A stretch of 64,000 nucleotides of DNA from a virus. Where the stretch lies: the IMG/VR virus record IMGVR_UViG_3300013113_000701, positions 1 through 64,000 of that record. The stretch is one strand, 5' to 3'. The notes under the pieces are model-generated. The model had not been told where the DNA came from and ran no database searches. It saw nothing but the letters and a program-made list of their open reading frames with translations. The position numbers and the translations under genes are program-made. The number at the start of each line of letters is the position of its first letter. The first letter of the stretch is position 1. Shown one piece after another: positions 1-64,000 of the stretch.

Positions 1-977
1 AAAATCATTACTCTATTACACTTCTGTTTTAAGTTGATAGCATCCCCACTCTTAATGATTATATCATTAGAGAACATGTCGATATTACTACCAGTAACAG
101 ATTCTAAAGTTATTTTTGTACAATTGTTAGCAATCTTTACACTGAAACAATCTTTAATTTTAATGTTTTGACAGAAGTTACCAATAACAACTCCAACGTT
201 AGACCCTTCAAATGCTTGAGTATAAACCCAAGTATCATCTCCTGGTAAACTCTGACCAACCACTGTTATAGTATTTTCAGGATGTAATGCAAAGTTTGCA
301 AACTGACTAATATCCGGACACAATCTAAAGTTCTCTTTTGGAGAACCATCTCTTACAGATACTTTATAGATTGAAGCAGATACATCATAAATGATATCAC
401 CTCTATCAACAAGTGCTGTATCAGGAACACCTGACGAAGTAGCAGTTTGTCTCGCAACAATATGGTTTCTAAAATCAAAAGGAACATCGTTTCCTTTTAA
501 AGTGTCAACTCTTCTATAGATAAAACCATTATCATCTACCGGAGTAACTCCGTGTGAATTTTGAGTTGGATCGTAATAAACAACATCTGTAGGATTCTCT
601 TCAGAAAGAGCAACTGCATTTATCTTACTATTAGACATTGCTAACACTAATAAGTGCTCTTTGTACTCCGTGTAACCTGGAGTTTGAGTATTTGCAAAAT
701 CTGTTTGAGATACAGAGTGTACATTCTCATATTCAAATCTATACCAAGTGCCAGGTATAAGAGTTTCATTTGCAATAGCTGTAGCTAAATCACCATAAGT
801 AATCTCAAGTAAATTTGCACCACCTCCAATAAGATCGCCCCAAAGAGATTCGATCATATCACAAAGTGCACGTTGAGTATTCTCAGCAGTTACTGCGAAG
901 TTATCATTCTTAAAAACCTTAGCGACTACCGAGTCGATAAGTTCTTGTTTTACTGTATATTTTGTTCCGTTTGCCAT
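1..977 (-). CDS. Tail appendage / receptor-binding candidate (partial, C-terminus off window)
   Basis: The gene starts at the ATG at 977 (Met-Ala-Asn-Gly) and stays open for 325 codons to the left edge, so the C-terminus is missing. Residues from about 250 on show short alternating hydrophobic/polar strands with regular Asn, Ile and Lys (for example NIKIKDCFSVKIANN), which suggests a right-handed beta-helix as in tail spikes and fibres. The N-terminal 100 residues are more globular and could anchor it to the virion. It is the last visible gene of a co-directional run of appendage genes and begins 3 bases past the stop of its neighbour. No catalytic motif is visible. The specific role in host recognition is inference. 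Confidence 0.7.
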   Translation of the reverse strand, partial: MANGTKYTVKQELIDSVVAKVFKNDNFAVTAENTQRALCDMIESLWGDLIGGGANLLEITYGDLATAIANETLIPGTWYRFEYENVHSVSQTDFANTQTPGYTEYKEHLLVLAMSNSKINAVALSEENPTDVVYYDPTQNSHGVTPVDDNGFIYRRVDTLKGNDVPFDFRNHIVARQTATSSGVPDTALVDRGDIIYDVSASIYKVSVRDGSPKENFRLCPDISQFANFALHPENTITVVGQSLPGDDTWVYTQAFEGSNVGVVIGNFCQNIKIKDCFSVKIANNCTKITLESVTGSNIDMFSNDIIIKSGDAINLKQKCNRVMI

Positions 978-980
978 GTC

Positions 981-1520
981 TTATGGGGTTGGTGTAATTT
1001 GCTTTAATACTGAACATCCAGGTGTTGGTACAGCACAATCAACAACACCTACTATTGTAGGTTGTGTAAATGCTGGAGTATAGAATGAGCAATATTCCCA
1101 TTCTCCTGATAATGCATTTGGATCCTTACATTCATTGTTCAACTCGATGTTCAACTCAGCAGCAAGTTCCTTCCATTTTTTTAAGTGCGTCCCGCCTAAT
1201 GATGCGGAAATACACGGTAAGTTATCTTGAACGCACTGTATTTTAAACTTACAAAATACTTCTTCAGAAATACAAGTACGATCTATACCTTCACGCTCCA
1301 TGTATGCATCAATATTGATGGCATAATGAAAGAGGTATATGTAGTGATTTGCGGATTTGTAAGCTCTCAAAGCCTCGGCAGCATTCCCTTTAAGGTCATG
1401 TTTCCAACCAAGATTGAGTAATCTCTCAACTTCGTCTTCTATGATTGCCCAAGCTCGGATATACTTATCCTCAACTACGTTTGGTATTGCTACCTTGTTA
1501 TATGGTCTTACTAAACTCAT
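981..1520 (-). CDS. Hypothetical appendage-region protein, 179 aa
   Basis: I do not recognise this protein. The first ~80 residues are predicted mostly helical (IIEDEVERLLNLGW, AAEALRAYKSANHYIY). The rest contains seven or more cysteines (CISEEVFCKFKIQC, CKDP, CAVPTPGC) and ends in a Pro/Thr tail. Its ATG overlaps the stop of the upstream 538-residue gene as TAATG, so the two are probably translationally coupled. The cysteine-rich C-terminus resembles in style, but not clearly in sequence, the end of that neighbour. A structural or assembly role for a tail appendage is likely from context only. Confidence 0.7.
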   Translation of the reverse strand: MSLVRPYNKVAIPNVVEDKYIRAWAIIEDEVERLLNLGWKHDLKGNAAEALRAYKSANHYIYLFHYAINIDAYMEREGIDRTCISEEVFCKFKIQCVQDNLPCISASLGGTHLKKWKELAAELNIELNNECKDPNALSGEWEYCSFYTPAFTQPTIVGVVDCAVPTPGCSVLKQITPTP

Positions 1521-3136
1521 TAGCTACAACTACTACATCCACTTGATGATGAAACTTGAACACCACCTCCACAGCTACCACAGTAACCAGGTTTAGTAGT
1601 ATTATAATAACTTCCACTTGGTGCAGGACCACAACCACAGTTTTGATCCGGACCTACCCAACTATAAACTCTTTGGCCTGCATCCACACCATCTGCAAAA
1701 GCTTGACCAAGACAACCTCTTCTACTACAGAATAAAGCCAACTTATTTAATACCTGATCAATAGAAGTAAGTTCATCAAGAGTACTTTGAGATAACCCAT
1801 TATAGAAGTTATTTAAAGCATACTGCTTATTCAACTTCATGAAATAAGTATAACTCATCAATAAAACTTGATTAAGTTCGTTATCAGGTGGGCAAGGTGC
1901 ACAATTATTTGTATCACCGCAAAGAATGTCAGTAATATAATTGGATATACAATTCTCGATTTCACAATGATTACTTATAATGTATTGTTCTTCAACTGGA
2001 TTGCTCTGACTATCTAAATAAGTAGCAGTCATGATGAATAAACCTGGATTGCTAAACGTCAAATCAATACTCTCAGCAGGATCCAAAGTACCATCTGTAA
2101 GAACTCCAACAATCCCATGTTGAGATACTGAGTAATCAAAAGGTACAGTAGAACTTCTATTTTCTACAGTGAATGTATTACATTCCTTATATGCAATATG
2201 AATAAAGTTACAAGTTTCAATGCAAGAGTTAACAATAAACTCAGTACCACATTCAAGATCGACAATCTTAGTCTCAATCTTATAAGTTCCCAACTCTTCC
2301 AAAGTGAAAGAAATCGCTGCATTTGCTGCAGGAATGTTTAATGGGAAGGTATCTTGAGGTGTAACTGCAACTGGATTTCCAGAAGGATCAACTACAGTAT
2401 AAATAATATTATGATCCGCTGGATCAGCACCAGGTCTGTTTAAAGTCCAAGATGGAGTAACTGTAATAACTTCACCTTTAGCATAACAACTTAAATCATC
2501 TGTTACAATAGGGTTGTTATTTGAAGTAAAAGATACAGATAAATCAGGACGGAACTCAGAAAGAGTTATGTTGGTATCTGTATCCAATACTAAGTAATCA
2601 GCAATTGGATCTTTAACACCCGCTGTTGTATTACCATGTTGAGATGTAGCATACATTCTCAAGTAATCAGTATTTTCTGTTACAATCTTAAGTTGGTAAC
2701 TACCAGGTGCTACAAAGTCAATCTTAGACCTACTACCTGTAGTATAAAGAATGTTATTAATATACCATGAAATACTTCCAACATAAGAAGAAGCCGAATA
2801 AGCATCCACTCTAAATGAACATGGATCAATAAACGCAAAAAAAGCAGGAGTAACTAAGTTGTGCTCCGGATCTCCAACAACAGTTATTGGAACCATAACA
2901 ATATCAACAGCTTTATCAGCCATATAAACATCGTCAATTGTTATAGAGTATGGGTGAAATCCTGTTTGAGTAACAGATATATCAACTGAAGCGTTGTTTG
3001 TTACCGAGGCTACAAGAGAGTTCGAACTCGAAACGTTCGTTGTTCCTCCTATATCAATACCTCCAGCATCTACATTTAAACCCACATGTGGATTTCCTAA
3101 ACCGTTGGTTTGAAGTACGTTTATTGTAAGATTCAT
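1520..3136 (-). CDS. Cys-rich Ig/PKD-like structural protein, 538 aa
   Basis: The N-terminal ~380 residues read as several beta-sandwich (Ig/PKD-like) modules: repeated strand patterns with Asp/Asn/Gly turns, such as the SWTLNRPG and GTYKIETKIVD stretches. A helical segment follows (NELNQVLLMSYTYFMKLN), then a C-terminus very rich in Cys, Gly and Ser (GYCGSCGGG, ending SGCSSCS). Such Ig-like chains are common on phage surfaces and appendages. The Cys-rich tip could be disulfide-stabilised or metal-binding. It overlaps the upstream spanin-like gene by 4 bases. A surface role is inference; no enzymatic motif is visible. Confidence 0.75.
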   Translation of the reverse strand: MNLTINVLQTNGLGNPHVGLNVDAGGIDIGGTTNVSSSNSLVASVTNNASVDISVTQTGFHPYSITIDDVYMADKAVDIVMVPITVVGDPEHNLVTPAFFAFIDPCSFRVDAYSASSYVGSISWYINNILYTTGSRSKIDFVAPGSYQLKIVTENTDYLRMYATSQHGNTTAGVKDPIADYLVLDTDTNITLSEFRPDLSVSFTSNNNPIVTDDLSCYAKGEVITVTPSWTLNRPGADPADHNIIYTVVDPSGNPVAVTPQDTFPLNIPAANAAISFTLEELGTYKIETKIVDLECGTEFIVNSCIETCNFIHIAYKECNTFTVENRSSTVPFDYSVSQHGIVGVLTDGTLDPAESIDLTFSNPGLFIMTATYLDSQSNPVEEQYIISNHCEIENCISNYITDILCGDTNNCAPCPPDNELNQVLLMSYTYFMKLNKQYALNNFYNGLSQSTLDELTSIDQVLNKLALFCSRRGCLGQAFADGVDAGQRVYSWVGPDQNCGCGPAPSGSYYNTTKPGYCGSCGGGVQVSSSSGCSSCS

Positions 3137-3612
3137 TTTACAAGTGTTTTAAGTAGAAAAATAGTAACTGTGCAAATTCCAGCACCGGCTCCAAACATTT
3201 TCCACTGTCGTTTTTTCAGCTCCCCAACTTGAATATTCAACCGTTCGTTTTCTATGTCAACTTCAGCGAGCATTTGTGAACATTCATCTAAACTCTGTAA
3301 AACAACAGACTTTTGATGGTTGGTACTATCGATCTCAGCCTCTAAACTCTCCGCTATAAGTTTGTGTGACTTGCGAAGTGAGTCAAGGGTTTGTTCGACA
3401 CCTGGAAGCTCCTTCTTTATTTCCTCAAGATTCTTCTTGTATAGATAAAACTCTGTAAACTTCTTAGGGCTCATCTGAACCATCTGACATGAATCAACTT
3501 TCACGATTGAAATTGAATCATTATCACACTGTCCAAATGTAGTAAAACTTGCTAACAGTAACAAGATTATTATTCCGTAGTGGGATCTACCCCTTGTGTT
3601 TCTTTTATCCAT
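3133..3612 (-). CDS. Membrane/periplasmic coiled-coil protein, spanin-like candidate (159 aa)
   Basis: After a basic N-terminus there is a hydrophobic stretch (IIILLLLASFTTFGQ) that looks like a Bacteroidetes signal peptide or anchor. A long charged coiled coil follows (about residues 50-135), then a C-terminal transmembrane segment (GAGICTVTIFLLKTL). It overlaps the 113-residue gene upstream by 43 bases in another frame, and both sit directly behind holin-like and lysin genes. Coiled-coil membrane proteins in overlapping pairs within lysis cassettes are typical of spanins, which fuse inner and outer membranes. I see no classical lipobox, so the outer-membrane partner is not proven. Confidence 0.7.
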   Translation of the reverse strand: MDKRNTRGRSHYGIIILLLLASFTTFGQCDNDSISIVKVDSCQMVQMSPKKFTEFYLYKKNLEEIKKELPGVEQTLDSLRKSHKLIAESLEAEIDSTNHQKSVVLQSLDECSQMLAEVDIENERLNIQVGELKKRQWKMFGAGAGICTVTIFLLKTLVK

Positions 3613-3911
3613 GTGAGTGCTTCTATTACATCATTATCTGTTACAGTTATAATAGAATGTTTCTTAATGATCGATATTGTAGAGTCCAACTTATAGTTGA
3701 TATCGTCTCGAACAGATATTAAAGAATCTCTTTCAATTTGCAGTTCGCGAATCGCGATACTATCTGCCAAAATCAAGCTATCTCTAACAGCCTGGGATTT
3801 TTGAAACTCTTCAAACTTACTTTCATAGGATTTGTCTACTCCTATTTTAGTAAGACCGCCTGTACCGATTATGATCAATACAATACCAATCAATAGTTTA
3901 ATATTACCCAT
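3570..3911 (-). CDS. Rz-like inner-membrane coiled-coil protein, i-spanin candidate (113 aa)
   Basis: One N-terminal transmembrane segment (LLIGIVLIIIGTGGLT, residues 5-20) is followed by a charged, heptad-like region rich in Glu, Arg, Asp and Ser (about residues 28-90). This is the layout of Rz-type inner-membrane spanins. It overlaps the holin-like gene upstream by 8 bases and the 159-residue coiled-coil gene downstream by 43 bases, in a cassette that also holds a lysin candidate. The role in disrupting the outer membrane is inferred from topology and context, because spanins share little sequence. Confidence 0.7.
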   Translation of the reverse strand: MGNIKLLIGIVLIIIGTGGLTKIGVDKSYESKFEEFQKSQAVRDSLILADSIAIRELQIERDSLISVRDDINYKLDSTISIIKKHSIITVTDNDVIEALTWIKETQGVDPTTE

Positions 3912-4131
3912 ATTGTCCTGTTTTTTTATCCGAAGGTCTCATTGTATCACCCAACACATATGATATGATAGGAATGTTTAATAAAGAAAGACCTGTACCT
4001 AATGCGGTCAAGTCTGCTTTCATATGAACTCCGTATAAAAATATGATCGCATTCGTAATGAAAGCAAACACACAAAATCTCAAACGCTTACTCTTTGGTA
4101 GGCGAAGGTTTATCTTCTTCTTGTTTTCCAT
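3904..4131 (-). CDS. Holin-like small two-TM protein (75 aa)
   Basis: A basic N-terminus (KKKINLRLPKSKRLR) leads into a transmembrane segment (FCVFAFITNAIIFLYGV). A second hydrophobic segment (about residues 42-58, LTALGTGLSLLNIPIISYVLG) follows, then a short polar tail. Size, topology and position between a lysin candidate and coiled-coil membrane proteins fit a holin or antiholin. The LGTGLSLLNIP-type segment resembles small membrane proteins I associate with phage lysis regions, but I cannot name a family with certainty. It overlaps both neighbours, as expected in a tightly coupled lysis operon. Confidence 0.7.
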   Translation of the reverse strand: MENKKKINLRLPKSKRLRFCVFAFITNAIIFLYGVHMKADLTALGTGLSLLNIPIISYVLGDTMRPSDKKTGQYG

Positions 4132-4306
4132 CTATTTTAGCAAATAATCGTTTTAAATAACGATTGATTAAAAATCCTACAACACCTCCGACGATAGCCC
4201 CTATCGCGGATAATACTATTGTTTGTAATACAACACCAACAAAGCTCGCAGCTCCAACGCTACCTAAAATTGTTCCTAACATCTCTTTTGACTGATCTCC
4301 GTTCAT
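4088..4306 (-). CDS. Holin-like small membrane protein (72 aa)
   Basis: The protein has a hydrophobic hairpin (about residues 12-50, with SVGAASFVGVVLQTIVL and AIGAIVGGVVGFLI) and a charged C-terminal tail (KRLFAKIDGKQEEDK). The Gly/Ala-rich segments and basic/acidic tail are typical of class II holins. It lies directly after the lysin candidate (2-base gap) and overlaps the second small membrane protein by 44 bases. Two holin-like genes side by side may be a holin/antiholin pair. Function is inferred from topology and neighbours only. Confidence 0.7.
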   Translation of the reverse strand: MNGDQSKEMLGTILGSVGAASFVGVVLQTIVLSAIGAIVGGVVGFLINRYLKRLFAKIDGKQEEDKPSPTKE

Positions 4307-4308
4307 TG

Positions 4309-4932
4309 TTAAAAGTCTTTTTCCTCAAGTAAAGTATAAGTAAAAGTCTCCCCTTGACCGTATTCAACTTGTGTTTTACAAAGAGCAATCAGCCTATCGT
4401 AATCAGTAGGTTTCTGTACTACTTGGCATCCTGCCGAATACATTCCTACATTCAACAATTGTTTCCATTTAGAGGCTCTGTGAATGTTAGTTTTAGCGAT
4501 CGAGGTTTCAACTTGGTTCGAATCCTGGTATAGGTTAAAATCTAACTTTGTATCTTTGGAGTTGTCTCTAACATACTTCATGGGCTTAATCTGCTCCAAG
4601 GCAGTATAAGACCTTGAAGGTCTGCTTCGATTATGCAATCCAATCTTAAAAACTCCGCGATATTGATCTGGAACCATTATGATTGTACCCCCGCTATTCA
4701 TTGGATTAAGTAGCCAATGTTTCCCCGGGTCCGTTGTACAAGAGAAGATCTCATGTCTTTCGACATTATTGTGATCTGTGTACAATACATGAATTTCATC
4801 ATCGAAAGCATCGGAAGCACTATTGGTAGAACGTATACCAATGATGTTTAAGTTGTACATTCCTCGGTCAAAAAACTTGTACCCCTTAGACATTAACACT
4901 TGCTCAATGTGATTTCTTGATATATTCTTCAT
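4309..4932 (-). CDS. Endolysin candidate with YkuD-like H...SxGC motif (207 aa)
   Basis: The C-terminal half carries the pattern NIHRAS (His151) followed by VGMYSAGCQVV (Cys169). This matches the His and S-x-G-C active-site arrangement of L,D-transpeptidase/YkuD-like cell-wall enzymes and a related family of phage lysis proteins. The N-terminal half (KGYKFFDRG, NLNIIGIRS, TTDPG) is a pattern I recall from cell-wall proteins of Bacteroidetes phages. There is no signal peptide, so export would depend on the adjacent holins. It heads a cassette of two holin-like and two spanin-like genes, which supports a role as the main lysin. The exact bond cleaved cannot be told from sequence. Confidence 0.65.
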   Translation of the reverse strand: MKNISRNHIEQVLMSKGYKFFDRGMYNLNIIGIRSTNSASDAFDDEIHVLYTDHNNVERHEIFSCTTDPGKHWLLNPMNSGGTIIMVPDQYRGVFKIGLHNRSRPSRSYTALEQIKPMKYVRDNSKDTKLDFNLYQDSNQVETSIAKTNIHRASKWKQLLNVGMYSAGCQVVQKPTDYDRLIALCKTQVEYGQGETFTYTLLEEKDF

Positions 4933-4989
4933 GTTGTATTAGATTACGCAATCTGTCCTCCTTTGTTATAAAGATATGTAAAATAAATA

Positions 4990-5136
4990 TCAAAAAGAAG
5001 TGGGCCAATAAAACCAATCGGGACTTATATATGCTTTTTGACATATTATCGACTTATATTTACCTAACCTAAAGAGTTCCGATGTATTTTCTACCAAGGC
5101 TATAATATCGGAATTTCCTATTTCTTTAAATTTCAT
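4990..5136 (-). CDS. Short duplicate of an N-terminal module (48 aa)
   Basis: The start at 5136 gives a protein beginning MKFKEIGNSDIIALVENTS. This closely matches the first ~30 residues of the 190-residue protein at 7223-7795 (MKFKDITSIDVIGLIENAS, then LFRLxKYKS in both). Here the shared module ends after about 30 residues and is followed by a short unrelated tail ending PTSF. It may be a truncated gene left by recombination, or a small protein that uses the same docking helix. An upstream start at 5178 would overlap the preceding gene, so I prefer 5136. Confidence 0.5.
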   Translation of the reverse strand: MKFKEIGNSDIIALVENTSELFRLGKYKSIICQKAYISPDWFYWPTSF

Positions 5137-5147
5137 GTTAAAATGAT

Positions 5148-6785
5148 TTATATTCCACCCCCATCTACTATTGTACAACCCTGTGTATTAACTAAATAAC
5201 CTCTAACATCTTCACTTTCACCACCTATTTCATACTTTGCTGAACCAAAATTCCAAGGAGTATTATTTTGCAATATTATTGTAGGGGCTCCCAATGTCCA
5301 CCCAGTCCAAGCAACCAATGATAATTGATAATTTGAATTTGTGAAAGCTGTACCATTTAAAAATGAAGAAGCATGAGTAACACTTGTGACATCCCACGAA
5401 TCCAAGCCGTCACCTTCAAATACTGAACATAATTCAAATGTATGTCTAAAATCAGTTATATTGCTTGTGTTCCAAGCGGATAAATCTTGATTTAACGAAG
5501 AACAACCCCTAAACGCCTTATACATCCCTGTGCAGCTTGATAAATCCCATCCACTTATATTTCCGTTAAATGAAGTACAGTTCTCGAAAGTACTATTGAA
5601 CTCAGTTACTTGGGAAACATCAAAATTCTCAATACCCAAACCAACAAAGGGAGTTCCCGAGAACATGCCTGAAACGGTTGTCACCCCTGTTGTTGTCCAT
5701 AGAGAAACATCTTGATTAAAAGCCGTTGATTTTAAAAACGATTGACACTGCCCCGATAAAGCCCAGTTGAGATTTTGGTTAAATATAGTAGCATTTTGAA
5801 AGGTCCCTCTAAAATCTGAACCATTAGCAGTGTTCCAATTTGATAAATTTTTATTGAAATTTGAACAACTATAAAAAGTTCTATAAAAAGCTGTAACGTT
5901 TGAAGTGTCCCATGAATCTATATCAGCATTGAACAAAGAACATAAATTAAATGTAGATTGTAAACTTGTTAAAGAATTACTTATATTCCAAGAATCCAAG
6001 CCTAACCCCTCAAAATTATCACAACCGTTAAAAGTACTTGATAAAGAAGTAACCCCTGAAACGTCCCAACTTGATAAATCTTGATTAAATGAATTACAGT
6101 TAAAGAAAGTACTTTGCATAGTACCATTCCAAACATAACCCGTTAATGGCTGGTTGAAATTAACACAACCACTAAACATTTCCCTAAAATCGTTAGCGTT
6201 GCTAAGATCCCAATCAAGAGCCCCGTTATAATTAATACAACCTTTAAAGGTTTGATAAAAAGTTGTTATTGTTGAAATATCCCACCCACTTAAAGTTTCA
6301 TTTTCTAAAGAATGGCAACCTTCAAAGGTTTCATTCATATTCGTTAATAAGGATAAATCAGGCGTATCTGTTGCGGTTATTTTTAAATTAGAACAACCTA
6401 TAAAAGCTGAGTTCATACTTGTAAAAGTACAAGCCCCCCATTGCTTAACATCCACTAAAGAACTCTTTGTAGTAGATTCAAACATTTTAAAGTAAGTTAA
6501 ATTTTCACTCACCGTAACATCATATACACCCGAATCATTATAAGTATGGCTTAAAAGTATATCATTTTCATCCGTTGTTATTGTTTGGTTCCCATCGCCC
6601 CAATCAACTGTAATTTCTCCAGTAAAATCAATTTTTAAATCAAAAGAGTTTGTACCACCCAAGATAGTATCAACTTGAAACGAAAACAACGACGCATCAA
6701 TGGAGGTAAGTGTTTTTTTCCAACTCACACCTCTCGGGTTAAAAGCGTTAACTCCACCACCTATACTTGCGTACACTTCACCCAT
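5148..6785 (-). CDS. BspA/DUF285-type repeat protein, receptor-binding candidate (545 aa)
   Basis: After a short N-terminus (possible virion anchor) comes a PKD-like strand pair with DWGDGN at residues 61-66. From about residue 130 to 510 there are many ~24-26-residue repeats of the form F-x-G-C-x-x-(F/L)-N-x-x-(L/I)-S-x-W-(D/N)-(V/T)-S-x-(V/I)-T-x-(F/M)-x-x-(T/M)-F. This is the signature of BspA-like leucine-rich/DUF285 surface repeats (for example FNQDLSSWDVSGVTSLSSTF). In bacteria these repeats occur in adhesins. On a phage, among appendage genes, a receptor-binding role is the simplest inference. The C-terminus ends in a Gly-rich VDGGGI tail. Confidence 0.85.
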   Translation of the reverse strand: MGEVYASIGGGVNAFNPRGVSWKKTLTSIDASLFSFQVDTILGGTNSFDLKIDFTGEITVDWGDGNQTITTDENDILLSHTYNDSGVYDVTVSENLTYFKMFESTTKSSLVDVKQWGACTFTSMNSAFIGCSNLKITATDTPDLSLLTNMNETFEGCHSLENETLSGWDISTITTFYQTFKGCINYNGALDWDLSNANDFREMFSGCVNFNQPLTGYVWNGTMQSTFFNCNSFNQDLSSWDVSGVTSLSSTFNGCDNFEGLGLDSWNISNSLTSLQSTFNLCSLFNADIDSWDTSNVTAFYRTFYSCSNFNKNLSNWNTANGSDFRGTFQNATIFNQNLNWALSGQCQSFLKSTAFNQDVSLWTTTGVTTVSGMFSGTPFVGLGIENFDVSQVTEFNSTFENCTSFNGNISGWDLSSCTGMYKAFRGCSSLNQDLSAWNTSNITDFRHTFELCSVFEGDGLDSWDVTSVTHASSFLNGTAFTNSNYQLSLVAWTGWTLGAPTIILQNNTPWNFGSAKYEIGGESEDVRGYLVNTQGCTIVDGGGI

Positions 6786-6789
6786 ATCA

Positions 6790-6981
6790 TTATACTTTAA
6801 GTTCTTCTACACGATTTAATCTAAGAAGTTCACTATCAAACGTTTCAATAATTCTCCCATTTTTAGTAGCAACTTCTGTGGTAGTATCTTTAAAGATAAC
6901 ACCATCTGTAATAAATTTACCATCAGACTCCGTAATGACATAATGAACATCTACATCTACGTCTGCTTTCAAAACCAACAT
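6790..6981 (-). CDS. Small hypothetical protein, 63 aa
   Basis: I do not recognise this protein. It is mostly predicted beta strands (LKADVDVDVHYVITE, KNGRIIETFD) with a charged C-terminus, and carries no signal peptide or membrane segment. It lies 4 bases downstream in transcription from the 76-residue gene and directly precedes the DUF285 repeat protein. Small beta proteins in this position can be adaptors or chaperones for the tail tip, but that is only inferred from context. Confidence 0.55.
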   Translation of the reverse strand: MLVLKADVDVDVHYVITESDGKFITDGVIFKDTTTEVATKNGRIIETFDSELLRLNRVEELKV

Positions 6982-6987
6982 ATCAAT

Positions 6988-7218
6988 TTAAGTTAAATAA
7001 GTTATTAGAATCTTACCTGATCCCGGATTGTATTGTATTGAATCCACTGTGTCTTGTCCGGTTGCGTTATACACCAACGGTGTACCATTGGGTATATCGA
7101 CACCATCCACACTTGCATCATCCGACTGTATGAGTAATGATAACCCAACAACTCCAGCCGTAGTGGTCCCAGGAGTAGATACCTCTACAATCTGAGGTGT
7201 TTTAGTTGATACTCCCAT
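6988..7218 (-). CDS. Duplicated beta module, tail-region protein (76 aa)
   Basis: Residues 10-76 align closely with the C-terminal ~70 residues of the upstream 190-residue protein. Shared features are GVVGLSLLI(Q/F)SDDA, DGVxxPNG, a TVDSI motif and the ending ILITYLT / IILTYLT. This is therefore a tandem duplication of one domain, here as a free-standing gene. The repeated compact beta fold and location suggest a structural or trimer-forming module on an appendage. No catalytic residues are recognisable. Confidence 0.7.
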   Translation of the reverse strand: MGVSTKTPQIVEVSTPGTTTAGVVGLSLLIQSDDASVDGVDIPNGTPLVYNATGQDTVDSIQYNPGSGKILITYLT

Positions 7219-7222
7219 TGTG

Positions 7223-7795
7223 TTAAGTTAAATAAGTTAGAATAATAAAACCAGCACCAGGATCATACGAAATAGAGTCAACTGTATTTGACTCGTTGGC
7301 ATTATAAGATATTGAAAAACCATTTGGCACAGTAACACCATCTATTGTAGCATCATCTGAAAATATCAATAATGACAACCCAACAACCCCCTGTGTGGAT
7401 GTTCCCGCAATAGTCGCCTTTTCAATAGATGGTATTCTCAAGGTTGATGTTGACGGATTCACCCCATTGTAAACAATAGTTCCATCCACTTCAACAACAC
7501 CGTAACCTGTAATAGCCAGACCACCAGATCCAACATTCTCAGGTGTTTTTTCAAGCACAACAACACCTTCAATTAAAAGTATAACATCCTCACTTGTGTC
7601 AAATGTTGTAAATCCTCGATCTAATGCCCTTGCATTCTCTCCATCGGTTGTTCCATAGAACCCTGATCTCGCCAAGCCCAAACCGATGTAGTTTTCTACA
7701 TATTTTTTAGACTTATACTTCTGCAATCTAAACAAAGTAGATGCGTTCTCAATGAGACCTATTACATCTATACTTGTTATGTCTTTAAATTTCAT
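7223..7795 (-). CDS. Two-module appendage protein with duplicated ends (190 aa)
   Basis: I start it at 7795 (MKFKDITS) rather than at an upstream in-frame ATG at 7888. The N-terminus then matches that of the 48-residue protein at 4990-5136, and the upstream extension is hydrophobic, Cys-rich and unlike neighbouring proteins. Residues 1-32 form the shared docking-like module. The middle (residues 35-115) contains FYGTTDGENARALDRG and beta strands. The last ~70 residues are duplicated in the 76-residue protein that follows. The patchwork suggests domain shuffling among fibre or adaptor proteins. Confidence 0.75.
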   Translation of the reverse strand: MKFKDITSIDVIGLIENASTLFRLQKYKSKKYVENYIGLGLARSGFYGTTDGENARALDRGFTTFDTSEDVILLIEGVVVLEKTPENVGSGGLAITGYGVVEVDGTIVYNGVNPSTSTLRIPSIEKATIAGTSTQGVVGLSLLIFSDDATIDGVTVPNGFSISYNANESNTVDSISYDPGAGFIILTYLT

Positions 7796-7839
7796 CTTGT
7801 TAGTTTTTTTTAGTTCCTCTGTTTCCTCAAAACAACTAA

Positions 7840-7868
7840 CGTATCTTGTACATATATGCCAAGATACG
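7840..7868 (-). terminator. Inverted repeat, possible terminator
   Basis: A perfect 9-bp inverted repeat (CGTATCTTG / CAAGATACG, 11-base loop) lies in the gap after the stop of the 1,080-residue gene and before the appendage genes. On the minus strand it is followed by TTAGTTGTTTTG, which is T-rich but not a clean run. It could be a weak terminator or attenuator between the ejection-protein and appendage sections, or an operator, since the loop contains a TGTAC half-site. Confidence 0.4.
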
Positions 7869-7898
7869 AAAATACTACATAGAAACATAATTAAAACA

Positions 7899-10800
7899 TT
7901 ATTGCCTAATATTTGTGTGATATTCGTACGATTCCTTCACTTCTTTATCAGTGAAGTTCTTATAGAACGGGTTAAACATTCTATTCATCAATACATCTGA
8001 CTTGTACTCACCTTTATGTCTACCAGATTGATATACTTCCAATTCTGCACTACCTGCATCCTCAAGCAATTGAACAGCTAATTTTGTTCCAAGTTCAACT
8101 GTCGATAGAGCAGCAGTTGGAGTTCTCATAACTCTCGATAGCTCTGCAGGATTAACAGGAGTGTAAAATAAAAGTTCACCATATTGCCTTCTTAATAAAT
8201 AAGCAGCAGTATATAATCTCTCTTCTTCCTCATCTGAGTCAGCACCTTTTGCAAGTTTTGCTAATAGAACCGAGGCTGTTAGAGTTGCCATCATGAAACC
8301 AAACTCATAAGCAGTCGATACGATATTAGACTTCTCTACATCAGATAACTTATTCCACTCTTGTGAATATATTTGGGCCTGGATCATCTTACCCTCCATA
8401 TATACATTCCTCAAATATCTCGCTGCAGATGCATAAGTACCTTCTTTGAACTCACCTTGTCCTTCAGAATAAAATGCGTGATCTTCAATGTTACCTTCTT
8501 TAACATTCCCAATACCTCTCCATCTTCTCTGAACACCACGTACCATCCATTTACGTAAGAAGAAACCAAGCTTACCATACCAATATCTTTGAACCTGAGC
8601 TCTATTAGTATCGTCATAGTTACCTTGTAAATCTGCGGTGATATCTTTTAACTTCCTTGAGATGACAAATTCAACATCTCCGTCGAACTTTTCAAAACCT
8701 TCAATAGTCCAATCCTTATTCTTCCAAACAAGTCCGTCCTTACCAGCTTCGTAAGCTTGATCCATAGTCATAGCTTTGTCACGGTCTTTAGTAATATTAC
8801 CATCCTTATCAATAAACTCACCTTTCTTATTGGTAACTTTTGTGTTATTCAGAACTGCATATACAAGTGTAGACTGAATATAGTGTTCTGCAGCACTGTT
8901 TATACCATGGAGTGTTTTAACCTGGAATAATTGTTTGAACTTTGTATCCTTAGATAAATCATTCGACATACCTGAGAAATCCATAGAAGTATCGATGAAC
9001 TTTTCAACTAACATGTTTGTTTTAGATGTAGGTCTACCTACTTTCCCAACATCTGAAGACCAACCTCTGAAATCATTTATGTACTTCCCTTCTGCAGCTC
9101 TTAAATCTTTTCGAGAGTAATGCATCTTTCGAGTACCTTCTAAAAAGTTCATAACCTTACCTGCTAAAACGTTGGCTGTACCTCCAAGGTAGTTTGCAAT
9201 AAGCATATTGTTTGATGAGAATTGGATTGCTTTTTCAGCAACCTTGTCAACACTGATACCTAAGAATTCACCACCTTTAACATTACGTCGACCATATAAA
9301 CGATCTTCCATAATATCATGCATTAGCTTGTATGCGTTCGAATTGATACCTTTCGACAATAATTCCTGGTGCTCATCTTCCTCAACTCCAAACATGTCAC
9401 GCATTTTACGTACCATCTTCTTACCGTTCTTATTCTGAACAACATCACGTTCTTTCATGATATTCTCAAGAACTTCAAGTTCAGTCTTAATCTCATTCTT
9501 TTCCTGATAGTTGATGGATGCAAATCGATTACTTAAAGCCATCTCCATTAGAGAGAATGATTGATCTTTAATATCAACCCTGTTTCTAAATGGAACCATA
9601 ACTCTACGTAAAGCATTACCATGTTCATCGGTAATAACTTTAACAACACCATCTTCATCTTGAATCTCACCATATTGGTAATCATCCTTCTGAATGCTAA
9701 CCGCATCTTTCCAAGCCCGGGTAGCAGTATCTACGATACCATTATCAGTAGCAGTCTCTGTTAAATTCTTCGTCATAGAAGGTAATCTATAACCAAGTCT
9801 CATCTTTGAAGCAACCATAGTATCTGACTTCTTGTTGAAGTTAACCAGGTATTCATACATTGCTTTAGTTTCCGGTTTAGAATCTAACTCTTTGTATTGC
9901 TTATTTACATACTCAGGTTTAGCAGTCCACTTGTTTGTTTTAGGATCTCTAACCTGATACTTCTTTTGAAACTCCTTTATAATCTTAGCTCTTTCTATAG
10001 CAACATCAGTTGCTTCAACAGCTCTATTCTTTTCATTTAAAGCTTTGTAGTAATGGGAATAAAAAGGACGAACATAAAACCCTGTCTCTTTACCATCTAC
10101 TTTCTCAATAATACCTTCATAAAACTTCTTTTGATCTGTGACAAGGATACCTTTACGGGACTTCTTGTAGTTATCAAAAACTTCCATCGCTTCTCTACGA
10201 TCTTTGATGAACTGTTCTTTTACTGCAAAGTCAGCCTTATCCAACTGCTTAACTGCAAGTTGGATAATATGATCGTTTACACCACGAGGATCGATTAAGT
10301 GGTATGTGAATGAACTAATATCTTGAGGTGCTGTGTTCAACAACTCTCTGACATATGTTTTCTCATTCCTTAATATTTGAGCACGATTCTCATTAAGCAT
10401 GTTTTTCACATACTCCTTTTTCGCAGCATCGTATTCTTTCTTGGACATTGAGCTTTTTGAACGAGGGTGATTCTCCTCGTACTCTCTTGCATATTTCTTC
10501 TTAGCTTTGGCCCTGGCTATGGAAGACTGCGCTGCCAACTCATTCACCATAATGTCTTTTGACTTAGCAAGGTACATGTCGTTGAAAGCATCAACTCTAC
10601 CTACCAGTGCAGCAACCTTATCCTTACTTGCTTGAGAGATATCAGATCTTGTTTGCATCATTTTGGATACATCCTTAATCATTGCAAAAGTACCTGAGAA
10701 ATCATGAAGTAACTTAACGAATGCAAGATTACCTCCCTTGTCCATACGAGCAGTAAGCTCTGTTATATTCTTGTCCACACTGTTCATGTAAATGACAAGT

Positions 10801-11141
10801 GAACGAGATATATCAGCCTGTTCGAAATCTTCGATAAGTTTCTTCAACTTCTTAACACTCTCTTGCTTCTTAGAACCTTCATATATTTCATACTTGGTTT
10901 TAAGTGCATTTAGAATCTTATTTCTATTCTTAGTAAGTTGTTTCAAGTTATCGGCTTCCGCGTCATCTTGAGTAAGATCAATGTCAGATGATGGTTTATC
11001 ATCTATAGAATAATTCCCATCAGCGTCAACTGCGGGAATATCATAACCATTTTTTATGTAGGCTGCGTAGGCTTCTAACTCACCTACGCTTTCTACTAAC
11101 TTCTTCCATTCTGGGGAATTTATATTCGGACAATGCGACAT
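7899..11141 (-). CDS. Large virion-associated (ejection/cargo) protein, 1,080 aa
   Basis: The N-terminus, MSHCPNINSPEWKKLVESVG followed by a NGYDIP motif, is a pattern I recall at the start of very large virion proteins of crAss-like phages. The body is charged and strongly helical, with Lys/Glu-rich coiled coils at about residues 60-330. A hydrophobic helix lies near residues 985-1005 (MMATLTASVLLAKLAKG). It lies directly downstream of the RNA-polymerase-bearing giant gene (10-base gap). In crAss-like phages, proteins of this type are carried in the head or tail and ejected with the DNA. No enzymatic motif is obvious, so a cargo or channel-forming role is inference. Confidence 0.75.
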   Translation of the reverse strand: MSHCPNINSPEWKKLVESVGELEAYAAYIKNGYDIPAVDADGNYSIDDKPSSDIDLTQDDAEADNLKQLTKNRNKILNALKTKYEIYEGSKKQESVKKLKKLIEDFEQADISRSLVIYMNSVDKNITELTARMDKGGNLAFVKLLHDFSGTFAMIKDVSKMMQTRSDISQASKDKVAALVGRVDAFNDMYLAKSKDIMVNELAAQSSIARAKAKKKYAREYEENHPRSKSSMSKKEYDAAKKEYVKNMLNENRAQILRNEKTYVRELLNTAPQDISSFTYHLIDPRGVNDHIIQLAVKQLDKADFAVKEQFIKDRREAMEVFDNYKKSRKGILVTDQKKFYEGIIEKVDGKETGFYVRPFYSHYYKALNEKNRAVEATDVAIERAKIIKEFQKKYQVRDPKTNKWTAKPEYVNKQYKELDSKPETKAMYEYLVNFNKKSDTMVASKMRLGYRLPSMTKNLTETATDNGIVDTATRAWKDAVSIQKDDYQYGEIQDEDGVVKVITDEHGNALRRVMVPFRNRVDIKDQSFSLMEMALSNRFASINYQEKNEIKTELEVLENIMKERDVVQNKNGKKMVRKMRDMFGVEEDEHQELLSKGINSNAYKLMHDIMEDRLYGRRNVKGGEFLGISVDKVAEKAIQFSSNNMLIANYLGGTANVLAGKVMNFLEGTRKMHYSRKDLRAAEGKYINDFRGWSSDVGKVGRPTSKTNMLVEKFIDTSMDFSGMSNDLSKDTKFKQLFQVKTLHGINSAAEHYIQSTLVYAVLNNTKVTNKKGEFIDKDGNITKDRDKAMTMDQAYEAGKDGLVWKNKDWTIEGFEKFDGDVEFVISRKLKDITADLQGNYDDTNRAQVQRYWYGKLGFFLRKWMVRGVQRRWRGIGNVKEGNIEDHAFYSEGQGEFKEGTYASAARYLRNVYMEGKMIQAQIYSQEWNKLSDVEKSNIVSTAYEFGFMMATLTASVLLAKLAKGADSDEEEERLYTAAYLLRRQYGELLFYTPVNPAELSRVMRTPTAALSTVELGTKLAVQLLEDAGSAELEVYQSGRHKGEYKSDVLMNRMFNPFYKNFTDKEVKESYEYHTNIRQ

Positions 11142-11151
11142 ATTTATCTTT

Positions 11152-14100
11152 TTAACATTCTGAACTCAAAGCTAATAATAAATCCACTTTAGTCATAGAA
11201 CCAACTACTCCTTTTGCGGATGCTAATGCTTCTTCTTTAGTATCAAATTCACGTACTACAGTTCTTGATTTCTCATTCTCTGTTCCTCGGTTTGTGTAAG
11301 ATACGACTTTATATTTGGCTTCACCTCTGTTATTCGTGTACTCTTCAACAACGAATTCATTATCAAGGTATTGAGTATCTCTCACCTTGAAACCTTCCGA
11401 AGTTTCCTCACCAATATTAACAGTATTTGCAACACCAAAATTAACACCATAATAAACAGCTTGAGTATCTAACTTCAACTCAGACTTCATCTTAGAAGTA
11501 TCAAATGAATGTGAAGTATTAACATGACTCTCTCCAACTTGATTATCGTACGAATACTCTTTGATTACGTTCCCTTTCTCAGACATTCCAAGAGGTGTAA
11601 CTCTTTCGAAATAAAGGTCATCTCCTTTTCTACCTGCATACTTGTAAAGATTCTTAGCTCCTTTCTTGAAGTTCAATCTAACATATTGTTTAGGATCCAA
11701 ATCACCTTCGATGTTTTTAACCATCATTGAAGAAGGTGTTTTATCAGCATCGATTCTAAAACCATGGGTCTTAGGATACTTTGAAGAAATTGTTCTAAAC
11801 ATATCGTTGTTCTCACTTGAATAAGAAGGAACTATATCTTTATTCATCCAATTGTGTCTGAAGAACTGATCGATGAAAGAAGATTGCATTGCATGTTTAT
11901 TAAGATCCTTCTTGATAGAATTCATAATACCATTGAAAGAAGGACCGCTTCCTAAGTCACCTCTCATGTATGTGTGAGGAATCAAGTCGAAGAATGAGTT
12001 TATATTCTTGTTAAACCCAGATGCTGCAAATGCATACTTAACTAAATCTTCAGCGAACTGTTTTGTAGTGTAAGTTTCTCCAGCTTTATTTGTAAAAGAA
12101 GTCTCATCAGTAAGTAACTCTTCCCAAGATAACCAAAGGTCATCGATCTCACTTCTATCCTTCTTCTTAGAAGATGGGAAAGTAACAAATGATGGACCTT
12201 CCTTAGTATTAAGTATAGTACGAAGTTTAGATAATAACTTGTTAGATGGGTACTTGTCTTTGAACATTCTAACCTTGTGTGCCATAGATTTATTACCATA
12301 GAACATGTTAGTGATATTAGAATCACCCATTGCTCCCGAATAAACGTATGAATAGAAGTCTTTAACAATCTTACTATTCACATCCAGGTTAGTACCATCT
12401 CCTCCAATCATCGAATTGATAACTGTAAGGTTATTAACCGCTGCTTTGGATCCTGACATAAATAAATCTCCGAAGATATCATTTGCAGTTCTATGTGAAT
12501 TCTTCATCATACCACCAACAAATGTATCCTTGATTATCTTCTCGTATGCCTGAGCATTCTTATTCTCATTGATAACTTTGTCAACCAGCATACGAGTTGT
12601 GAAGTTCTCAACATTACTTGAACCGGCTCCATCTGTATCAAACTTAGAAGCTCTTACCATATCATTGAATTGTTTAGCATTCTGACGAATACCTTCAAAC
12701 ATCAATAACAATCCAATTTGGTCGTTCTCATTCTCAGATAACAATGACTTCTCAAGATCTTCAACTGTGTATTCGTTTAAAGCACTCAAGTTTAAATGCA
12801 TTGGCTTCTTAGAGATACTATAACCTCTATCAAGAATCGTCTTGTCAAAAGCATTAACAATACCAGTCTGACCATGCTTAGGTTTAATAATAACACTTGC
12901 TTTATTTTCCTTGTAGCTAATGTTCTCAGTATCGTCAACCTTAAAACTATAAGAAGTATACTTCTGTTTTCTCCAAGTAGGCTTAACTAACTTACTCTCA
13001 CTATTGAAATGATTTCCAACATACTCTTTAATGATTGGTTGAGACATCAATCTGTTAACAAACTTAGGATCATAACCTTGTCTCAACATATAGAATACCG
13101 TGTTAGCAGTAAACGTGTTATTGTTGATTAAAGAGATGTATGGTTCCTTCGCATTATCAACGTATGCATTCAACCATGCAGAAATAACTTCAGTAATCTT
13201 ATCTCCATTTTGGTTTAACGTCATTGCCTCACCAACTTGTTGTAATAAAATATGGTGAGCTAAATGGTTTGCTGTTTGACCAACCCCTGCATTACCTGCA
13301 GTGTTCTGTTCTTTAATCAATAACTGAGTAAGTGGAGAAGCGAATTCTAAACTTGAACCTTTCTTATTCTTATAGAACTTAGCAGCCATCTCATATTTGG
13401 AAGTGTTGCTTTGCTCAATGTATGACTCCATAGAAGGTACACCTGAGAACTCCAAGAACTCATCATGATCTTCTGGATTACCTAAAAGACTCACGTAGTA
13501 TGCATCATTCTTAAACCACTCTGAATCTAAAGGAGTTACTAAATCAATGAATGTATCCGGTGAACTAAGTACAGCTCCCCATAATTCCATTCTCTTATTC
13601 TCTAATGCTTTCTTCTGGAAAGATGCGTAGTCCTTCTTAACGCCTGGGAAATGATTCAAGTTTTCATCCGTAATTCTCTCAAGCTTCTTAGTATTCTTAT
13701 TCCAAGCCGTATGGTGCATCATGACATACATCTTATCAATGTCGAAATCGGAACCTGTTTTACCAGTGATTTCATCATAAACGACCATACTATCCCCGGC
13801 TGAAGGAGGGAGAATCCCAACTACATTCAGTAAATCAATAGATGACATACCCTGGTTAGGAATACGATACCCTATTAAGTTTTGCACAGTATCGCCCAAT
13901 GCATCTTTAAGTTGATCAGAAGACATCTTCTCCCAACCTGGAATATTTCTAACAGCTTTAAATGGAATCATAACATCGGCAGCAATTGTTCCATCCTTCC
14001 CTTTTCGAGGACCTTGGAATGAATCAATATCCTGAAGTGGAATAATACCGTTTCTATTAATCTGTCCCGCATCGAACTTCTTAAGTCCTGTGAATCCTGC

Positions 14101-17100
14101 TCCAGAAATCTGGATGAATGATCCACCAGGAGATGTAAGCTTTACTGTCGCTTTATTCAACTCTGCAAATAACTCTTGTTCAATCTTTTCCTTGTATTGG
14201 AAAATCAAATCAAGATCAACTTTAGCTTCAAGCTGTCCAAGTACGTTGTTATCCACTCTGTCTTTCTTGAATTTATCCTCAAGGTGACGATAGATAGGTT
14301 CGATGTTTGTAATCTTACCATCTACAACTCCGTACTTCTTATTGAACTCTTTCTTACCTAAGTCAGATAATTCAACTTCAACATCGTCAATCATTTCCGC
14401 TAACTTAGAACCATCAATCTCTTTACCTCCAACAAGGAATGCTCTATCTTGAATGTTTGCTTTAATGTTCTTACGAACTTGAGATCCAAGTAATGCTTTT
14501 TCTTTCTTCTCATATTTGGCTGGTAAATCTTGTTGTAACTTCCAGTTGGCATTTGTTAATGTAAATGGAGTGAAACTACCTTCACCATTGTATACAGATT
14601 CGATATCTGAAACATCCATTGCTCCGACCTTGATACCTGATTTGAAAACAAGTTCATCGACTTCGTTCTCTCTCATTTGTTTAAGAACCTTCTCATTCTT
14701 AGTACCCTTAACTAAACTATCCCATAGTACAGCTTGAGAATACTTTAAGTATGTAGGAACTTTTATTTGATCGATACCTGAACGTAGCTCATGGTGTTGA
14801 CCTTTTAATGGTTGCATAACCAAAAGGTCCTCTGGGTTTACATCCTCTCCATTTTGTAATCTTTCAAATACAGCATCGTGTTTTGGTTCCCATTTACCTG
14901 ACATTATCATAAGAGACTTAAATCTCTCAGGAGTAATGTATGCCTGAGCATCCGCTAAGTCCATACCTAAATAAGATTTAAGTACAGTCTTTGGATTTTT
15001 AACACCTGCTTTTTCAAACGCAGCTAAATAATCTTTATATAAACTGGAGTCATGACTGATATCACTAACTACAGCAACATTAAATGTTTTAGGTTGTCCT
15101 TCTACATGCATTAAGTCATCACCTGTTGCAATTGTAGATGGTGTTCTCTTAGATAAATCCTTATAGAATGCCGGATCACCTGCAAATAACATAGTAAACT
15201 CAATGTTTGATATCATAGAGTTAACAACATAATCAGTAAGTAATTCATCAATTGGAGTCATCTTACTTTCTACAACTGTATTGTTTTCATAATAATTCAT
15301 GATACCAGAATCAATACCATTAAATATCTCAACACCTTTGTCGTTTTTAACAATGATACCTCTTTCTCTCATCTCCTGTCCGAACTCTGCAGTTCTTTTT
15401 ATGATAGAATCTGAGATGTGTTCTTTAACAGCATTCATCACTTCATTACTATCCAGCTTAACACGACCATCCTTGGTATACATATTTAACTTCTTAGCAA
15501 GAGGGGTTCCAATAGATAACTCTGGGAACCAGAACATCTTTTTGGAAGCACCATCATAGTAATCAACGTTTACATCATTATCAACGTTAACAGCAATTCT
15601 TTCAGCTTCAGCTAAGAAATACTCAAGCATAACATTAGTAGCATTACCATATCCGTTCTTAGATATGTTAAATTTTTCTACAGGAATTCCTGAGAACATG
15701 TAGAAAGAACTCTTATCTGCAAGGGTTAATGGAGAGAATACAGATCCTAATCCTGATTTATTCTTAACACCATTTAGAGTCCTATTTATAGAATCAATGG
15801 GTGCATCGATTTTATTCAGGTCAGTATAGCTTGTACCAGTATCTTCACCATCATCTACACGATTGGATAAGAATACCTCAACACTAAATTGCTCAAGCCT
15901 CTCTCTTGTTTTCTTAGTAAGATCACCTTCTGAATAAACACTCTCATCTAAATCAGATCCCATGAATCTATTAAGCCATCTCGACTTCTTGTGGTATTGA
16001 GATTGCCATAAACCATTCATCTCAGAAGGATCTTGCTTCCATAAAGAAACAGTTTTAGTAATACTGTTGTTAAGAGATTTAGTCCAGTATAAGTTTCCAT
16101 CAGGTCCCATTACCATGTTCTCTAATGTTTCCTTCTTTGTAAACCCTTCGTTTAAAGCAAGTTGATTGAATTGAGAATAATCTGTAATGAAGTTATTCTC
16201 ACCATCATATTTATAACCATCATTAAGCATTGCTTCAAGTGGTGTACTTGGATTCTTAGGAGTATTCAACAACGTAGGAGTAATAGATTTCTCAAGTGCC
16301 GTATAGAATTTCTGCTGTTCAGTTCTACCTTTTTGTGATGAAACAAACAACTTGAAAGACTCAGGGGAGATATCCATACCTAAATCAGAAAAGATATCCG
16401 AAAGTATTCTATAACTACGAGGATCCAATCTCTGTTTAGCAGATATATCGTTCGTAGTATGTTGTCTCAACTTCTTAAATCTATCTAAAGTATTTCTTAA
16501 TGCTTTCTTCTTTACAACCTGGTCACCATATGTAAACTGATTCTTGAAATCCTCATTCCATTCAGCTCTCAATAACTTAGCATGACTCTGACCATCTGCA
16601 TTACCAATCTTCCAAGTGTAATCCTTACCACTAATAGTAACGATTGCATTGTTGTATAAAACAGATTGTTTAGAGAATGCTTTATAGAATTGAGTCTTCT
16701 TGTATTGAGGTACAACACTCTCATCAGCTTTAAGTTGAGATAACAACTCATTGAACTCAGGATGTTTAGCAGCTAAACCTTCAAGGGCTTCAAGCATACC
16801 TTCCATCTCTGTTTTAGATTGAGTGGTAACAATACCAGCAAGGTTGTCTTCAAGCAGTCTCCATGACGTTGCAAAGTTTGCCAGTTTCTCAAAGCCTGGG
16901 CCAAAGAACTGTGATTTCGCACCAGGTTCTCTCAACATTGCAACCATCAACTTAGTGTTATTGGAAGCATTATCTTTACCTGAATACAATAAAGCAGGTT
17001 TGATGTTTAACTCACCTGAGATTTCTTCGTTCTCTTCTGATACATCTGTATCATCTTTACGTTCTGTTAAATCATAAGCACTCAACTCATCCATTGTAAG

Positions 17101-20100
17101 TTGAACAATCTTATCCCAGTTGTCGAAATCTTCATGTGTGATGATATCAATGTTTTCAACAATCTCATCCTGTCCAGCTTCTTCAGCTCTATCTGCGTCA
17201 TCTAACAATGAGTTGTATACATCATTGAATACACTCTCTAAATTGTCATATGCTTTTGCTGTATCATCCATTGATCTAACACCTGAGAAAGAAACAACTC
17301 TATATGCAATTGTACTTACCGCATCTCTCACCATAGCTTGAGATGGAACTCCGTTCAATTCACTATAAAGAACCTGCTTCGATCTTGAGAAGTTAGGAGT
17401 GTAATCAAATCTACCTCTTCTAATTCTGGAGAATACTTTATTGGACTTGTTACTTCTAAACAAATCAACAATATCCATTAACATGTTATATAGTTTCTTA
17501 AACATAGATGGGACTTTAAGCTCACCTCTGCTCAACATGTACTCTCTGAATTCTTCAGCTAATAACTCTTCAACTTGTAAATCACTTTCGTTCTTACCAA
17601 ATCTATTTCTCGCCTCATTAAATAACTCCTTGCGTTCTTCATAACTCAAGTAACCATCAAGTACCGCATGGAAACCTTCATGGAAAGCAACACCTTCGTT
17701 ACCCATGTCTGAGATACTTACAACACCATTATAGAACTTACCTTCAGCAACACCACCTCTTGGTACATTTATAAGACCGTTGATTATATTAACAGGAACA
17801 TTTGGAAGCATCTTTCTAAGAGTTTTTATTTCCTTCTCTACATTAACTTGTCGACGAGCAATTGTGATTTCAGAATACTTAGGAGCATCAGGCCCTTTAG
17901 TATCAAAATTGTCAGGTTTATTTCCACCGTCCTTTTTTCTTTTTCTTACCCTCTTGGTTTTTCCGTCTTTATTAGACTCATCTGCAGAATCTTTACCAGT
18001 AGCTTTATTAGAGTTACTTCTGAACATATCCATGTTTACGTTCGTTTGAACTCCCGGGCTTTGAGAGGAATCAGGATCTCCACCAAGATCTCTCCAGTCT
18101 GGTTTTTCTTCTCCAAATACAGAATCCAATGGATCTGGACCTTGATCGAATATCGTAGTAGATGATTTCTCATCTACAATTGGAGGTGTAACTTCCTTAG
18201 TATCAACCTTCCCTTGAGAGAAGTCTAAAGTTATACCCTTCTCTTTGGCTTTTTGGTTTAAGAACGATTTAACAACCATCTTTGTCTTGATTGTCTTATT
18301 TTCAGTAGGGTGTGTTAATTGATATAACTCACCAACCATCTCAGCTTCGTATCCAAGTTTAGCGGCCTCCCTTCTAACAACAGCAACATCCTTTTCATTG
18401 TACATCTTCTTTGGCATAACCTTATTCCACTCTTCAGCTTTATTAGTTATAACATGAGGATTGATGAACAATCTACCATTAGGGAAAGACGCATTAGTTG
18501 ACAACGCTTCGTCATTGAATAAGAAATCATTGTAGTTCATATCACTAACAGATATGTCCTGCCCAAACCAAGTGAAGTCTTTACCGAATGTCTTATCCAT
18601 TTTAGAGTTGAGCATTCTAACGTTTGTAGTTCTCCACATTGTTGCAAGGTATTCAGAAACCTCCTGAGCATTCTCTTCAACCTTACTTAACGGTATAGTC
18701 TTTTTACCAAAAGTCAATGTACCTGCTTTCAAGTCAGCGTTTAAAGGGTATTCGTTTAGCAATGAAGCTTTACCTTCGTACACCAACAAGCTCATAAGCT
18801 CACCATTAGTAAGACCTGAAACATGTTCAGTTATAGCAGGGCTATTATGATCATCATCTCTTGAGTAGTTTACAAGAACATTAAGTATTGTTTTAACTTC
18901 ATCTGGATCCAATCTTCTTGAATTCATTTTAAGTGGGAACGGTCTACCATTTGCATCCACTGTTTTTAAGAATACAAAACCTCTATTACCAACAGATCCA
19001 AAATCATCATCTATTGATTTATCTTGGTCAATAAGAGTAGGACCATCTGATACTAAGAGCTTAACCTTATCTAAAAACTGACGAGGATCTTCTCTTCTCG
19101 TTGGTTCAGACTTTAATTTACCACTACCTACTTTACGTATTTTACTTTCAAAGTAACCTCCGTCTTTTGCAATGTTCACTATATCTCTACGAGCTTTAAG
19201 TAAGCTTTCACCCTTCTCACCATTGTTATCAATGAAGTTGTAACTTGAACGCTTCAACCACCCATATACTTCTTTTCCACCATGGATAAGTTTAGTACCA
19301 TCGGCTTTGTACACAACAGTTCTTATTGGAAGTTCAGCAAGTTCAGCATCAGTTAACGTCTCACCATTTAAGTATTTAGTTAAAGCTGCTTTGGATCCTT
19401 TGAAATCAAAAGACAAATCACCTTTGTCAATCTCGTATCTAACCGTATAACCTCGCTTATCTAAATCCGTTGTAGTCTCAAGCCAATCTACTAAACCGCT
19501 ATCATTCTCATCGCCAATACCATCTGATGTAGATTGGTATGAGAAAGACCATTCCCATTCAGAATTTAACCTACTCTCATGTTCATTAAAAGCTGGAGAT
19601 ACTGGAGGGATTACGTCCGAGTTATCAAAATCAGTAGGAACTATCTCACCTAACTCTTTACCCTTAGTAGACACTTCAGCACTTGACATGTGAGATAAAG
19701 ATGAAGCTAATGCTTCAGAATCTTCATCTTTCATATCACGCATTGCTTGAGCTGCAGCCTGAAGTTGCTCAGGTGTTGCATTCTCGGGTAAAGGTGGTGT
19801 AGGACTATCTGCTTCAGAATAATCTGGAGGAGTAACACCATCGAATGACATAGGAGATGGAGCTTCCTGAAATGTTGGTGCTGGACCTTGATCTCTTGGA
19901 GCATCTGCTTCTGTCAATGGTGGAGGAGTAACACCGTCTTGACCTTTAGGTTGTCTTGCTTGATTTAACTTATCAATGTATGGGTGAGGTGCTCTAACAC
20001 CTCTTGTGTTTTTTGACTTTGGTTTAGATTCAACTTGCTGTACTGTATTCTCACCTTTGTTCTCTTCAACATCTTGAACTACAGTAGATGGTGGTGTCTT

Positions 20101-23100
20101 CTTTTTAGAAGTACCACCTACAACCGCACCAATTCCTCTGGTAGGAGCCGATGGTTCTGGTTGTGACATTGGTGATGGAGGCGGAGTTGTTTCATTACTT
20201 AAAGTTTCATTCAGCTTGTTTAAGTATCTATCTGCTTCAAACTCCATTGCATTGTTACCAATGAACTTGTCATTAGCCTCAAGTCTTGAATCTACAGTGT
20301 TACGTAAACTAACAATACGCTTTCTTTGCTGCTTGTTAGCTTCCATTTGTTTCTTAAGATCATGAATCCTCTGCGTGTTGTCCTTAATTGCTTGTTCTTT
20401 AGCTTTCTTAGAAGCCTGATATTCTTCCCACGCTTTATCTGTAGCCTCTTGGTATTGCTGACGTAAACTTTCAACGTTAGCATTTTGGAACTTAGGATCT
20501 AATGTTGTATGAACTTTCTGTTGAGCAGAATGATAGTTTCTTCTCGCAGCCTCAATTACTTCATCTTCCTTAGTGAACTTATTCTTCTGACGACGAATAA
20601 CCTCACTTAAAGCGTCAAGTGATGATTGAGTAACCTCCTCATACATAGCGTCATACTGCTTCTTTCTTCTCTGTAAATCTTCATACTCGGCAGCAGTTTC
20701 AATCTCTTCGTTTTCAATATTGGAAGCGACTTTATCTAACTCTTTTAAGATTTCCTTCTTCTGCTTATTGCTCAAGTTTAAATGAGTAATCATTGCCATG
20801 TTAACAGCAACATCCTGATCGTTAAATGTGTTATTAACAATCTGATCATTTAAGTACTCGTAGTTTTTCTTCTGTAAGTCTTTCTCAAAAGCGGGTGAAG
20901 ATTGGTAATCGTATGACTTCTTGTATCCAAGGTAAGTCAACCACGCATCTGCTTTCTTCTTAGACTGAGCTTCAAACTCTTCATAACCATCAAGTGCTTT
21001 GATTTCAGAATCAGAAAGTTTACCAGTTGTAAACTCCTTATCAATCTCAGCAATTCTTTTTTCTATATCTGCTTTCTTCTTTGATAACTCCGATTCAATA
21101 ACCGCATTATCATTTAATGAAAGTTTATTCTCGATATGTTCGAGTGCACCTTTAAGTGAATTCAAAGACATTCTCTCAGTCTGAAGTGGATTAACCATCT
21201 TACCTTCAACATCTTTCATTTCCTGAGCAAGCTTCATTCCTGCCTCATCGACTTGTTTATCGATATCAGATAGAGCTTCCTTAGTGCTCTCAACTCTACT
21301 TCTTAATCTAAATAACTCTTCACCCTTCTGTCTACCGTGCTTGTTGAACTCCTTCATGTATTGAGCTTTGTACTCATCCATTTTCTTAAGGTGCTTCTCA
21401 GCAAACTTACGTTGCTCATCAGTAGACTCAGAGTTGTCTCTAATCTCATTAAGTTGTTCCTCTAATCCTTCAGTCATACCTCTTTGGGCATACCTCAAGA
21501 ATAATCCTTCAAACCTTTGATTCTCAATATCTGCAATTGCAGCTTGATCACCATCCAATACGGCTTTGTTATATTTCTTTCTAAGTTCGTGGTCATTCTT
21601 CAAGAATTCTTCCACGTCTTTCTTAGCCTGGTCACGACCTCCCATTTTTTTCTGGTAGACGTACTCCTCGTATTTTTTCTTCTCAAGTTCGTGAGCAGAT
21701 TTTCTTTGCTCATAAAGCTCAACCTCTTTCTCGTGCTTTTCTTTAGACTTCTCGTATTCAGCATCACTCATAGAACCTCTTGCCCATTCCTGAACTTCTT
21801 TCCTATAGTTCTCCCAGTCCTCTTCCGTTACATACTTCTCCGCTTCCTCCTTAGATGTGTTAGCGTTAATCTTAACATATCTTTCAACAGGATCTAATGG
21901 TTTTCTACCAACAGGTTCAGATGGAGTTTCAGTAAACTCAGGTCTCTCCTCAGTAAACTCACCTGGGTCATTTACAGGATCGATCAATCCAAACTTCTTC
22001 TTACCTGCTTCGATTCCTTTATTGAATGCCTTCACTGTCATGTGTTGGAATGGACCTCCAATAGCACCCATGATTCCTTCAGTGATTCCTTCTTCTGAAG
22101 TTGCATATTCGGCAGCTCTACCAATGTAAGATGAATCATCTTCAACAATACTACCGATCTCTAATGAACCATCTCTTTCATTTTCTTTCTGTAAGAAACC
22201 TGCAGATACTTCTTCAAAAGCTTCACCTGCCGCATCCATTACCCCGGCTTTGAGAATCTCCCGCTTCGATTTATCCATTGCCCCACTAAGAATTCCCTGA
22301 CCTTTAGCCATAGATCTTAATGTGAACATGTCAGTTGCAATGTTTATCTTGTTCTGTCTGATGAAATCTTTAGACTCTCTGTCTGCAATACGTAACGCTT
22401 CTGCATTATCTAATCCATTTCTCAACGCATCATTCATTACATTCTCATGTAACTCTGCAGCCATCATTGTAGATTCAGCATAGTTAGTTGCAGCGGCAGT
22501 ACCAATGCGAGCAATAGCAGCTTCAGTAATATGACCTGCTTTAACCATAGAGTTTAACAATGCAGTACCTCTACCAATAACTTGACCAGCACCAGCACCA
22601 ATACCAGCAAAACCAACTGTAGAATCAACAAGTCCTTGAAGACCTCTCATTGATTGTGCCCACGCACTATCACCATAAATTGGATTGTATTCGTCGTACT
22701 CTTTCTTTTTCTCAGATGCCCATTCGGATAACATGTTAGTGTACCCTTCTTCGAAAGAATTAGTGTATCCAAACCATTGAGGAATGTCAGCTAAGTACCC
22801 AACATTCTCAAGGAAAGTCATTGTACCTTTAGCAATACCACCTTCCACCGCACGATATGCAGATTCATACCATTCTTGGTTTGCTTCAATCTCCTGATTA
22901 ACATCAGTGGAAGTATCAAGTAAGTCTATATCTCTAACTCCATGGGATTCAGCCTCCTTAAATTGAGCATCTGTAATCTCCTTAGTATCAAAGTCTACCG
23001 AGAAATCTTCCTGGGGAGTAGCATCTAATGATTCCTTAACTCCAGATTCGAATTCGTTAACTTCTTGGGCTGCGTTTATACCTTGAGATTCTCCTAAAGA

Positions 23101-23121
23101 TTGATCACCGTGAATTGGCAT
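11152..23121 (-). CDS. Giant virion RNA polymerase fused to zincin-like domain (3,989 aa)
   Basis: This is the largest gene in the window and has no internal stop. Residues ~1-390 are helical with Gly/Ala-rich stretches, ~400-970 are long Lys/Glu coiled coils, and ~980-1130 form a Pro-rich linker. A zincin motif, HEGFHAVLDGY, sits at residues 1814-1818, with EELLAEEFREY downstream as a plausible third metal ligand. The polymerase signature GSDFDIDKMYVM has its DFDID at residues 3125-3129, preceded by the RIPNQG element that plays the part of the beta-prime RxPTL region. DFDID is the metal-binding loop of crAss-like virion RNA polymerases such as phi14:2 gp66, which are ejected and transcribe early genes. 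The zincin may process this or another virion protein. In some relatives these functions are split over several genes. Confidence 0.92.
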   Translation of the reverse strand: MPIHGDQSLGESQGINAAQEVNEFESGVKESLDATPQEDFSVDFDTKEITDAQFKEAESHGVRDIDLLDTSTDVNQEIEANQEWYESAYRAVEGGIAKGTMTFLENVGYLADIPQWFGYTNSFEEGYTNMLSEWASEKKKEYDEYNPIYGDSAWAQSMRGLQGLVDSTVGFAGIGAGAGQVIGRGTALLNSMVKAGHITEAAIARIGTAAATNYAESTMMAAELHENVMNDALRNGLDNAEALRIADRESKDFIRQNKINIATDMFTLRSMAKGQGILSGAMDKSKREILKAGVMDAAGEAFEEVSAGFLQKENERDGSLEIGSIVEDDSSYIGRAAEYATSEEGITEGIMGAIGGPFQHMTVKAFNKGIEAGKKKFGLIDPVNDPGEFTEERPEFTETPSEPVGRKPLDPVERYVKINANTSKEEAEKYVTEEDWENYRKEVQEWARGSMSDAEYEKSKEKHEKEVELYEQRKSAHELEKKKYEEYVYQKKMGGRDQAKKDVEEFLKNDHELRKKYNKAVLDGDQAAIADIENQRFEGLFLRYAQRGMTEGLEEQLNEIRDNSESTDEQRKFAEKHLKKMDEYKAQYMKEFNKHGRQKGEELFRLRSRVESTKEALSDIDKQVDEAGMKLAQEMKDVEGKMVNPLQTERMSLNSLKGALEHIENKLSLNDNAVIESELSKKKADIEKRIAEIDKEFTTGKLSDSEIKALDGYEEFEAQSKKKADAWLTYLGYKKSYDYQSSPAFEKDLQKKNYEYLNDQIVNNTFNDQDVAVNMAMITHLNLSNKQKKEILKELDKVASNIENEEIETAAEYEDLQRRKKQYDAMYEEVTQSSLDALSEVIRRQKNKFTKEDEVIEAARRNYHSAQQKVHTTLDPKFQNANVESLRQQYQEATDKAWEEYQASKKAKEQAIKDNTQRIHDLKKQMEANKQQRKRIVSLRNTVDSRLEANDKFIGNNAMEFEADRYLNKLNETLSNETTPPPSPMSQPEPSAPTRGIGAVVGGTSKKKTPPSTVVQDVEENKGENTVQQVESKPKSKNTRGVRAPHPYIDKLNQARQPKGQDGVTPPPLTEADAPRDQGPAPTFQEAPSPMSFDGVTPPDYSEADSPTPPLPENATPEQLQAAAQAMRDMKDEDSEALASSLSHMSSAEVSTKGKELGEIVPTDFDNSDVIPPVSPAFNEHESRLNSEWEWSFSYQSTSDGIGDENDSGLVDWLETTTDLDKRGYTVRYEIDKGDLSFDFKGSKAALTKYLNGETLTDAELAELPIRTVVYKADGTKLIHGGKEVYGWLKRSSYNFIDNNGEKGESLLKARRDIVNIAKDGGYFESKIRKVGSGKLKSEPTRREDPRQFLDKVKLLVSDGPTLIDQDKSIDDDFGSVGNRGFVFLKTVDANGRPFPLKMNSRRLDPDEVKTILNVLVNYSRDDDHNSPAITEHVSGLTNGELMSLLVYEGKASLLNEYPLNADLKAGTLTFGKKTIPLSKVEENAQEVSEYLATMWRTTNVRMLNSKMDKTFGKDFTWFGQDISVSDMNYNDFLFNDEALSTNASFPNGRLFINPHVITNKAEEWNKVMPKKMYNEKDVAVVRREAAKLGYEAEMVGELYQLTHPTENKTIKTKMVVKSFLNQKAKEKGITLDFSQGKVDTKEVTPPIVDEKSSTTIFDQGPDPLDSVFGEEKPDWRDLGGDPDSSQSPGVQTNVNMDMFRSNSNKATGKDSADESNKDGKTKRVRKRKKDGGNKPDNFDTKGPDAPKYSEITIARRQVNVEKEIKTLRKMLPNVPVNIINGLINVPRGGVAEGKFYNGVVSISDMGNEGVAFHEGFHAVLDGYLSYEERKELFNEARNRFGKNESDLQVEELLAEEFREYMLSRGELKVPSMFKKLYNMLMDIVDLFRSNKSNKVFSRIRRGRFDYTPNFSRSKQVLYSELNGVPSQAMVRDAVSTIAYRVVSFSGVRSMDDTAKAYDNLESVFNDVYNSLLDDADRAEEAGQDEIVENIDIITHEDFDNWDKIVQLTMDELSAYDLTERKDDTDVSEENEEISGELNIKPALLYSGKDNASNNTKLMVAMLREPGAKSQFFGPGFEKLANFATSWRLLEDNLAGIVTTQSKTEMEGMLEALEGLAAKHPEFNELLSQLKADESVVPQYKKTQFYKAFSKQSVLYNNAIVTISGKDYTWKIGNADGQSHAKLLRAEWNEDFKNQFTYGDQVVKKKALRNTLDRFKKLRQHTTNDISAKQRLDPRSYRILSDIFSDLGMDISPESFKLFVSSQKGRTEQQKFYTALEKSITPTLLNTPKNPSTPLEAMLNDGYKYDGENNFITDYSQFNQLALNEGFTKKETLENMVMGPDGNLYWTKSLNNSITKTVSLWKQDPSEMNGLWQSQYHKKSRWLNRFMGSDLDESVYSEGDLTKKTRERLEQFSVEVFLSNRVDDGEDTGTSYTDLNKIDAPIDSINRTLNGVKNKSGLGSVFSPLTLADKSSFYMFSGIPVEKFNISKNGYGNATNVMLEYFLAEAERIAVNVDNDVNVDYYDGASKKMFWFPELSIGTPLAKKLNMYTKDGRVKLDSNEVMNAVKEHISDSIIKRTAEFGQEMRERGIIVKNDKGVEIFNGIDSGIMNYYENNTVVESKMTPIDELLTDYVVNSMISNIEFTMLFAGDPAFYKDLSKRTPSTIATGDDLMHVEGQPKTFNVAVVSDISHDSSLYKDYLAAFEKAGVKNPKTVLKSYLGMDLADAQAYITPERFKSLMIMSGKWEPKHDAVFERLQNGEDVNPEDLLVMQPLKGQHHELRSGIDQIKVPTYLKYSQAVLWDSLVKGTKNEKVLKQMRENEVDELVFKSGIKVGAMDVSDIESVYNGEGSFTPFTLTNANWKLQQDLPAKYEKKEKALLGSQVRKNIKANIQDRAFLVGGKEIDGSKLAEMIDDVEVELSDLGKKEFNKKYGVVDGKITNIEPIYRHLEDKFKKDRVDNNVLGQLEAKVDLDLIFQYKEKIEQELFAELNKATVKLTSPGGSFIQISGAGFTGLKKFDAGQINRNGIIPLQDIDSFQGPRKGKDGTIAADVMIPFKAVRNIPGWEKMSSDQLKDALGDTVQNLIGYRIPNQGMSSIDLLNVVGILPPSAGDSMVVYDEITGKTGSDFDIDKMYVMMHHTAWNKNTKKLERITDENLNHFPGVKKDYASFQKKALENKRMELWGAVLSSPDTFIDLVTPLDSEWFKNDAYYVSLLGNPEDHDEFLEFSGVPSMESYIEQSNTSKYEMAAKFYKNKKGSSLEFASPLTQLLIKEQNTAGNAGVGQTANHLAHHILLQQVGEAMTLNQNGDKITEVISAWLNAYVDNAKEPYISLINNNTFTANTVFYMLRQGYDPKFVNRLMSQPIIKEYVGNHFNSESKLVKPTWRKQKYTSYSFKVDDTENISYKENKASVIIKPKHGQTGIVNAFDKTILDRGYSISKKPMHLNLSALNEYTVEDLEKSLLSENENDQIGLLLMFEGIRQNAKQFNDMVRASKFDTDGAGSSNVENFTTRMLVDKVINENKNAQAYEKIIKDTFVGGMMKNSHRTANDIFGDLFMSGSKAAVNNLTVINSMIGGDGTNLDVNSKIVKDFYSYVYSGAMGDSNITNMFYGNKSMAHKVRMFKDKYPSNKLLSKLRTILNTKEGPSFVTFPSSKKKDRSEIDDLWLSWEELLTDETSFTNKAGETYTTKQFAEDLVKYAFAASGFNKNINSFFDLIPHTYMRGDLGSGPSFNGIMNSIKKDLNKHAMQSSFIDQFFRHNWMNKDIVPSYSSENNDMFRTISSKYPKTHGFRIDADKTPSSMMVKNIEGDLDPKQYVRLNFKKGAKNLYKYAGRKGDDLYFERVTPLGMSEKGNVIKEYSYDNQVGESHVNTSHSFDTSKMKSELKLDTQAVYYGVNFGVANTVNIGEETSEGFKVRDTQYLDNEFVVEEYTNNRGEAKYKVVSYTNRGTENEKSRTVVREFDTKEEALASAKGVVGSMTKVDLLLALSSEC

Positions 23122-23181
23122 ATTGAATATTTTTAAGTGTAGGACACTAATATACTCAAAAATGCATTGTTATCATATTAA

Positions 23182-26100
23182 TCAACCATGATCATGATCG
23201 TGAGTAAACTCACCAATCGACCAATGCCACCATTCGTTCGGGTGTTGTTTAAATCCAGCATCTCTCAACGCTTGGAAAACAACCTCATTCTTCATAGAAG
23301 CAATCTGCTGTAAGTCAATTGCTTGACCATGTGAGTGGAAAGATTTAGAACCCGCTTGCTTTGGGGGTTTTGATTTAATCTTCTGACCGTTCTTCGTGTA
23401 GTAACCCTTTGAGTTGTACTCTTTTAACTGAGCCTTGTACTCATTGTATGCTTTAACTTTAACATCTGAAGAAACATAGTTATCTGCAATCTTGATATCA
23501 ACACCCTGGTCTTTCAACTTAGTGTTAGCAACAATCAATGCATCAGCAACTGGTTTCTTTAGCTTTACATCATTCCCATAGAAATCTTTAATGGGAACAG
23601 TAGTGAACTTAGCATCCTTATAGATTACTTGTTCATTACTTTTTTTTTTTAAAGCTTCTTCAGCTTCTTTCTTTTTAGTATAAGCATCACTACCTACCGG
23701 ATCATCTGTCCGACCCATTCCACCAGTTTCCATAGTGAATGGTTTAGACTCTTGTTGAGGTGCACCAACTCTTTGGATTGATTCAACCTTACGTCTTAAA
23801 TACAATTTGGCAATGTCATGGTTAGACATACCTGCGTACTTTTGCTTTTGAGCTTCCGAAATATTACCGTCAAGAATAGACTGGTATGTTAAAAGAACAT
23901 TCGCAGCCTGATCATTTGGAATCTCAATCCTATCAAGAGTGGTATTTCCTTTAGGGCCTGGGATATAAAGTCCCAATTTACGTGGGTTAATAGAAACATT
24001 GTAGTTTCCATTTGTAGCTAATGCATCATCGAATGTTGCACCATCATCATCCATTAAACCTCTCTTTTTACTATGAATGGAAACACCTAATTCAGGATCA
24101 CCAGCCGGAGCGTACTCCAGGTATCCCATCTTAGCTGCTTGAACATCACCCCATAATTTCATCTTAGCTTGCTGAGTCTTAGTCAATTTAAGCTCACCTT
24201 CACCTATACCTAAAGTATTTTCAGTACCCTTACCTCCAATATTGATAGGCATTCTAAACTTCTTACCTGTTTTAGAATCAGAGAATACCACTTCCATGTT
24301 ACCAGTAACAGGATCAACAACATCTGTAAACATACCAGACTTTAAGATACCGGCTTTGATACCCTCTACTTCGTTTGGTTTTAATTTACCATATGTCTTT
24401 GTGATATAATCACCAAGTCTAACTTCCTTACCTGTACCATCTAACATTTTCATGTTTGCAACAGCCTCAGCTTTAGGTTTTAAGAAGTCTTTGTATAACT
24501 TATCAGATGATAATATACCATCTTCGTATTTACCAGTATCACGGTTATAAACCTTAACATTAGTTTGATTACTCTCAGGTATAGAAATAGATCCACCCTT
24601 CATCCTGTTTGTAAGGATTGCGTTTATCTTATTCTTGTAATAATCATCATCTCCCTTCTTGCCAAGTATATCTCTACTACTCTCTAAGTTCTCAAACATC
24701 TCAGCCATCTTAATGAACTCAGGTGATTTTGTGAACTTAGATTTATCATCACTGGCGTTGTAATGTTTGATTTCATTCAACACCTGCTTGGCCTTATAGT
24801 TCTTACCGCCTGCTGTGAAGAAAGTAGGATCGTCTTCAAATATAATCTGCTTTAAATCAGTCATATAATCAGCATCAATCTCCATACCTTCATGCTTCTT
24901 AGCGTAATACGCATCGATTGCATTGATCAATCCTGTTTCATTTTGCTTAACTGCATTCTCTGATGCTACAACAATACCTGCAGACTTAAGTTGTTGTTCT
25001 GCCTCCTCAAACAACTGGTTTCGTCTAAGGATATTCTTATATGAAGCTTTAGCCTTATCTCTGAATATCTTTTGTTGCGCTGAGTTACCATTAAATAGTG
25101 AATTGGTAGAGCTAATGTCATCTGCGGTCGCTACGAACTTGATGAAATCATTATAATTCTCATCTGTAGGTTTGCCATCCTTACCAACTTCAACACCATG
25201 ATCTGTCATCCACTTGGCAATATTGGATTCAAAAGCTTCTTTATTCTCAGCAGTTGTACCATGTGGTACATTATTCTTGAAGTAGATATCTTTAAGTGTA
25301 CCATTAACTAAGTTTTTACCTTCATTGGCATTGTTAGTCATTATGGTATTCAATGGATCATCTACAATATCTTTATCTTCGTCTACGAATTCCGCATTCG
25401 GATCGTATTGGAAAGAATCCATCTTAGATATCTTAGGAGTAACAGGAGTGTACTTCTTTTTCTTCTTTGCTTTCTCTTTTGCAGCAGTTGTCTCTTTGGC
25501 TTTGATTCTATTCTTTTCCTCCACGTATGCATTCGCATCCAATCCACTAAACATTTGAGCAAATCTATAATCTGCAAAATCTTGTTTAGTCATGTTTGGT
25601 TGCTTTACAGCATACTCGGATTCAACCATAGCCTGGAACTCAGGATGATTTTTCATCATACCTGAAAGCTGACGAATTCTTTCCTTAGAAACATCTCCTT
25701 TATCTTCAAATCCTGTTATAAGTAATCCTTGCTTATCATCAATATTAACATAAGCGTTAGAATCTTTATCCAGTTTCAACTGGGATATCATAGTTTGAGC
25801 TGTCTTTTGGAGCTCTGAAACATCATATAAAATAGGATCTCCCACTTGACCACCATGAACAACACCACCAATTGTGTTGTAATCATCTTCAAGTTTATTA
25901 GCCCACGCGACTTTCATGTCACCGCCCATCTTAGAATCCTGGATTGCTTTCAAGTTATCAGCCATCTTCTTCTTTTGAACAAGAGCTTCTGCACCAAGAC
26001 CTGTCTTGATCCACTTATTATAAGCACCTGAAGCATTAACGATTTCACGATTTAACTTACGCCAATCACCGTCAGCTTCCTTCAAGGCATTATCAACAGT

Positions 26101-26334
26101 AGTCTGAATAGTACCCATTTGTTCCGCCATCAATGGATTATCAGCCTTCAATAACCTCTCACCCATCTTCTGATTTAAAACATCCCAGTTGTTCTGAACT
26201 GTGTCAAACTTCTTTTGTTCAGCTTCAGCTTTACGCTGCATTAGTTCAAAAGGAGCAGGAACATATTGATCAACATATGTTTGAACGTATTGATCTTTAA
26301 CCGGACTCTCAAATCTATTGATACCCTTACCCAT
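23182..26334 (-). CDS. Virion protein with C-terminal M15 (VanY-like) peptidase, 1,050 aa
   Basis: Most of the protein is charged and helical, with a coiled coil near the N-terminus (MQRKAEAEQKKFD). The last ~130 residues form a D-Ala-D-Ala carboxypeptidase-type M15 domain: SFHSHGQAIDL supplies His1002 and Asp1007 (SxHxxGxAxD pattern), and EWWHW supplies Glu1034 and His1037. These are the expected zinc ligands and general base. Next to the polymerase-bearing giant gene, it is probably a virion-associated peptidoglycan enzyme that opens the wall during DNA entry. The active site lies at the extreme C-terminus, with only a His/Asp-rich tail (THDHDHG) after it. Confidence 0.9.
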   Translation of the reverse strand: MGKGINRFESPVKDQYVQTYVDQYVPAPFELMQRKAEAEQKKFDTVQNNWDVLNQKMGERLLKADNPLMAEQMGTIQTTVDNALKEADGDWRKLNREIVNASGAYNKWIKTGLGAEALVQKKKMADNLKAIQDSKMGGDMKVAWANKLEDDYNTIGGVVHGGQVGDPILYDVSELQKTAQTMISQLKLDKDSNAYVNIDDKQGLLITGFEDKGDVSKERIRQLSGMMKNHPEFQAMVESEYAVKQPNMTKQDFADYRFAQMFSGLDANAYVEEKNRIKAKETTAAKEKAKKKKKYTPVTPKISKMDSFQYDPNAEFVDEDKDIVDDPLNTIMTNNANEGKNLVNGTLKDIYFKNNVPHGTTAENKEAFESNIAKWMTDHGVEVGKDGKPTDENYNDFIKFVATADDISSTNSLFNGNSAQQKIFRDKAKASYKNILRRNQLFEEAEQQLKSAGIVVASENAVKQNETGLINAIDAYYAKKHEGMEIDADYMTDLKQIIFEDDPTFFTAGGKNYKAKQVLNEIKHYNASDDKSKFTKSPEFIKMAEMFENLESSRDILGKKGDDDYYKNKINAILTNRMKGGSISIPESNQTNVKVYNRDTGKYEDGILSSDKLYKDFLKPKAEAVANMKMLDGTGKEVRLGDYITKTYGKLKPNEVEGIKAGILKSGMFTDVVDPVTGNMEVVFSDSKTGKKFRMPINIGGKGTENTLGIGEGELKLTKTQQAKMKLWGDVQAAKMGYLEYAPAGDPELGVSIHSKKRGLMDDDGATFDDALATNGNYNVSINPRKLGLYIPGPKGNTTLDRIEIPNDQAANVLLTYQSILDGNISEAQKQKYAGMSNHDIAKLYLRRKVESIQRVGAPQQESKPFTMETGGMGRTDDPVGSDAYTKKKEAEEALKKKSNEQVIYKDAKFTTVPIKDFYGNDVKLKKPVADALIVANTKLKDQGVDIKIADNYVSSDVKVKAYNEYKAQLKEYNSKGYYTKNGQKIKSKPPKQAGSKSFHSHGQAIDLQQIASMKNEVVFQALRDAGFKQHPNEWWHWSIGEFTHDHDHG

Positions 26335-26339
26335 GCTTA

Positions 26340-28463
26340 TTATTTTTTATAGTTCTTGTACTTAACTCCAACAAAAGGATTGTTAGGGTCATATCCGAAA
26401 TCACCTGTTCCAACCATACCAACAGTTCCCATTTGCATCATGTTTCGCTTTTTATCACGATCCATCATATAACGTTTCTGTTCGTCCAGTTGAGCAAACT
26501 TACTAACATCGGACATTGCTTCATCCATATATCTTTGTCTCGCAGCTTCAGCTTGATCGTCGAAAGTATCATATTGATTAGCAAGTTGCAAGTTACTCAT
26601 TTCTGCTTGATTCATAAGTGCTACATTCTGAGCATCTACATTATCTTGACGTTGAGCTTCTCTTTCGTTGATACCTTCCATTTGGTTTAAGTATCTACTA
26701 CCTATCTGATTTTGATATGCTTGTTGTTGACCAACAGATAATCCTTTACCTCTAAGTTGTTGAGTTGCATAATTTCTTTGCTCAGTGGTTGCACGACGAT
26801 CTGATGCAGATCTATCTTCGTACTCATAACGATCTGGAGTATAGAAACGTCTCTCAACAGGATCTATAGCTTCAGAACCCTTAGCTATTTTATTAGCAAC
26901 CGATGCATACTTCAATGGATTATTATGCTCGTCTATGTTGTGAATTTCTTCCCAAGCCTCGGCACTTCTCAACTCAGCCTCCGTTGGTTCCTTTTCCCTC
27001 TCACCTGCAGTATATTCTCCAGTTTCCGGATCAATGTATCCTTTTACATTTCCAGAATCATCATAAACAGTAGAACCATCATCTCCTAACGTTCCATTTC
27101 TAAGTGGATCGAATTGTTCCTGGGCTTCAGGAGAGAGAACCTCACTTGGTGATGCTTCGTACTGCCTTACCTGTGGAGTATTTGTCACAGCGGATTTGTC
27201 TGCAATCGGTTGATGTGTAGGGTGTTGTGGTTGAACTTTTGGAGTTGTGTCAGTTTCCGTGGCAGAAAAGAATGCAGCCGTTTTAGGACCCCAATTAACA
27301 CTACGATCTGAATCACCTTTTCCAAGAGAACCCTCTGGGATATCAATACCTCTCGCTTCAGCTTCTTTAGAAACATCTGTAAATTTTAAGTTATTCTCTT
27401 CAGCATATTTCTTGATAGTATCTTCATCCCAAGATTTACCTCTATCGAATAATACATCCCATGCACTACCTTGATTTATATCAGGTGCACCATCTTTCTT
27501 CTGTTGCATTGAACCACTACCAGTCACAACTGAACCAGTTTGACCTTGTGTGTTCTTACCTATGTCAGCAGCAGCTTCTGCTGGATTCTCATCACTAACA
27601 GGTACTCTATAGATATTTGGATTGGCTGCAGTAATAGTTGGATCATCAGCAAAAGAATGAACCATGTCCATTGCTTCTGTATCTGTCATCCTTCTTAACT
27701 GCCTACGAGATAAATTAATACCTGATGTTTCCATCAACTGCTTAAGTTGTGCTTTTGGATTGTCGGCTTCGCCACCTTTAAATCCATCAGGGTATTCTTT
27801 ATTCGTATCACTATTGTAACCATAATCCTCATCAGTAGGAAGTTTGTCTCTCTTCTTATCTAAATACTTTTTAGCTCGGGAATCCCCATTTAGTTTATAC
27901 TTCTTGATTGCTCCCATAATTCTATTGTATTCTTTCTCACTATTCTGAGTTGGAAAGATGATATCATCCTTCTCAAGATTATTAACAACATGTCCACCGT
28001 CCTCATGACGTTGGCTTCCTTTTGCTATATTCTTAATGTTATAGTTTTTATCGACATGGATCTCACCAATACCATTTGGGGAACCAGATCCATCACCTTC
28101 GATCTCAACAACCTCTGCAGATTCAACATTGTCGTATCTACCTTTTTTGTTCATACCATAACGAGCCTGGGCTCTAACTAAAGTATTCTCACGAAAATCA
28201 CGACCTTCAAGATTATCAACGAATTCTCTCTGACTATCGGTAATGACTTTGCGTTCTTCTTCCAGACGTAATCCTTTCTTCTGTCCAGCTACTCCAAGTG
28301 CAAGACCTCCTACAGCTCCTGCTGCTGTACCCCATGGTCCAAATTGTGAACCAATTTGAGCACCTTGTGCCATTGCGCTCGTGGCACCCATTGCCATATC
28401 TAAGTCACTTCTTACATCTGTCTCTTCTAATTTCTGAACCCCGTATACATTACCTTGTGCCAT
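26340..28463 (-). CDS. Virion-associated ejection/cargo protein candidate, 707 aa
   Basis: The N-terminus contains a Gly/Ala-rich segment that could enter membranes (residues 30-60: GAQIGSQFGPWGTAAGAVGGLALGVAG), a feature of phage internal and pore-forming proteins. The middle has GEIHVDKNYN, HEDGGHVV and DDIIFPTQNS, a pattern I associate with virion proteins of Bacteroidetes phages. Pro- and Glu-rich linkers (about 400-500) and a Gln-rich helical C-terminus follow. It is followed in transcription by the M15 protein (5-base gap). Delivery or assembly of the ejected complex is likely but unproven. Confidence 0.75.
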   Translation of the reverse strand: MAQGNVYGVQKLEETDVRSDLDMAMGATSAMAQGAQIGSQFGPWGTAAGAVGGLALGVAGQKKGLRLEEERKVITDSQREFVDNLEGRDFRENTLVRAQARYGMNKKGRYDNVESAEVVEIEGDGSGSPNGIGEIHVDKNYNIKNIAKGSQRHEDGGHVVNNLEKDDIIFPTQNSEKEYNRIMGAIKKYKLNGDSRAKKYLDKKRDKLPTDEDYGYNSDTNKEYPDGFKGGEADNPKAQLKQLMETSGINLSRRQLRRMTDTEAMDMVHSFADDPTITAANPNIYRVPVSDENPAEAAADIGKNTQGQTGSVVTGSGSMQQKKDGAPDINQGSAWDVLFDRGKSWDEDTIKKYAEENNLKFTDVSKEAEARGIDIPEGSLGKGDSDRSVNWGPKTAAFFSATETDTTPKVQPQHPTHQPIADKSAVTNTPQVRQYEASPSEVLSPEAQEQFDPLRNGTLGDDGSTVYDDSGNVKGYIDPETGEYTAGEREKEPTEAELRSAEAWEEIHNIDEHNNPLKYASVANKIAKGSEAIDPVERRFYTPDRYEYEDRSASDRRATTEQRNYATQQLRGKGLSVGQQQAYQNQIGSRYLNQMEGINEREAQRQDNVDAQNVALMNQAEMSNLQLANQYDTFDDQAEAARQRYMDEAMSDVSKFAQLDEQKRYMMDRDKKRNMMQMGTVGMVGTGDFGYDPNNPFVGVKYKNYKK

Positions 28464-28464
28464 A

Positions 28465-31400
28465 TTATCTGAAGTTGTTTATAAAGATAGTTTTTATGTG
28501 GTTTAAAACAAACTCTATATCGTTAGTATTATCGTACTTTAATTTAACGATAGCGTATCTACCTTTAATCCTTTCACGGATTGGTGGGTTTACGTTATCT
28601 AAGTTACCTGGATCAAATATATCACCAGAGTTATCAACTACAGAATCTCTTGGAATAGCAACTCTGTATTCATCATTTCTAAACTTGATAGATGTTTCAC
28701 CTGCATTTATAACAGTACCGAAATCATTATCAGGAACTAATGTATAGTTACCTGTGTTATTTCTCTCATTGTAAACCTGAAGTTCATAGAAGTTATCATC
28801 TCTCTGTTTAATTCCTGTTGTTCTATCTACACTTTCTGAGTTGATTACCAAGTTGTTATAGATATTAGCCTTGTCTTTTGCAACAGTAACATATGTTAAC
28901 TCTGAATCATAAACAGTTCCGAAGTATGACCCTTTAGGACCAACATTCATTTCGTGAACTTCACCATCAATTAAATTACCTGCGTTATCCTGATTCCTTA
29001 AAAACACGACTCTGTTATCATAAGGAATAATAACATTAGGTTTATACGAATGATAACTAAACCAGTTGTTAGTATCCTTCACAAACGTAACAGTAAATCC
29101 ATCTGTTTCACCGTCCACTGGGAACTTAACAAGGAAATATCTATCGAGTTTATAATCATATCCACCAACAAGTCCGATTCCAATATATGGATTATCTATC
29201 AAATGGGAATCCGCTGTAGTAACTTTAGAAAGATCAAACTGACCTGCAAATCTCGTCAAACCTAACTCAAGGTTCTTGTGCATAAACGTTGAGAGTCCTT
29301 CTTTACTAAGTTCTTTAAGGAACGGCCCGCCTTTACCAATCGCAAGTACAAAAACTTTCCCTTGTAATACGTCCGGGAATATATAACCAATCTTCGAATG
29401 AGCTCCAGCAAACTGTGAAATACTACCTCCATAACCCCCTTCGGTCTCAAGGACTTCAGTAGAAGGTCTCGCAAATAAACGGCCGGTCCCAAGTACCGCA
29501 TCTGAAATGTTCCCACCGCTGATCGTGGCTGCAGGTTCTGCAAAAGTTCTCCAAAGGGACTTAGGAGTATGCATAAAAAGAGTATTATACTCAACAAATG
29601 TATCCCATATTGGACCCCCTTCCGAAGGTAAATCGTAAAAGTCATTCTGTAAGAAAGATCTATATGCATCCAACGTATCGTCTTCCGCAGCTTGTTCTGA
29701 ATAAATTGTTCTGTTTTCGAAATCTGTAATAGCAGTATCCAAAGAACCTCTAACAAAGTATTCACGAACATTATTCTCGTATGAATACTGAGTGTTGTAA
29801 GCTCTGATATTACCTAATGTAGCAAAGTAATCATTCAATAGAATACTCAAATCACTTTGATTTGGGAAATAATCCTGCTTAGTTTCTTCTTCAGGTCTGT
29901 GACGATAGTATGTATTGATGTTTGACTCTACAAAGTAGTATGTACATGTTCGGAAATCCCACCCATGTGCCTTACCTCCCTGATCAAGACCATCGATATT
30001 AGCATACCCTCTTGCTGAAGTAGATCTACCATTACCATTGATCGTATTGTTTCCATCCTCGTCAAAAGGATCGTAAGGAACAACATGTCCATTGTTGAAT
30101 GCATATTTAGTAATGAAGGTATCACCACCAAATATCCCATTATATGTAGTTCTAAATCCACCACCTGGATTCAATATCTCTTCTCTTTCAACTGGTATGA
30201 AACTTGCAAGAGTTAGTTGTCCATACTGATTGATATTATTTACCTTAATGTTATACAGGTATCTTTCACAATCTACACCGTTCCATTTTAAGTTTAACCC
30301 TGAGTTATTCTCAAACATTCTACTTGCAAGCCCTTGTCCTGTATCTAAATCCCCATCACCTTTACGATCAAAATCATTATATATCTTGAAATCAGTAATG
30401 TTCGGAACATCAGGTAAATCCTGATCAGCTAATATCTCAAGTCCACCTTGGTTGAATCGAGTTGTACTCTTCAAGCCTGGCTCATTGATACGAATTGAAT
30501 CAACCCTCTTAACATTAGCATCTAAATACCTTGCTTCATCTATAATTCTTGGGGTTGGAATAGCAACAACAGTATCGTAATCATTGTAGTTACAGAAGAA
30601 ATCTGCATACATGTAAGTCTTAATGTAGTTCTGATTTAACTGAAATGTTCCAGAATCACCAACTTGGATATCCTCATGGAAATTAACAGCTTTATCAATT
30701 CTACCTTTCAATAGTAATACCGGATCTAAAGTAGCTCCTTCAATGGAACCTGCTTCAAATCTAAATCCTGTAAGTAGGTTTGTCTCAGGACTGTGGTATC
30801 TAACTTGATCTTTGAATATTTCAGAGTTTAATCTAAAACCATTACTATAGTTAGGTGAAGCGTAACCTGCTGTTGGGAAATTTGGATAACACTGACCCGC
30901 ATCAACACGAGCTCCATTCTCCTCATAGTTATCTGCAACTTCCAATGATGTTTCACCACCAAAGAAGATGTTCTCCGCAACCATATAACCAGCCTTCATG
31001 TCTTTGTAAACACCTGTACCCCCATCTATTATAGCACCTTGAACCTTACCATCATTATCAAAGCTATCTGCATTGATCATTGTATTGTTGGTAAGTCCTT
31101 GGGACACTACAGATCTATTAGTACTATTGCTTCTTCTTTCTCTTAAGAAGATGATTTCCTGTACTTCGTTTAATATGAATGCTGGAATTGGAACAACGAA
31201 TTCAAAGTCCAATGATAAAATTCTTACAAACTCTGTACCATTGTCATTTCTATAATGTGGTTCGTTCTCAAGTTTAGGCATCAAGTGATGTCTAACGTTA
31301 CGAGCTGTATTGACACCAGGACCTTGTTCTGTATTATCATCTCCAGGTTGATCTCCTGGATAATCTTGCTCCGTTGGGTATACTGTTTCTGAAACATATG

Positions 31401-33492
31401 TACCAACGAAATAGTTAGAGTTATTAACCTGGCTGAAAGAGGGCCAAGCGTCCAAACCTGTAGGAGCAAATCTATTTTGACCTGCGCCAAATGTAGCATC
31501 ATCAACATAGCCAGCATAGCCAGGAATATGGAATGCATTCGTAGTCGTACCATCTTTAAACAGAAGAGTGAACGCTAATGAATAAACCTCATCTCTCCTA
31601 TACCCTTTCGATGTTACAGTTAATATCTCATTGGTATAATCTGTGAATCCAGGACTTGATCCTGCAGTACTGCTCCCTTGTGGAGCATCAATAACTAAAG
31701 GTAACCCTGTAGCAGATAGTGTAAAGTTTTCAGCAGGTGTTTCTGTGTTATTAATACCAGGTGCTAAAACAAGTAATGAATCAGCAGTACTAATTGGAGA
31801 ACCAAAAGATATTGAAACATTACTACCAGAAACAACCGCTGCAGTTGCAGGTACAGTTGTTGGTGTGGTATTTGCACCAGTGAAGTTTGTAGTAGTTATT
31901 GCAGCGGGTAATCCTGAATAAGTAACAGAAACACCATTTGCATCCAAGTCTATAGTAGACCATAAAAGCGTGACAACATCTGTAGTTGCACCAGGTACAG
32001 CCACATAATCAATAACATTAACCGAACTGTTTATCGCATCGATTAAGTTGGCCGCAGTCGAGTCATTATCGGTTCCAATTGCAAACTCATCGGGTAATGT
32101 CGGACTGTTTCTCGCTGTAAATGTAACTGTAGTTTGTGTCAAACCACCTCCACCAGTAGAAGTATCAATGATAATTGTGTCACCATCTCCAATCTGAGAG
32201 AAATCTACAATTGTAATATCAGCAGAAGCAACTTCACCAGGACGAGATAGCTCGTAAGTACCAGTTACACCACCTGTTATTGGGTCCACGTCCTCTGACA
32301 TTGGAAGAACCAATGTGAAAATACTTGTAATGTATGGATTACCAATTGCTGTAAATGCCAATTCGGTAGTAGTTGCATCATCACCTCTACCTGAAAACTG
32401 AACCTCTTGAGTTCTATATTTAATACGAACCTTATTGGCTATCTCTTGTAAAACTTCATTGTATCCAGATCTACCATCTCTAAGATTTGATAAATACAGT
32501 GTGTTGTCCTTCTGCTCAATACACTTGGCATGAGTATAGGAAATCAATATTTTCCTCAACTCCTCACGAGTCAAAGTTATCTCAGTCTCAGTATCTGGAC
32601 CTGTATATGTGAAGTTTATGGTATCTGAAGTGATTGGAATTTGACCAACAACAGATGACTTAAATACTGATTGTGAACCCTCATAGTATATTGCAACTAT
32701 CTCAAGTTCAGCAAACTTAGTATCGACATTGGTGATCTCCAATCGAACATTCTTGTTAATTGTACCATACTCATAGAATTCACCAGCATAATTATTTGCA
32801 CCATCAGCTCTATCTGAAGGCACCATTGGCAATGGTTGTGTTGGAATTCCAAATACCGTCTCACCTCCAGTTGGAGTAACATAACGAGTTATGAACTGAA
32901 CGATCCCAGGCTGTATAGTACTCTGCACCCCTTCTACAATACCTGTGATATTAATATCGGGAATTGACTGATTGAAAGTAAGTTTCACCTCATCTTCAAC
33001 ACTGCCTACTTCAGGGGGACTGTCTAAATCAACTCTACCGTATGGTACATTATTATCTGTGAAGTATAATACACGATGTCCATTGATCAACTTTCTACTA
33101 ACACAATCAACTGGATGTGCTTGTGTAAATCCAAATTCACTGTTGTTAACAGGTACATTACCCGTACCAGGATCCAATGGTGCTACCGGGTGGTAGAAAC
33201 CATATGTAGGATCTGGGTTATTGTCCTCAATGATGTATCCAACTTGGTTGTTACCAGATGAATCAGCAATGATGACAATAATCTCACTACCAAGAACGGT
33301 GTGTCCAATAGGTCTAAAACCAGCAGGAAAAGATGCAGTAACTTGAAGTGTGCCACTTTCGTTGGTGACACTGAACAAGTTTCCATCTTCAGATAATGGT
33401 ACGAAGTTTATAACTTCTCGTGTTGTATGTTCTTTTTGCTTCTTAGGATGTGAATTAGTATCCATCCCACCTAAAAACGTATTTGCTTCCAT
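28465..33492 (-). CDS. Large tail hub / tail stabilisation-like protein (1,675 aa)
   Basis: The N-terminus (NTFLGGMDTNSHPKKQKEHT, REVINFVPLSEDG) matches the pattern I recall for tail stabilisation or hub proteins of crAss-like phages. The rest is a long chain of beta-rich modules, including an inserted Thr/Gly-rich region (about residues 370-620) with strand repeats such as TTTVTFTARNSP that may be an added surface domain. It lies between the ring proteins and the ejection proteins, where relatives encode tail components. The ATG overlaps the upstream stop by one base. Assignment to hub versus outer tail (muzzle) would need structural comparison. Confidence 0.8.
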   Translation of the reverse strand: MEANTFLGGMDTNSHPKKQKEHTTREVINFVPLSEDGNLFSVTNESGTLQVTASFPAGFRPIGHTVLGSEIIVIIADSSGNNQVGYIIEDNNPDPTYGFYHPVAPLDPGTGNVPVNNSEFGFTQAHPVDCVSRKLINGHRVLYFTDNNVPYGRVDLDSPPEVGSVEDEVKLTFNQSIPDINITGIVEGVQSTIQPGIVQFITRYVTPTGGETVFGIPTQPLPMVPSDRADGANNYAGEFYEYGTINKNVRLEITNVDTKFAELEIVAIYYEGSQSVFKSSVVGQIPITSDTINFTYTGPDTETEITLTREELRKILISYTHAKCIEQKDNTLYLSNLRDGRSGYNEVLQEIANKVRIKYRTQEVQFSGRGDDATTTELAFTAIGNPYITSIFTLVLPMSEDVDPITGGVTGTYELSRPGEVASADITIVDFSQIGDGDTIIIDTSTGGGGLTQTTVTFTARNSPTLPDEFAIGTDNDSTAANLIDAINSSVNVIDYVAVPGATTDVVTLLWSTIDLDANGVSVTYSGLPAAITTTNFTGANTTPTTVPATAAVVSGSNVSISFGSPISTADSLLVLAPGINNTETPAENFTLSATGLPLVIDAPQGSSTAGSSPGFTDYTNEILTVTSKGYRRDEVYSLAFTLLFKDGTTTNAFHIPGYAGYVDDATFGAGQNRFAPTGLDAWPSFSQVNNSNYFVGTYVSETVYPTEQDYPGDQPGDDNTEQGPGVNTARNVRHHLMPKLENEPHYRNDNGTEFVRILSLDFEFVVPIPAFILNEVQEIIFLRERRSNSTNRSVVSQGLTNNTMINADSFDNDGKVQGAIIDGGTGVYKDMKAGYMVAENIFFGGETSLEVADNYEENGARVDAGQCYPNFPTAGYASPNYSNGFRLNSEIFKDQVRYHSPETNLLTGFRFEAGSIEGATLDPVLLLKGRIDKAVNFHEDIQVGDSGTFQLNQNYIKTYMYADFFCNYNDYDTVVAIPTPRIIDEARYLDANVKRVDSIRINEPGLKSTTRFNQGGLEILADQDLPDVPNITDFKIYNDFDRKGDGDLDTGQGLASRMFENNSGLNLKWNGVDCERYLYNIKVNNINQYGQLTLASFIPVEREEILNPGGGFRTTYNGIFGGDTFITKYAFNNGHVVPYDPFDEDGNNTINGNGRSTSARGYANIDGLDQGGKAHGWDFRTCTYYFVESNINTYYRHRPEEETKQDYFPNQSDLSILLNDYFATLGNIRAYNTQYSYENNVREYFVRGSLDTAITDFENRTIYSEQAAEDDTLDAYRSFLQNDFYDLPSEGGPIWDTFVEYNTLFMHTPKSLWRTFAEPAATISGGNISDAVLGTGRLFARPSTEVLETEGGYGGSISQFAGAHSKIGYIFPDVLQGKVFVLAIGKGGPFLKELSKEGLSTFMHKNLELGLTRFAGQFDLSKVTTADSHLIDNPYIGIGLVGGYDYKLDRYFLVKFPVDGETDGFTVTFVKDTNNWFSYHSYKPNVIIPYDNRVVFLRNQDNAGNLIDGEVHEMNVGPKGSYFGTVYDSELTYVTVAKDKANIYNNLVINSESVDRTTGIKQRDDNFYELQVYNERNNTGNYTLVPDNDFGTVINAGETSIKFRNDEYRVAIPRDSVVDNSGDIFDPGNLDNVNPPIRERIKGRYAIVKLKYDNTNDIEFVLNHIKTIFINNFR

Positions 33493-34355
33493 TAGTATCT
33501 ACCGTCTAAGTTTAAGTATTGAGGCTTACCGTTCTCTTTGTAATCATTTCTATCAAACCCAACATCGTTGTGTAATCTCAACCAGTTGTTCTTCAATCTC
33601 TCAAGCATTTCAAGATCAGGCATATTAGCACTTGCTCTTGCTTGAGCACAGTACTTCAACCATCTACTTTCACATGCTTCATAGTTACGAAGTTGTGGGT
33701 TCTTTATCAACGAAGGATTTAGCATACAAATATGCATTGCACACTTCCAGAATAAAGCATCTCTGAAAGAAACATCATCTGGAACTAATGGGAAACCTCT
33801 ATCATCAGTAGGCATTGCTAAATATTGGATGGAAATAACACCATATCTAAATGATGTAGTAATCTTATTGAAGTTTATATTCCAATCCATGTCAGTAAAC
33901 TTACTAACTCTCGGATCTCCAATTAGATTCTTATTGAACTGAAGTCTATCAACAATACCGTCAATCGTATCAGTTACGTTCGTTCTCTGTAAGCCTGGGA
34001 CCGCAATGAGCTTAAATCTTTCATACGCAGGTAGACTCTCATAGTCAACCCCACATTGATTCAACGTATGTGTTAATGACCCACCATAGAATCCTCCAGG
34101 ACCTGGGACAATCTCACATCCATTTTTAAGGAACTGCTTGATTGGCTTATGGAAATCACAAGGTAACATACCATCGTAATCCTGAATCAAAATCTCACAT
34201 GCTTTCTCCTCGAATTGGTAGTAACTACCAATATGTTCAAGTGCATCAGCAATCCATTCAATAAATGATTGATATGGTACTTCTTGATGACCTAAACCAA
34301 GATCCGTAATGATCTTGTTGATTATTCTATCTATGGAGTTTAAGTTGTGAATCAT
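33492..34355 (-). CDS. Ring/tail-connector protein candidate, 287 aa
   Basis: The pattern IEWIADALEHIGSYYQFEEK, then LPCDFHKPIKQ, resembles proteins found between the capsid and tail hub genes in crAss-like phages. Several of these form stacked rings of the tail barrel. No signal, membrane or catalytic motif is present. The protein is mixed alpha/beta with a C-terminal acidic helical stretch. It overlaps the upstream 147-residue gene by 4 bases and the downstream tail protein by one, consistent with a co-translated structural set. Confidence 0.75.
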   Translation of the reverse strand: MIHNLNSIDRIINKIITDLGLGHQEVPYQSFIEWIADALEHIGSYYQFEEKACEILIQDYDGMLPCDFHKPIKQFLKNGCEIVPGPGGFYGGSLTHTLNQCGVDYESLPAYERFKLIAVPGLQRTNVTDTIDGIVDRLQFNKNLIGDPRVSKFTDMDWNINFNKITTSFRYGVISIQYLAMPTDDRGFPLVPDDVSFRDALFWKCAMHICMLNPSLIKNPQLRNYEACESRWLKYCAQARASANMPDLEMLERLKNNWLRLHNDVGFDRNDYKENGKPQYLNLDGRY

Positions 34356-34795
34356 GACATGAATCTTTTATGTGAGTCTTTCTTTTTAATGAAGGTCCTT
34401 AATCTTCTTGCGTTAGTCCAAGTAGGACTAAACGAGTAATACTTAATATTTACTGTTGTACATCTGAGTTTGTTCCAAACCCACTTAGCTAAATAACCAT
34501 CCTCTGGGAGCTTCAGTAAGTAATGTGTCTCTCCAGTTTCATGTGTCTTTTGTATATCAACCTTCAGCTTACTGTATTTCAACTCGTACTTTTTAATACG
34601 GATGGTTCCAAGATTATGAGGTAGCTTTACAATACGTCCTTCAAAACCGTCTTCAACTAACATCTTGTTGAAGTCTACACATATATCTCTATATGCCTTC
34701 TTACTTATCTTATACTGCTCACCCTTCGAATAATACTTGTCTTTGTAGAATTTCCAAGCATGTGATAAGCTATATCCTTTACTTACTTCCGGCAT
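34352..34795 (-). CDS. Conserved small virion-region protein, 147 aa
   Basis: The protein is basic (many Lys and Arg) with the central pattern AYRDICVDFNKMLVEDG followed by VKLPHNLGTIRIKK. That pattern loosely resembles the helix-then-beta-arm of HU/IHF-type folds (compare LxGFGxFxV). I cannot decide whether it binds DNA or is a tail assembly factor. It sits between two ring-protein candidates and overlaps both (17 and 4 bases). Proteins of this kind recur in this position in crAss-like phages, from memory. Confidence 0.65.
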   Translation of the reverse strand: MPEVSKGYSLSHAWKFYKDKYYSKGEQYKISKKAYRDICVDFNKMLVEDGFEGRIVKLPHNLGTIRIKKYELKYSKLKVDIQKTHETGETHYLLKLPEDGYLAKWVWNKLRCTTVNIKYYSFSPTWTNARRLRTFIKKKDSHKRFMS

Positions 34796-35477
34796 TCAAT
34801 AATTCAGCTAACTGATTAATACTGTTGTTTGCATTATCTACAGGAATTGAAGTTAAGATTCTAAGCTCTGTTTCAGCTATCATTTTAACAACAACATCTG
34901 TATGATGCATTGGCATTGGATATTCGAAGTCAAATGAATCAAAACAATCCTCACCATTAGCAGGACAATCGCAAGTTCTAAACTTTAATGCATCAGATGG
35001 TCTTTCGAAAATACCTTGTACGTTAATATCTGAAAGCATCATTGTTGGTGGATCTACCAAATAAATGTAATGTGCCTGGTCATACCATGCTGGTTCTCTA
35101 CCTGTCCACTTTGCTGCACGTTTCCAATGCATTGCATTGTGTTCTTTGCGTTGAAATGGAGTACCATTTGATTTACCAACGAACGTAATGTTGTTACTGT
35201 TGAATAATGGAGCTGGTATTTTGTGCTCAGTTCTTAAGATACAATCATCTACCTCACACTTCTCATTCTTATCAGTTTGAATAACCGATACACATCCAAG
35301 GTTTTGGACATACATAGATGCGTTGTAGATTCCTTTTTCCTGGTCCTGCTTTGCAAGCCTGGCTCTATAATAGTCTACAATGAACATAACCTGTCTATCG
35401 GATAGTGTCATATCATCAGACTGATCACCACCTCCTATAAGGTTTTTGATATTGTATATGATTTCAGATGCTAACAT
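34779..35477 (-). CDS. Ring/tail-connector protein candidate, 232 aa
   Basis: The N-terminal helices (LASEIIYNIKNLIGGG, SDRQVMFIVDYYRARL) are typical of head-tail connector and ring proteins that start with a helix recognising the portal or ring below. A beta-rich middle follows with a cysteine cluster (CDCPANGEDC), then a C-terminal helix (ETELRILTSI). It lies just downstream of a terminator that closes the preceding structural gene, so it may have its own transcription start. Its role is inferred from order and shape. Confidence 0.75.
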   Translation of the reverse strand: MLASEIIYNIKNLIGGGDQSDDMTLSDRQVMFIVDYYRARLAKQDQEKGIYNASMYVQNLGCVSVIQTDKNEKCEVDDCILRTEHKIPAPLFNSNNITFVGKSNGTPFQRKEHNAMHWKRAAKWTGREPAWYDQAHYIYLVDPPTMMLSDINVQGIFERPSDALKFRTCDCPANGEDCFDSFDFEYPMPMHHTDVVVKMIAETELRILTSIPVDNANNSINQLAELLNAGSK

Positions 35478-35505
35478 ACCTGGTAAATATACTTAAAGTT
35501 GTTGT

Positions 35506-35535
35506 ATAAAAAAAGGGGACACATTGGCCCCCTTT
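35506..35535 (-). terminator. Intrinsic terminator after the 426-aa structural gene
   Basis: The stem AAAGGGG / CCCCTTT (35512-35518 with 35529-35535, 10-base loop) is followed on the minus strand by an uninterrupted T-run. It sits 30 bases past the stop of the 426-residue gene and should cap that transcript, separating it from the ring-protein genes downstream. Confidence 0.85.
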
Positions 35536-35564
35536 CCTTCTTTTCTCCTAAATACTATCGATTC

Positions 35565-36845
35565 TTATAATGCTGAGATTGCAGTGAATCCTAAAACATC
35601 AGAGAAGAAACCGTTAAGAATTGCCAAGAACTCGTTGTTACCTGGAGTATCATCACCTTGAGCAGACCCAGTTGGGATGTAAACTTCAGTTTGTAACGGA
35701 GCTTGGTAATTTCCTTGGAAATCTCCTTTTTGATCAGCTTCGTGAGTAATTACGATAGAACCATAAGTTGCAGTCTCATCAACTACAGAATTAATTCTCT
35801 TATCGTAGTAACGTCTCTTTGAAGTATCACCTAAGTAACCTTTAGCAGCTTCTTCTCTATCAGCAACTTGCTTCCAGAATCCTTGTCCAGGATTTACAGC
35901 AGATACTTCAGTGAAAGTTGCAGCCTCTTGGTTAGATGATAAATCATCAGCCGTTGAGAATACAGAATCAAAATTAATCCAAGTGTACGTGTCAAGTGGC
36001 TCATTAGCAGCTCTGCTAATATTAGAGTTTTGAGCAATACCTGTTAATTTGAATCCCCATTCTGCGATTGTAGTTAAACCACCAACGTTAGCAGCAAGTA
36101 CTGTTGCAGTTTCTCCAACGTAGGCAACATCTAACTTAATAGTGTTTGCATCAACTACAGTGAAACCATAAACAGGAGCTTGAGCACCAGTACCACCAAT
36201 TCTGATGAATCCAGTTGCACCCGCTGAACCTAAACCGTGAGCAGTTGATACTGCAAGGTCAGACCCTTTAACTACCGCGATGTCGTTTGATAATGCAGCG
36301 AAAGTTCCATCTGATACTCTCTCTAACTTAACCTTATCACCCATGTAAGAATGACCTAAGTCAGTTTGACCGTATAAAGCAGCAACTTTGTACGCAACTG
36401 AAGCAGCATCATCAGAAGCACCAGCAGTGTAGTTAACATCCGATAAAGTTGGACGTTGACCGTTCACACGAACTTTGTCTTTGATTAATACTCTCAATCT
36501 GTACTCAGTGTCAGCAGTTATACTGATACCAGTAGATGAATTCCCGTTGTATCCTAAAAGGACAACCTGCTCCGAAGGTGCTACAAAGGCTTTACCTTCG
36601 TACTTCGAAGCAGTGTTGCCTTGAATTGGGGAAGACAGAATCGCTACACCGCTGTCGATACCGGCAGCAACATATACTTTTTCAAATCTTGGTAACGCCT
36701 GAGCTGCTGCTACATTCGCTACTACTTGATTCTTTTCGTCGATTAAAAACAAGTCTCCTTTTTGGATCCCTGAAATGTGAGTGATAGCTCCAGCATTAGA
36801 ACCATCTCCGATCAATACTCTATTTACATTGTTGTAATTAGACAT
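35565..36845 (-). CDS. Abundant structural protein candidate, 426 aa
   Basis: The composition is that of a major structural protein: many Ala, Gly, Val, Thr and Ser, few Cys, regular beta strands (KVYVAAGIDSGVAIL, IAEWGFKLTGIAQ) and no catalytic motif. The gene ends in a strong terminator, like the capsid gene, which suggests high and separate expression. Candidates are an auxiliary/decoration capsid protein or a tail-tube-like protein. It follows the 245-residue ring protein with a 36-base gap. I cannot assign it more exactly. Confidence 0.75.
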   Translation of the reverse strand: MSNYNNVNRVLIGDGSNAGAITHISGIQKGDLFLIDEKNQVVANVAAAQALPRFEKVYVAAGIDSGVAILSSPIQGNTASKYEGKAFVAPSEQVVLLGYNGNSSTGISITADTEYRLRVLIKDKVRVNGQRPTLSDVNYTAGASDDAASVAYKVAALYGQTDLGHSYMGDKVKLERVSDGTFAALSNDIAVVKGSDLAVSTAHGLGSAGATGFIRIGGTGAQAPVYGFTVVDANTIKLDVAYVGETATVLAANVGGLTTIAEWGFKLTGIAQNSNISRAANEPLDTYTWINFDSVFSTADDLSSNQEAATFTEVSAVNPGQGFWKQVADREEAAKGYLGDTSKRRYYDKRINSVVDETATYGSIVITHEADQKGDFQGNYQAPLQTEVYIPTGSAQGDDTPGNNEFLAILNGFFSDVLGFTAISAL

Positions 36846-36881
36846 AACTTCTAAATTTTAAAGTTTATAATAATAAAATCC

Positions 36882-37619
36882 TTATTCCATTTCCTGTACG
36901 TTCTCCTCATTGGTAGCAACTCTTGGTGACTGTAGATTCTCAAGTGAGATATCAACTGCCAACTGAACTATTTCCTTATGAGTGTACTCACTAAGTTCGC
37001 AATCAACCGGTGTAGTAACACCTCCATATGTTCCAAGGTGCATTCTAATCGGTTTCTTAATAAAGGTAACTAAAACATTTCTGATAACACCTCCATCTTC
37101 AGTCCAAACAAATAAGTCACCATCTTCAAAAAACACTACTGGTCTTGAAGCGAGTGGTTTGTTGAATGGATCCTCGGCTATTGGAGAAAGATCGTCCTGC
37201 TGTTGTAGGTTTACCCTTTTCCAACCACAGCATGATTCAGTGTTATCTGTACAACTATCAACTACTGATTTGATATAAATCATATATTCATCAGTAGAAG
37301 GAATAGTCTGAGCATCATCATCGAATAAATCATCGAGATCAGCCCTGTAGATAGCTTCACCTATTGCATTATAGTAAGGAACGCTTGTTACTGCTGCGAA
37401 TTTAGATTTGGTCAAAACCTTAAGGTCGTCGGTCCTCTTTTGAACACCTTCAAAACCTTTACGTTGTGGATTGTTACCTCCATAACGGGTTTTGGTAAAT
37501 CTATCCATCGCCTCATTTAAGATAATATCGATCTCTGCAGGTTGCAACTCAGGATACGTGTTGGAATCAATTCCGTCACGAAATACTTTAAACTCAGTAT
37601 GCATCTCAGCAATGACCAT
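36882..37619 (-). CDS. Ring/adaptor protein candidate, 245 aa
   Basis: The N-terminal pattern MHTEFKVFRDGID, followed by PAEIDIILNEAMDRFTKTRYG, is one I recall from crAss-like ring proteins: a short helix for docking to the portal, then a helix with ILNEA and TRYG. The middle contains a Cys pair (ESCCGW) and the C-terminus a HKEIVQLAVDISLE helix. The ATG overlaps the stop of the upstream gene by one base (37619). A place directly under the portal is likely but inferred. Confidence 0.75.
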   Translation of the reverse strand: MVIAEMHTEFKVFRDGIDSNTYPELQPAEIDIILNEAMDRFTKTRYGGNNPQRKGFEGVQKRTDDLKVLTKSKFAAVTSVPYYNAIGEAIYRADLDDLFDDDAQTIPSTDEYMIYIKSVVDSCTDNTESCCGWKRVNLQQQDDLSPIAEDPFNKPLASRPVVFFEDGDLFVWTEDGGVIRNVLVTFIKKPIRMHLGTYGGVTTPVDCELSEYTHKEIVQLAVDISLENLQSPRVATNEENVQEME

Positions 37620-38431
37620 TATTCTCCTTTATTTATTGCCTCTTCGGCCTTTTTTAATCCTATCAAAATATTTTGATTCTCGGGAGCTTTAAGATATGCA
37701 ACGGCTGCATCAATTGACTCACCTAACATCACATCGTTAAATCTCAATGGTAAGTTGAATCCTTTTCCAACCCCGTCCTTCTGAACAATCCCCTTACGAG
37801 TAAGTTTGATAAGCCAAACTTTATCGCTGAAGAAAGGATCAACTACATGTGATACAAACTTCGCTGGGTTATTCTCAACAATATCTCCTAATGCATTTCT
37901 GCAAATCTCTGGATCAGTTGATTTAGGATACTCACCTAACATATATAAAGCATCGATAACTTCATCCTGCGACATAGTTGCAAACTTAGAGAACGCTTTC
38001 ATGATTACATCACGTTCGTTATTCTTAGCCTTAGCATCATCAGATGCACTTGTCATAATGAATTCCATTCCTGCCATCTTAGACTCTTTTTCTGTAGTGG
38101 CGATCGTTGGATCTGCTTTTAATGTCATATACTGCAATTCGTTCATCGGTACACTCAAATCAAGTTCCAATCCATCCTCTGGAATGATAACGAAAAACGT
38201 GTCCCAAAATGAACCACTTGCTCTCAAAGAACCTTTCTCAAGACCCAACTCCTTTTCAAAACGAGCTTCCTCTTGACCATTTTTTAGACCAGTTCTTAAC
38301 TGACCTGTTTTTTTATTCAAACCAGGAACCCACTTGGTTGCTGTGTTATCATACTGCGGTTTTACATTTCCCTTGGAGTCTTTAGCTCCCCATGACACTT
38401 CCGCAAAGTGTTTTTTTACTGTAACAATCAT
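37619..38431 (-). CDS. Virion-region protein following the capsid gene, 270 aa
   Basis: I cannot name this family. The N-terminal ~100 residues are beta-rich with GSFWDTFFVIIPEDGLELDL. The rest is helical with Lys/Glu-rich segments (KESKMAGMEFIMTS, NERDVIMKAFSKF). It is the first gene after the capsid terminator, and its stop overlaps the start of the next ring protein. A protein in this place recurs in crAss-like gene orders, and roles in capsid decoration or head completion are possible. No signal or membrane segment is present. Confidence 0.7.
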   Translation of the reverse strand: MIVTVKKHFAEVSWGAKDSKGNVKPQYDNTATKWVPGLNKKTGQLRTGLKNGQEEARFEKELGLEKGSLRASGSFWDTFFVIIPEDGLELDLSVPMNELQYMTLKADPTIATTEKESKMAGMEFIMTSASDDAKAKNNERDVIMKAFSKFATMSQDEVIDALYMLGEYPKSTDPEICRNALGDIVENNPAKFVSHVVDPFFSDKVWLIKLTRKGIVQKDGVGKGFNLPLRFNDVMLGESIDAAVAYLKAPENQNILIGLKKAEEAINKGE

Positions 38432-38465
38432 TTTCTGTCTTCCTTTAATTTCCCAATAAAGATAT

Positions 38466-38491
38466 AAAAAGAGGGAGGAAAAACCTCCCTC
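38466..38491 (-). terminator. Intrinsic terminator of the major capsid gene
   Basis: A perfect 8-bp stem, GAGGGAGG / CCTCCCTC, with an AAAAA loop (38471-38491) is followed on the minus strand by TTTTTATAT. It lies 15 bases past the capsid stop codon and is one of the strongest terminators in the window, which fits a highly expressed gene that needs separate transcript ends. Confidence 0.9.
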
Positions 38492-38505
38492 ATATAGAAT
38501 GTTTA

Positions 38506-39975
38506 TTAAACTACTCTCAAAATAAGCTCACCACACGATGTTGGATCTTCAACCATGATACCACACTGCGATAAGAAGTGAACTTCGTATCCGTCAATAC
38601 CACTTGATCTTTGGATGTTGATCGATTGAGCAACTCCTCCGAAAGGATCAGTTGAACCACAAACGTGCCACATAGCCATATCCGAGTCCTTCATAGCAAC
38701 CTTACGGATGTTAGCAGTTCCCTTCTTTCTACCGAAGTTTAAGATAGTGAATCTGTAAGACTCAACTGGCTTTTTAGTGATTGGGTGTAACTCTCTGTTT
38801 CTCACGATATCATCGTATGGAGGGAATTCCTTAACAGTCAACTCAATACCGTTCATGAACGTTACCGTTCTGAAGTATCCAGTGAATCCTAATTCAGCAC
38901 CCTTTCCTGTGATGAAAGTTCCGTGATCTGTAACAGTGATGTTGTTACCTCTTGTGTATTCTTTGATAGCTCTATCGAACTCTCTCATACCCATCTTACC
39001 AGTTAAGGCAACAAACTTGTGATCACCACCCCACTTCGAAGCTGCGTAAGATAAGTCTAATAAGAACTCATCTAAGATTTCGTAGCTTAATTTAGTGTAG
39101 TAACGCTTGTTTGCTGGAGAGATTTGCTCTCTGAAACCTGCACCATGGTAGATAGGTCTTTTGTTCTCACCCTGAAGCTTAACATATCCTTGCTTGTCCT
39201 TGTTATACTTCGAGTAGATAAATGATCTATCGATTTCTCTGTACCACTTAGCCATAGCAGTCCACTCAGCTAATTTAGTCCAAAGTTTAGTTTTCTTGCT
39301 TTCGTCAGCAGGATCATACAACTCGATTACCATAACCGCTTTAGCTGCCTCACGAGAAACTTTGTAAGTCTTTCTTAAAGTAGTTAATTGGTTTTGTAAT
39401 TTGTACGGAGTTGAGTACCCGTGACCACCACCTTTGTTTGAGTATTCCTCAACTGAAGACCAATCCTTAGACCATCTTGCTCCTGTCTTTAAGAACTCTG
39501 GGTTACAGAATACTTTTGGATTAGGATCAGTTAATTGTACAGTATATACCCATCCGTTTCCAGACTGGTAAGGCTCTGATAAAACGTGAACTTGAGTTCT
39601 CGCATCATCCGCTACTAAGTTATCAGAAACATCAAACCATTTCTCAGCTAATACTAACTTGAAAGGTTGACTTCCGTAACCTGGCATCTGCGTAGACGCA
39701 TCCGGTGAATCAATTGCACATTCAATCGCTTTCTCTGATTGAGCGTGAAGGTCCCATTCGTACTCTCTATTGTTTACGTAAAGAGTATTTCCAATACCTC
39801 CTGTTAACAGAGATAAAACGTTGTTCTCCTGAATACCGAAAGCGTAAGCTAATACAGAACCAACTTTTTCAGGTTCAGTAAGGTATGCATTAGACAAGTG
39901 GTTTGACTCTGACAGACCATTAAAGTCTCTCGTTTGATAGACCTGTAATGGTGATACATTTGTTTTACTTGACAT
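38506..39975 (-). CDS. Major capsid protein, crAss-like family (489 aa)
   Basis: The C-terminal half carries the pattern of crAss-like capsid proteins: FGRKKGTANIRKVAMKD, WHVCGSTDPFGG, SSGIDGYEVHFLSQCGIM and SCGELILRVV. The fold expected is HK97-like, and it builds the icosahedral shell. The usual order (terminase, portal, small gene, scaffold, capsid) is intact upstream. There is no N-terminal delta-domain obvious enough to serve as scaffold, which fits a separate scaffold gene next door. Its own terminator follows directly. Confidence 0.92.
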   Translation of the reverse strand: MSSKTNVSPLQVYQTRDFNGLSESNHLSNAYLTEPEKVGSVLAYAFGIQENNVLSLLTGGIGNTLYVNNREYEWDLHAQSEKAIECAIDSPDASTQMPGYGSQPFKLVLAEKWFDVSDNLVADDARTQVHVLSEPYQSGNGWVYTVQLTDPNPKVFCNPEFLKTGARWSKDWSSVEEYSNKGGGHGYSTPYKLQNQLTTLRKTYKVSREAAKAVMVIELYDPADESKKTKLWTKLAEWTAMAKWYREIDRSFIYSKYNKDKQGYVKLQGENKRPIYHGAGFREQISPANKRYYTKLSYEILDEFLLDLSYAASKWGGDHKFVALTGKMGMREFDRAIKEYTRGNNITVTDHGTFITGKGAELGFTGYFRTVTFMNGIELTVKEFPPYDDIVRNRELHPITKKPVESYRFTILNFGRKKGTANIRKVAMKDSDMAMWHVCGSTDPFGGVAQSINIQRSSGIDGYEVHFLSQCGIMVEDPTSCGELILRVV

Positions 39976-40003
39976 AATATGAAATTTTAACTTTTAAATC
40001 TTT

Positions 40004-41188
40004 TTACATCGACCATGGGATGTTTACTTTCCCGCCGTCATTGTTTCCTGTACTTCTTCGAACTGCAGATCCTTTCGGATTAGCCTGCTGATCTTTGAAG
40101 TTATTCAACTTCTTCTTTAACTTGATAGTCTGTTTAGTAGCTTCCGCTTTACTTAACTTAGACTTATCGAACCCATCCATCGCCATCATAGCGTATAATA
40201 AACGGTTTTCTTCAGTATCCATTTTCTGGAATCCTGTTTTACCATCCTCTCCTGGGTTAGTGATGAAATCATACAACTTCTGAGCTTTCTTTTTCGATAT
40301 TGGGAAATCCTTTATCGATGTTGTATTAAGGACTCTTTCCTTAAACTCATCAGCTTCTTTCTGTTGTAATTCCTCAGCAGCCTTCTTATCAGATTCCATC
40401 TTAGCCATCCTTTCTTGGTTTGACTTTTCTTGGTTTTCTGCAAGCTTCTTCTGAGCCATCTTAGCTTCCTTCTCAAGTAATCCTGCTGATTTTAAATCAT
40501 CTAATCGCTCTCTGATATCTGCATCTTCGTAACCTTGTAACTTCAACCAATCTTCAACCAAGTACCCTTGATTCTTTTCATTAGCTACGTTAACCTTACT
40601 AAAGTCAATCTGAGAATTCATAGCGTTGAAATCTTCTAAAGTTCCACCCTTCTCAAGAACATCAAGTAATGCTGATGCTTGTTCTGGTAAACTTTTCTTA
40701 AGATCTTCAAACGCAGTTTGAGTTCGCTTTTCTACGGTTTCTTCGATCAAGGTTTGTAGTCCTTGTTCAGTCGGTTCGTATTCCGAATCTTCATCAAATA
40801 AAAGAACGTCATTGTCAGCCAACGACTGCATCATTTCTTGAACTCCTGTTACTTCTTCAGCCTGGTTGCTATCCGGTTGAGTTCCATCGTTTGTATCAGG
40901 GGCATCTTCCTTACTTGCTGTTTTACCAGCCTCCTCTTCTTCCTCGGCCTGTTTCCCTGCGCCTTTTTCTTCCAACGATGCGTCTTCCGCATTCTCAGCA
41001 ACTTCTGCAGCTTCTGCTGCAGCGGCTTCTTCTTCGTTTTGCTTAGTTACATCGGTAACATCCCCATGTCCCTCTGAAACTGTTTCCACTGCCACTTCTT
41101 CCACAGAACCTTCGTCTGTGTACTTATCGTGGTCAAGTTCAAAAATGTCAACGAACGAAGAGTTTTCTGTCTTACTTTCTTGTCCCAT
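40004..41188 (-). CDS. Scaffolding protein candidate, 394 aa
   Basis: The first ~140 residues are extremely acidic and low in complexity (many Glu, Ala, Asp). The rest is Lys/Glu-rich coiled coil (about residues 150-330: MESDKKAAEELQQKEADEFK) with a basic C-terminus (FKDQQANPKGSAVRRS). An acidic, elongated, coiled-coil protein immediately upstream of the capsid gene is the usual profile of a phage scaffold, whose basic C-terminus binds capsid protein. A TATATTTG sequence lies 4 bases before the ATG, but without a matching -33 element. Confidence 0.75.
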   Translation of the reverse strand: MGQESKTENSSFVDIFELDHDKYTDEGSVEEVAVETVSEGHGDVTDVTKQNEEEAAAAEAAEVAENAEDASLEEKGAGKQAEEEEEAGKTASKEDAPDTNDGTQPDSNQAEEVTGVQEMMQSLADNDVLLFDEDSEYEPTEQGLQTLIEETVEKRTQTAFEDLKKSLPEQASALLDVLEKGGTLEDFNAMNSQIDFSKVNVANEKNQGYLVEDWLKLQGYEDADIRERLDDLKSAGLLEKEAKMAQKKLAENQEKSNQERMAKMESDKKAAEELQQKEADEFKERVLNTTSIKDFPISKKKAQKLYDFITNPGEDGKTGFQKMDTEENRLLYAMMAMDGFDKSKLSKAEATKQTIKLKKKLNNFKDQQANPKGSAVRRSTGNNDGGKVNIPWSM

Positions 41189-41275
41189 AATTCAAATATA
41201 CTTTTTTTGTTTATATATGATAGTTAATAAATATACACGCTATATGTAAAAAGTTTTATACACCAGGAGAAAAGT

Positions 41276-41713
41276 TTACTTTTTAAAGCATACTTTTTTC
41301 TTGGGAACCTTTTTAACGTCTGCTCTACCGTTACCTGTAAACCTCATTCCGTACTTAGCGTACATGTTTGAAGCACTTCTACCAAAACGGTATCCTTTGT
41401 TCTCATCGAATTCCGTCTCAGCTCCCACGGTTTCTTCCCCAGGCTGCTTAAGGTCTGGCTGATTTTGGGCGTACTTATTGAAAGATCCTCCCATTGTACC
41501 AAGTGTACCTGAAACATTATTCAAAACATTCGCAACCTTAGATGCTTTTTCATCACCCATAACAGATCCGTAAAGACCCACAGCTTGTGCGGCAACACCT
41601 CCGATGTTAGATGCTCCTGACATCATACCACCTGCTTTACCCATTGCACCAGCCATATTCGCTAATCCCGCGAAGTATCTCTTTGGTGTCTTTATTACTC
41701 GTTTGTTTTTCAT
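41276..41713 (-). CDS. Small Gly/Met-rich head-region protein, 145 aa
   Basis: The N-terminal 60 residues are rich in Gly, Ala and Met (AGAMGKAGGMMSGASNIGGVAAQAVG), and the C-terminus is basic (DVKKVPKKKVCFKK). It lies between portal and scaffold, where crAss-like phages can carry a head fibre or small internal protein. The amphipathic Gly-rich segment resembles those of ejected or membrane-active virion proteins. No family can be named. An 87-base AT-rich gap separates it from the scaffold gene. Confidence 0.65.
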   Translation of the reverse strand: MKNKRVIKTPKRYFAGLANMAGAMGKAGGMMSGASNIGGVAAQAVGLYGSVMGDEKASKVANVLNNVSGTLGTMGGSFNKYAQNQPDLKQPGEETVGAETEFDENKGYRFGRSASNMYAKYGMRFTGNGRADVKKVPKKKVCFKK

Positions 41714-41719
41714 AACTTA

Positions 41720-44164
41720 TTATTTCTCACCTGGTACTTTATTCTTTAAAGCCGTCTTCGCCTTGAGCTTTTCGATTCTTTCCTTTGATGCGATCTCCTT
41801 CTCTTTAAGTTGTCGATCTTTTGCCTTCTCGGAAGTTTCTTGTGATAGTTTTCTATTCTCCAAGTTGTTTCTTCTTTCGGCTTCAAGTTCGCTAAGGGCA
41901 AGATTACCATAGGCAACCATGTCGTTGACCTCATTACCCTGGATGTCTTCATCGAATCCCATACTGCTGATAACAGCTTTCCTAATATCATTCTCTCTAT
42001 CAAGTCTGTTTTCTTCCTGTTGGAATGCTCTTTCTTTATCCTTCTCTTCCGCTGCGGCTCTAAGTGAATCTTGCTGCATTTTCTGCTCCATTTGTTTAAG
42101 TTCAGAATCTCTCGCTTGTTGCTTAGTTTCTGACTCCTCAATCAACATAGATAATTCAGAGATGGAATTAGACTTGAACATCTTAATAACATCTGAGAAC
42201 ACTGCAGTTCCAGAAGCCATCGCTCTATCTGCAAGTTGTTCCAGTTTAGCAAAGATCTTAGTTTCCCTACTTGAGTTGGTAACAAACACACCATAATCTG
42301 AATCTGAGAACTTATCCATATCAACAGTGGTAGATATACGAAGTACATCATCTGTGATAAAGTGTAGTTTCTTCTGACCGGGATATGCAAACTTAGCCGT
42401 TTCAAGTAATGCTGAAAGAACATTAGTTTTGATTTCGTTATGTACGTAGAACCATGGTTCTGTAATATAACTCGATTGTTCAACACTTGTTTGAACCCCT
42501 GTTGCAGTTTGACTGGCTTTGATATCACCTTCTCTTTCTGGACCAATACCTACGATTCTATCCATTAAAGATTCAATCTTCGACAGGATAGTAATGTACT
42601 GACCAACTGCTTGGGATAATCCCATATCAATATTGGAGAATTGGTTGAACTGTGAAGTTTTACCTTGGAACTTCTCTTTACCTTCTTCAAATGAGTTTAC
42701 AAATGCAAGACCTACATTTTCGAAGAAGTACATCCACTTATCCAAATCAATACCTTCTGATCTTGGAATCTGTGCGATATCCATAACCATCTTCTTACCT
42801 TTCGCTTTAGCAAGTTCAGTTTCTAAACGATACCATACGATATTGTATAAATACTGATGAGGTTTTAATAAATCAACAAGTGATGTTTGAATTGTGTTTG
42901 TACAGTTATATACCTTTCCAATATATGGAAGTTTAACCTGTCTTGGGTTATCCATTGATCTTGATGCATTAGGCATCGGCTCAATGTTAACGTAGAATGA
43001 CTCTGCAATTTTAGTACCGTGCCATACTTCAGGAATCCATGTCCACTCAAGTTCATAACCTGCAGCTTCCATTTCCGGAGTAAGCTTAAATTGCTCATCA
43101 ACTAAGATTTCTTCCTCCTCATCGTTTTCATCAACAAAAGTAACAAAACCTACTTTCTTCATTGACTTCCAAACAACGTGGCTAACTATATGGTGAGTTG
43201 AATTAGAACGAGTTCCTCCACCAGTACTTCCGTTCCTTTCGTACTTATTCATGTCATGTTGCGTGTACGCAAACTCAGGGAACATCTGGTTGGATAAACT
43301 TTGTCTTAAATCACCTTGATCTAATTTCTTGATTTGAGCATCGGTCATATATTCACCGTACTCATCTAAAATTTGTCCGACAGTCATACTTCTATCCTCA
43401 CGGAACCAATCACCATCTTCGATGTTTGGATTGTCAGGATTTCTATCGAACTCACAATTGAGTGGATTACATGTACGAACAATAGGTTGGTTATTTGAAA
43501 TACCAACATAGTAATACTCTTCAGCAACAGTAAGACCGTGCTCCCATCCAGCATTGAACTTAGATGGTAGAGATTGTTCGTGTTTTAAATATGTCAATAT
43601 GTCACTACCCCATCTTTCTCTGATATCTTTCATATCAGCATTCTTCCACTTCTCTACTTGTGGGAATGTCTTAGGTGGTTCAGCTTCACCTGTATCAGGA
43701 TTGATTAACTCTTCTTGAGGAATACCAAGTTGTTCAGCAAGTTTAGATTGACTTACGAAAAGTAACATATCAAGCTCTTGTTCATCCTTGGCTGTAACAG
43801 CGTTCCCTCCAGTTGCCATAACATGGTAATTAAATGGACGATCCATTTCCTCACCTTTCAACCTGTTCATCTTATTGACGATTAGGTTTATGTCCCTCAT
43901 CTGAGCCTGACTACCTTTGTTCTTACTACCTAAACCGTAAGGATCCAATACATACTTGAAATCATTAGGATTAGTAATGGAATTCACAAGATCATAATTG
44001 GTCTGCTTTCTCTCCCAAGTAGTTCTACCATTCGCCATCCTGGAGTTACCCATCATGGAGATTGATTCAACACATTGTTCTTTCCATTTATCACCCTTCT
44101 TAGAGAACGCCAACTTCTGTGGCGGAAGGGTTGCTGAGATGTGGTTAGTCGAGTAATCGCTCAT
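41720..44164 (-). CDS. Portal protein (814 aa)
   Basis: The gene lies 9 bases after the large terminase and two genes before the scaffold, at the expected place for the crAss-like portal. Its length (814) fits that family. It contains helical stem-like regions (LIVNKMNRLKGEE, LYNIVWYRLETELAKAKGKK), a beta-rich wing (VSHVVWKSMKKVGFVTFVD), and a long C-terminal Gln/Glu/Lys coiled coil (residues ~690-810), typical of a barrel or crown. The portal forms the dodecameric gate for packaging. The assignment rests on order, size and shape rather than a single motif. Confidence 0.85.
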   Translation of the reverse strand: MSDYSTNHISATLPPQKLAFSKKGDKWKEQCVESISMMGNSRMANGRTTWERKQTNYDLVNSITNPNDFKYVLDPYGLGSKNKGSQAQMRDINLIVNKMNRLKGEEMDRPFNYHVMATGGNAVTAKDEQELDMLLFVSQSKLAEQLGIPQEELINPDTGEAEPPKTFPQVEKWKNADMKDIRERWGSDILTYLKHEQSLPSKFNAGWEHGLTVAEEYYYVGISNNQPIVRTCNPLNCEFDRNPDNPNIEDGDWFREDRSMTVGQILDEYGEYMTDAQIKKLDQGDLRQSLSNQMFPEFAYTQHDMNKYERNGSTGGGTRSNSTHHIVSHVVWKSMKKVGFVTFVDENDEEEEILVDEQFKLTPEMEAAGYELEWTWIPEVWHGTKIAESFYVNIEPMPNASRSMDNPRQVKLPYIGKVYNCTNTIQTSLVDLLKPHQYLYNIVWYRLETELAKAKGKKMVMDIAQIPRSEGIDLDKWMYFFENVGLAFVNSFEEGKEKFQGKTSQFNQFSNIDMGLSQAVGQYITILSKIESLMDRIVGIGPEREGDIKASQTATGVQTSVEQSSYITEPWFYVHNEIKTNVLSALLETAKFAYPGQKKLHFITDDVLRISTTVDMDKFSDSDYGVFVTNSSRETKIFAKLEQLADRAMASGTAVFSDVIKMFKSNSISELSMLIEESETKQQARDSELKQMEQKMQQDSLRAAAEEKDKERAFQQEENRLDRENDIRKAVISSMGFDEDIQGNEVNDMVAYGNLALSELEAERRNNLENRKLSQETSEKAKDRQLKEKEIASKERIEKLKAKTALKNKVPGEK

Positions 44165-44173
44165 GTTTTATCT

Positions 44174-46477
44174 TTAATTAAAGAATGATCCATTCATAGC
44201 CCTTTTCATGAAGTCATCCGTGTCGATAAGTCTACCACTATCTTCCTTACTGACTTCTTTGACTTTGAATTGATAATTCATCAGTCTGTGACATATCGTC
44301 AACATAAACGCGATCACCCGGTCAAAGTTACCTACACGGTTATAGTAAATCAACTCCTCGATTAAAGGTATACTGTATATCTTGTGTAAGTTTAACTTAC
44401 CGTCCCCCGCGTCTTTCAGTAACCAGTCCCTCGTGTATATCTCTAACTCATCTTTAATATGATCAGTCATGTGAGTACCGTAGGTTCTATTTACCTTAGA
44501 CCCCTCTGTTGCTTTAAGTATCGTCGGAGTCTTTGCTAACAAATATAGAGAATTTTTGTGTTCAAAGTGCATCTTAAGCGTATTTCTCTCATTCTCATAG
44601 AGATCCAAGCAATTATAGTAGAGTAGAAGTTTACGTATGTTTTCGTGATGCTCGGCAGCAGTTGAAGGTCTCGCTGTATATTCAGCTACAGGCCATTCAT
44701 ATATTCCATCGCGTGTATAGAAGGTCTTATAGATATATGTCGACCCCAACGAAGCTGTTGCTACAGATTGATCCTGATCATATGGATCGGTTCCAGCAAC
44801 GTATAATCCCCATGGAACTGAACCGTTCTCCATATATGGATGTTCCCATATTTGAATACATCCAGTTGTGTCATCAGATTTCTTCATCTTATACCAGGTT
44901 GGCGTAAGCTTTCCTTTTAAATCCGGAACCCATTTTAAATCTGGTTTCTCCTGACCTTCCCCTTGTGAGAAAACCAATTCACCATTTTGACCTTTAACAA
45001 AACCATCATGTTGGTTGGCCTTCAACCAATTCAGGTGTTCTTTCAATTCTCCAACTGGGAAAATATTAGACTCTGTGATAAGGAATGCTTCCGATGGATA
45101 TCTCGGGTTATTCTGCATTTCCTTATATAGCGGTTGTTTAGATTTACCTTTTGCCAAAGTTGCTCTTTTCTCATCCACATACGCAGTTGCGGATTCCATG
45201 TCTGTATTCCCCTCTTCATCTTTGAATTCATTCAGACCGAGTTCATACGGGACAAAGAAACCAATGTCTCCGGAATCCTCCCATGTATCCTGGAAACACA
45301 GACAGTCATAACTTTCAGGATCGTTGAAAACCTCCATGGCTTCTTCAGACTTACCTGCTTCCATGTTACCACCTGTTCCAAACATGTATATAGTTCCGAA
45401 TTTACGAGGTCCGTTGTATGTGGTATCCTTCATAGATGCCAGTGAATCTCTCAAGTTATCTTGGAAACCAACCTCCTCCAGTAGGGCAAGTGATGTACGA
45501 ATACCATTCCCTGCTTCTGGATTATCTCTAAATGTCCTATGATACATCTTGGATCCAGAACCCCTCTTCTGCCAGTCACCACCGACTTTTACATCATATT
45601 TGTTTTCGATAAACTTTTTACCTGAAAACCATGATCCCGTACCTTTCTTGTAAAGAGGACATCTGTAGTATGCATTTCCCAAATACTTATCACCGGCAAG
45701 ATTATCCATACCAAGTAATACCTTATCCAAAAGATCGACTGTATATTTCTGATCAATCGCTCCAATCATTACCTCAACTACAGCAGGCTGACCTGAATCT
45801 CTTAACGCCTGGAATTCATCGTAGTCATACATACCATCCATGTGATATGTGTGAGATGCTAATCCGTTAGCACCCCAGAATGATTTACCACCCCCTCGAC
45901 ACTCAATGTCAATTACGTTGCGGGCTTCATTGAAGAATAAAGGCTTTCCCAAATTCTGAGTATGTATTTTCCTCATGTATTTTCTTGGGTGCTCATATCT
46001 CTTCAACATTCCATTCTCCTTGAAACAATTACTTGGAATTCTGTATTTGCTAATATCTACAGACGGATCTTCTTCCCTGGCTTTGAGAAAGGCAGCCACT
46101 GCATGACAACAGGTAACATCATTGTCGTCGGTAAACCCAGAAAACCCTCTGGCTTCCATTATGACGTACGCCTTCTCCCACTCAAGATCTCTTAAGAAAG
46201 GACGAGCTAATATTTTGGTAGTGGAGAATTCACTCTTGTTCAAACGAATCTTACATAGATTGACATACCAATAAAGTGGACCCGGCATCCATTTCCCCTC
46301 GTGCCAGTAACCCTCCATGCATCTTCGCTTTATATCTTTCCAGTATTTTTTATACTTAATCGATAGTGGGTTCAAATCGATTATATCGTGCAGGAAGTGC
46401 ACATTGGATACAAACTTAGAATGTTTGCCTTCGTCCTTATAGGACGTTTCATCATTTTTTCTGTCTATTTTTTTCAT
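44174..46477 (-). CDS. terL: Terminase large subunit (767 aa)
   Basis: The N-terminal ATPase has a Walker A-like loop, CRGGGKS, at residues 193-199, and a Walker B, LALLEE, at residues 330-335 with catalytic Glu. The C-terminal RNase H-like nuclease starts with GTDPYDQD at residues 562-569, which supplies the first acidic metal ligand. The GGGKS loop is the degenerate P-loop often seen in crAss-like and other phage terminases. It drives packaging of DNA through the portal encoded next. The HU-like gene upstream overlaps its start by 26 bases. Confidence 0.95.
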   Translation of the reverse strand: MKKIDRKNDETSYKDEGKHSKFVSNVHFLHDIIDLNPLSIKYKKYWKDIKRRCMEGYWHEGKWMPGPLYWYVNLCKIRLNKSEFSTTKILARPFLRDLEWEKAYVIMEARGFSGFTDDNDVTCCHAVAAFLKAREEDPSVDISKYRIPSNCFKENGMLKRYEHPRKYMRKIHTQNLGKPLFFNEARNVIDIECRGGGKSFWGANGLASHTYHMDGMYDYDEFQALRDSGQPAVVEVMIGAIDQKYTVDLLDKVLLGMDNLAGDKYLGNAYYRCPLYKKGTGSWFSGKKFIENKYDVKVGGDWQKRGSGSKMYHRTFRDNPEAGNGIRTSLALLEEVGFQDNLRDSLASMKDTTYNGPRKFGTIYMFGTGGNMEAGKSEEAMEVFNDPESYDCLCFQDTWEDSGDIGFFVPYELGLNEFKDEEGNTDMESATAYVDEKRATLAKGKSKQPLYKEMQNNPRYPSEAFLITESNIFPVGELKEHLNWLKANQHDGFVKGQNGELVFSQGEGQEKPDLKWVPDLKGKLTPTWYKMKKSDDTTGCIQIWEHPYMENGSVPWGLYVAGTDPYDQDQSVATASLGSTYIYKTFYTRDGIYEWPVAEYTARPSTAAEHHENIRKLLLYYNCLDLYENERNTLKMHFEHKNSLYLLAKTPTILKATEGSKVNRTYGTHMTDHIKDELEIYTRDWLLKDAGDGKLNLHKIYSIPLIEELIYYNRVGNFDRVIAFMLTICHRLMNYQFKVKEVSKEDSGRLIDTDDFMKRAMNGSFFN

Positions 46478-46703
46478 CCCTCATTTTCTTTGCCCATTCC
46501 TGATGAATACGAACTCTGTCACGTTTACCAGGTTTCACTTCAAACTTCCCCAACGACTGTAATCTAACAGGTTCGTCAGTTCCACTTAAGATGACACTGC
46601 GTGTGAAAGCAAATTGAGATTCCACCATTGCTTTAATGACGTGTATGGGAATACCATAATCGTCAGATAGCTTTTTATATTTATCATGGTGTGGACTACT
46701 CAT
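46452..46703 (-). CDS. HU/IHF-like DNA-binding protein candidate (83 aa)
   Basis: Residues 18-40 form helices (IPIHVIKAMVESQFAFTRSV), followed by PVRLQSLGKFEVKPGKRDR (residues 45-63). This closely mimics the HU/IHF core VxLxGFGxFxVxxR and the start of its DNA-binding arm. The long C-terminal arm is missing, since only ~20 charged residues remain. crAss-like phages are known to encode IHF-like subunits. Its place beside the terminase suggests help in bending DNA at packaging initiation, but that is inference. It overlaps neighbours on both sides. Confidence 0.7.
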   Translation of the reverse strand: MSSPHHDKYKKLSDDYGIPIHVIKAMVESQFAFTRSVILSGTDEPVRLQSLGKFEVKPGKRDRVRIHQEWAKKMRDEKNRQKK

Positions 46704-47284
46704 ATCTCCCCTCTATCAGATAATGATTCCTGACCTCCACCTTTAGCAACTTCATCGTTAACTTCGTTGGACACTGTTTTAAGTGCTTGATCATAAAGAT
46801 CATAAATCTTTTTGGTGTCTGCAAGCATCTTATCTAACATACCAGCAGTGTTACCAACCCACTGTCCTTTCTCATTACATATACCAAGTTCGTAATCTGT
46901 CTCTTTTAAGAATGCAGAACGTTGGTCCAATTTTGCTTCAATCTCACGTAATGATCTACGAGCTGTGGTTTCCTGTAACTTCAGGTAAAAGTCTCTCAAC
47001 TTATTAACCTTCGGTTTATTGTTTGTGTAATAACTTTTGTCTCCGTAAATATCCTCAAACAGTAGTGTTATCTTAGAGTCCTCTCCTGTTTCAGGTAGAT
47101 TATAAAACTTAGAATCCCTATCCCAAATCAACGCAACTGTCCACATCAATCTTGATGAGTGTGCTTTATTTGGTGATTTGTCAGATTTATATAAATCTTT
47201 GATTGGTCCGGCTAATGCCAATGATGGATGAATATCCCAAATATTCTCACCCGCCAATTCCAGATTTGTCACTACTCTTCCCAT
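46700..47284 (-). CDS. Conserved-type protein upstream of terminase, 194 aa
   Basis: The N-terminal part contains LAGENIWDIHPSLALAGPIKDLY. The rest is largely helical and charged (KLRDFYLKLQETTARRSLREIEAKL). Its stop overlaps the start of the HU-like gene as ATGA. Position just before the large terminase would suit a small terminase subunit, but I see no clear helix-turn-helix. It should be treated as a candidate packaging or head protein of unknown function. Confidence 0.65.
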   Translation of the reverse strand: MGRVVTNLELAGENIWDIHPSLALAGPIKDLYKSDKSPNKAHSSRLMWTVALIWDRDSKFYNLPETGEDSKITLLFEDIYGDKSYYTNNKPKVNKLRDFYLKLQETTARRSLREIEAKLDQRSAFLKETDYELGICNEKGQWVGNTAGMLDKMLADTKKIYDLYDQALKTVSNEVNDEVAKGGGQESLSDRGEI

Positions 47285-47417
47285 ATTCTGTCTTTTCTGT
47301 TATTGCTTCTCCTTCAAATGATTCATCGTATCCTGGAGCGTGTGCTATCTGAATATCGATATCTTCAAGTTTTCTAAAATCATTCTTAGTTTCACACGCT
47401 GTTTTTAAATCTTGCAT
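47247..47417 (-). CDS. Small hypothetical protein, 56 aa
   Basis: I start it at 47417 (MQDLKTACE), two bases past the previous stop. In-frame ATGs at 47441 and 47456 would overlap the upstream gene by 22-37 bases and are possible. The protein is acidic and polar with KNDFRKLEDIDIQIAHAPG in the middle. No motif is recognised. Its end overlaps the next gene by 38 bases. The packed, overlapping arrangement supports it being a real gene. Confidence 0.5.
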   Translation of the reverse strand: MQDLKTACETKNDFRKLEDIDIQIAHAPGYDESFEGEAITEKTEYGKSSDKSGIGG

Positions 47418-47419
47418 TG

Positions 47420-47665
47420 TTATATGTTTGCTGGTTTCCATTTTTTCTGGGGACACGATGCGTCCATAGCATAAACTTTTTTAGTCATCAGGCAACCACA
47501 ACCCCCTTGATCCTTTTGACAAATGTTTGTGCTTGAATCAAATATAGGGCACTTCTTGCAAATTCCCATTCTCTCGTCTGCTATCTTTTTCTTAACAGAT
47601 GAGAGTTTACCTACACTATCGAGTGCACTATTCGAATATCCTTGTACTACGTGTTTTAGACTCAT
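47420..47665 (-). CDS. Small zinc-ribbon-like Cys-rich protein (81 aa)
   Basis: Six cysteines are arranged C36-x2-C39, C49, C56-x-C58 and C71, in the context GICKKCP, CGCLMTKK and CPQKKW. This is a common layout of small phage zinc-binding proteins (CxxC, then CGC, then CPxxKW). It overlaps the upstream gene by 4 bases. Zinc binding is well supported by the pattern, but the biological role (nucleic-acid or protein contact) is not known to me. Confidence 0.75.
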   Translation of the reverse strand: MSLKHVVQGYSNSALDSVGKLSSVKKKIADERMGICKKCPIFDSSTNICQKDQGGCGCLMTKKVYAMDASCPQKKWKPANI

Positions 47666-47946
47666 TTTATCTTAACTCCAAGTTCACTTAATTTCTTCAT
47701 CAGGATTCCATATCGAGTAGCCCATGCTTGCATTTTCATCTGTTGATCGTATGCTTCCTGACCCTCCAACTCAAGGTTAACACTTGGTTTAGCCTTGATG
47801 TGTTTTTTATATAAATCCTTGTAATACTTACCGCGACTCCTTCTTTCAGCGCGATTCATATCCTCAACCTTCTTGGCTTCAAACGATCCTTCTGGATCTT
47901 CTGCTGCCAATTTTTCGAGTTGTTCTGTGTGTTTATTCGGATCCAT
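47662..47946 (-). CDS. Small helical basic protein, 94 aa
   Basis: The sequence is charged and helical (NRAERRSRGKYYKDLYKKHIK, MKMQAWATRYGILMKKLSELG). There are no cysteines and no membrane segment. It overlaps both neighbours (14 and 4 bases). I do not recognise the family. The Arg/Lys-rich middle could contact nucleic acid. Confidence 0.6.
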   Translation of the reverse strand: MDPNKHTEQLEKLAAEDPEGSFEAKKVEDMNRAERRSRGKYYKDLYKKHIKAKPSVNLELEGQEAYDQQMKMQAWATRYGILMKKLSELGVKIK

Positions 47947-48298
47947 CTACAATCTCAAATTTAAACGTTAATACTTCTTGAGGAATCATTCTTGGATTAA
48001 TCTCAAGTGCTTCTTCGCTTTCACGAATTACCTTTTTAGCAATCAACGATTTCTTAATCGTATACCAAGCACTATTATTCAAACCAAGATCCTCTTTAAT
48101 CTTCTTCAACTTACTACTTGAGAAAACCATCTCAGATAAGTAAGGTTCTGATATACCAGCGTTTTTCAACTCAGTGTGAAGTGAGATGAGAGCTTTCGCA
48201 GCACTGAATTCCTTTTTCGTTAGTCCCATTAAACCATTCCAAACACGTAGGTATTTGTCAATGTGGTCTTGGGCATCTGTCTTCAATTTCAACTCCAT
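47933..48298 (-). CDS. Winged-helix protein candidate (121 aa)
   Basis: I use the start at 48298 (MELKLKTDAQ), which falls just after the preceding gene's stop. A longer open frame to 48430 would run through that gene. The order of elements suggests a winged helix: LTKKEFSAAKALISLH (helix 1), FSSSKLKKIKEDLGL (helix 2) and SAWYTIKKSLIAKKVIRE (recognition helix and wing). It ends in a beta strand, VLTFKFEIVD. Together with the next gene upstream it forms a tandem pair of winged-helix proteins, possibly regulators or replication initiators. Confidence 0.6.
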   Translation of the reverse strand: MELKLKTDAQDHIDKYLRVWNGLMGLTKKEFSAAKALISLHTELKNAGISEPYLSEMVFSSSKLKKIKEDLGLNNSAWYTIKKSLIAKKVIRESEEALEINPRMIPQEVLTFKFEIVDGSE

Positions 48299-48305
48299 AG
48301 TTATT

Positions 48306-48686
48306 TTATTTATTTCCCTCGATAATTGTTTCAATGAATATTTCGAAACTACCATCTTCCGATAAGAACTTCTTGCGAGACTCTTCATCTCCATCCCAAA
48401 GTACTTCAGGTTTAAGAACATATACTCCACGTTGTCCAGTTAGAACCGAGTTCTCTCTAAGCCTGGTTATTGAATTTGTTAGAGATTGCGTTGACATTTG
48501 CAACTTCTCCTGTAACGTATCACGTAATGTTTTTGATATACGTAGGTTTCCATTTTCCATCGCCTCCATGCACATTAATGTGTATGTCTTGATATCAATA
48601 CCTCGTATCTGCCCTGATGTATTAAGATGACGAAAGACTGTCAAATACAAGTCTTCCCGATCCTTTACTTTTTTAACGATCTTCAT
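48306..48686 (-). CDS. RepL/replication-initiator-like winged-helix protein (126 aa)
   Basis: The central region reads as a winged helix: KTYTLMCMEAMENG (helix), ISKTLRDTLQEKLQMSTQSLTNSITRLRENSVL (helices 2-3), then GVYVLKPEVLW as the wing. That pattern (no clear basic-leucine region, a wing ending in Y-x-L-x-P-x-x-x-W) is shared with RepL-type plasmid and phage initiators. It could equally be a transcription factor for the virion genes. It is followed closely by the second winged-helix gene and preceded by a ~105-base gap. Confidence 0.6.
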   Translation of the reverse strand: MKIVKKVKDREDLYLTVFRHLNTSGQIRGIDIKTYTLMCMEAMENGNLRISKTLRDTLQEKLQMSTQSLTNSITRLRENSVLTGQRGVYVLKPEVLWDGDEESRKKFLSEDGSFEIFIETIIEGNK

Positions 48687-48791
48687 TCTATCGGTTTTAT
48701 TGTAGTTATGGGAACAAGCCCTCCCATTTCCCCATTGAATATATAGAGGGAGCTCTCATCGTAACAGAAGAAAGCACCCTCATATATAAAA

Positions 48792-49133
48792 CTATTCTCC
48801 ATCTTTAGCCTTGTCATGCTTGACTAAGATTTCAGACTCTCTAACAATCCATACTAATTTTGGATTGTCTGGTTTATCACCATCGATTTCAATTCTCTGA
48901 ACTCTAACGTGTGACTGTAGAGATACTACATCTCCAACTTTAACAAAACTAACACCACTTCCGATTCCTGCAACAACTAATTCACCTGTTACAATCTCTG
49001 GTGCTTTTTTCTCTAATTCTTCCATCCAAGCTTCCTTCGTCATTGGAGCTTCTGTGTCTGGATACATACTTTCTGGAACCGCTAACGCTATTAATCCTGC
49101 GTACGGTATAAACGGTAATGCACTACTTCCCAT
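48792..49133 (-). CDS. GroES-like small beta protein candidate (113 aa)
   Basis: Residues ~45-110 resemble the co-chaperonin core: EIVTGELVVAGIGSG, VKVGDVVSLQSHV, then KLVWIVRESEILVKHD. This matches the GroES order GxVxAVGxG, VKxGDxV, and a final strand with ESDILA. Phages such as T4 carry their own co-chaperonin for capsid folding. The N-terminal residues, including MYPDTEAPMTKEAW, could stand in for the mobile loop. The resemblance is by pattern only, so this is a candidate. Confidence 0.5.
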   Translation of the reverse strand: MGSSALPFIPYAGLIALAVPESMYPDTEAPMTKEAWMEELEKKAPEIVTGELVVAGIGSGVSFVKVGDVVSLQSHVRVQRIEIDGDKPDNPKLVWIVRESEILVKHDKAKDGE

Positions 49134-49539
49134 CTTTTTTATTCTCTTTAAACATTAATATACAAAACAATCCTTCAGGTGAAATACTCATTCCACCCTG
49201 TACTTCCCAGCCATTCTCAACATATGTTGCAATAGCATCTTCAAATTCAAACTGTGTGTTCCCAGTGATAACTTCAAACCTAATTGGTAACAATGAGTCG
49301 AAAAAAGCTTTGGCTTTGATTCCATATTCTTTAGCCATCTTAGCTCCTATTTCCTTCGTCATTGTACTTTGATCACCATCGTGTTCAACCGTATCTTCGA
49401 ATTCATTTCCCTTCCCATCGTGGGATTTAAAAGTTATGTTAATCTTACTTTCAAGTGGATTTTCATCAACACTAACTTTGTATTTCGGAAATAACGACTT
49501 CCCCAAGTCTTCTTTTTCTTCTTGTTTTTCCTCACTCAT
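49123..49539 (-). CDS. Hypothetical protein with DUF1737-like C-terminus (138 aa)
   Basis: The first ~25 residues are acidic and disordered (SEEKQEEKEDLG). The C-terminus has DAIATYVENGWEVQGGMSISPEGLFCILMFKE, similar to the short DUF1737 pattern (I/V-x-x-G-W-x-x-x-G-G ... ). The middle is beta-rich and polar. Function is unknown. It overlaps the GroES-like gene by 11 bases and the next small gene by 8. Confidence 0.6.
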   Translation of the reverse strand: MSEEKQEEKEDLGKSLFPKYKVSVDENPLESKINITFKSHDGKGNEFEDTVEHDGDQSTMTKEIGAKMAKEYGIKAKAFFDSLLPIRFEVITGNTQFEFEDAIATYVENGWEVQGGMSISPEGLFCILMFKENKKDGK

Positions 49540-49747
49540 CTTGTAATGATTTTACATGGTTATTAAACTCCACGTCCACCACAGCCAATGCTTCATCTGA
49601 ATCCTCACTAACTCTGTAATGCTTAGTGATTATAGTATTATTCAAGTTGGTGCTACATGTAACTCGTGTTGCAATTACACCTTTATCGTTTTCATACTCC
49701 AGGATAGCTTGTCTATACTGTGGGAATTGTGGAATAAATGAACTCAT
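49532..49747 (-). CDS. Small hypothetical protein, 71 aa
   Basis: The protein has regular beta strands (GVIATRVTCSTNLNNTIITKHYRVS) between two charged ends. No motif is recognised. It overlaps both neighbours by 4-8 bases in the usual tight packing of this operon. Confidence 0.55.
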   Translation of the reverse strand: MSSFIPQFPQYRQAILEYENDKGVIATRVTCSTNLNNTIITKHYRVSEDSDEALAVVDVEFNNHVKSLQDE

Positions 49748-49992
49748 AGTCTTTGTTTACGGCCGAAATCGTAAGCACCCATTACTTTACTGGTGTCACG
49801 AATTCTGGTTCTTTTATTGTTATACTGAAATTTAGGGGCTTCCCCTCTCTTGGAATCATAGAATAAAACCCCAGTTTTATGGTAAACGTAGAATACTTGA
49901 TCTACATCTGATCCCATTGGCAATGCTGAAATATCGTAAATAACTCTTACTGATTTAGCAGCCTTCTTTATTTTTCTTGGTGTCCTCGCCAT
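49744..49992 (-). CDS. Small basic protein, 82 aa
   Basis: It starts with a strongly basic tail (MARTPRKIKKAAKSVR) and ends basic (AYDFGRKQRL), with beta-rich VDQVFYVYHKTGVLFYD in the middle. A nucleic-acid or capsid contact is plausible from charge, but no family is recognised. Confidence 0.55.
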   Translation of the reverse strand: MARTPRKIKKAAKSVRVIYDISALPMGSDVDQVFYVYHKTGVLFYDSKRGEAPKFQYNNKRTRIRDTSKVMGAYDFGRKQRL

Positions 49993-50013
49993 GAAATATC
50001 TTCCCCAATTCGT

Positions 50014-50352
50014 TTACTCTTCACCTGCTGCAGGAGATGTTGATGGAAGACCTTCTCCCTCACCGTCTCCAGTTTCAGTTCCAGTTTCAGTTGTATCATC
50101 ACCTTCAACTACAGTTTCAGTTTTATCTTCATCAACTGGAGCTTCAGGAGCCGGAGTTGGAGCTGGAGTTTCTTCCACTTCCTCAACAACTTCTTCTTCA
50201 ACAACTTCGATTTCTTTTGTCTTGATGATTCTCTTACCATCAACAGTTTCAACACCTGTTGTTGCTAACAATTTACCATCTACTTCTACTAATACTTCGA
50301 TGTCACCTTGACCACCTTTGACCAATAATGACTTTAGATTAAATGCTTTCAT
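50014..50352 (-). CDS. Acidic low-complexity protein, first gene of the virion operon (112 aa)
   Basis: Residues 1-50 are beta-like (SLLVKGGQGDIEVLVEVDGKLLATTGVE). The remaining half is low-complexity and highly acidic (long runs of Glu, Val, Thr, Pro and Asp, ending PAAGEE). It is the promoter-proximal gene of the minus-strand block: a TACCTTTG element ends 4 bases before the ATG, so the transcript may be nearly leaderless. No known domain is apparent. The acidic tail might mimic DNA or bind a basic partner. Confidence 0.6.
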   Translation of the reverse strand: MKAFNLKSLLVKGGQGDIEVLVEVDGKLLATTGVETVDGKRIIKTKEIEVVEEEVVEEVEETPAPTPAPEAPVDEDKTETVVEGDDTTETGTETGDGEGEGLPSTSPAAGEE

Positions 50353-50356
50353 ACAT

Positions 50357-50388
50357 CAAAGGTATGTATAATTTATATATACACCAAA
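50357..50388 (-). promoter_or_regulatory. Host-type (Bacteroidetes) promoter for the virion block
   Basis: On the minus strand TTTG (50388-50385) is followed after exactly 20 bases by TACCTTTG (50364-50357). This matches the Bacteroidetes -33/-7 consensus TTTG-N19-21-TAnnTTTG. The predicted start of transcription falls at or next to the ATG at 50352, implying a very short or absent leader. Confidence 0.6.
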
Positions 50389-50476
50389 GCAATGTAGATA
50401 TAAAAATTACGAGTATGTCGTATATATGAACCCAGGCTTTGAGAGGGTGAGCTTTTTTGGTATCTTGTGAATCGTT

Positions 50477-50743
50477 ATGAATGTCGGAGAAATATTTAAG
50501 AGTAACATCACAGTTATGATAGGATTAATCTTTACCGCAGGTGGATTATACTACAAAGTGGATGGGATAGATGATCGTGAAGAGAACATGGAAGTTCAAA
50601 TGATAAAGCTGAAAGAAGATCAGGCGAAACATGTGAAAGATTTCACAGAGTTTAAGTTTGAGTACATCAGGGAGAATGAACGTCTAAAGGGTGAGAATAA
50701 GTTACTCAAACATTTAATAGAAGATATTAAAACAGGTCATTGA
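50477..50743 (+). CDS. Membrane-anchored coiled-coil protein (88 aa)
   Basis: This is a lone plus-strand gene inside the minus-strand area. Residues 10-30 are hydrophobic (SNITVMIGLIFTAGGLYY), followed by a charged coiled coil (EENMEVQMIKLKEDQAKHV, LKGENKLLKHL). The layout resembles small XhlA-type or Bdr-like phage membrane proteins. It is divergent from the virion block and runs tail to tail into a 59-residue minus-strand gene, with a 17-base overlap. Function is unknown; a role at the host membrane is inferred. Confidence 0.65.
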   Translation: MNVGEIFKSNITVMIGLIFTAGGLYYKVDGIDDREENMEVQMIKLKEDQAKHVKDFTEFKFEYIRENERLKGENKLLKHLIEDIKTGH

Positions 50744-50906
50744 AGAATGTACATGTTCCTTTGGCCCTTCTTTGGCCCTTTCTTTCTGCATTAATCATGG
50801 ATTCTTGAATCTCTGAAAAAGTCATCGGTTTGAACCCTGGTTTATTAACCTTCTTTTTCTTCAATCCTTGGAATGCATTAAGATACTTCTCGTGTGGGCT
50901 ACCCAT
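50727..50906 (-). CDS. Small basic protein, 59 aa
   Basis: This short frame is fully open from an ATG at 50906 and is strongly basic (LKKKKVNKPGFKP, ERKGQRRAKG). Its first residues, MGSPHEKY, resemble the start of the HU-like protein next to the terminase (MSSPHHDKY), so the two may share a short interaction motif. It ends FFNDLF and overlaps the stop of the divergent membrane gene. Basic composition suggests nucleic-acid binding. It is too short for firm assignment. Confidence 0.5.
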   Translation of the reverse strand: MGSPHEKYLNAFQGLKKKKVNKPGFKPMTFSEIQESMINAERKGQRRAKGTCTFFNDLF

Positions 50907-50994
50907 TGGTTAGAATTTTTTCAGTTCGTTAAAATACGAATAATAACGATTACTACAAGTGATATGATTGCTACTTTGTTTATCATGACATGAA

Positions 50995-51024
50995 AGTAAA
51001 GAGGAGCTCATTTTAGAACTCCTC
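50995..51024 (-). terminator. Imperfect intrinsic terminator of the second minus-strand operon
   Basis: The stem GAGGAG(C)TC / GA(A)CTCCTC, with one mismatch and a 6-base loop (51001-51024), is followed on the minus strand by TTTACTTTC. It lies about 10 bases after the stop of the 339-residue gene, so it likely ends the 53.7-51.0 kb operon. Confidence 0.6.
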
Positions 51025-51033
51025 CATTATTTA

Positions 51034-52053
51034 TTAACCTAAATACTCTTTTTCCAATTTCTTGTGGATGTCTTCAATTCTATCATGTATTGATATTATC
51101 TTTCTCTCTACCACAATTTCATTCTCAATCTTCTCTACGATTTTAACCCCTGGTACAAAAGTGACAGCTTCAGAAACATTATCTCCCTGTTGAGTGGTTA
51201 CTTGAATTACACATCCTACAAATGGGATTTCCATTGCTTTAGTAGACTTCATCCATCCTTCTGCTGCAGAAGATGCTTTTGAGATCAACTTGAATGTGTC
51301 ACCATTACCCCAGAACTTGATATCTTTAACATTCTTCTTCGCACCATTTGCGTCAGTGTTTCCTAAAGATTTCGCAACTGGTTGTGCTTCTTGTGGAGCA
51401 CTGTTTTCTTTTGGATCCAATTTCACAGGTTTAGATTTAGTTAAGTACTCAAGTCTTGCTAATACATCTTCTGGAGTGTGTCCATCAAATTCGAACATGG
51501 CTTTCTCGGCAGTTGGCACATTGAAAAGATTCCAATCCTCTAACTTGTAGTGGTTACTGATCTGTCCTGTTGGTAATACTGCAACTACGATGAACCATCC
51601 ACCACCGAAACAATCCTCACCATCGTGGTGTTTCTTAGACTTGTGAACTTGGTATTTCCCTTGAGCTGCCCATTCGTTGAATAACGCACAATTGTACATC
51701 TTTCTGAAATCATACAATTCCCCACGAGTGTGGTATCCATCAGTGATGGCTTTACCATTGTAGTTTCTTTCGATAATCTCAGATAATGCAGGCTCCTCTG
51801 TATCACCAGTAACTTCAGCATATGCTTTCTCGAACACAGATAGTGGAGACATGGAAACGTATCCATCATAGCCTGGGACATTAGCAATCTTTCCTGGTTC
51901 AAGTGGGTATTCAACCAACACTACCATTTCATTTGAATCCTCGTTAGCTGGTACAACCCATCCGCGAATTTCACAATACTCTTTCTTTGTCATTGGTGCC
52001 GATGCTTTGATCGACTTTACACCTACGTAAGGTGTTAATTTTACTGCTTCCAT
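51034..52053 (-). CDS. Multi-domain phage protein with WDGH-like region (339 aa)
   Basis: Three blocks common in phage proteins can be seen. First, APMTKKEYCEIRGW with GYDGYVSMSP at residues 19-70. Second, HKSKKHHDGE (137-146), PTGQISNHY (161-169) and FDGHTPEDV (189-197), the last matching the WDGH-type signature. Third, a C-terminal region with SEAVTFVPGVKIVE. These modules are widespread in phages, but their biochemical role is not known to me. It follows the Acb2/Tad1-hairpin-like gene by 8 bases and is the last gene before a terminator. Confidence 0.75.
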   Translation of the reverse strand: MEAVKLTPYVGVKSIKASAPMTKKEYCEIRGWVVPANEDSNEMVVLVEYPLEPGKIANVPGYDGYVSMSPLSVFEKAYAEVTGDTEEPALSEIIERNYNGKAITDGYHTRGELYDFRKMYNCALFNEWAAQGKYQVHKSKKHHDGEDCFGGGWFIVVAVLPTGQISNHYKLEDWNLFNVPTAEKAMFEFDGHTPEDVLARLEYLTKSKPVKLDPKENSAPQEAQPVAKSLGNTDANGAKKNVKDIKFWGNGDTFKLISKASSAAEGWMKSTKAMEIPFVGCVIQVTTQQGDNVSEAVTFVPGVKIVEKIENEIVVERKIISIHDRIEDIHKKLEKEYLG

Positions 52054-52061
52054 AATTCTTT

Positions 52062-52271
52062 TTACTTTTTGTAAGTTCCAAGCGTACCCGCTTCAATTCT
52101 GTTAATTTGTCTTTCTTGCATACACATTCTTGCTTCCTCGAGTTTAGTGATTGCTACTGCTCGTTCTTTCGATGGAACCAATTGATGTTTGAACTTCAAA
52201 TCAGCGATCATTGCTGATAATAAATGCTCATGAAGAGTACCTTCTCTTTTCTCAACTTTCTCGTCGGCCAA
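52062..52271 (-). CDS. Acb2/Tad1 hairpin-like candidate anti-defence protein (69 aa)
   Basis: Residues 13-60 match the helical hairpin of the Acb2/Tad1 family: a first helix HEHLLSAMIADLKF, a PSKER turn (33-37; family P-x-S-R-E) and TKLEEARM (42-49; family TKLEEAxMW), then an R-ended helix. Known members are small sponges that bind cyclic nucleotides made by CBASS or Thoeris. The usual MWANAAIAR ending is replaced by MCMQERQINR, so ligand contacts may differ. The start is a TTG at 52271, needed to keep the first helix; an internal ATG at 52211 would remove it. It overlaps the upstream gene by 20 bases. Function is inference. Confidence 0.6.
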   Translation of the reverse strand: MADEKVEKREGTLHEHLLSAMIADLKFKHQLVPSKERAVAITKLEEARMCMQERQINRIEAGTLGTYKK

Positions 52272-52827
52272 TTTGGATCCACGTACGAATTGACTTCAGG
52301 TATATCTGCTGCATGGTGTTGTTTGCACCTTCTTTATATGCTGGGTGATTTGGGTAATAAGTACCCGAGCAACCTTCGATCTTACAAGAAACAACTGCCA
52401 TCTTCAAGTCTTTGATTGCATCCAGTGCGATAGTCTCAAGAAATGGGATATCTACCTCTTCACTTGCGTGTTCGTGTGCATTGTATTTATACTCCGATAG
52501 TTTTCTAATCTTCAATGGTGTAGATAAATCTTTATCATCGCGTATATCTACCACTACTTTTATAAGTTGTATTCTGTTCATGTTACCTACTGCTGCTAAA
52601 TTCCAATCGTATTCATTATCATTTTTGGGAAATTTTTCAAGTCCCTTTACAAGTATGTCCAATACAGTTGGCTTCTTACTCGTATCCAAAACCGTGAATT
52701 TGAAATTATTCACTTCCGGTTTATATGTCACTTCTACTCCCTCGGCTACAAGAAGGAGCGCAGGGTTAAACTCCTCCATGGGAATTCTTACACCCTTTAC
52801 GATTACTGCTGTTATCTTCTTTATCAT
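52252..52827 (-). CDS. Hypothetical protein, 191 aa
   Basis: I do not recognise this protein. It begins with a beta-rich half (MIKKITAVIVKGVRI, VEVTYKPEVNNFKFTVLD). A helical half follows with HASEEVDIPFLETIALDAIKDL and a C-terminal region with two Cys (SCKIEGC) and KEGANNTMQQIYLKSIRTWIQIG. It overlaps the neighbouring gene downstream by 20 bases and the upstream one by 4. The neighbours suggest a host-takeover or regulation operon, but nothing in the sequence gives its activity. Confidence 0.65.
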   Translation of the reverse strand: MIKKITAVIVKGVRIPMEEFNPALLLVAEGVEVTYKPEVNNFKFTVLDTSKKPTVLDILVKGLEKFPKNDNEYDWNLAAVGNMNRIQLIKVVVDIRDDKDLSTPLKIRKLSEYKYNAHEHASEEVDIPFLETIALDAIKDLKMAVVSCKIEGCSGTYYPNHPAYKEGANNTMQQIYLKSIRTWIQIGRRES

Positions 52828-53258
52828 ATCTTTTTAATTTGAACTGATACAATCTCCAATGGATCGTATGATTTTTGTGCTTCTTCAAGTGTGTCGCAAT
52901 AGTACTCCACATTTATATTGCTTACCAACTTCAACTTACCATGGTGGGTGAACTTGTATCTCCAAAGGTCTCCCGCAAGGAATCTTTGATCTGGTTTAAG
53001 TTCAATCGCAACATGTAGTTGATTACTCGGTCTAACTAAATACTGCATGTCAGACAATTTAGTCTCTAAACTAATCTTCGATTTAAAGACACCAATATGG
53101 TGAGTGCGTTCGTCTACGGAAATCAATACACAGTCATCTGGCATTGAGTGAGTCAGTTTGAAGTTATCCTTCTTATACTCGTTGATAGTTTGCATGCCAG
53201 GCGCACTCCACCCAGCTATATTACTAAATCCTAACTCTTCAAAATCTTTGTTATTCAT
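52824..53258 (-). CDS. Hypothetical protein, 144 aa
   Basis: The protein is mixed alpha/beta, with LGFSNIAGWSAPGMQT near the start and VLISVDERTHHIGVFKS in the middle. No motif or membrane segment is recognised. It sits in the middle of the operon that starts behind the TGTAC palindromes and overlaps both neighbours by 4 bases. Confidence 0.6.
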   Translation of the reverse strand: MNNKDFEELGFSNIAGWSAPGMQTINEYKKDNFKLTHSMPDDCVLISVDERTHHIGVFKSKISLETKLSDMQYLVRPSNQLHVAIELKPDQRFLAGDLWRYKFTHHGKLKLVSNINVEYYCDTLEEAQKSYDPLEIVSVQIKKI

Positions 53259-53704
53259 ATTCCCAATTGTTTTAAAAGTTTTTTTAGCTCTGACTTATTC
53301 TTCAGTTTAAGTCGGTAGATGATATCCAACTTCTTGAAGTCACCCGAACCATTTCTCATGATATCCTTGATGGACACTGTAATTCGCATAGATGGTGTAA
53401 CGTGTATCATGTAAGTACCACCATATTTCCCCTTACCTGGAAACCATTCATCAAGTGGGTATCCGAGATTAGTCACATCATCCTTATCGAAACACTTCAC
53501 CCTCAACCACCCTTTCTGAAGACCTCTGTCAAATGTGTTAACTACACCATTCACAAGTAGTGGGCGGAACACTTCTTTGCTATACAGGAAGTTTGTTCCA
53601 GGGATATACATCTCGTATTCGAATCCCATATGGAACTCTTCAAGTTCAGGTGTGTAATATCCAAGTGTTTCTTTTAACATCATTATTCCTCTTTCCTTCT
53701 CCAT
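53255..53704 (-). CDS. Conserved-type phage protein starting MEKERGIMMLKETL (149 aa)
   Basis: The pattern LKETLGYYTPELEEFHMGFEYE at residues 10-31 is one I associate with small proteins of many Bacteroidetes phages, function unknown. The rest is beta-rich, with KGWLRVKCFDKDD and GTYMIHVTPSMRITVS. The ATG at 53704 lies 2 bases past a TGTACAAAACGTACA palindrome, exactly as in the regulator gene at 53808-54233. Starts further upstream lie within the palindrome and are unlikely. Confidence 0.7.
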   Translation of the reverse strand: MEKERGIMMLKETLGYYTPELEEFHMGFEYEMYIPGTNFLYSKEVFRPLLVNGVVNTFDRGLQKGWLRVKCFDKDDVTNLGYPLDEWFPGKGKYGGTYMIHVTPSMRITVSIKDIMRNGSGDFKKLDIIYRLKLKNKSELKKLLKQLGI

Positions 53705-53706
53705 GT

Positions 53707-53721
53707 TGTACGTTTTGTACA
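53707..53721 (-). promoter_or_regulatory. TGTAC-N5-GTACA palindrome before 53255-53704
   Basis: The sequence TGTACAAAACGTACA (read on the minus strand) is a perfect 5+5-base inverted repeat with a 5-base spacer. It ends 2 bases before the ATG of the downstream gene. The same sequence, in the same position, precedes the winged-helix regulator gene. It could be an operator or a translational site. Confidence 0.7.
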
Positions 53722-53759
53722 TTATAGTTAGATGTAAGTAAAATATATATTAACTATGC

Positions 53760-53795
53760 TGTACATTTTGTACAACGTGTTGTACGTTTTGTACA
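53760..53795. promoter_or_regulatory. Two TGTAC-N5-GTACA palindromes, 21 bp apart
   Basis: Two inverted repeats occur, TGTACATTTTGTACA (53760-53774) and TGTACGTTTTGTACA (53781-53795). Their centres are 21 bp apart, two helical turns, so two dimers could bind on the same face. They lie between the stop of the winged-helix gene and the next gene. Confidence 0.65.
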
Positions 53796-53807
53796 CCATG
53801 TGGATTA

Positions 53808-54233
53808 TCAGGTAGTTAGCCAGTCTCTGATATCGTGAGAAACAAAAGCCACATCCTTCTTATCCAGTTTTCGGAGATCATATACCCTGTGCAGGTTGGC
53901 ACATATTGTAGCGGTTCTAACAGTGTATTTGTTCGGCTGTTTGAAACCACCATCTTCTACCTCTATGATTAATCGATCCACGAGTCCTTGTCTGGCTCTT
54001 TCGAACTTCCTTCTGGATAAACGTGTCAATCGATTGAAGAGAGAGAATGCGTATGTGAAACCGTTCCCATGTATCCTCTTGAGTTGTAGTATTGCCTCAA
54101 AGAGTATGATTTCCTCGTTGGTGTAGTCGTCATTATAGAGAAGTCTTCGATACATATCAGAAGAGGGTAAGTCCTTGATAAACTTGTCCTTACGGTATAG
54201 TGCCTTCATGATGTAGTTCGATTCTGTCCCCAT
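53808..54233 (-). CDS. Winged-helix regulator candidate (141 aa)
   Basis: The sequence contains NEEIILFEAILQLKRIHG and FTYAFSLFNRLTRLSRRKFERARQGLVDRLIIEVEDGGF, then KYTVRTATICANL. This has the order helix, helix-turn-helix with basic recognition helix, then a short wing, as in many phage DNA-binding proteins. The start chosen is 54233 (MGTESNYIMKAL). It lies 2 bases after a TGTAC-N5-GTACA palindrome, with a host-type promoter immediately upstream. Palindromes on both sides of the gene suggest autoregulation and control of the operon that follows. That this protein binds them is inference. Confidence 0.7.
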   Translation of the reverse strand: MGTESNYIMKALYRKDKFIKDLPSSDMYRRLLYNDDYTNEEIILFEAILQLKRIHGNGFTYAFSLFNRLTRLSRRKFERARQGLVDRLIIEVEDGGFKQPNKYTVRTATICANLHRVYDLRKLDKKDVAFVSHDIRDWLTT

Positions 54234-54235
54234 AT

Positions 54236-54250
54236 TGTACGTTTTGTACA
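54236..54250 (-). promoter_or_regulatory. TGTAC-N5-GTACA palindrome before the regulator gene
   Basis: A perfect copy of the palindrome at 53707-53721 lies 3 bases downstream of the -7 element of the predicted promoter and 2 bases before the ATG. A protein bound here would block transcription start, or a factor binding RNA would block translation start. Confidence 0.7.
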
Positions 54251-54253
54251 TCC

Positions 54254-54285
54254 CAAAGATATGGTAAACTTTCTTGTACACCAAA
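54254..54285 (-). promoter_or_regulatory. Host-type promoter for the regulator operon
   Basis: TTTG (54285-54282) is followed after 20 bases by TATCTTTG (54261-54254), a close match to the Bacteroidetes consensus. It is the same design, with the same TTTGGTGTA upstream edge, as the promoter at 50357-50388. The predicted start point lies inside the palindrome at 54236-54250. Confidence 0.65.
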
Positions 54286-54413
54286 CTTGTGTATATATTT
54301 TTTTTCATATTTTTTGTGCGGGGTATTCAGTGTTGGAGTCCTTTATCAAACCTCCCCCTATGCATTGGCGGGAACACGGTGTACCCCCCATTCACTAATC
54401 AAACAAAAGTATC

Positions 54414-54668
54414 ATGGAATTCGCAATCACGAAATCAGAAAAAACAGAACAAGGAACATTCATCACAACAATCGCTAAAAACTCAGTTGTTGAGGTTGGT
54501 GGTTTCAAGTCAATCCAGAAGGATTGGTACTACATCGAACTTGCAGAGCAAGCAGAGGTTGGGCCATGTCCGAAGGAATTCGACATATCGGCATTCGGTA
54601 TCAGAGAATCACAGACAGTTGACCCTGAAACAGGTGTCATGAGAACGTTCAAGTGGCTAACAGCTTAA
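54414..54668 (+). CDS. First plus-strand early gene, small protein (84 aa)
   Basis: This unknown small protein heads the plus-strand block. It has beta-rich MEFAITKSEKTEQGTFITTIA, GGFKSIQKDWYYIELA and a C-terminal GVMRTFKWL. An OB- or SH3-like fold is possible. The leader holds one TCACTAA heptamer (54392-54398) and a GC-rich stretch unusual for this genome, and a strong terminator follows the stop. It may therefore be a separate, highly expressed early transcript. No function can be named. Confidence 0.65.
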   Translation: MEFAITKSEKTEQGTFITTIAKNSVVEVGGFKSIQKDWYYIELAEQAEVGPCPKEFDISAFGIRESQTVDPETGVMRTFKWLTA

Positions 54669-54674
54669 TCAGAC

Positions 54675-54699
54675 GGAGACCTTCGGGTCTCCTCTTTTT
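54675..54699 (+). terminator. Intrinsic terminator
   Basis: GGAGACC-TTCG-GGTCTCC, a 7-bp stem with a stable tetraloop, is followed by TCTTTTT. It ends the transcript of the 84-residue gene 6 bases past its stop. Confidence 0.92.
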
Positions 54700-54931
54700 A
54701 AAACAGCCTATCTAAGCAGAAGCCTCCAGTCTAAGCCGAAGCATACATGCTTTTGGTGTCATAACTGTGTGAGGTAGAAGGTGTTGGACAGCCCACATAA
54801 CTCTCAATTCCATCATTTCGCCATATCACTCATAAATCCATGAGCTATAGTAAAAGAGAAAAGTACACCATATACACACTAAACCAACCGGCATAAAACA
54901 TCATCGTTATTGCCTTGTAAAACCTATTATC
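54700..54931 (+). other. Noncoding stretch with weak local structure
   Basis: No convincing gene was found. Local hairpins can be drawn: AAGCA/TGCTT with a TACA loop near 54740, an enclosing CCTC/GAGG pair, and CTCAT/ATGAG near 54833. These are less regular than in the three noncoding stretches downstream, and no terminator closes it. It probably forms the leader of the 56-residue gene at 54932, with part possibly structured RNA. Confidence 0.35.
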
Positions 54932-55102
54932 ATGCTAAGTTTAAGAAAATACAAACCATTACCTGCTGACATACCAGTTATCTTTAAGACACACACTCAT
55001 CATCTTGAGATGTTTGTTGGTAACCTGATGGTAGACTCATGTGATCTCCATAACAATGAAGAGATGTATGAGGATTTATTAATCCTTGCACCAATGCCTT
55101 AA
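54932..55102 (+). CDS. Small protein, 56 aa
   Basis: The frame is open from ATG 54932 to TAA. It starts with a basic end (MLSLRKYKPLP), has HTHHLEMFVGNLMVDSCDL in the middle and an acidic helix (NNEEMYEDLL) before the C-terminus. Codon use is like the neighbouring small genes. There is no known domain. Its stop runs directly into the structured region that follows. Confidence 0.5.
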   Translation: MLSLRKYKPLPADIPVIFKTHTHHLEMFVGNLMVDSCDLHNNEEMYEDLLILAPMP

Positions 55103-55355
55103 ATCGGAGTTTCCGAATTAAAATATAGGTGTTGTACAACACATCTCAAACCAAGTTGTACAAGCGTGAACCGGCTGAACGGTAACCACCAACCCCATGA
55201 GTGTTGGTCCAGTAAGAGTAATTAACTTACGTCAGATCTGCTAAGATATCGAGCAACAATAGGAGTTGGTAGCCTATATTTTATCACTAAATCACTAAAA
55301 TCACTAAGATACAAGTTCTACTTATAACAGTAGGGCTTGATGTTCTTGTATTTTT
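55103..55355 (+). ncRNA. Structured noncoding RNA candidate 1
   Basis: No frame of note is open. Successive hairpins can be seen: TCGGA/TCCGA (55104-55116), palindrome GTGTTGTACAACAC (55129-55142), ACCG/CGGT (55170-55183), ACCAAC/GTTGGT (55188-55208), GTAAG/CTTAC (55212-55230) and ATAGG/CCTAT (55259-55277). Three tandem TCACTAA copies follow (55284-55307). Last comes a two-part stem, ATACAAG/CTTGTAT enclosing CTAC/GTAG, with a T-run (55309-55355) that looks like a terminator. It could be one RNA, or an RNA plus a short leader beginning at the heptamers. Confidence 0.5.
55281..55308 (+). repeat. Three tandem TCACTAA heptamers
   Basis: TCACTAA occurs at 55284-55290, 55292-55298 and 55301-55307. 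The same heptamer recurs before at least seven other plus-strand starts in this block. It is the densest cluster and lies before a hairpin with a T-run, not directly before an ATG. Confidence 0.75.
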
Positions 55356-55379
55356 AGGACCTTTTTTAATCTAACTACT

Positions 55380-55487
55380 ATGGGATTACAATACTACATC
55401 AACCTCTACAAAAAGTGGATGACTCAATCAACATTAACCTGGGAAGACTTTTTAAATGAATACAAAGAGATACGAGCACGACTGTGA
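55380..55487 (+). CDS. Very small protein, 35 aa
   Basis: The frame from ATG 55380 encodes an aromatic-rich peptide (MGLQYYINLYKKWMTQS, then WEDFLNEYKEIRARL) that could form one amphipathic helix. It overlaps the next gene by 32 bases in another frame. Short length makes this tentative, but the sequence looks protein-like and fills the space up to the next start. Confidence 0.4.
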   Translation: MGLQYYINLYKKWMTQSTLTWEDFLNEYKEIRARL

Positions 55488-55728
55488 TGCGTGCATATTT
55501 TTAGATCGATGGAAAGAATATGATTTATACATCTGTATTGCAGATGATAAACTATTAAATTTCGTCGCAAGACACAGTAGTAATGGGCCAGACTACACAT
55601 CTGGTCTTAATGTTGCTATTGAACAATACAATGCCGTATTAAATGGCGGTATGTTGTTACCACTTGGTATGGCTATCACTAAAGCCAAACAATTACCAGT
55701 TGTACAGAGATATGTAAAAGACATTTAA
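55456..55728 (+). CDS. Small hypothetical protein, 90 aa
   Basis: Two Cys near the start (HDCDACIFLDRW) are followed by YDLYICIADDKLLNFVARHSS and a Gly-rich segment (LNGGMLLPLGMAITKAK). It is probably a compact alpha/beta protein. The opening CDACIFL, and a later IC, could bind metal. Function is unknown. It is followed by the most highly structured noncoding stretch of the block. Confidence 0.6.
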   Translation: MNTKRYEHDCDACIFLDRWKEYDLYICIADDKLLNFVARHSSNGPDYTSGLNVAIEQYNAVLNGGMLLPLGMAITKAKQLPVVQRYVKDI

Positions 55729-55729
55729 A

Positions 55730-55936
55730 ATAGTGACGTGTCCTCTTAAATGACACGACCTCGTGATGTAAAGGTGTTCATCATCACATGAGGGTTACAG
55801 GCAACGTAAGACGTGTAAATCACAGTATTTGCCGAACATCAGTGTATTGATCACACTAATAGACAAGATTGAGAGGGACAATCCTCAAAGATCATTACAA
55901 CATAGAAACCCTGATGAAATATGCAGGGTTTCTTTT
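55730..55936 (+). ncRNA. Structured noncoding RNA candidate 2 with terminator
   Basis: Five consecutive hairpins and a terminator fit in 200 bases. They are CGTGTC/GACACG (55737-55757); CCTC-GTGATG paired with CATCAC-AT-GAGG (55759-55793, two-base bulge); GGCAA/TTGCC (55800-55833, with ACGT-AAG-ACGT inside); AGTGT/ACACT (55841-55857); and GAGG/CCTC (55873-55886). The terminator is GAAACCCTG / CAGGGTTTC with TTTT (55905-55936). An out-of-phase frame crosses the area, but the terminator would lie within it. A short stable RNA is the better reading. No known class is recognised. Confidence 0.6.
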
Positions 55937-55978
55937 AAAACTGAATTAAACCAAACAAACCATAAAAATTTCTTACTA

Positions 55979-56251
55979 ATGAAAAACCTAACAAACATGT
56001 TATTTGGCACCTTAGTAGGTGTAGCGTTCACACTACTCTCTCTGTTCTTATATGATCAAGAGATTGAGCAACCAGTATTAACTATCACTCATGGTATAAA
56101 CCAAGATGCTGATAAAGTGTTCATCAACCTTGATGGAGAAGAGTATATCTTTCACAAAGATGCACTGAAATATGTGAACTATATGGGAGGTATCATTGAG
56201 ATACAACCCGATGCAGACTACGTTTACTATAACTTTAAAGAAGTTAAGTGA
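55979..56251 (+). CDS. Single-pass membrane protein, 90 aa
   Basis: I start it at ATG 55979, past the terminator, rather than at an upstream ATG whose frame would span that hairpin. It has one N-terminal membrane segment (MLFGTLVGVAFTLLSLFLY). A charged globular part follows (VLTITHGINQDADKVFINLDGEEYIFHK, then YVYYNFKEVK). The stop overlaps the next ATG (TGATG), so the two are coupled. Function is unknown, perhaps host-envelope modification early in infection. Confidence 0.65.
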   Translation: MKNLTNMLFGTLVGVAFTLLSLFLYDQEIEQPVLTITHGINQDADKVFINLDGEEYIFHKDALKYVNYMGGIIEIQPDADYVYYNFKEVK

Positions 56252-56715
56252 TGGGAATATTAAAAGATGTTAAATCACTACTAAAAGTAGTTAAATGGTA
56301 TGATGATGAGTCGGATGTACGTCCGCCATCACAACCAGACTCTGATGGAACAGGTGTTACTTATGATGAGTTCGTGAGAATAAGTCATAAGTATGAACCA
56401 CTTGGTTTCACAACTGAGTTCATTGTATGTGCAGCTAACAAGATAGGTAACAGAGTCTATCCTGGTTATAGACACGCTGACTGTGAAGAACTACAGTCGC
56501 AATGCGAAGAACACACATCCAAGGAAGCAATGCAAATGTATACTGAAGACAGGAAACATCAAGGTTTCTTAACATCTCACAATCGTTGGGTTGATCGTAA
56601 AGAAGCATGGGTAATTGCTAACATGAACGGTCAAATACGCTTTGGTCCACCACCTGTAGGTAAAGGTCGAGAGTTAATATCAGAGCATTTATACATGCAT
56701 CCTGAAGAACTATAA
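56251..56715 (+). CDS. Conserved phage protein with QGFLTS-NRWVDRKEA motif (154 aa)
   Basis: The motif QGFLTSHNRWVDRKEA at residues 104-119, preceded by PGYRHADC (71-78) and followed by SEHLYMHPEEL (144-154), is a pattern I recall from small proteins in many unrelated phages (QGFxTxxxRFVdRxEAxxIA ... LySEDLY). It is predicted as a compact alpha/beta fold. Its enzymatic or binding role is not known to me. The ATG start at 56251 overlaps the previous stop by one base; a GTG at 56248 is an alternative. Confidence 0.75.
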   Translation: MGILKDVKSLLKVVKWYDDESDVRPPSQPDSDGTGVTYDEFVRISHKYEPLGFTTEFIVCAANKIGNRVYPGYRHADCEELQSQCEEHTSKEAMQMYTEDRKHQGFLTSHNRWVDRKEAWVIANMNGQIRFGPPPVGKGRELISEHLYMHPEEL

Positions 56716-56733
56716 AAACTAAAACATTATATC

Positions 56734-56919
56734 ATGGCAACACACTTTGTAGCAGGAAAAATAACAATTGACGTTGAGTTCGACGTTGATGTAGATACTG
56801 ACGATGTTGATAAAGCATTGGAAAGAGGTAAAGAACAAATCAAAGAGCAATTAACTCGATATGTAGATGGTATTCATACCATAAACACTGATGAAATGAT
56901 CGGTGGAGAGTATTGCTAA
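56734..56919 (+). CDS. Small acidic protein, 61 aa
   Basis: A beta-rich, Asp-rich start (GKITIDVEFDVDVDTDDVD) is followed by a helix (KALERGKEQIKEQL). Function is unknown; the strong acidity could mimic nucleic acid or bind cations. There is an 18-base gap from the conserved protein upstream. Confidence 0.6.
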   Translation: MATHFVAGKITIDVEFDVDVDTDDVDKALERGKEQIKEQLTRYVDGIHTINTDEMIGGEYC

Positions 56920-56947
56920 AAATTTCTCACTAATTAATATAATCACT

Positions 56948-57232
56948 ATGGATATTGAAGGTAAGATGATAACTGTTGAAGAGTTATCTAAAACAGTAGA
57001 TCATGTGAAGCAACCCTTCTGGATGTTTTCACCAAAACATAATACATTTCACTTCATTGATGGTATGGACATCAAACCAAAAACAGTCACATTTCACTAT
57101 GAAGACTTATCAAGAAGTAACGTAAATGAAATATTTAATTCTTATAGATTACCAATGGATACCAATGTTATAATAATCATGAATGATGATTATAAAGGTC
57201 CAAGAACATTTACAGAAATAAATAACAACTAA
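56948..57232 (+). CDS. Small hypothetical protein, 94 aa
   Basis: I start it at ATG 56948 (MDIEGKMITVEEL), because it follows the heptamer-containing leader TCACTAATTAATATAATCACT. A start at 56903 would overlap the previous gene. The protein is mixed alpha/beta, with KQPFWMFSPKHNTFHFIDG in the middle and VIIIMNDDYKG near the end. No family is recognised. The same leader sequence is repeated directly after its stop, before the next gene. Confidence 0.6.
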   Translation: MDIEGKMITVEELSKTVDHVKQPFWMFSPKHNTFHFIDGMDIKPKTVTFHYEDLSRSNVNEIFNSYRLPMDTNVIIIMNDDYKGPRTFTEINNN

Positions 57233-57268
57233 TCACTAATTAATATAATCACTAAAAACACATACATC

Positions 57269-57442
57269 ATGGTAAAAGGAAACTTAGGAAAAATGATGTG
57301 GATGGAAACTCTTAAGAATGAGAGTAGTCGTGACGTTAACATGTTCGACTTAGCATCCATAGATGGTGACGCACCATCAGAAATACAAGATCAAATGAAT
57401 CTTGAATTATTTAGCGAAGCAGTAGAATCATCTGCAGCCTAA
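57269..57442 (+). CDS. Small protein, 57 aa
   Basis: The frame from ATG 57269 to TAA gives MVKGNLGKMMWMETL, then an acidic stretch with DVNMFDLASIDGDAPSEIQ and ELFSEAVESSAA. It has a leader with a TCACTAA heptamer and its own strong terminator, which supports it as a real transcription unit. There is no known domain. The acidic C-terminus may be disordered. Confidence 0.6.
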   Translation: MVKGNLGKMMWMETLKNESSRDVNMFDLASIDGDAPSEIQDQMNLELFSEAVESSAA

Positions 57443-57453
57443 CCTATCATTTA

Positions 57454-57486
57454 GAGGAGAGTGGACCGAACGCTCTCCTCATTTTT
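57454..57486 (+). terminator. Intrinsic terminator
   Basis: The 8-bp stem GAGGAGAG / CTCTCCTC has an 11-base loop and is followed by ATTTTT. It lies just past the 57-residue gene. Confidence 0.9.
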
Positions 57487-57542
57487 AACACTCTTATAGC
57501 CTGGGCTATGAAAGACCGGCAAATCACTAAAACACTAATCCA

Positions 57543-57773
57543 ATGAAAGAAGTAATAATAGTACTACACAAAGATGATGAAATGTCATCTGTAGAAGTAA
57601 CAAAGCTGATAAATCAGATGAGAATGGATGGTCACTTTGAAGCAATGAAAAGAGTTAAAGAACTATTTGATCAAGGAGTAAATCCACAGCTAATAACTGT
57701 AACATCTGGCGTTGCAATGAATAACACACCATTCAAAGTATTACACGAAGACGAACTTGTAACAATATCATAA
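57543..57773 (+). CDS. Small hypothetical protein, 76 aa
   Basis: It starts with KEVIIVLHKDDEMSSVEVTKLINQM (beta then helix), has a helix AMKRVKELFDQG, and ends NNTPFKVLHEDELVTIS. It is likely a small alpha/beta protein with unknown function. The leader carries TCACTAA and CACTAA copies 3-20 bases before the ATG. Its stop overlaps the next ATG (TAATG). Confidence 0.6.
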   Translation: MKEVIIVLHKDDEMSSVEVTKLINQMRMDGHFEAMKRVKELFDQGVNPQLITVTSGVAMNNTPFKVLHEDELVTIS

Positions 57774-57910
57774 TGGGAATGAGTAACATACAAAAGAAAA
57801 ACGATGGCCCTAAGCCAACACCTAAGAACAAAGGTGAGCTTAGAGGTGTATGTAATAGATCTGCATGTTTATCACCTAATAATGTAGAATGCAAATCTCT
57901 ACCCAAATGA
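57773..57910 (+). CDS. Short CN-S/T-AC motif protein, possibly truncated (45 aa)
   Basis: The basic start (SNIQKKNDGPKPTPKNKGEL) is followed by RGVCNRSACLSPNNVECK. The pattern GxCNxSxCxxPxx is the first half of a small phage zinc-finger-like family in which a second CxxC normally follows. Here the frame stops soon after, so it may be cut short or may use only three Cys. It is coupled to the gene before it. The truncation fits the transition into a noncoding stretch. Confidence 0.5.
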   Translation: MGMSNIQKKNDGPKPTPKNKGELRGVCNRSACLSPNNVECKSLPK

Positions 57911-57930
57911 TGACCGAAAAACATCTATCA

Positions 57931-57997
57931 AGAGAGGTGCTCTGGGAGATATAGTCTAAAGTACAAAGGCTATTCGGGTTCGAATCCCGGTCTCTCA
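57931..57997 (+). ncRNA. tRNA-like element (reduced or degenerate tRNA)
   Basis: A canonical T-arm, TCGGG-TTCGAAT-CCCGG (57974-57990), is followed by acceptor strand TCTCTC (57991-57996). This pairs with GAGAGG at 57932-57937, followed by T at 57938 as in tRNA position 8. The middle is not canonical: the D-arm region is only about 11 bases, and a 7-bp stem ATAGTCT/AGGCTAT (57951-57973) carries a 9-base loop without a standard anticodon. No CCA is encoded. Length is 67 rather than 73-76. It may be a tRNA mimic or a decayed tRNA. Confidence 0.55.
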
Positions 57998-58008
57998 CTG
58001 AATTTTTA

Positions 58009-58155
58009 ACCGCAGTTCCGATAATAACCAACGATAGACCAATGCATTGTTTATGTTGGTGATATAGAATTCTCGGAATACTCAAGGTAAGAGTATAAAA
58101 TGCCAAAACTGCAGTCAAATATAAGCCTGAGACTAATTATCTCAGGCTTTCTTTT
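58009..58155 (+). ncRNA. Multi-helix structured RNA candidate with terminator
   Basis: Nested pairs can be drawn: GCAG/CTGC (58012-58015 with 58109-58112), directly stacked on TTCCGA/TCGGAA (58016-58021 with 58073-58078), enclosing ACCAAC/GTTGGT (58027-58032 with 58055-58060), plus hairpin ACTC/GAGT (58080-58094). This gives a junction fold. It is followed by terminator AGCCTGAGA-CTAATTA-TCTCAGGCT-TTCTTTT (58124-58155). Together with the tRNA-like element just upstream it could be one transcript of about 225 bases. I know no matching RNA family. Confidence 0.6.
58124..58155 (+). terminator. Intrinsic terminator
   Basis: A perfect 9-bp stem AGCCTGAGA / TCTCAGGCT (loop CTAATTA) is followed by TTCTTTT. 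It ends the noncoding stretch containing the tRNA-like element, and a new leader with TCACTAA begins right after it. Confidence 0.92.
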
Positions 58156-58177
58156 AATCACTAAATCACACTCACTA

Positions 58178-58579
58178 ATGTCAAATGAAGAATACAAAGA
58201 ACTCATTGAAAAAGAGTTACAAGATGATAGAATAACTATCAAAGATGTAGCAGATGTAAATCATCATCCACATCCATATACTATTGGACCAGCACACATT
58301 AAATATGCTAACGATCACCACAGTGGTAGAATAGGAAAAGAAACATGTGAAAATGTAGGATGTGCACATGCTGGTTGTACTACTCCTTATGATCAACACA
58401 CATCAAATAAAGTGTGTTTCATTCAGTTCACTGAAGATATACCCGCAGGTGATTTCCAAGAAGAAATCCAACGTGTCATTGATACATTACCTGAAGTATT
58501 CAACAAAAATGCTGTCGAAGGATTTGCATTCATTGAAGGTGATGGTAAAATCATACACGATGAAAGTAAGAAGGGCTAA
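58178..58579 (+). CDS. His/Cys-rich protein, 133 aa
   Basis: I start it at ATG 58178, after the terminator and directly behind TCACTAAATCACACTCACTA. An upstream ATG at 58100 would read through the terminator stem. It contains a clear metal-binding type stretch: NHHPHPYTIGPAHIKYANDHHSG, then CENVGCAHAGC at about residues 57-67. The C-terminal half is alpha/beta (EEIQRVIDTLPEVF, VEGFAFIEGDGKI). Zinc binding is likely; the function is unknown. It overlaps the next gene by 20 bases. Confidence 0.65.
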   Translation: MSNEEYKELIEKELQDDRITIKDVADVNHHPHPYTIGPAHIKYANDHHSGRIGKETCENVGCAHAGCTTPYDQHTSNKVCFIQFTEDIPAGDFQEEIQRVIDTLPEVFNKNAVEGFAFIEGDGKIIHDESKKG

Positions 58580-58775
58580 TGTTGATTTAATACGTATCGA
58601 AGGATATGTAGCACACATGCCACCTGAACGTTATATTCAAGAGGCATCGAGAGGGCCAGGAAACAGATACTACGTAACTCGTGGTGCTGCAGGTGGATTA
58701 TCCATCTCATCTAAGCGTGTCACAGTGTTGGCATGTTGTATTATTTACCTTAACGACGATCATTATGGGATTTAG
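58560..58775 (+). CDS. Small basic protein, 71 aa
   Basis: The start at 58560 gives MKVRRANVDLIRIEGYV, then RYIQEASRGPGNRYYVTRG and a hydrophobic VTVLACCIIYL near the C-terminus. It is an unknown family. It overlaps the previous gene by 20 bases and the next by 11, which is usual here. A longer upstream reading of the same frame would run through the previous gene. Confidence 0.5.
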   Translation: MKVRRANVDLIRIEGYVAHMPPERYIQEASRGPGNRYYVTRGAAGGLSISSKRVTVLACCIIYLNDDHYGI

Positions 58776-59310
58776 AGTATGTAGAAAGTGTGGAGAAGAT
58801 AAAGAATTATCTGAATACCAAATGGTAAAAGCGAAGTTAAAATCAGGATATATTAAAATCAGAATACCTCATATATGCAAACAATGTAACCGAGAGAGGC
58901 AATATGAGTGGCGTAAAGAAAAGTATAAAAATGATCCTGAATATCGTAAAAAAGCGATTGCAATGTCTTCGAAAATAAATAAAAAAAGAAGAAAGAATGA
59001 TCCTGAATATGCGGAGTTTATTCGAAAACAAAATGCAGAATGGGGTAAAAATAATCGTGAAAAAGTAAATGAAAAGCAAAGAAAGTACAGAGAAAGAAAG
59101 CCAAGAACTGAAGAAGAAATACAAAAAAGAAGGGCTTACGGACAAAATCAACGAGATACTCTCGATGATGTATATGTGAAAAGAGTAATTGTACAATCTT
59201 CTGCTAATATTAAACGCGAGGAAATTACACCTGAATTAATAGAAGTATATCGAGAAAAATTAATCATAAATCGTAAAATAAAAAATCATGAGCAAACTAT
59301 CAAAGCTTAA
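58765..59310 (+). CDS. Zinc-finger protein with basic coiled coil (181 aa)
   Basis: Residues 3-45 contain CxxC pairs C6-x2-C9 and C38-x2-C41 (VCRKCGEDKELSEY ... ICKQCNRER). This matches the N-terminal zinc module common to phage HNH and endonuclease-VII-like proteins. A very basic helical stretch follows (WRKEKYKNDPEYRKK, EKQRKYRERKPRTE). The end (REEITPELIEVYREKLIINRKIK) is also typical of such phage proteins. I see no HNH catalytic motif in the middle, so nuclease activity is not supported. DNA or RNA binding is likely. Confidence 0.7.
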   Translation: MGFRVCRKCGEDKELSEYQMVKAKLKSGYIKIRIPHICKQCNRERQYEWRKEKYKNDPEYRKKAIAMSSKINKKRRKNDPEYAEFIRKQNAEWGKNNREKVNEKQRKYRERKPRTEEEIQKRRAYGQNQRDTLDDVYVKRVIVQSSANIKREEITPELIEVYREKLIINRKIKNHEQTIKA

Positions 59311-59476
59311 AAAAGATAGTGTTAAACAGTTGAAATCAGTATCCAATGAAACATTAGATATGGCACAAAAACTTGGAGAAAAGTACAATAAGACTGAGAA
59401 GATTGAACATGCGAGAGAGTCAAGAAAGTTCTATGACACTACAATCAAAGCATTAATTGCAATAACTAAATATTAA
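59288..59476 (+). CDS. Small helical basic protein, 62 aa
   Basis: It is a Lys/Ser-rich helical protein (MSKLSKLKKDSVKQLKSVSNE, KLGEKYNKTEKIEHARESRKF). It overlaps the zinc-finger gene by 23 bases. Function is unknown. The heptamer leader of the next gene follows its stop directly. Confidence 0.55.
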   Translation: MSKLSKLKKDSVKQLKSVSNETLDMAQKLGEKYNKTEKIEHARESRKFYDTTIKALIAITKY

Positions 59477-59494
59477 TCACTAAAATCACTAAAG

Positions 59495-59617
59495 ATGTCA
59501 GTATCACAAGTACAACCACAATCAAAAGTAAACAGGGAGACATTCCAAAAAACTGAAAAGGAAAAGCAAGCAGTTAAAGCTGCTAAGAAGGCACATAAGA
59601 AACTTTTAAAAAAGTAG
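59495..59617 (+). CDS. Very small Lys-rich protein, 40 aa
   Basis: The frame from ATG 59495 is Gln/Lys-rich (VSQVQPQSKVNRETFQKTEK, then KAAKKAHKKLLKK), with a strongly basic C-terminus. It has two TCACTAA copies immediately before the ATG and a strong terminator after the stop, so it looks like a deliberate single-gene unit. The basic tail suggests nucleic-acid or ribosome contact. Confidence 0.6.
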   Translation: MSVSQVQPQSKVNRETFQKTEKEKQAVKAAKKAHKKLLKK

Positions 59618-59636
59618 ACGTTCTTTATTCCCGCTT

Positions 59637-59665
59637 AAGAGAGGTACTCCAATACCTCTCTTTTT
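59637..59665 (+). terminator. Intrinsic terminator
   Basis: The stem AAGAGAGGTA / TACCTCTCTT (loop CTCCAA) overlaps a TTTTT run. It ends the unit of the 40-residue gene. Confidence 0.92.
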
Positions 59666-59678
59666 AAAACATTCAACC

Positions 59679-59804
59679 ATGAAAGAAAAAGAAATCAATG
59701 CTCTGAGAGATACCAAATGGTTATCTGTGCAGACACGTTGCATAGCTGAAATAGCTATTGTAAAAGAGGCTCACCCTCAAATGAGAATACAAGCATTAAA
59801 CTAA
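59679..59804 (+). CDS. Very small protein, 41 aa
   Basis: The frame from ATG 59679 gives MKEKEINALRDTKWLSVQTR followed by CIAEIAIVKEAHPQMRIQALN, predicted as two helices. It starts 14 bases after a terminator. No family is known. Length makes it tentative, but the frame fills the interval and looks protein-like. Confidence 0.5.
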   Translation: MKEKEINALRDTKWLSVQTRCIAEIAIVKEAHPQMRIQALN

Positions 59805-59829
59805 TCACCAACTCACTAAATCCAAAGAA

Positions 59830-60147
59830 ATGAAGCACCCGTTAGTAATATTATTACTCCTCTTATCAGTAGTATCAATGATTTCCATCGGTATTCTACT
59901 TAAAAGAAAGATGTTAAGTAGAATCGCTTTTGATAAAAAGCACAGTAGATGGTTTATCATCATGGAAATCGACGATGAAACAGAACAAAATGAGTTCATC
60001 AAAAATGAGATATATTGGCAGTATACACTGGCATATGACAACTTTTCAGATAAAAACTTTAACATCAGTAAAGTGTATGATGAATTGATGTCAAACAAAC
60101 AATTCAAAGAAACTTTAGAAACATTACAAACTAACAAAGAAGACTGA
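59830..60147 (+). CDS. Single-pass membrane protein, 105 aa
   Basis: The N-terminal hydrophobic segment (VILLLLLSVVSMISIGILL) could be a signal anchor. A charged helical C-terminal domain follows (DDETEQNEFIKNEIYW, ELMSNKQFKETLETL). It is the first of three adjacent small membrane proteins. A role at the host envelope is inferred from topology only. Confidence 0.6.
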   Translation: MKHPLVILLLLLSVVSMISIGILLKRKMLSRIAFDKKHSRWFIIMEIDDETEQNEFIKNEIYWQYTLAYDNFSDKNFNISKVYDELMSNKQFKETLETLQTNKED

Positions 60148-60148
60148 T

Positions 60149-60304
60149 ATGCACAAGAAGAAGAAAATGTTCGAATCAAGTTTAACATTAATGCCTGGAC
60201 TGTTGTTAGGACTTGCATTTGAAAAAAACTCAATGCATTTAGCATTCTTGTGTTTTATACTAACAGTCAATTATATACCAAAAAGAAAAAGAAAAAGAAG
60301 ATGA
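60149..60304 (+). CDS. Small basic membrane protein, 51 aa
   Basis: The frame from ATG 60149 has a basic start (MHKKKKMFE), two hydrophobic stretches (LTLMPGLLLGLAFE and HLAFLCFILTVNYI) and a very basic end (PKRKRKRR). Its TGA overlaps the next ATG. The hairpin-like topology is holin-like but could be any small envelope protein. Confidence 0.5.
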   Translation: MHKKKKMFESSLTLMPGLLLGLAFEKNSMHLAFLCFILTVNYIPKRKRKRR

Positions 60305-60663
60305 AACAGTTTATTTTAGAAGTATTACAGATCTTATTCCAATATGTTGAAGAGTATATTATATTCTACAGAGGAATGTTTAAGTATGATATTGAAGTAT
60401 TCAGCCAAGGTTGGATTTATGCATGGTGTTTTGTACCAGTATTTTTCTACTTCATATTCTTCGTATTCAAATGGGTAGTGGTCATTGATGAAGAAACAAG
60501 GATTAGTGAGCCTTTAGTGATGAAGTCTGCGGCCGGCTATTATGTCGGTCTGCAGTACTTCGATGAAGAAACTGGGCTATGGTTACCATATGATAGGTTA
60601 AACGATTACTATTCTGGTGAAGAGTACACAAAACAAAAACTTAAAGAATTCAAATCTTATTAA
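60301..60663 (+). CDS. Membrane protein, 120 aa
   Basis: I start it at ATG 60301, which overlaps the previous stop as ATGA. The longer upstream frame would read through the previous gene. There is one strong membrane segment (WIYAWCFVPVFFYFIFFVFKWVVV, residues ~40-63). A soluble C-terminus with KSAAGYYVGLQYFDEETGLWLPYDRL follows. Function is unknown. Confidence 0.6.
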   Translation: MKQFILEVLQILFQYVEEYIIFYRGMFKYDIEVFSQGWIYAWCFVPVFFYFIFFVFKWVVVIDEETRISEPLVMKSAAGYYVGLQYFDEETGLWLPYDRLNDYYSGEEYTKQKLKEFKSY

Positions 60664-60819
60664 AATGGAAAAGCCATACAAAAACTTCCAAGAGTGGTCA
60701 ATGGGCTGTTTGCGTTGAAATAAGTTCAGGTTGAGATACTTCCAAAAAGTCCCCATATAGAACAGAAGGGTGACTGACTAATAAATAAGAACTACAACTA
60801 TTTAAAATATAAATCCCCA

Positions 60820-60924
60820 ATGCTGACGAATAAACTAAGAGTGTTCAACTGGCGTGAACCAGTAAAGAAAAAAACTAAGTCACTCCGTAACACAACCAAG
60901 TGTGTTGGTTTTGAAATCAGGTAA
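60820..60924 (+). CDS. Possible very small basic protein, 34 aa
   Basis: A short frame (MLTNKLRVFNWREPVKKKT, ending VGFEIR) lies inside a noncoding-looking interval and overlaps the structured RNA candidate. It could be a leader peptide or chance. I list it so the interval is accounted for. Confidence 0.25.
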   Translation: MLTNKLRVFNWREPVKKKTKSLRNTTKCVGFEIR

Positions 60925-60970
60925 AGAGGAGTGTGAAAGCGGATAGTGCTCCGGGATAGTACCCGTGAGC
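60848..60970 (+). ncRNA. Structured noncoding RNA candidate 3
   Basis: The 60664-61030 interval has no convincing gene. It holds ACTGG/CCAGT (60848-60863); CACTCC/GGAGTG (60881-60886 with 60928-60933) enclosing AACACA-ACCAAG-TGTGTT (60889-60906); and the long hairpin GCTC-CGGG-ATAGTA-CCCG-T-GAGC (60948-60970). It shares the 9-mer GCGTGAACC with candidate 1. No clear terminator follows; only a TTTTTT stretch near 61006. The heptamer leader of the next gene comes next. Confidence 0.5.
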
Positions 60971-61030
60971 TGCCTAACTTTATGCCACTTGGAGGACATT
61001 GAGGATTTTTTATTCACTAAAATCACAATC

Positions 61031-61690
61031 ATGGAAAAACTAAAAACAATAGCTGAAGTAAAGGCTGAAAAAAAAGAAGAATTAGATAGAGATTTAGAAG
61101 CATTAAAATTAAAGCGCAAAGCATACGAAATTTCAAATAGATTTTTAAAAGTATTCACTTTTGGAAAAATTGGAATATCGAACGCCCGTATTGTATTTTT
61201 CCTTTTAGACGAGTATCATAATAATAAATATCAAGAGCCAGAAAAAGAAGAACTTATAGAAATAATAAGTAAAGTATTAAAAAAATTCCCAGAAGGTACA
61301 AATCCTTATAAAATAGGAATGTCCGACTGTAAAGGAAGAGATAATACAAGTCCATTTTCTTTAAGTATTAAAAATCCCTCAAAAGGTAGAAGTAATGCGG
61401 TATTGAGATATATTACAAAGGACGATATTCAAATACAAATTGAATTCGATGAGAATGTAATGTATAATGACATGTTAGGTAGAGAGACAAGAAAGGTTAC
61501 GGAAAGCGAGTACCATTACTTTACTGGAATATCAAAAAGAGAAATTACAGAAATGAGAATTCCAAGAAAATTTTTAAAAGGTTTCAAATTCGTGAGATTT
61601 TATGGTGGTAATTGTACATCATATTCTGATGATGAATCTCATAATGAAATATTTAAAAAAACAATAACAAAAGGTATAAAGGATGGCTAA
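61031..61690 (+). CDS. Hypothetical protein, 219 aa
   Basis: I start it at ATG 61031, behind TCACTAAAATCACAATC. The first ~45 residues are a charged helix (EVKAEKKEELDRDLEALKLKRK), followed by an alpha/beta domain. There is KVTESEYHYFTGISKREIT near residue 160, and GGNCTSYSDDESHNE near the C-terminus. It is slightly more AT-rich than its neighbours and could be a recent insertion. No family is recognised. Confidence 0.65.
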   Translation: MEKLKTIAEVKAEKKEELDRDLEALKLKRKAYEISNRFLKVFTFGKIGISNARIVFFLLDEYHNNKYQEPEKEELIEIISKVLKKFPEGTNPYKIGMSDCKGRDNTSPFSLSIKNPSKGRSNAVLRYITKDDIQIQIEFDENVMYNDMLGRETRKVTESEYHYFTGISKREITEMRIPRKFLKGFKFVRFYGGNCTSYSDDESHNEIFKKTITKGIKDG

Positions 61691-61997
61691 GTTATTCATA
61701 CTTGACCCAACCGGCAAATCACTCTTTGATGGCCTGGGCTTAGAAAGAGAGAAAGCGAACAATTGTTACCGCGTACTCGCTGAAAAAATTGAGGAGGACT
61801 TATTGGAGTTCGCCGAAATAGATGATGGGAAGATAAACTTCACACATCGAACACCAGAACTTATGCAACATGTTGCTGAGTTCGTAGATATGGAACTTAC
61901 CCCAGAGTTGGGGTTTGCTATAGGTTTAATCATTGCTGATGTAGATAGTATCACAGGAGGAGTAATCAATAAACTCCAAATGGAAGGTAAATTATAG
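61683..61997 (+). CDS. Small hypothetical protein, 104 aa
   Basis: It starts MAKLFILDPTGKSLFDGLG and continues as a helical, acidic protein (RVLAEKIEEDLLEFAE). It ends ELGFAIGLIIADVDSITGG, a moderately hydrophobic stretch that is more likely buried than membrane-spanning. It overlaps the previous gene by 8 bases. Function is unknown; it may act with the replication genes that follow. Confidence 0.6.
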   Translation: MAKLFILDPTGKSLFDGLGLEREKANNCYRVLAEKIEEDLLEFAEIDDGKINFTHRTPELMQHVAEFVDMELTPELGFAIGLIIADVDSITGGVINKLQMEGKL

Positions 61998-62049
61998 AAA
62001 AATCAGGGATGGTTGATCACATTTATAAACCAAACAAATACATTTTATC

Positions 62050-62562
62050 ATGGAAGAAAACAAATTATCCAGAGAACAAACAGATGCTATTTTAGCACCT
62101 AAACTCCAGAACATCATCGAAGGTCCTGGAAAGTATGAAATGAGAGTTACCTCAGTTACTCCTTATGAAAAGGAATTAGGTAACGGTAGAAAACAAGTTG
62201 CTATTGTAAATGTGGCCGCAATGACGGTATATCAATACAAAATGTCACAAAACTTCTACCAACAAGGACAATTCGATAAATCTGCAAATGAGAACATTTC
62301 ATTCTCAGTAAGAGATGTTGATTATTTACCAGCTAAAGGAGAAATCCTTGAAGTAACGATGACTAATTTCTTCAGTACTAAGGTAAATAAGACAATCTTA
62401 GTTGTTGGTTCTTACAAAGAACAACCTGTAAAGAAAGCAACAGCTATGACTATGGCTCAGTTTCTTAATGGTGGGCACGCAACTGAAGAAAGAGTTGAGT
62501 TAATCACCCAAACAGAGGAAGAAATTCCAGAATTTGTAGCTGGAAAAAGTCAAACAGCTTAA
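62050..62562 (+). CDS. SSB-like (OB-fold) candidate, 170 aa
   Basis: The strands GKYEMRVTSVTPYEKELGNGRKQVAIVNVAAMTVYQ and GEILEVTMTNFFSTKVNKTILVVGSYK suggest an OB-type barrel. An acidic C-terminal tail (TQTEEEIPEFVAG) follows, as in many single-stranded DNA-binding proteins. It precedes the DNA polymerase gene and has its own terminator, consistent with a highly expressed replication protein. The identification is by shape and context only. Confidence 0.5.
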   Translation: MEENKLSREQTDAILAPKLQNIIEGPGKYEMRVTSVTPYEKELGNGRKQVAIVNVAAMTVYQYKMSQNFYQQGQFDKSANENISFSVRDVDYLPAKGEILEVTMTNFFSTKVNKTILVVGSYKEQPVKKATAMTMAQFLNGGHATEERVELITQTEEEIPEFVAGKSQTA

Positions 62563-62571
62563 TTATTAATC

Positions 62572-62601
62572 GGGTGTGCACTATATTTGCACACCCTTTT
62601 T
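62572..62601 (+). terminator. Intrinsic terminator
   Basis: A perfect 9-bp stem GGGTGTGCA / TGCACACCC (loop CTATATT) is followed by TTTTT. It separates the SSB-like gene from the polymerase gene, which must then be transcribed by readthrough or from its own promoter. Confidence 0.92.
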
Positions 62602-62610
62602 CTCTCAAGT

Positions 62611-64000
62611 ATGAAAAAACAACTTATTTACGATATTGAGGTATTCCCCAATTTCTTTTGTGCATGCTTCGAAGAGTACGGTAATGATAATAAGTACTAC
62701 TTTGAGATATCACCATGGCAAGATGATAGATCTAAAATGATTGACTTCATAACTGGTAATATCCTTATTGGATATAACAACAATGGTTATGATAATATCA
62801 TCATGAACTACATTATTGAATGGCCAAGAAAGAATGCGGATTTGTTTAAGATGTCACACTTAGCAATCCACGGAGAATACGATGATTACAAAGCATGGAG
62901 GTATCCTAAAATCTATGAATCAATCGATATCATGTCAATGTTATTCTCTAAAATGCAACGTGTCAGTTTAAAAGAACTGGCTGTAAATGTGAATTACCCA
63001 AAGATTCAAGACTTACCAAAACCTTTCGATGAACCAGTTAGAGAAGACGAAGTTGAATTAGTAAAACATTACTGTTTCAACGATGTTGGTGTTACAAAAT
63101 ACATCACTAATCTATCAAAAGACAAGCTTAATCTAAGAATAAAGATTGAGCAGGAATACGGCATCAAATGTCTATCTAAAGATGATGTAAATACTGGGGT
63201 AGAATTGTTTAAAAAGTTCTACGCTGATGATACAGGTTCTGAGTTCTTCAAAGATCAAAGAACACATCGTCCGTTCATGAAATTGGCTGATTGTATTAGT
63301 GACAAAGTACAATTCAAGTCTAAGCAGTTTAACGAACTACTCACAACTCTGAAGAATAAACGTATTACTGAAACTAAAGGTGCTCTAAAACACTCTGTAG
63401 TTTACGGAGGTGTTAAGCATGTTTATGGTACTGGTGGTATACATTCTAAAGATAAGGCAGGTATTATAATGGCTGGAGGAGATGATGAGATTTACATCGA
63501 TGCTGATGTATCATCACTATACCCTTCGTTGCTTATTAAATTGGGAGCGTGTCCAGCACACTTAGATGCTGGAATATTTGTACCAAGATACCAATGGCTT
63601 CGTGATACGAGAGTTAAAGCCAAGAAAGAAAAGAACATGCTGATTGCTGATACTTACAAGTTATCATTAAATGGAACCTATGGAAATCTGATAAACCAAT
63701 ATTCTTGGTTGTATGATCCCCAGGCTGCAATGACTATAACCCTAAATGGACAGCTTATGCTCTCAATGTTAAGTGAACAACTAACTGACGCAGAGATGAA
63801 AGTAGATTCTCTGAATACAGATGGTATCACCACAATATTGAAGAAAAAAGACCTTCCAAAGTATTATGAAATCTGTAAAGCATGGGAAAAGCACACAGAA
63901 TTGGAGTTGGAATACGCTTATTACTACAAAGTAATCAGGAGAGATGTGAATTCTTACATAGCCTGGTACGCAGATGAAGATGGGAAACCTTTACGTGACA
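62611..64000 (+). CDS. Family B DNA polymerase (partial, C-terminus off window)
   Basis: The exonuclease domain starts with YDIEVFPN (residues 7-14; DxE acidic pair), then GYNNNGYDN and an EDEVELVKHYCFNDV exo III-like region. The polymerase domain has motif A DADVSSLYPSLL (SLYPS near 302-306), motif B KLSLNGTYGN (about 350-359) and motif C NTDGI near residue 402 (variant of YxDTDS). Before motif A, the sequence VYGGVKHVYGTGGIHS is typical of crAss-like family B enzymes. It is cut off after 463 residues. It is the main replicase candidate of the phage. Confidence 0.9.
   Translation, partial: MKKQLIYDIEVFPNFFCACFEEYGNDNKYYFEISPWQDDRSKMIDFITGNILIGYNNNGYDNIIMNYIIEWPRKNADLFKMSHLAIHGEYDDYKAWRYPKIYESIDIMSMLFSKMQRVSLKELAVNVNYPKIQDLPKPFDEPVREDEVELVKHYCFNDVGVTKYITNLSKDKLNLRIKIEQEYGIKCLSKDDVNTGVELFKKFYADDTGSEFFKDQRTHRPFMKLADCISDKVQFKSKQFNELLTTLKNKRITETKGALKHSVVYGGVKHVYGTGGIHSKDKAGIIMAGGDDEIYIDADVSSLYPSLLIKLGACPAHLDAGIFVPRYQWLRDTRVKAKKEKNMLIADTYKLSLNGTYGNLINQYSWLYDPQAAMTITLNGQLMLSMLSEQLTDAEMKVDSLNTDGITTILKKKDLPKYYEICKAWEKHTELELEYAYYYKVIRRDVNSYIAWYADEDGKPLRD

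Follow-up and report, generated by a model that had tools for sequence, protein, structure and literature searches.

Structured noncoding stretches and a tRNA-Ser-like mini-cloverleaf among the early genes of a crAss-like phage

The window analyzed here, the first 64,000 nucleotides of IMG/VR virus record IMGVR_UViG_3300013113_000701, comes from a crAss-like phage. Among its early genes lie four noncoding stretches (1 to 4), of which stretches 1 to 3 carry RNA structure in excess of chance expectation, and similar noncoding blocks occupy the early regions of related phages. New here is a shrunken mini-cloverleaf within stretch 3 that, judged by its sequence, is derived from tRNA-Ser. We tentatively explain the stretches as an early noncoding RNA block, i.e., several separate structured RNAs, one of them tRNA-like, set between small early genes. 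On the best reading, what is conserved in such a block is its position, not its sequence, and its tRNA-like elements probably serve as processing sites.

Gaps without genes and their predicted structure

A first-pass annotation of this DNA had proposed four structured stretches without convincing genes. The gaps are indeed present (Table 1), with the end of gap 3 fixed by setting the start of the following gene at 58180, and their stop-to-stop fragments have no relative in related phages at E<0.01, as is likewise true of most of the neighboring early genes. An additional gap, missing from that annotation's list, shows no significant structure apart from its terminator (z = -0.97).

Table 1. 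Coordinates of noncoding gaps and predicted RNA features in the window
Feature	Position	Strand	Details
Additional noncoding gap	54669-54931	+	after first early gene; terminator 54675-54692
Gap 1	55103-55455		holds stretch 1
Multibranched RNA	55119-55284	+	closed by AAAATATAGG/CCTATATTTT (55120-55129/55273-55282)
Small stem ATACAAG/CTTGTAT, then TTTT	55308-55355	+	weak terminator-like end of stretch 1; inner hairpin 55312-55339
Gap 2	55729-55978		holds stretch 2
Structured noncoding stretch 2	55729-55936	+	z = -2.64; terminator hairpin GAAACCCTG/CAGGGTTTC at 55905-55932
Gap 3	57911-58179		holds stretch 3
tRNA-Ser-derived mini-cloverleaf	57931-57998	+	acceptor 57932-57937/57991-57996 (6 bp)
Structured RNA body	58008-58118	+	closing helix GCAGTT/AACTGC; inner TTCCGA/TCGGAA, ACCAAC/GTTGGT, TACTC/GAGTA
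Intrinsic-terminator-like hairpin and T-tract	58123-58155	+	AAGCCTGAGA/TCTCAGGCTT
Noncoding stretch 4	60744-61011	+	gap 60664-61030; possible closing stem AAAAAGTCC/GGATTTTTT; structure not significant

The abundance of short, perfect helices that had been reported for these stretches is well above chance: together they contain 26 different perfect 6-bp inverted repeats, whereas dinucleotide shuffles give 10.6 (P = 0.001) and length-matched stretches drawn at random from the late coding strand give 11.0 (P = 0.007). Relative to shuffles, the folds of stretches 1, 2, and 3 reach z-scores of -4.35, -2.64, and -3.19, and none of 200 shuffles folded better than the inner units at 55117-55288 (z = -3.36) and 57998-58156 (z = -4.20). 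The multibranched RNA of stretch 1 includes an inner hairpin, TTGTACAAC/GTTGTACAA, and its centroid and minimum free energy structures coincide. Since late coding regions also contain 120-nt windows at z <= -4, folding energy by itself is weak proof. Stretch 4 folds no better than shuffles (z = -0.58 and -0.93), and its possible closing stem is not significant (p = 0.12); the description as structured and noncoding is supported for the other three stretches.

Terminator-like sites are also in excess, with 11 across the region against 4.0 +/- 1.8 expected. Three stretches had been said to end in such hairpins: good hairpins with U-tracts do lie at 55905-55932 and 58123-58149, at the ends of stretches 2 and 3, whereas the stem at the end of stretch 1 is weaker and has a long loop, and stretch 4 has no terminator. 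This excess would be expected if the stretches are structured 5' or 3' UTRs, terminators, or attenuators of the small early genes from which no free RNA is made, the tRNA-like element being only an mRNA processing or stability signal. Same-strand genes flank each stretch, and the terminators of stretches 2 and 3 stand just ahead of the next gene. However, compact closed folds of >100 nt are more than a terminator needs, and the noncoding early blocks of relatives extend over 1 to 2 kb and include tmRNA and tRNAs; we consider the UTR reading possible but on the unlikely side.

The further proposal that the stretches are a single family of related early RNAs draws on the ACCAA(C)/(G)TTGGT helix, whose occurrence in three stretches is unlikely by chance (P = 0.002 in shuffles and 0.012 in late stretches, both post hoc). 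Beyond this one 6-bp helix, no common sequence or structure was found among the stretches. The string GCGTGAACC does occur in stretches 1 and 4, as had been noted, but in differing structural contexts, and 9-mers common to the stretches are at the chance level (P = 0.32). Rfam searches of the window gave 0 matches at gathering thresholds and nothing above chance at lax ones. Covariance models built from the single sequences 55119-55284 and 58009-58115, run on 1.18 Mb from related phages, recovered no relative and matched neither each other nor the remaining stretches, and a BLAST comparison of every stretch with 50,697 phages returned short chance-level matches only. Because there is no shared sequence past one helix, no Rfam match, and no covariance-model match, the single family is unsupported, and we hold it to be very improbable. 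Within the collections searched, no close relative has an early region that can be aligned; early proteins gave no useful close relatives in IMG/VR where TerL and capsid queries were successful, and the block is at least 99% identical among the Flavobacterium phage isolates, which are therefore of no use for covariation. That homologues of the window's RNAs were not found, and that stretch 4 is not significantly structured, both weigh against an RNA block.

The mini-cloverleaf of stretch 3

The 3'-side 22 nt of the element at the start of stretch 3 match tRNA-Ser genes in two bacterial genomes exactly, and its 5' end reads AGAGAGGTG against GGAGAGGTG of tRNA-Ser(GCT). With type II tRNA-Ser it shares the acceptor, U8 (followed by G9), the D-stem (3 bp, CTC/GAG, 57940-57942/57946-57948), and the T-arm sequence of the bacterial genes (57974-57990, loop TTCGAAT). 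It differs in having a D-loop of 3 nt, C and not G at position 73, an A1.A72 mismatch, and no normal anticodon arm, a single 23-nt hairpin, ATAGTCT/AGGCTAT (57951-57957/57967-57973), substituting for the anticodon and variable arms. Set against the tRNA family (RF00005), the 6- to 7-bp acceptor and the T-arm, with its 5-bp stem and a loop of the TTCRANN type, are in place; instead of a 5-bp anticodon arm with a 7-nt loop, there are a 7-bp stem and the 9-nt loop AAAGTACAA. The element is no longer able to decode, and ARAGORN calls no tRNA at this site. The first-pass statement that no described class fits the stretches is accordingly wrong for this part of stretch 3, which is tRNA-Ser derived.

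When the early region was shuffled 400 times, the acceptor-plus-T-arm descriptor was satisfied just once, and the predicted fold offers the coaxial acceptor/T-arm of ~12 bp and the T-loop of an RNase P substrate. Three properties of the element count against its role in an RNA block: the cloverleaf (-17.7 kcal/mol) is as stable as a fold with an alternative acceptor pairing (-17.2 kcal/mol), the A1.A72 pair is mismatched, and the best Rfam clan match, tRNA-Sec, scores only 15.2 bits against a gathering threshold of 47.

An exact 22-nt tRNA 3' end is typical of attachment-site cores, and the element could be such a core for integration. This we judge highly improbable, as the tRNA 5' end is retained as well and the identity breaks off short of the tRNA 3' end, with no run-on beyond it; the cultured crAss-like relatives are not known to integrate. 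A scan of viral contigs for the exact tRNA 3' end gave no match.

The element and its surroundings might also be relics, namely, a decayed tRNA-Ser gene and other decayed genes whose structure means little. Decay would agree with the failure of ARAGORN to call a tRNA, with the nonsignificant structure of stretch 4, and with the fast turnover of early regions, where most early proteins are without relatives. It agrees poorly with the retention and continued pairing of both tRNA ends when nothing but the decoding part has been swapped for a 7-bp hairpin, and with the recurrence of similar tRNA-like elements across several related phages; moreover, no protein remnants were found. We therefore consider decay unlikely.

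Early regions of related phages

The early regions of phi14:2, Fpv2, and uncultured relatives contain long noncoding blocks with tmRNA (in phi14:2, Fpv2, and G009), tRNAs, and tRNA-like elements. Early noncoding gaps measure 706 and 1698 nt in phi14:2 and 2332 nt in Fpv2, and in both phages the gaps around late genes are much shorter. Several of the tRNA-like elements lack a usable anticodon arm: Leu-like elements of G004 (1585-1682) and G009 (41517-41597) have a D-arm and a variable arm with little or no anticodon arm, G024 and phi14:2 have similar ones, and in G002 acceptor-plus-T-arm minihelices at 76689 and 76828 flank an RNA of ~90 nt. Base-pair counts on seven tRNA-like elements are circular, since these were picked for pairing, and are not independent evidence.

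The same blocks encode RNAs with a long terminal stem adjoining a U-tract. A scan of whole contigs for this architecture was too loose, with observed counts about equal to expected ones, and was therefore replaced by a test restricted to noncoding regions, in which RNAs closed by 8- to 12-bp stems adjacent to U-tracts outperformed shuffles in G002, G004, G024, phi14:2, and Fpv2; in the window's own stretches, the architecture is not significant. An RNA of phi14:2 (L131, 3256-3364) has 75% identity to a sequence in an unannotated gap of Cellulophaga phages of another genus, Lightbulbvirus. Compared across eight phages, the noncoding early regions share no conspicuous k-mers other than pieces of tRNA and tmRNA.

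A closed terminal stem, a U-tract, and a tRNA-like module are also the architecture of Y RNAs, which would be bound by a phage Ro60/TROVE protein, and crAss001 encodes an early TROVE protein (PMC10136315). The Y RNA/YrlA reading was rejected because none of 17 records, among them the window's own and those of complete phi14:2 and Fpv2, has a match to the TROVE domain (PF05731); an Rfam match is likewise absent from the window, leaving the probability of this reading close to nil.

Known systems and a candidate route to free RNAs

The stable RNAs C and D of phage T4, of unknown function, lie in a tRNA cluster and adjoin tRNA processing signals; they may resemble the RNAs considered here but belong to another phage group. 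Like tmRNA (RF00023), which relatives carry in the early block, the mini-cloverleaf has tRNA-like ends and no anticodon; unlike it, the window has neither a tag reading frame nor an RF00023 match. GOLLD and ROOL, too, are noncoding RNAs of phages that lie near tRNA genes and have no known function (PMC12286853), but they are single large conserved families, whereas the window's RNAs are short sequence orphans without an Rfam match. In tRNA-like processing elements such as that of MALAT1, cleavage of the tRNA-like structure by RNase P frees a noncoding RNA (PMC4919913); that system belongs to another domain of life, and processing in the phage is only predicted.

If the early RNA block is real, the most likely mechanism is that the early operon would be read through, and RNase P, which takes any RNA with an acceptor/T-arm ruler, including tmRNA (PMC4919913), would recognize this part of the mini-cloverleaf and cut before 57931. 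Host 3' tRNA processing would cut near 57998, with the other end set by the terminator at 58123-58155, and a discrete RNA of ~150 nt (about 58000-58155) would result. Similar release, or termination at their own hairpins, would apply to stretches 1 and 2, and the released RNAs would act in trans in early infection.

The main text of a review of crAss-like phages, a group that ranks with the most abundant known phages, mentions neither noncoding RNAs nor tmRNA (PMC10136315). Speculatively, and with rather low probability, crAss-like phages of aquatic Bacteroidota might keep a dedicated early block whose nondecoding tRNA-like elements (Ser-like, Leu-like, and tmRNA) are deliberate products that undergo processing, and perhaps charging by anticodon-independent synthetases, and that either liberate neighboring structured RNAs or, early in infection, divert the host's translation machinery or charged amino acids. 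A block of nondecoding tRNA-like elements, tmRNA, and orphan structured RNAs, one of which also occurs in phages that infect the same host species but belong to another genus, would offer concrete RNAs whose part in host takeover, RNA processing, or counterdefense could be tested, and the cultured relatives phi14:2 and Fpv2 make the early RNA block testable.

Genomic setting of the early noncoding stretches

The window covers 64,000 of the 65,151 bases of the virus record and displays a crAss-like gene order, with a terminase showing 82% identity to those of three uncultured contigs and 35% identity to that of Cellulophaga phage phi14:2. The noncoding stretches lie immediately to the right of a strand switch at ~54,320, among small genes that precede those for an SSB-like protein (62050) and a DNA polymerase (62611); on the basis of this position and by analogy to crAss001 (reviewed in PMC10136315), we call this region early. 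Near the switch, two leftward genes have repeats immediately before their start codons; nearly the same repeats occupy the corresponding position in the uncultured related phages G002/G003 and G005, and they are probably an operator. A conserved leader precedes the first early gene, is recognizable in G002, G004, G005, G006, G009, G019, and G020, and may be a promoter, an origin, or a 5' UTR element.

Coordinates and sizes of the features (L numbers denote sequence records)
Feature	Source	Position	Strand	Remarks
TGTAC(G/A)TTTTGTACA repeats	Window	53707-53721, 53760-53774, 53781-53795, 54236-54250		
Leader GTGTT(A/G)GGGTCC ... AACCTCCCCCTA	Window	54330-54385		
Stretches 1 to 4	Window	55103-55355, 55730-55936, 57931-58155, 60848-60970	+	
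Multibranched fold	Window	55119-55284		Closed by 10-bp AAAATATAGG/CCTATATTTT stem
ACCAAC/GTTGGT copies	Window	55188-55193, 55203-55208, 55265-55270		Stretch 1
tRNA-like element	Window	57931-57998	+	Stretch 3
Structured RNA body	Window	58008-58118		Strong terminator follows
Noncoding stretch	G002			684 nt
Noncoding stretch	G024			1250 nt
Noncoding stretches	phi14:2			706 and 1698 nt
Noncoding stretch	Fpv2			2332 nt
tmRNA	phi14:2	L131 4031-4500		ARAGORN
tmRNA	Flavobacterium phage Fpv2	L133 24357-24771	-	Rfam
tmRNA	G009, uncultured	L039 4351-4727	-	Rfam
Ordinary tRNA gene cluster	G009	L037 16317-18120	-	
Ordinary tRNA gene cluster	G027	L110 1211-5450	-	
tRNA with 8-nt anticodon loop	G004	L022 2486-2558	-	ARAGORN anticodon tcca
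RNA common to phi14:2 and Lightbulbvirus		L131 3256-3364; L134 1974-2073; L135		Unannotated gaps

Folding and relationships of the four stretches

The first-pass annotation had proposed that all four stretches are structured, which was confirmed for three of them. None contains a convincing gene. Short perfect helices are indeed abundant: the stretches hold 26 different ones of 6 bp, whereas shuffles yield 10.6 (P = 0.001) and late coding stretches 11.0 (P = 0.007). The fold energies of stretches 1, 2, and 3 are better than those of shuffles, whereas stretch 4 does not differ significantly from its shuffles; since similar z-scores turn up now and then in coding parts, folding energy alone is weak evidence. 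The best-defined units are the multibranched fold of stretch 1 and the RNA body of stretch 3. In stretch 1, one ACCAAC stands opposite two GTTGGT copies and therefore allows two competing hairpins, a possible switch.

The proposal that the stretches constitute a new RNA family found no support. Three stretches contain the ACCAAC/GTTGGT helix, which is improbable by chance, but this helix was chosen post hoc, and the sharing of GCGTGAACC between stretches is at chance level. Models of 55119-55284 and 58009-58115 did not match one another and gave no other match in 1.18 Mb, BLAST searches with each stretch recovered chance-level matches only, and the sole clearly common words in the noncoding early regions of eight phages come from tRNA and tmRNA. 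The early noncoding block appears to be conserved by position and kind rather than by sequence.

A tRNA-Ser-derived element

Neither ARAGORN nor Rfam called the tRNA-like element of stretch 3, with a tRNA-Sec match of just 15 bits. A search of 84,980 bacterial and archaeal species genomes placed the 23-base CGGGTTCGAATCCCGGTCTCTCA of the element at a single site, within a Prevotella tRNA-Ser(GGA), and the 22-mer lacking the last base occurs in 2 of 198 genomes of Prevotella's phylum, in tRNA-Ser both times. At the 5' end, AGAGAGGTG likewise matches GGAGAGGTG of tRNA-Ser(GCT), and the 3-bp D-stem CTC/GAG is retained as in the Prevotella gene; however, a 23-nt hairpin replaces the anticodon and variable arms of tRNA-Ser. 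At -17.7 and -17.2 kcal/mol, respectively, the cloverleaf and an alternative pairing of the acceptor are nearly equal in stability. A strict acceptor/T-arm descriptor, devised like the helix-sharing statistic after the sequence had been seen, was satisfied in 1 of 400 early-region shuffles and 2 of 120 shuffled 65-kb strands.

Early blocks of related phages and possible processing

Comparison with 31 related contigs, phi14:2, and Fpv2 revealed long noncoding stretches in the same genome part of several relatives; in phi14:2, the small ORFs first called there were mostly withdrawn by NCBI in 2020. They hold tRNAs, tmRNA (which the public records of phi14:2 and Fpv2 do not list among their features), and tRNA-likes lacking a usable anticodon arm, namely, two 42-nt acceptor-plus-T-arm minihelices in G002, Leu-like forms in G004 and G009, and others in G024 and phi14:2. 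The G004 tRNA with the 8-nt loop is possibly a frameshift suppressor or degenerate. Base-pair counts over seven tRNA-like elements were given no weight, since these elements had been selected for their pairing in the first place and the counts are therefore circular. Several RNAs of relatives have an 8- to 12-bp terminal closing stem adjoining a U-tract (P = 0.01 to 0.04 against dinucleotide shuffles in a maximal-stem test in G002, G004, G024, phi14:2, and Fpv2), and one such RNA of G002 is flanked by the two minihelices; in the same test, the window's own stretches did not significantly exceed shuffles. An early-block RNA of phi14:2 (Crassvirales) has a counterpart of 75% identity in phi4:1 and phi17:2, Lightbulbvirus phages with the same host species as phi14:2; the stem of this RNA is conserved and its apical hairpin variable.

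RNase P gauges the acceptor/T-arm and cleaves non-tRNA substrates presenting it (PMC4919913), and because of this the element at 57931-57998 is a plausible cut site. Such a cut would set the 5' end of an RNA spanning ~58000-58155, with the terminator setting its 3' end. Serine identity is independent of the anticodon but draws on the variable arm together with G73 (PMC9976931), whereas the element has C at position 73, which makes its charging uncertain. We infer that RNAs liberated in this manner would act on the host in trans at an early stage of infection. The findings worth following are the tRNA-Ser-derived element and, in the relatives, the recurrent tRNA-like/tmRNA block of the early region.
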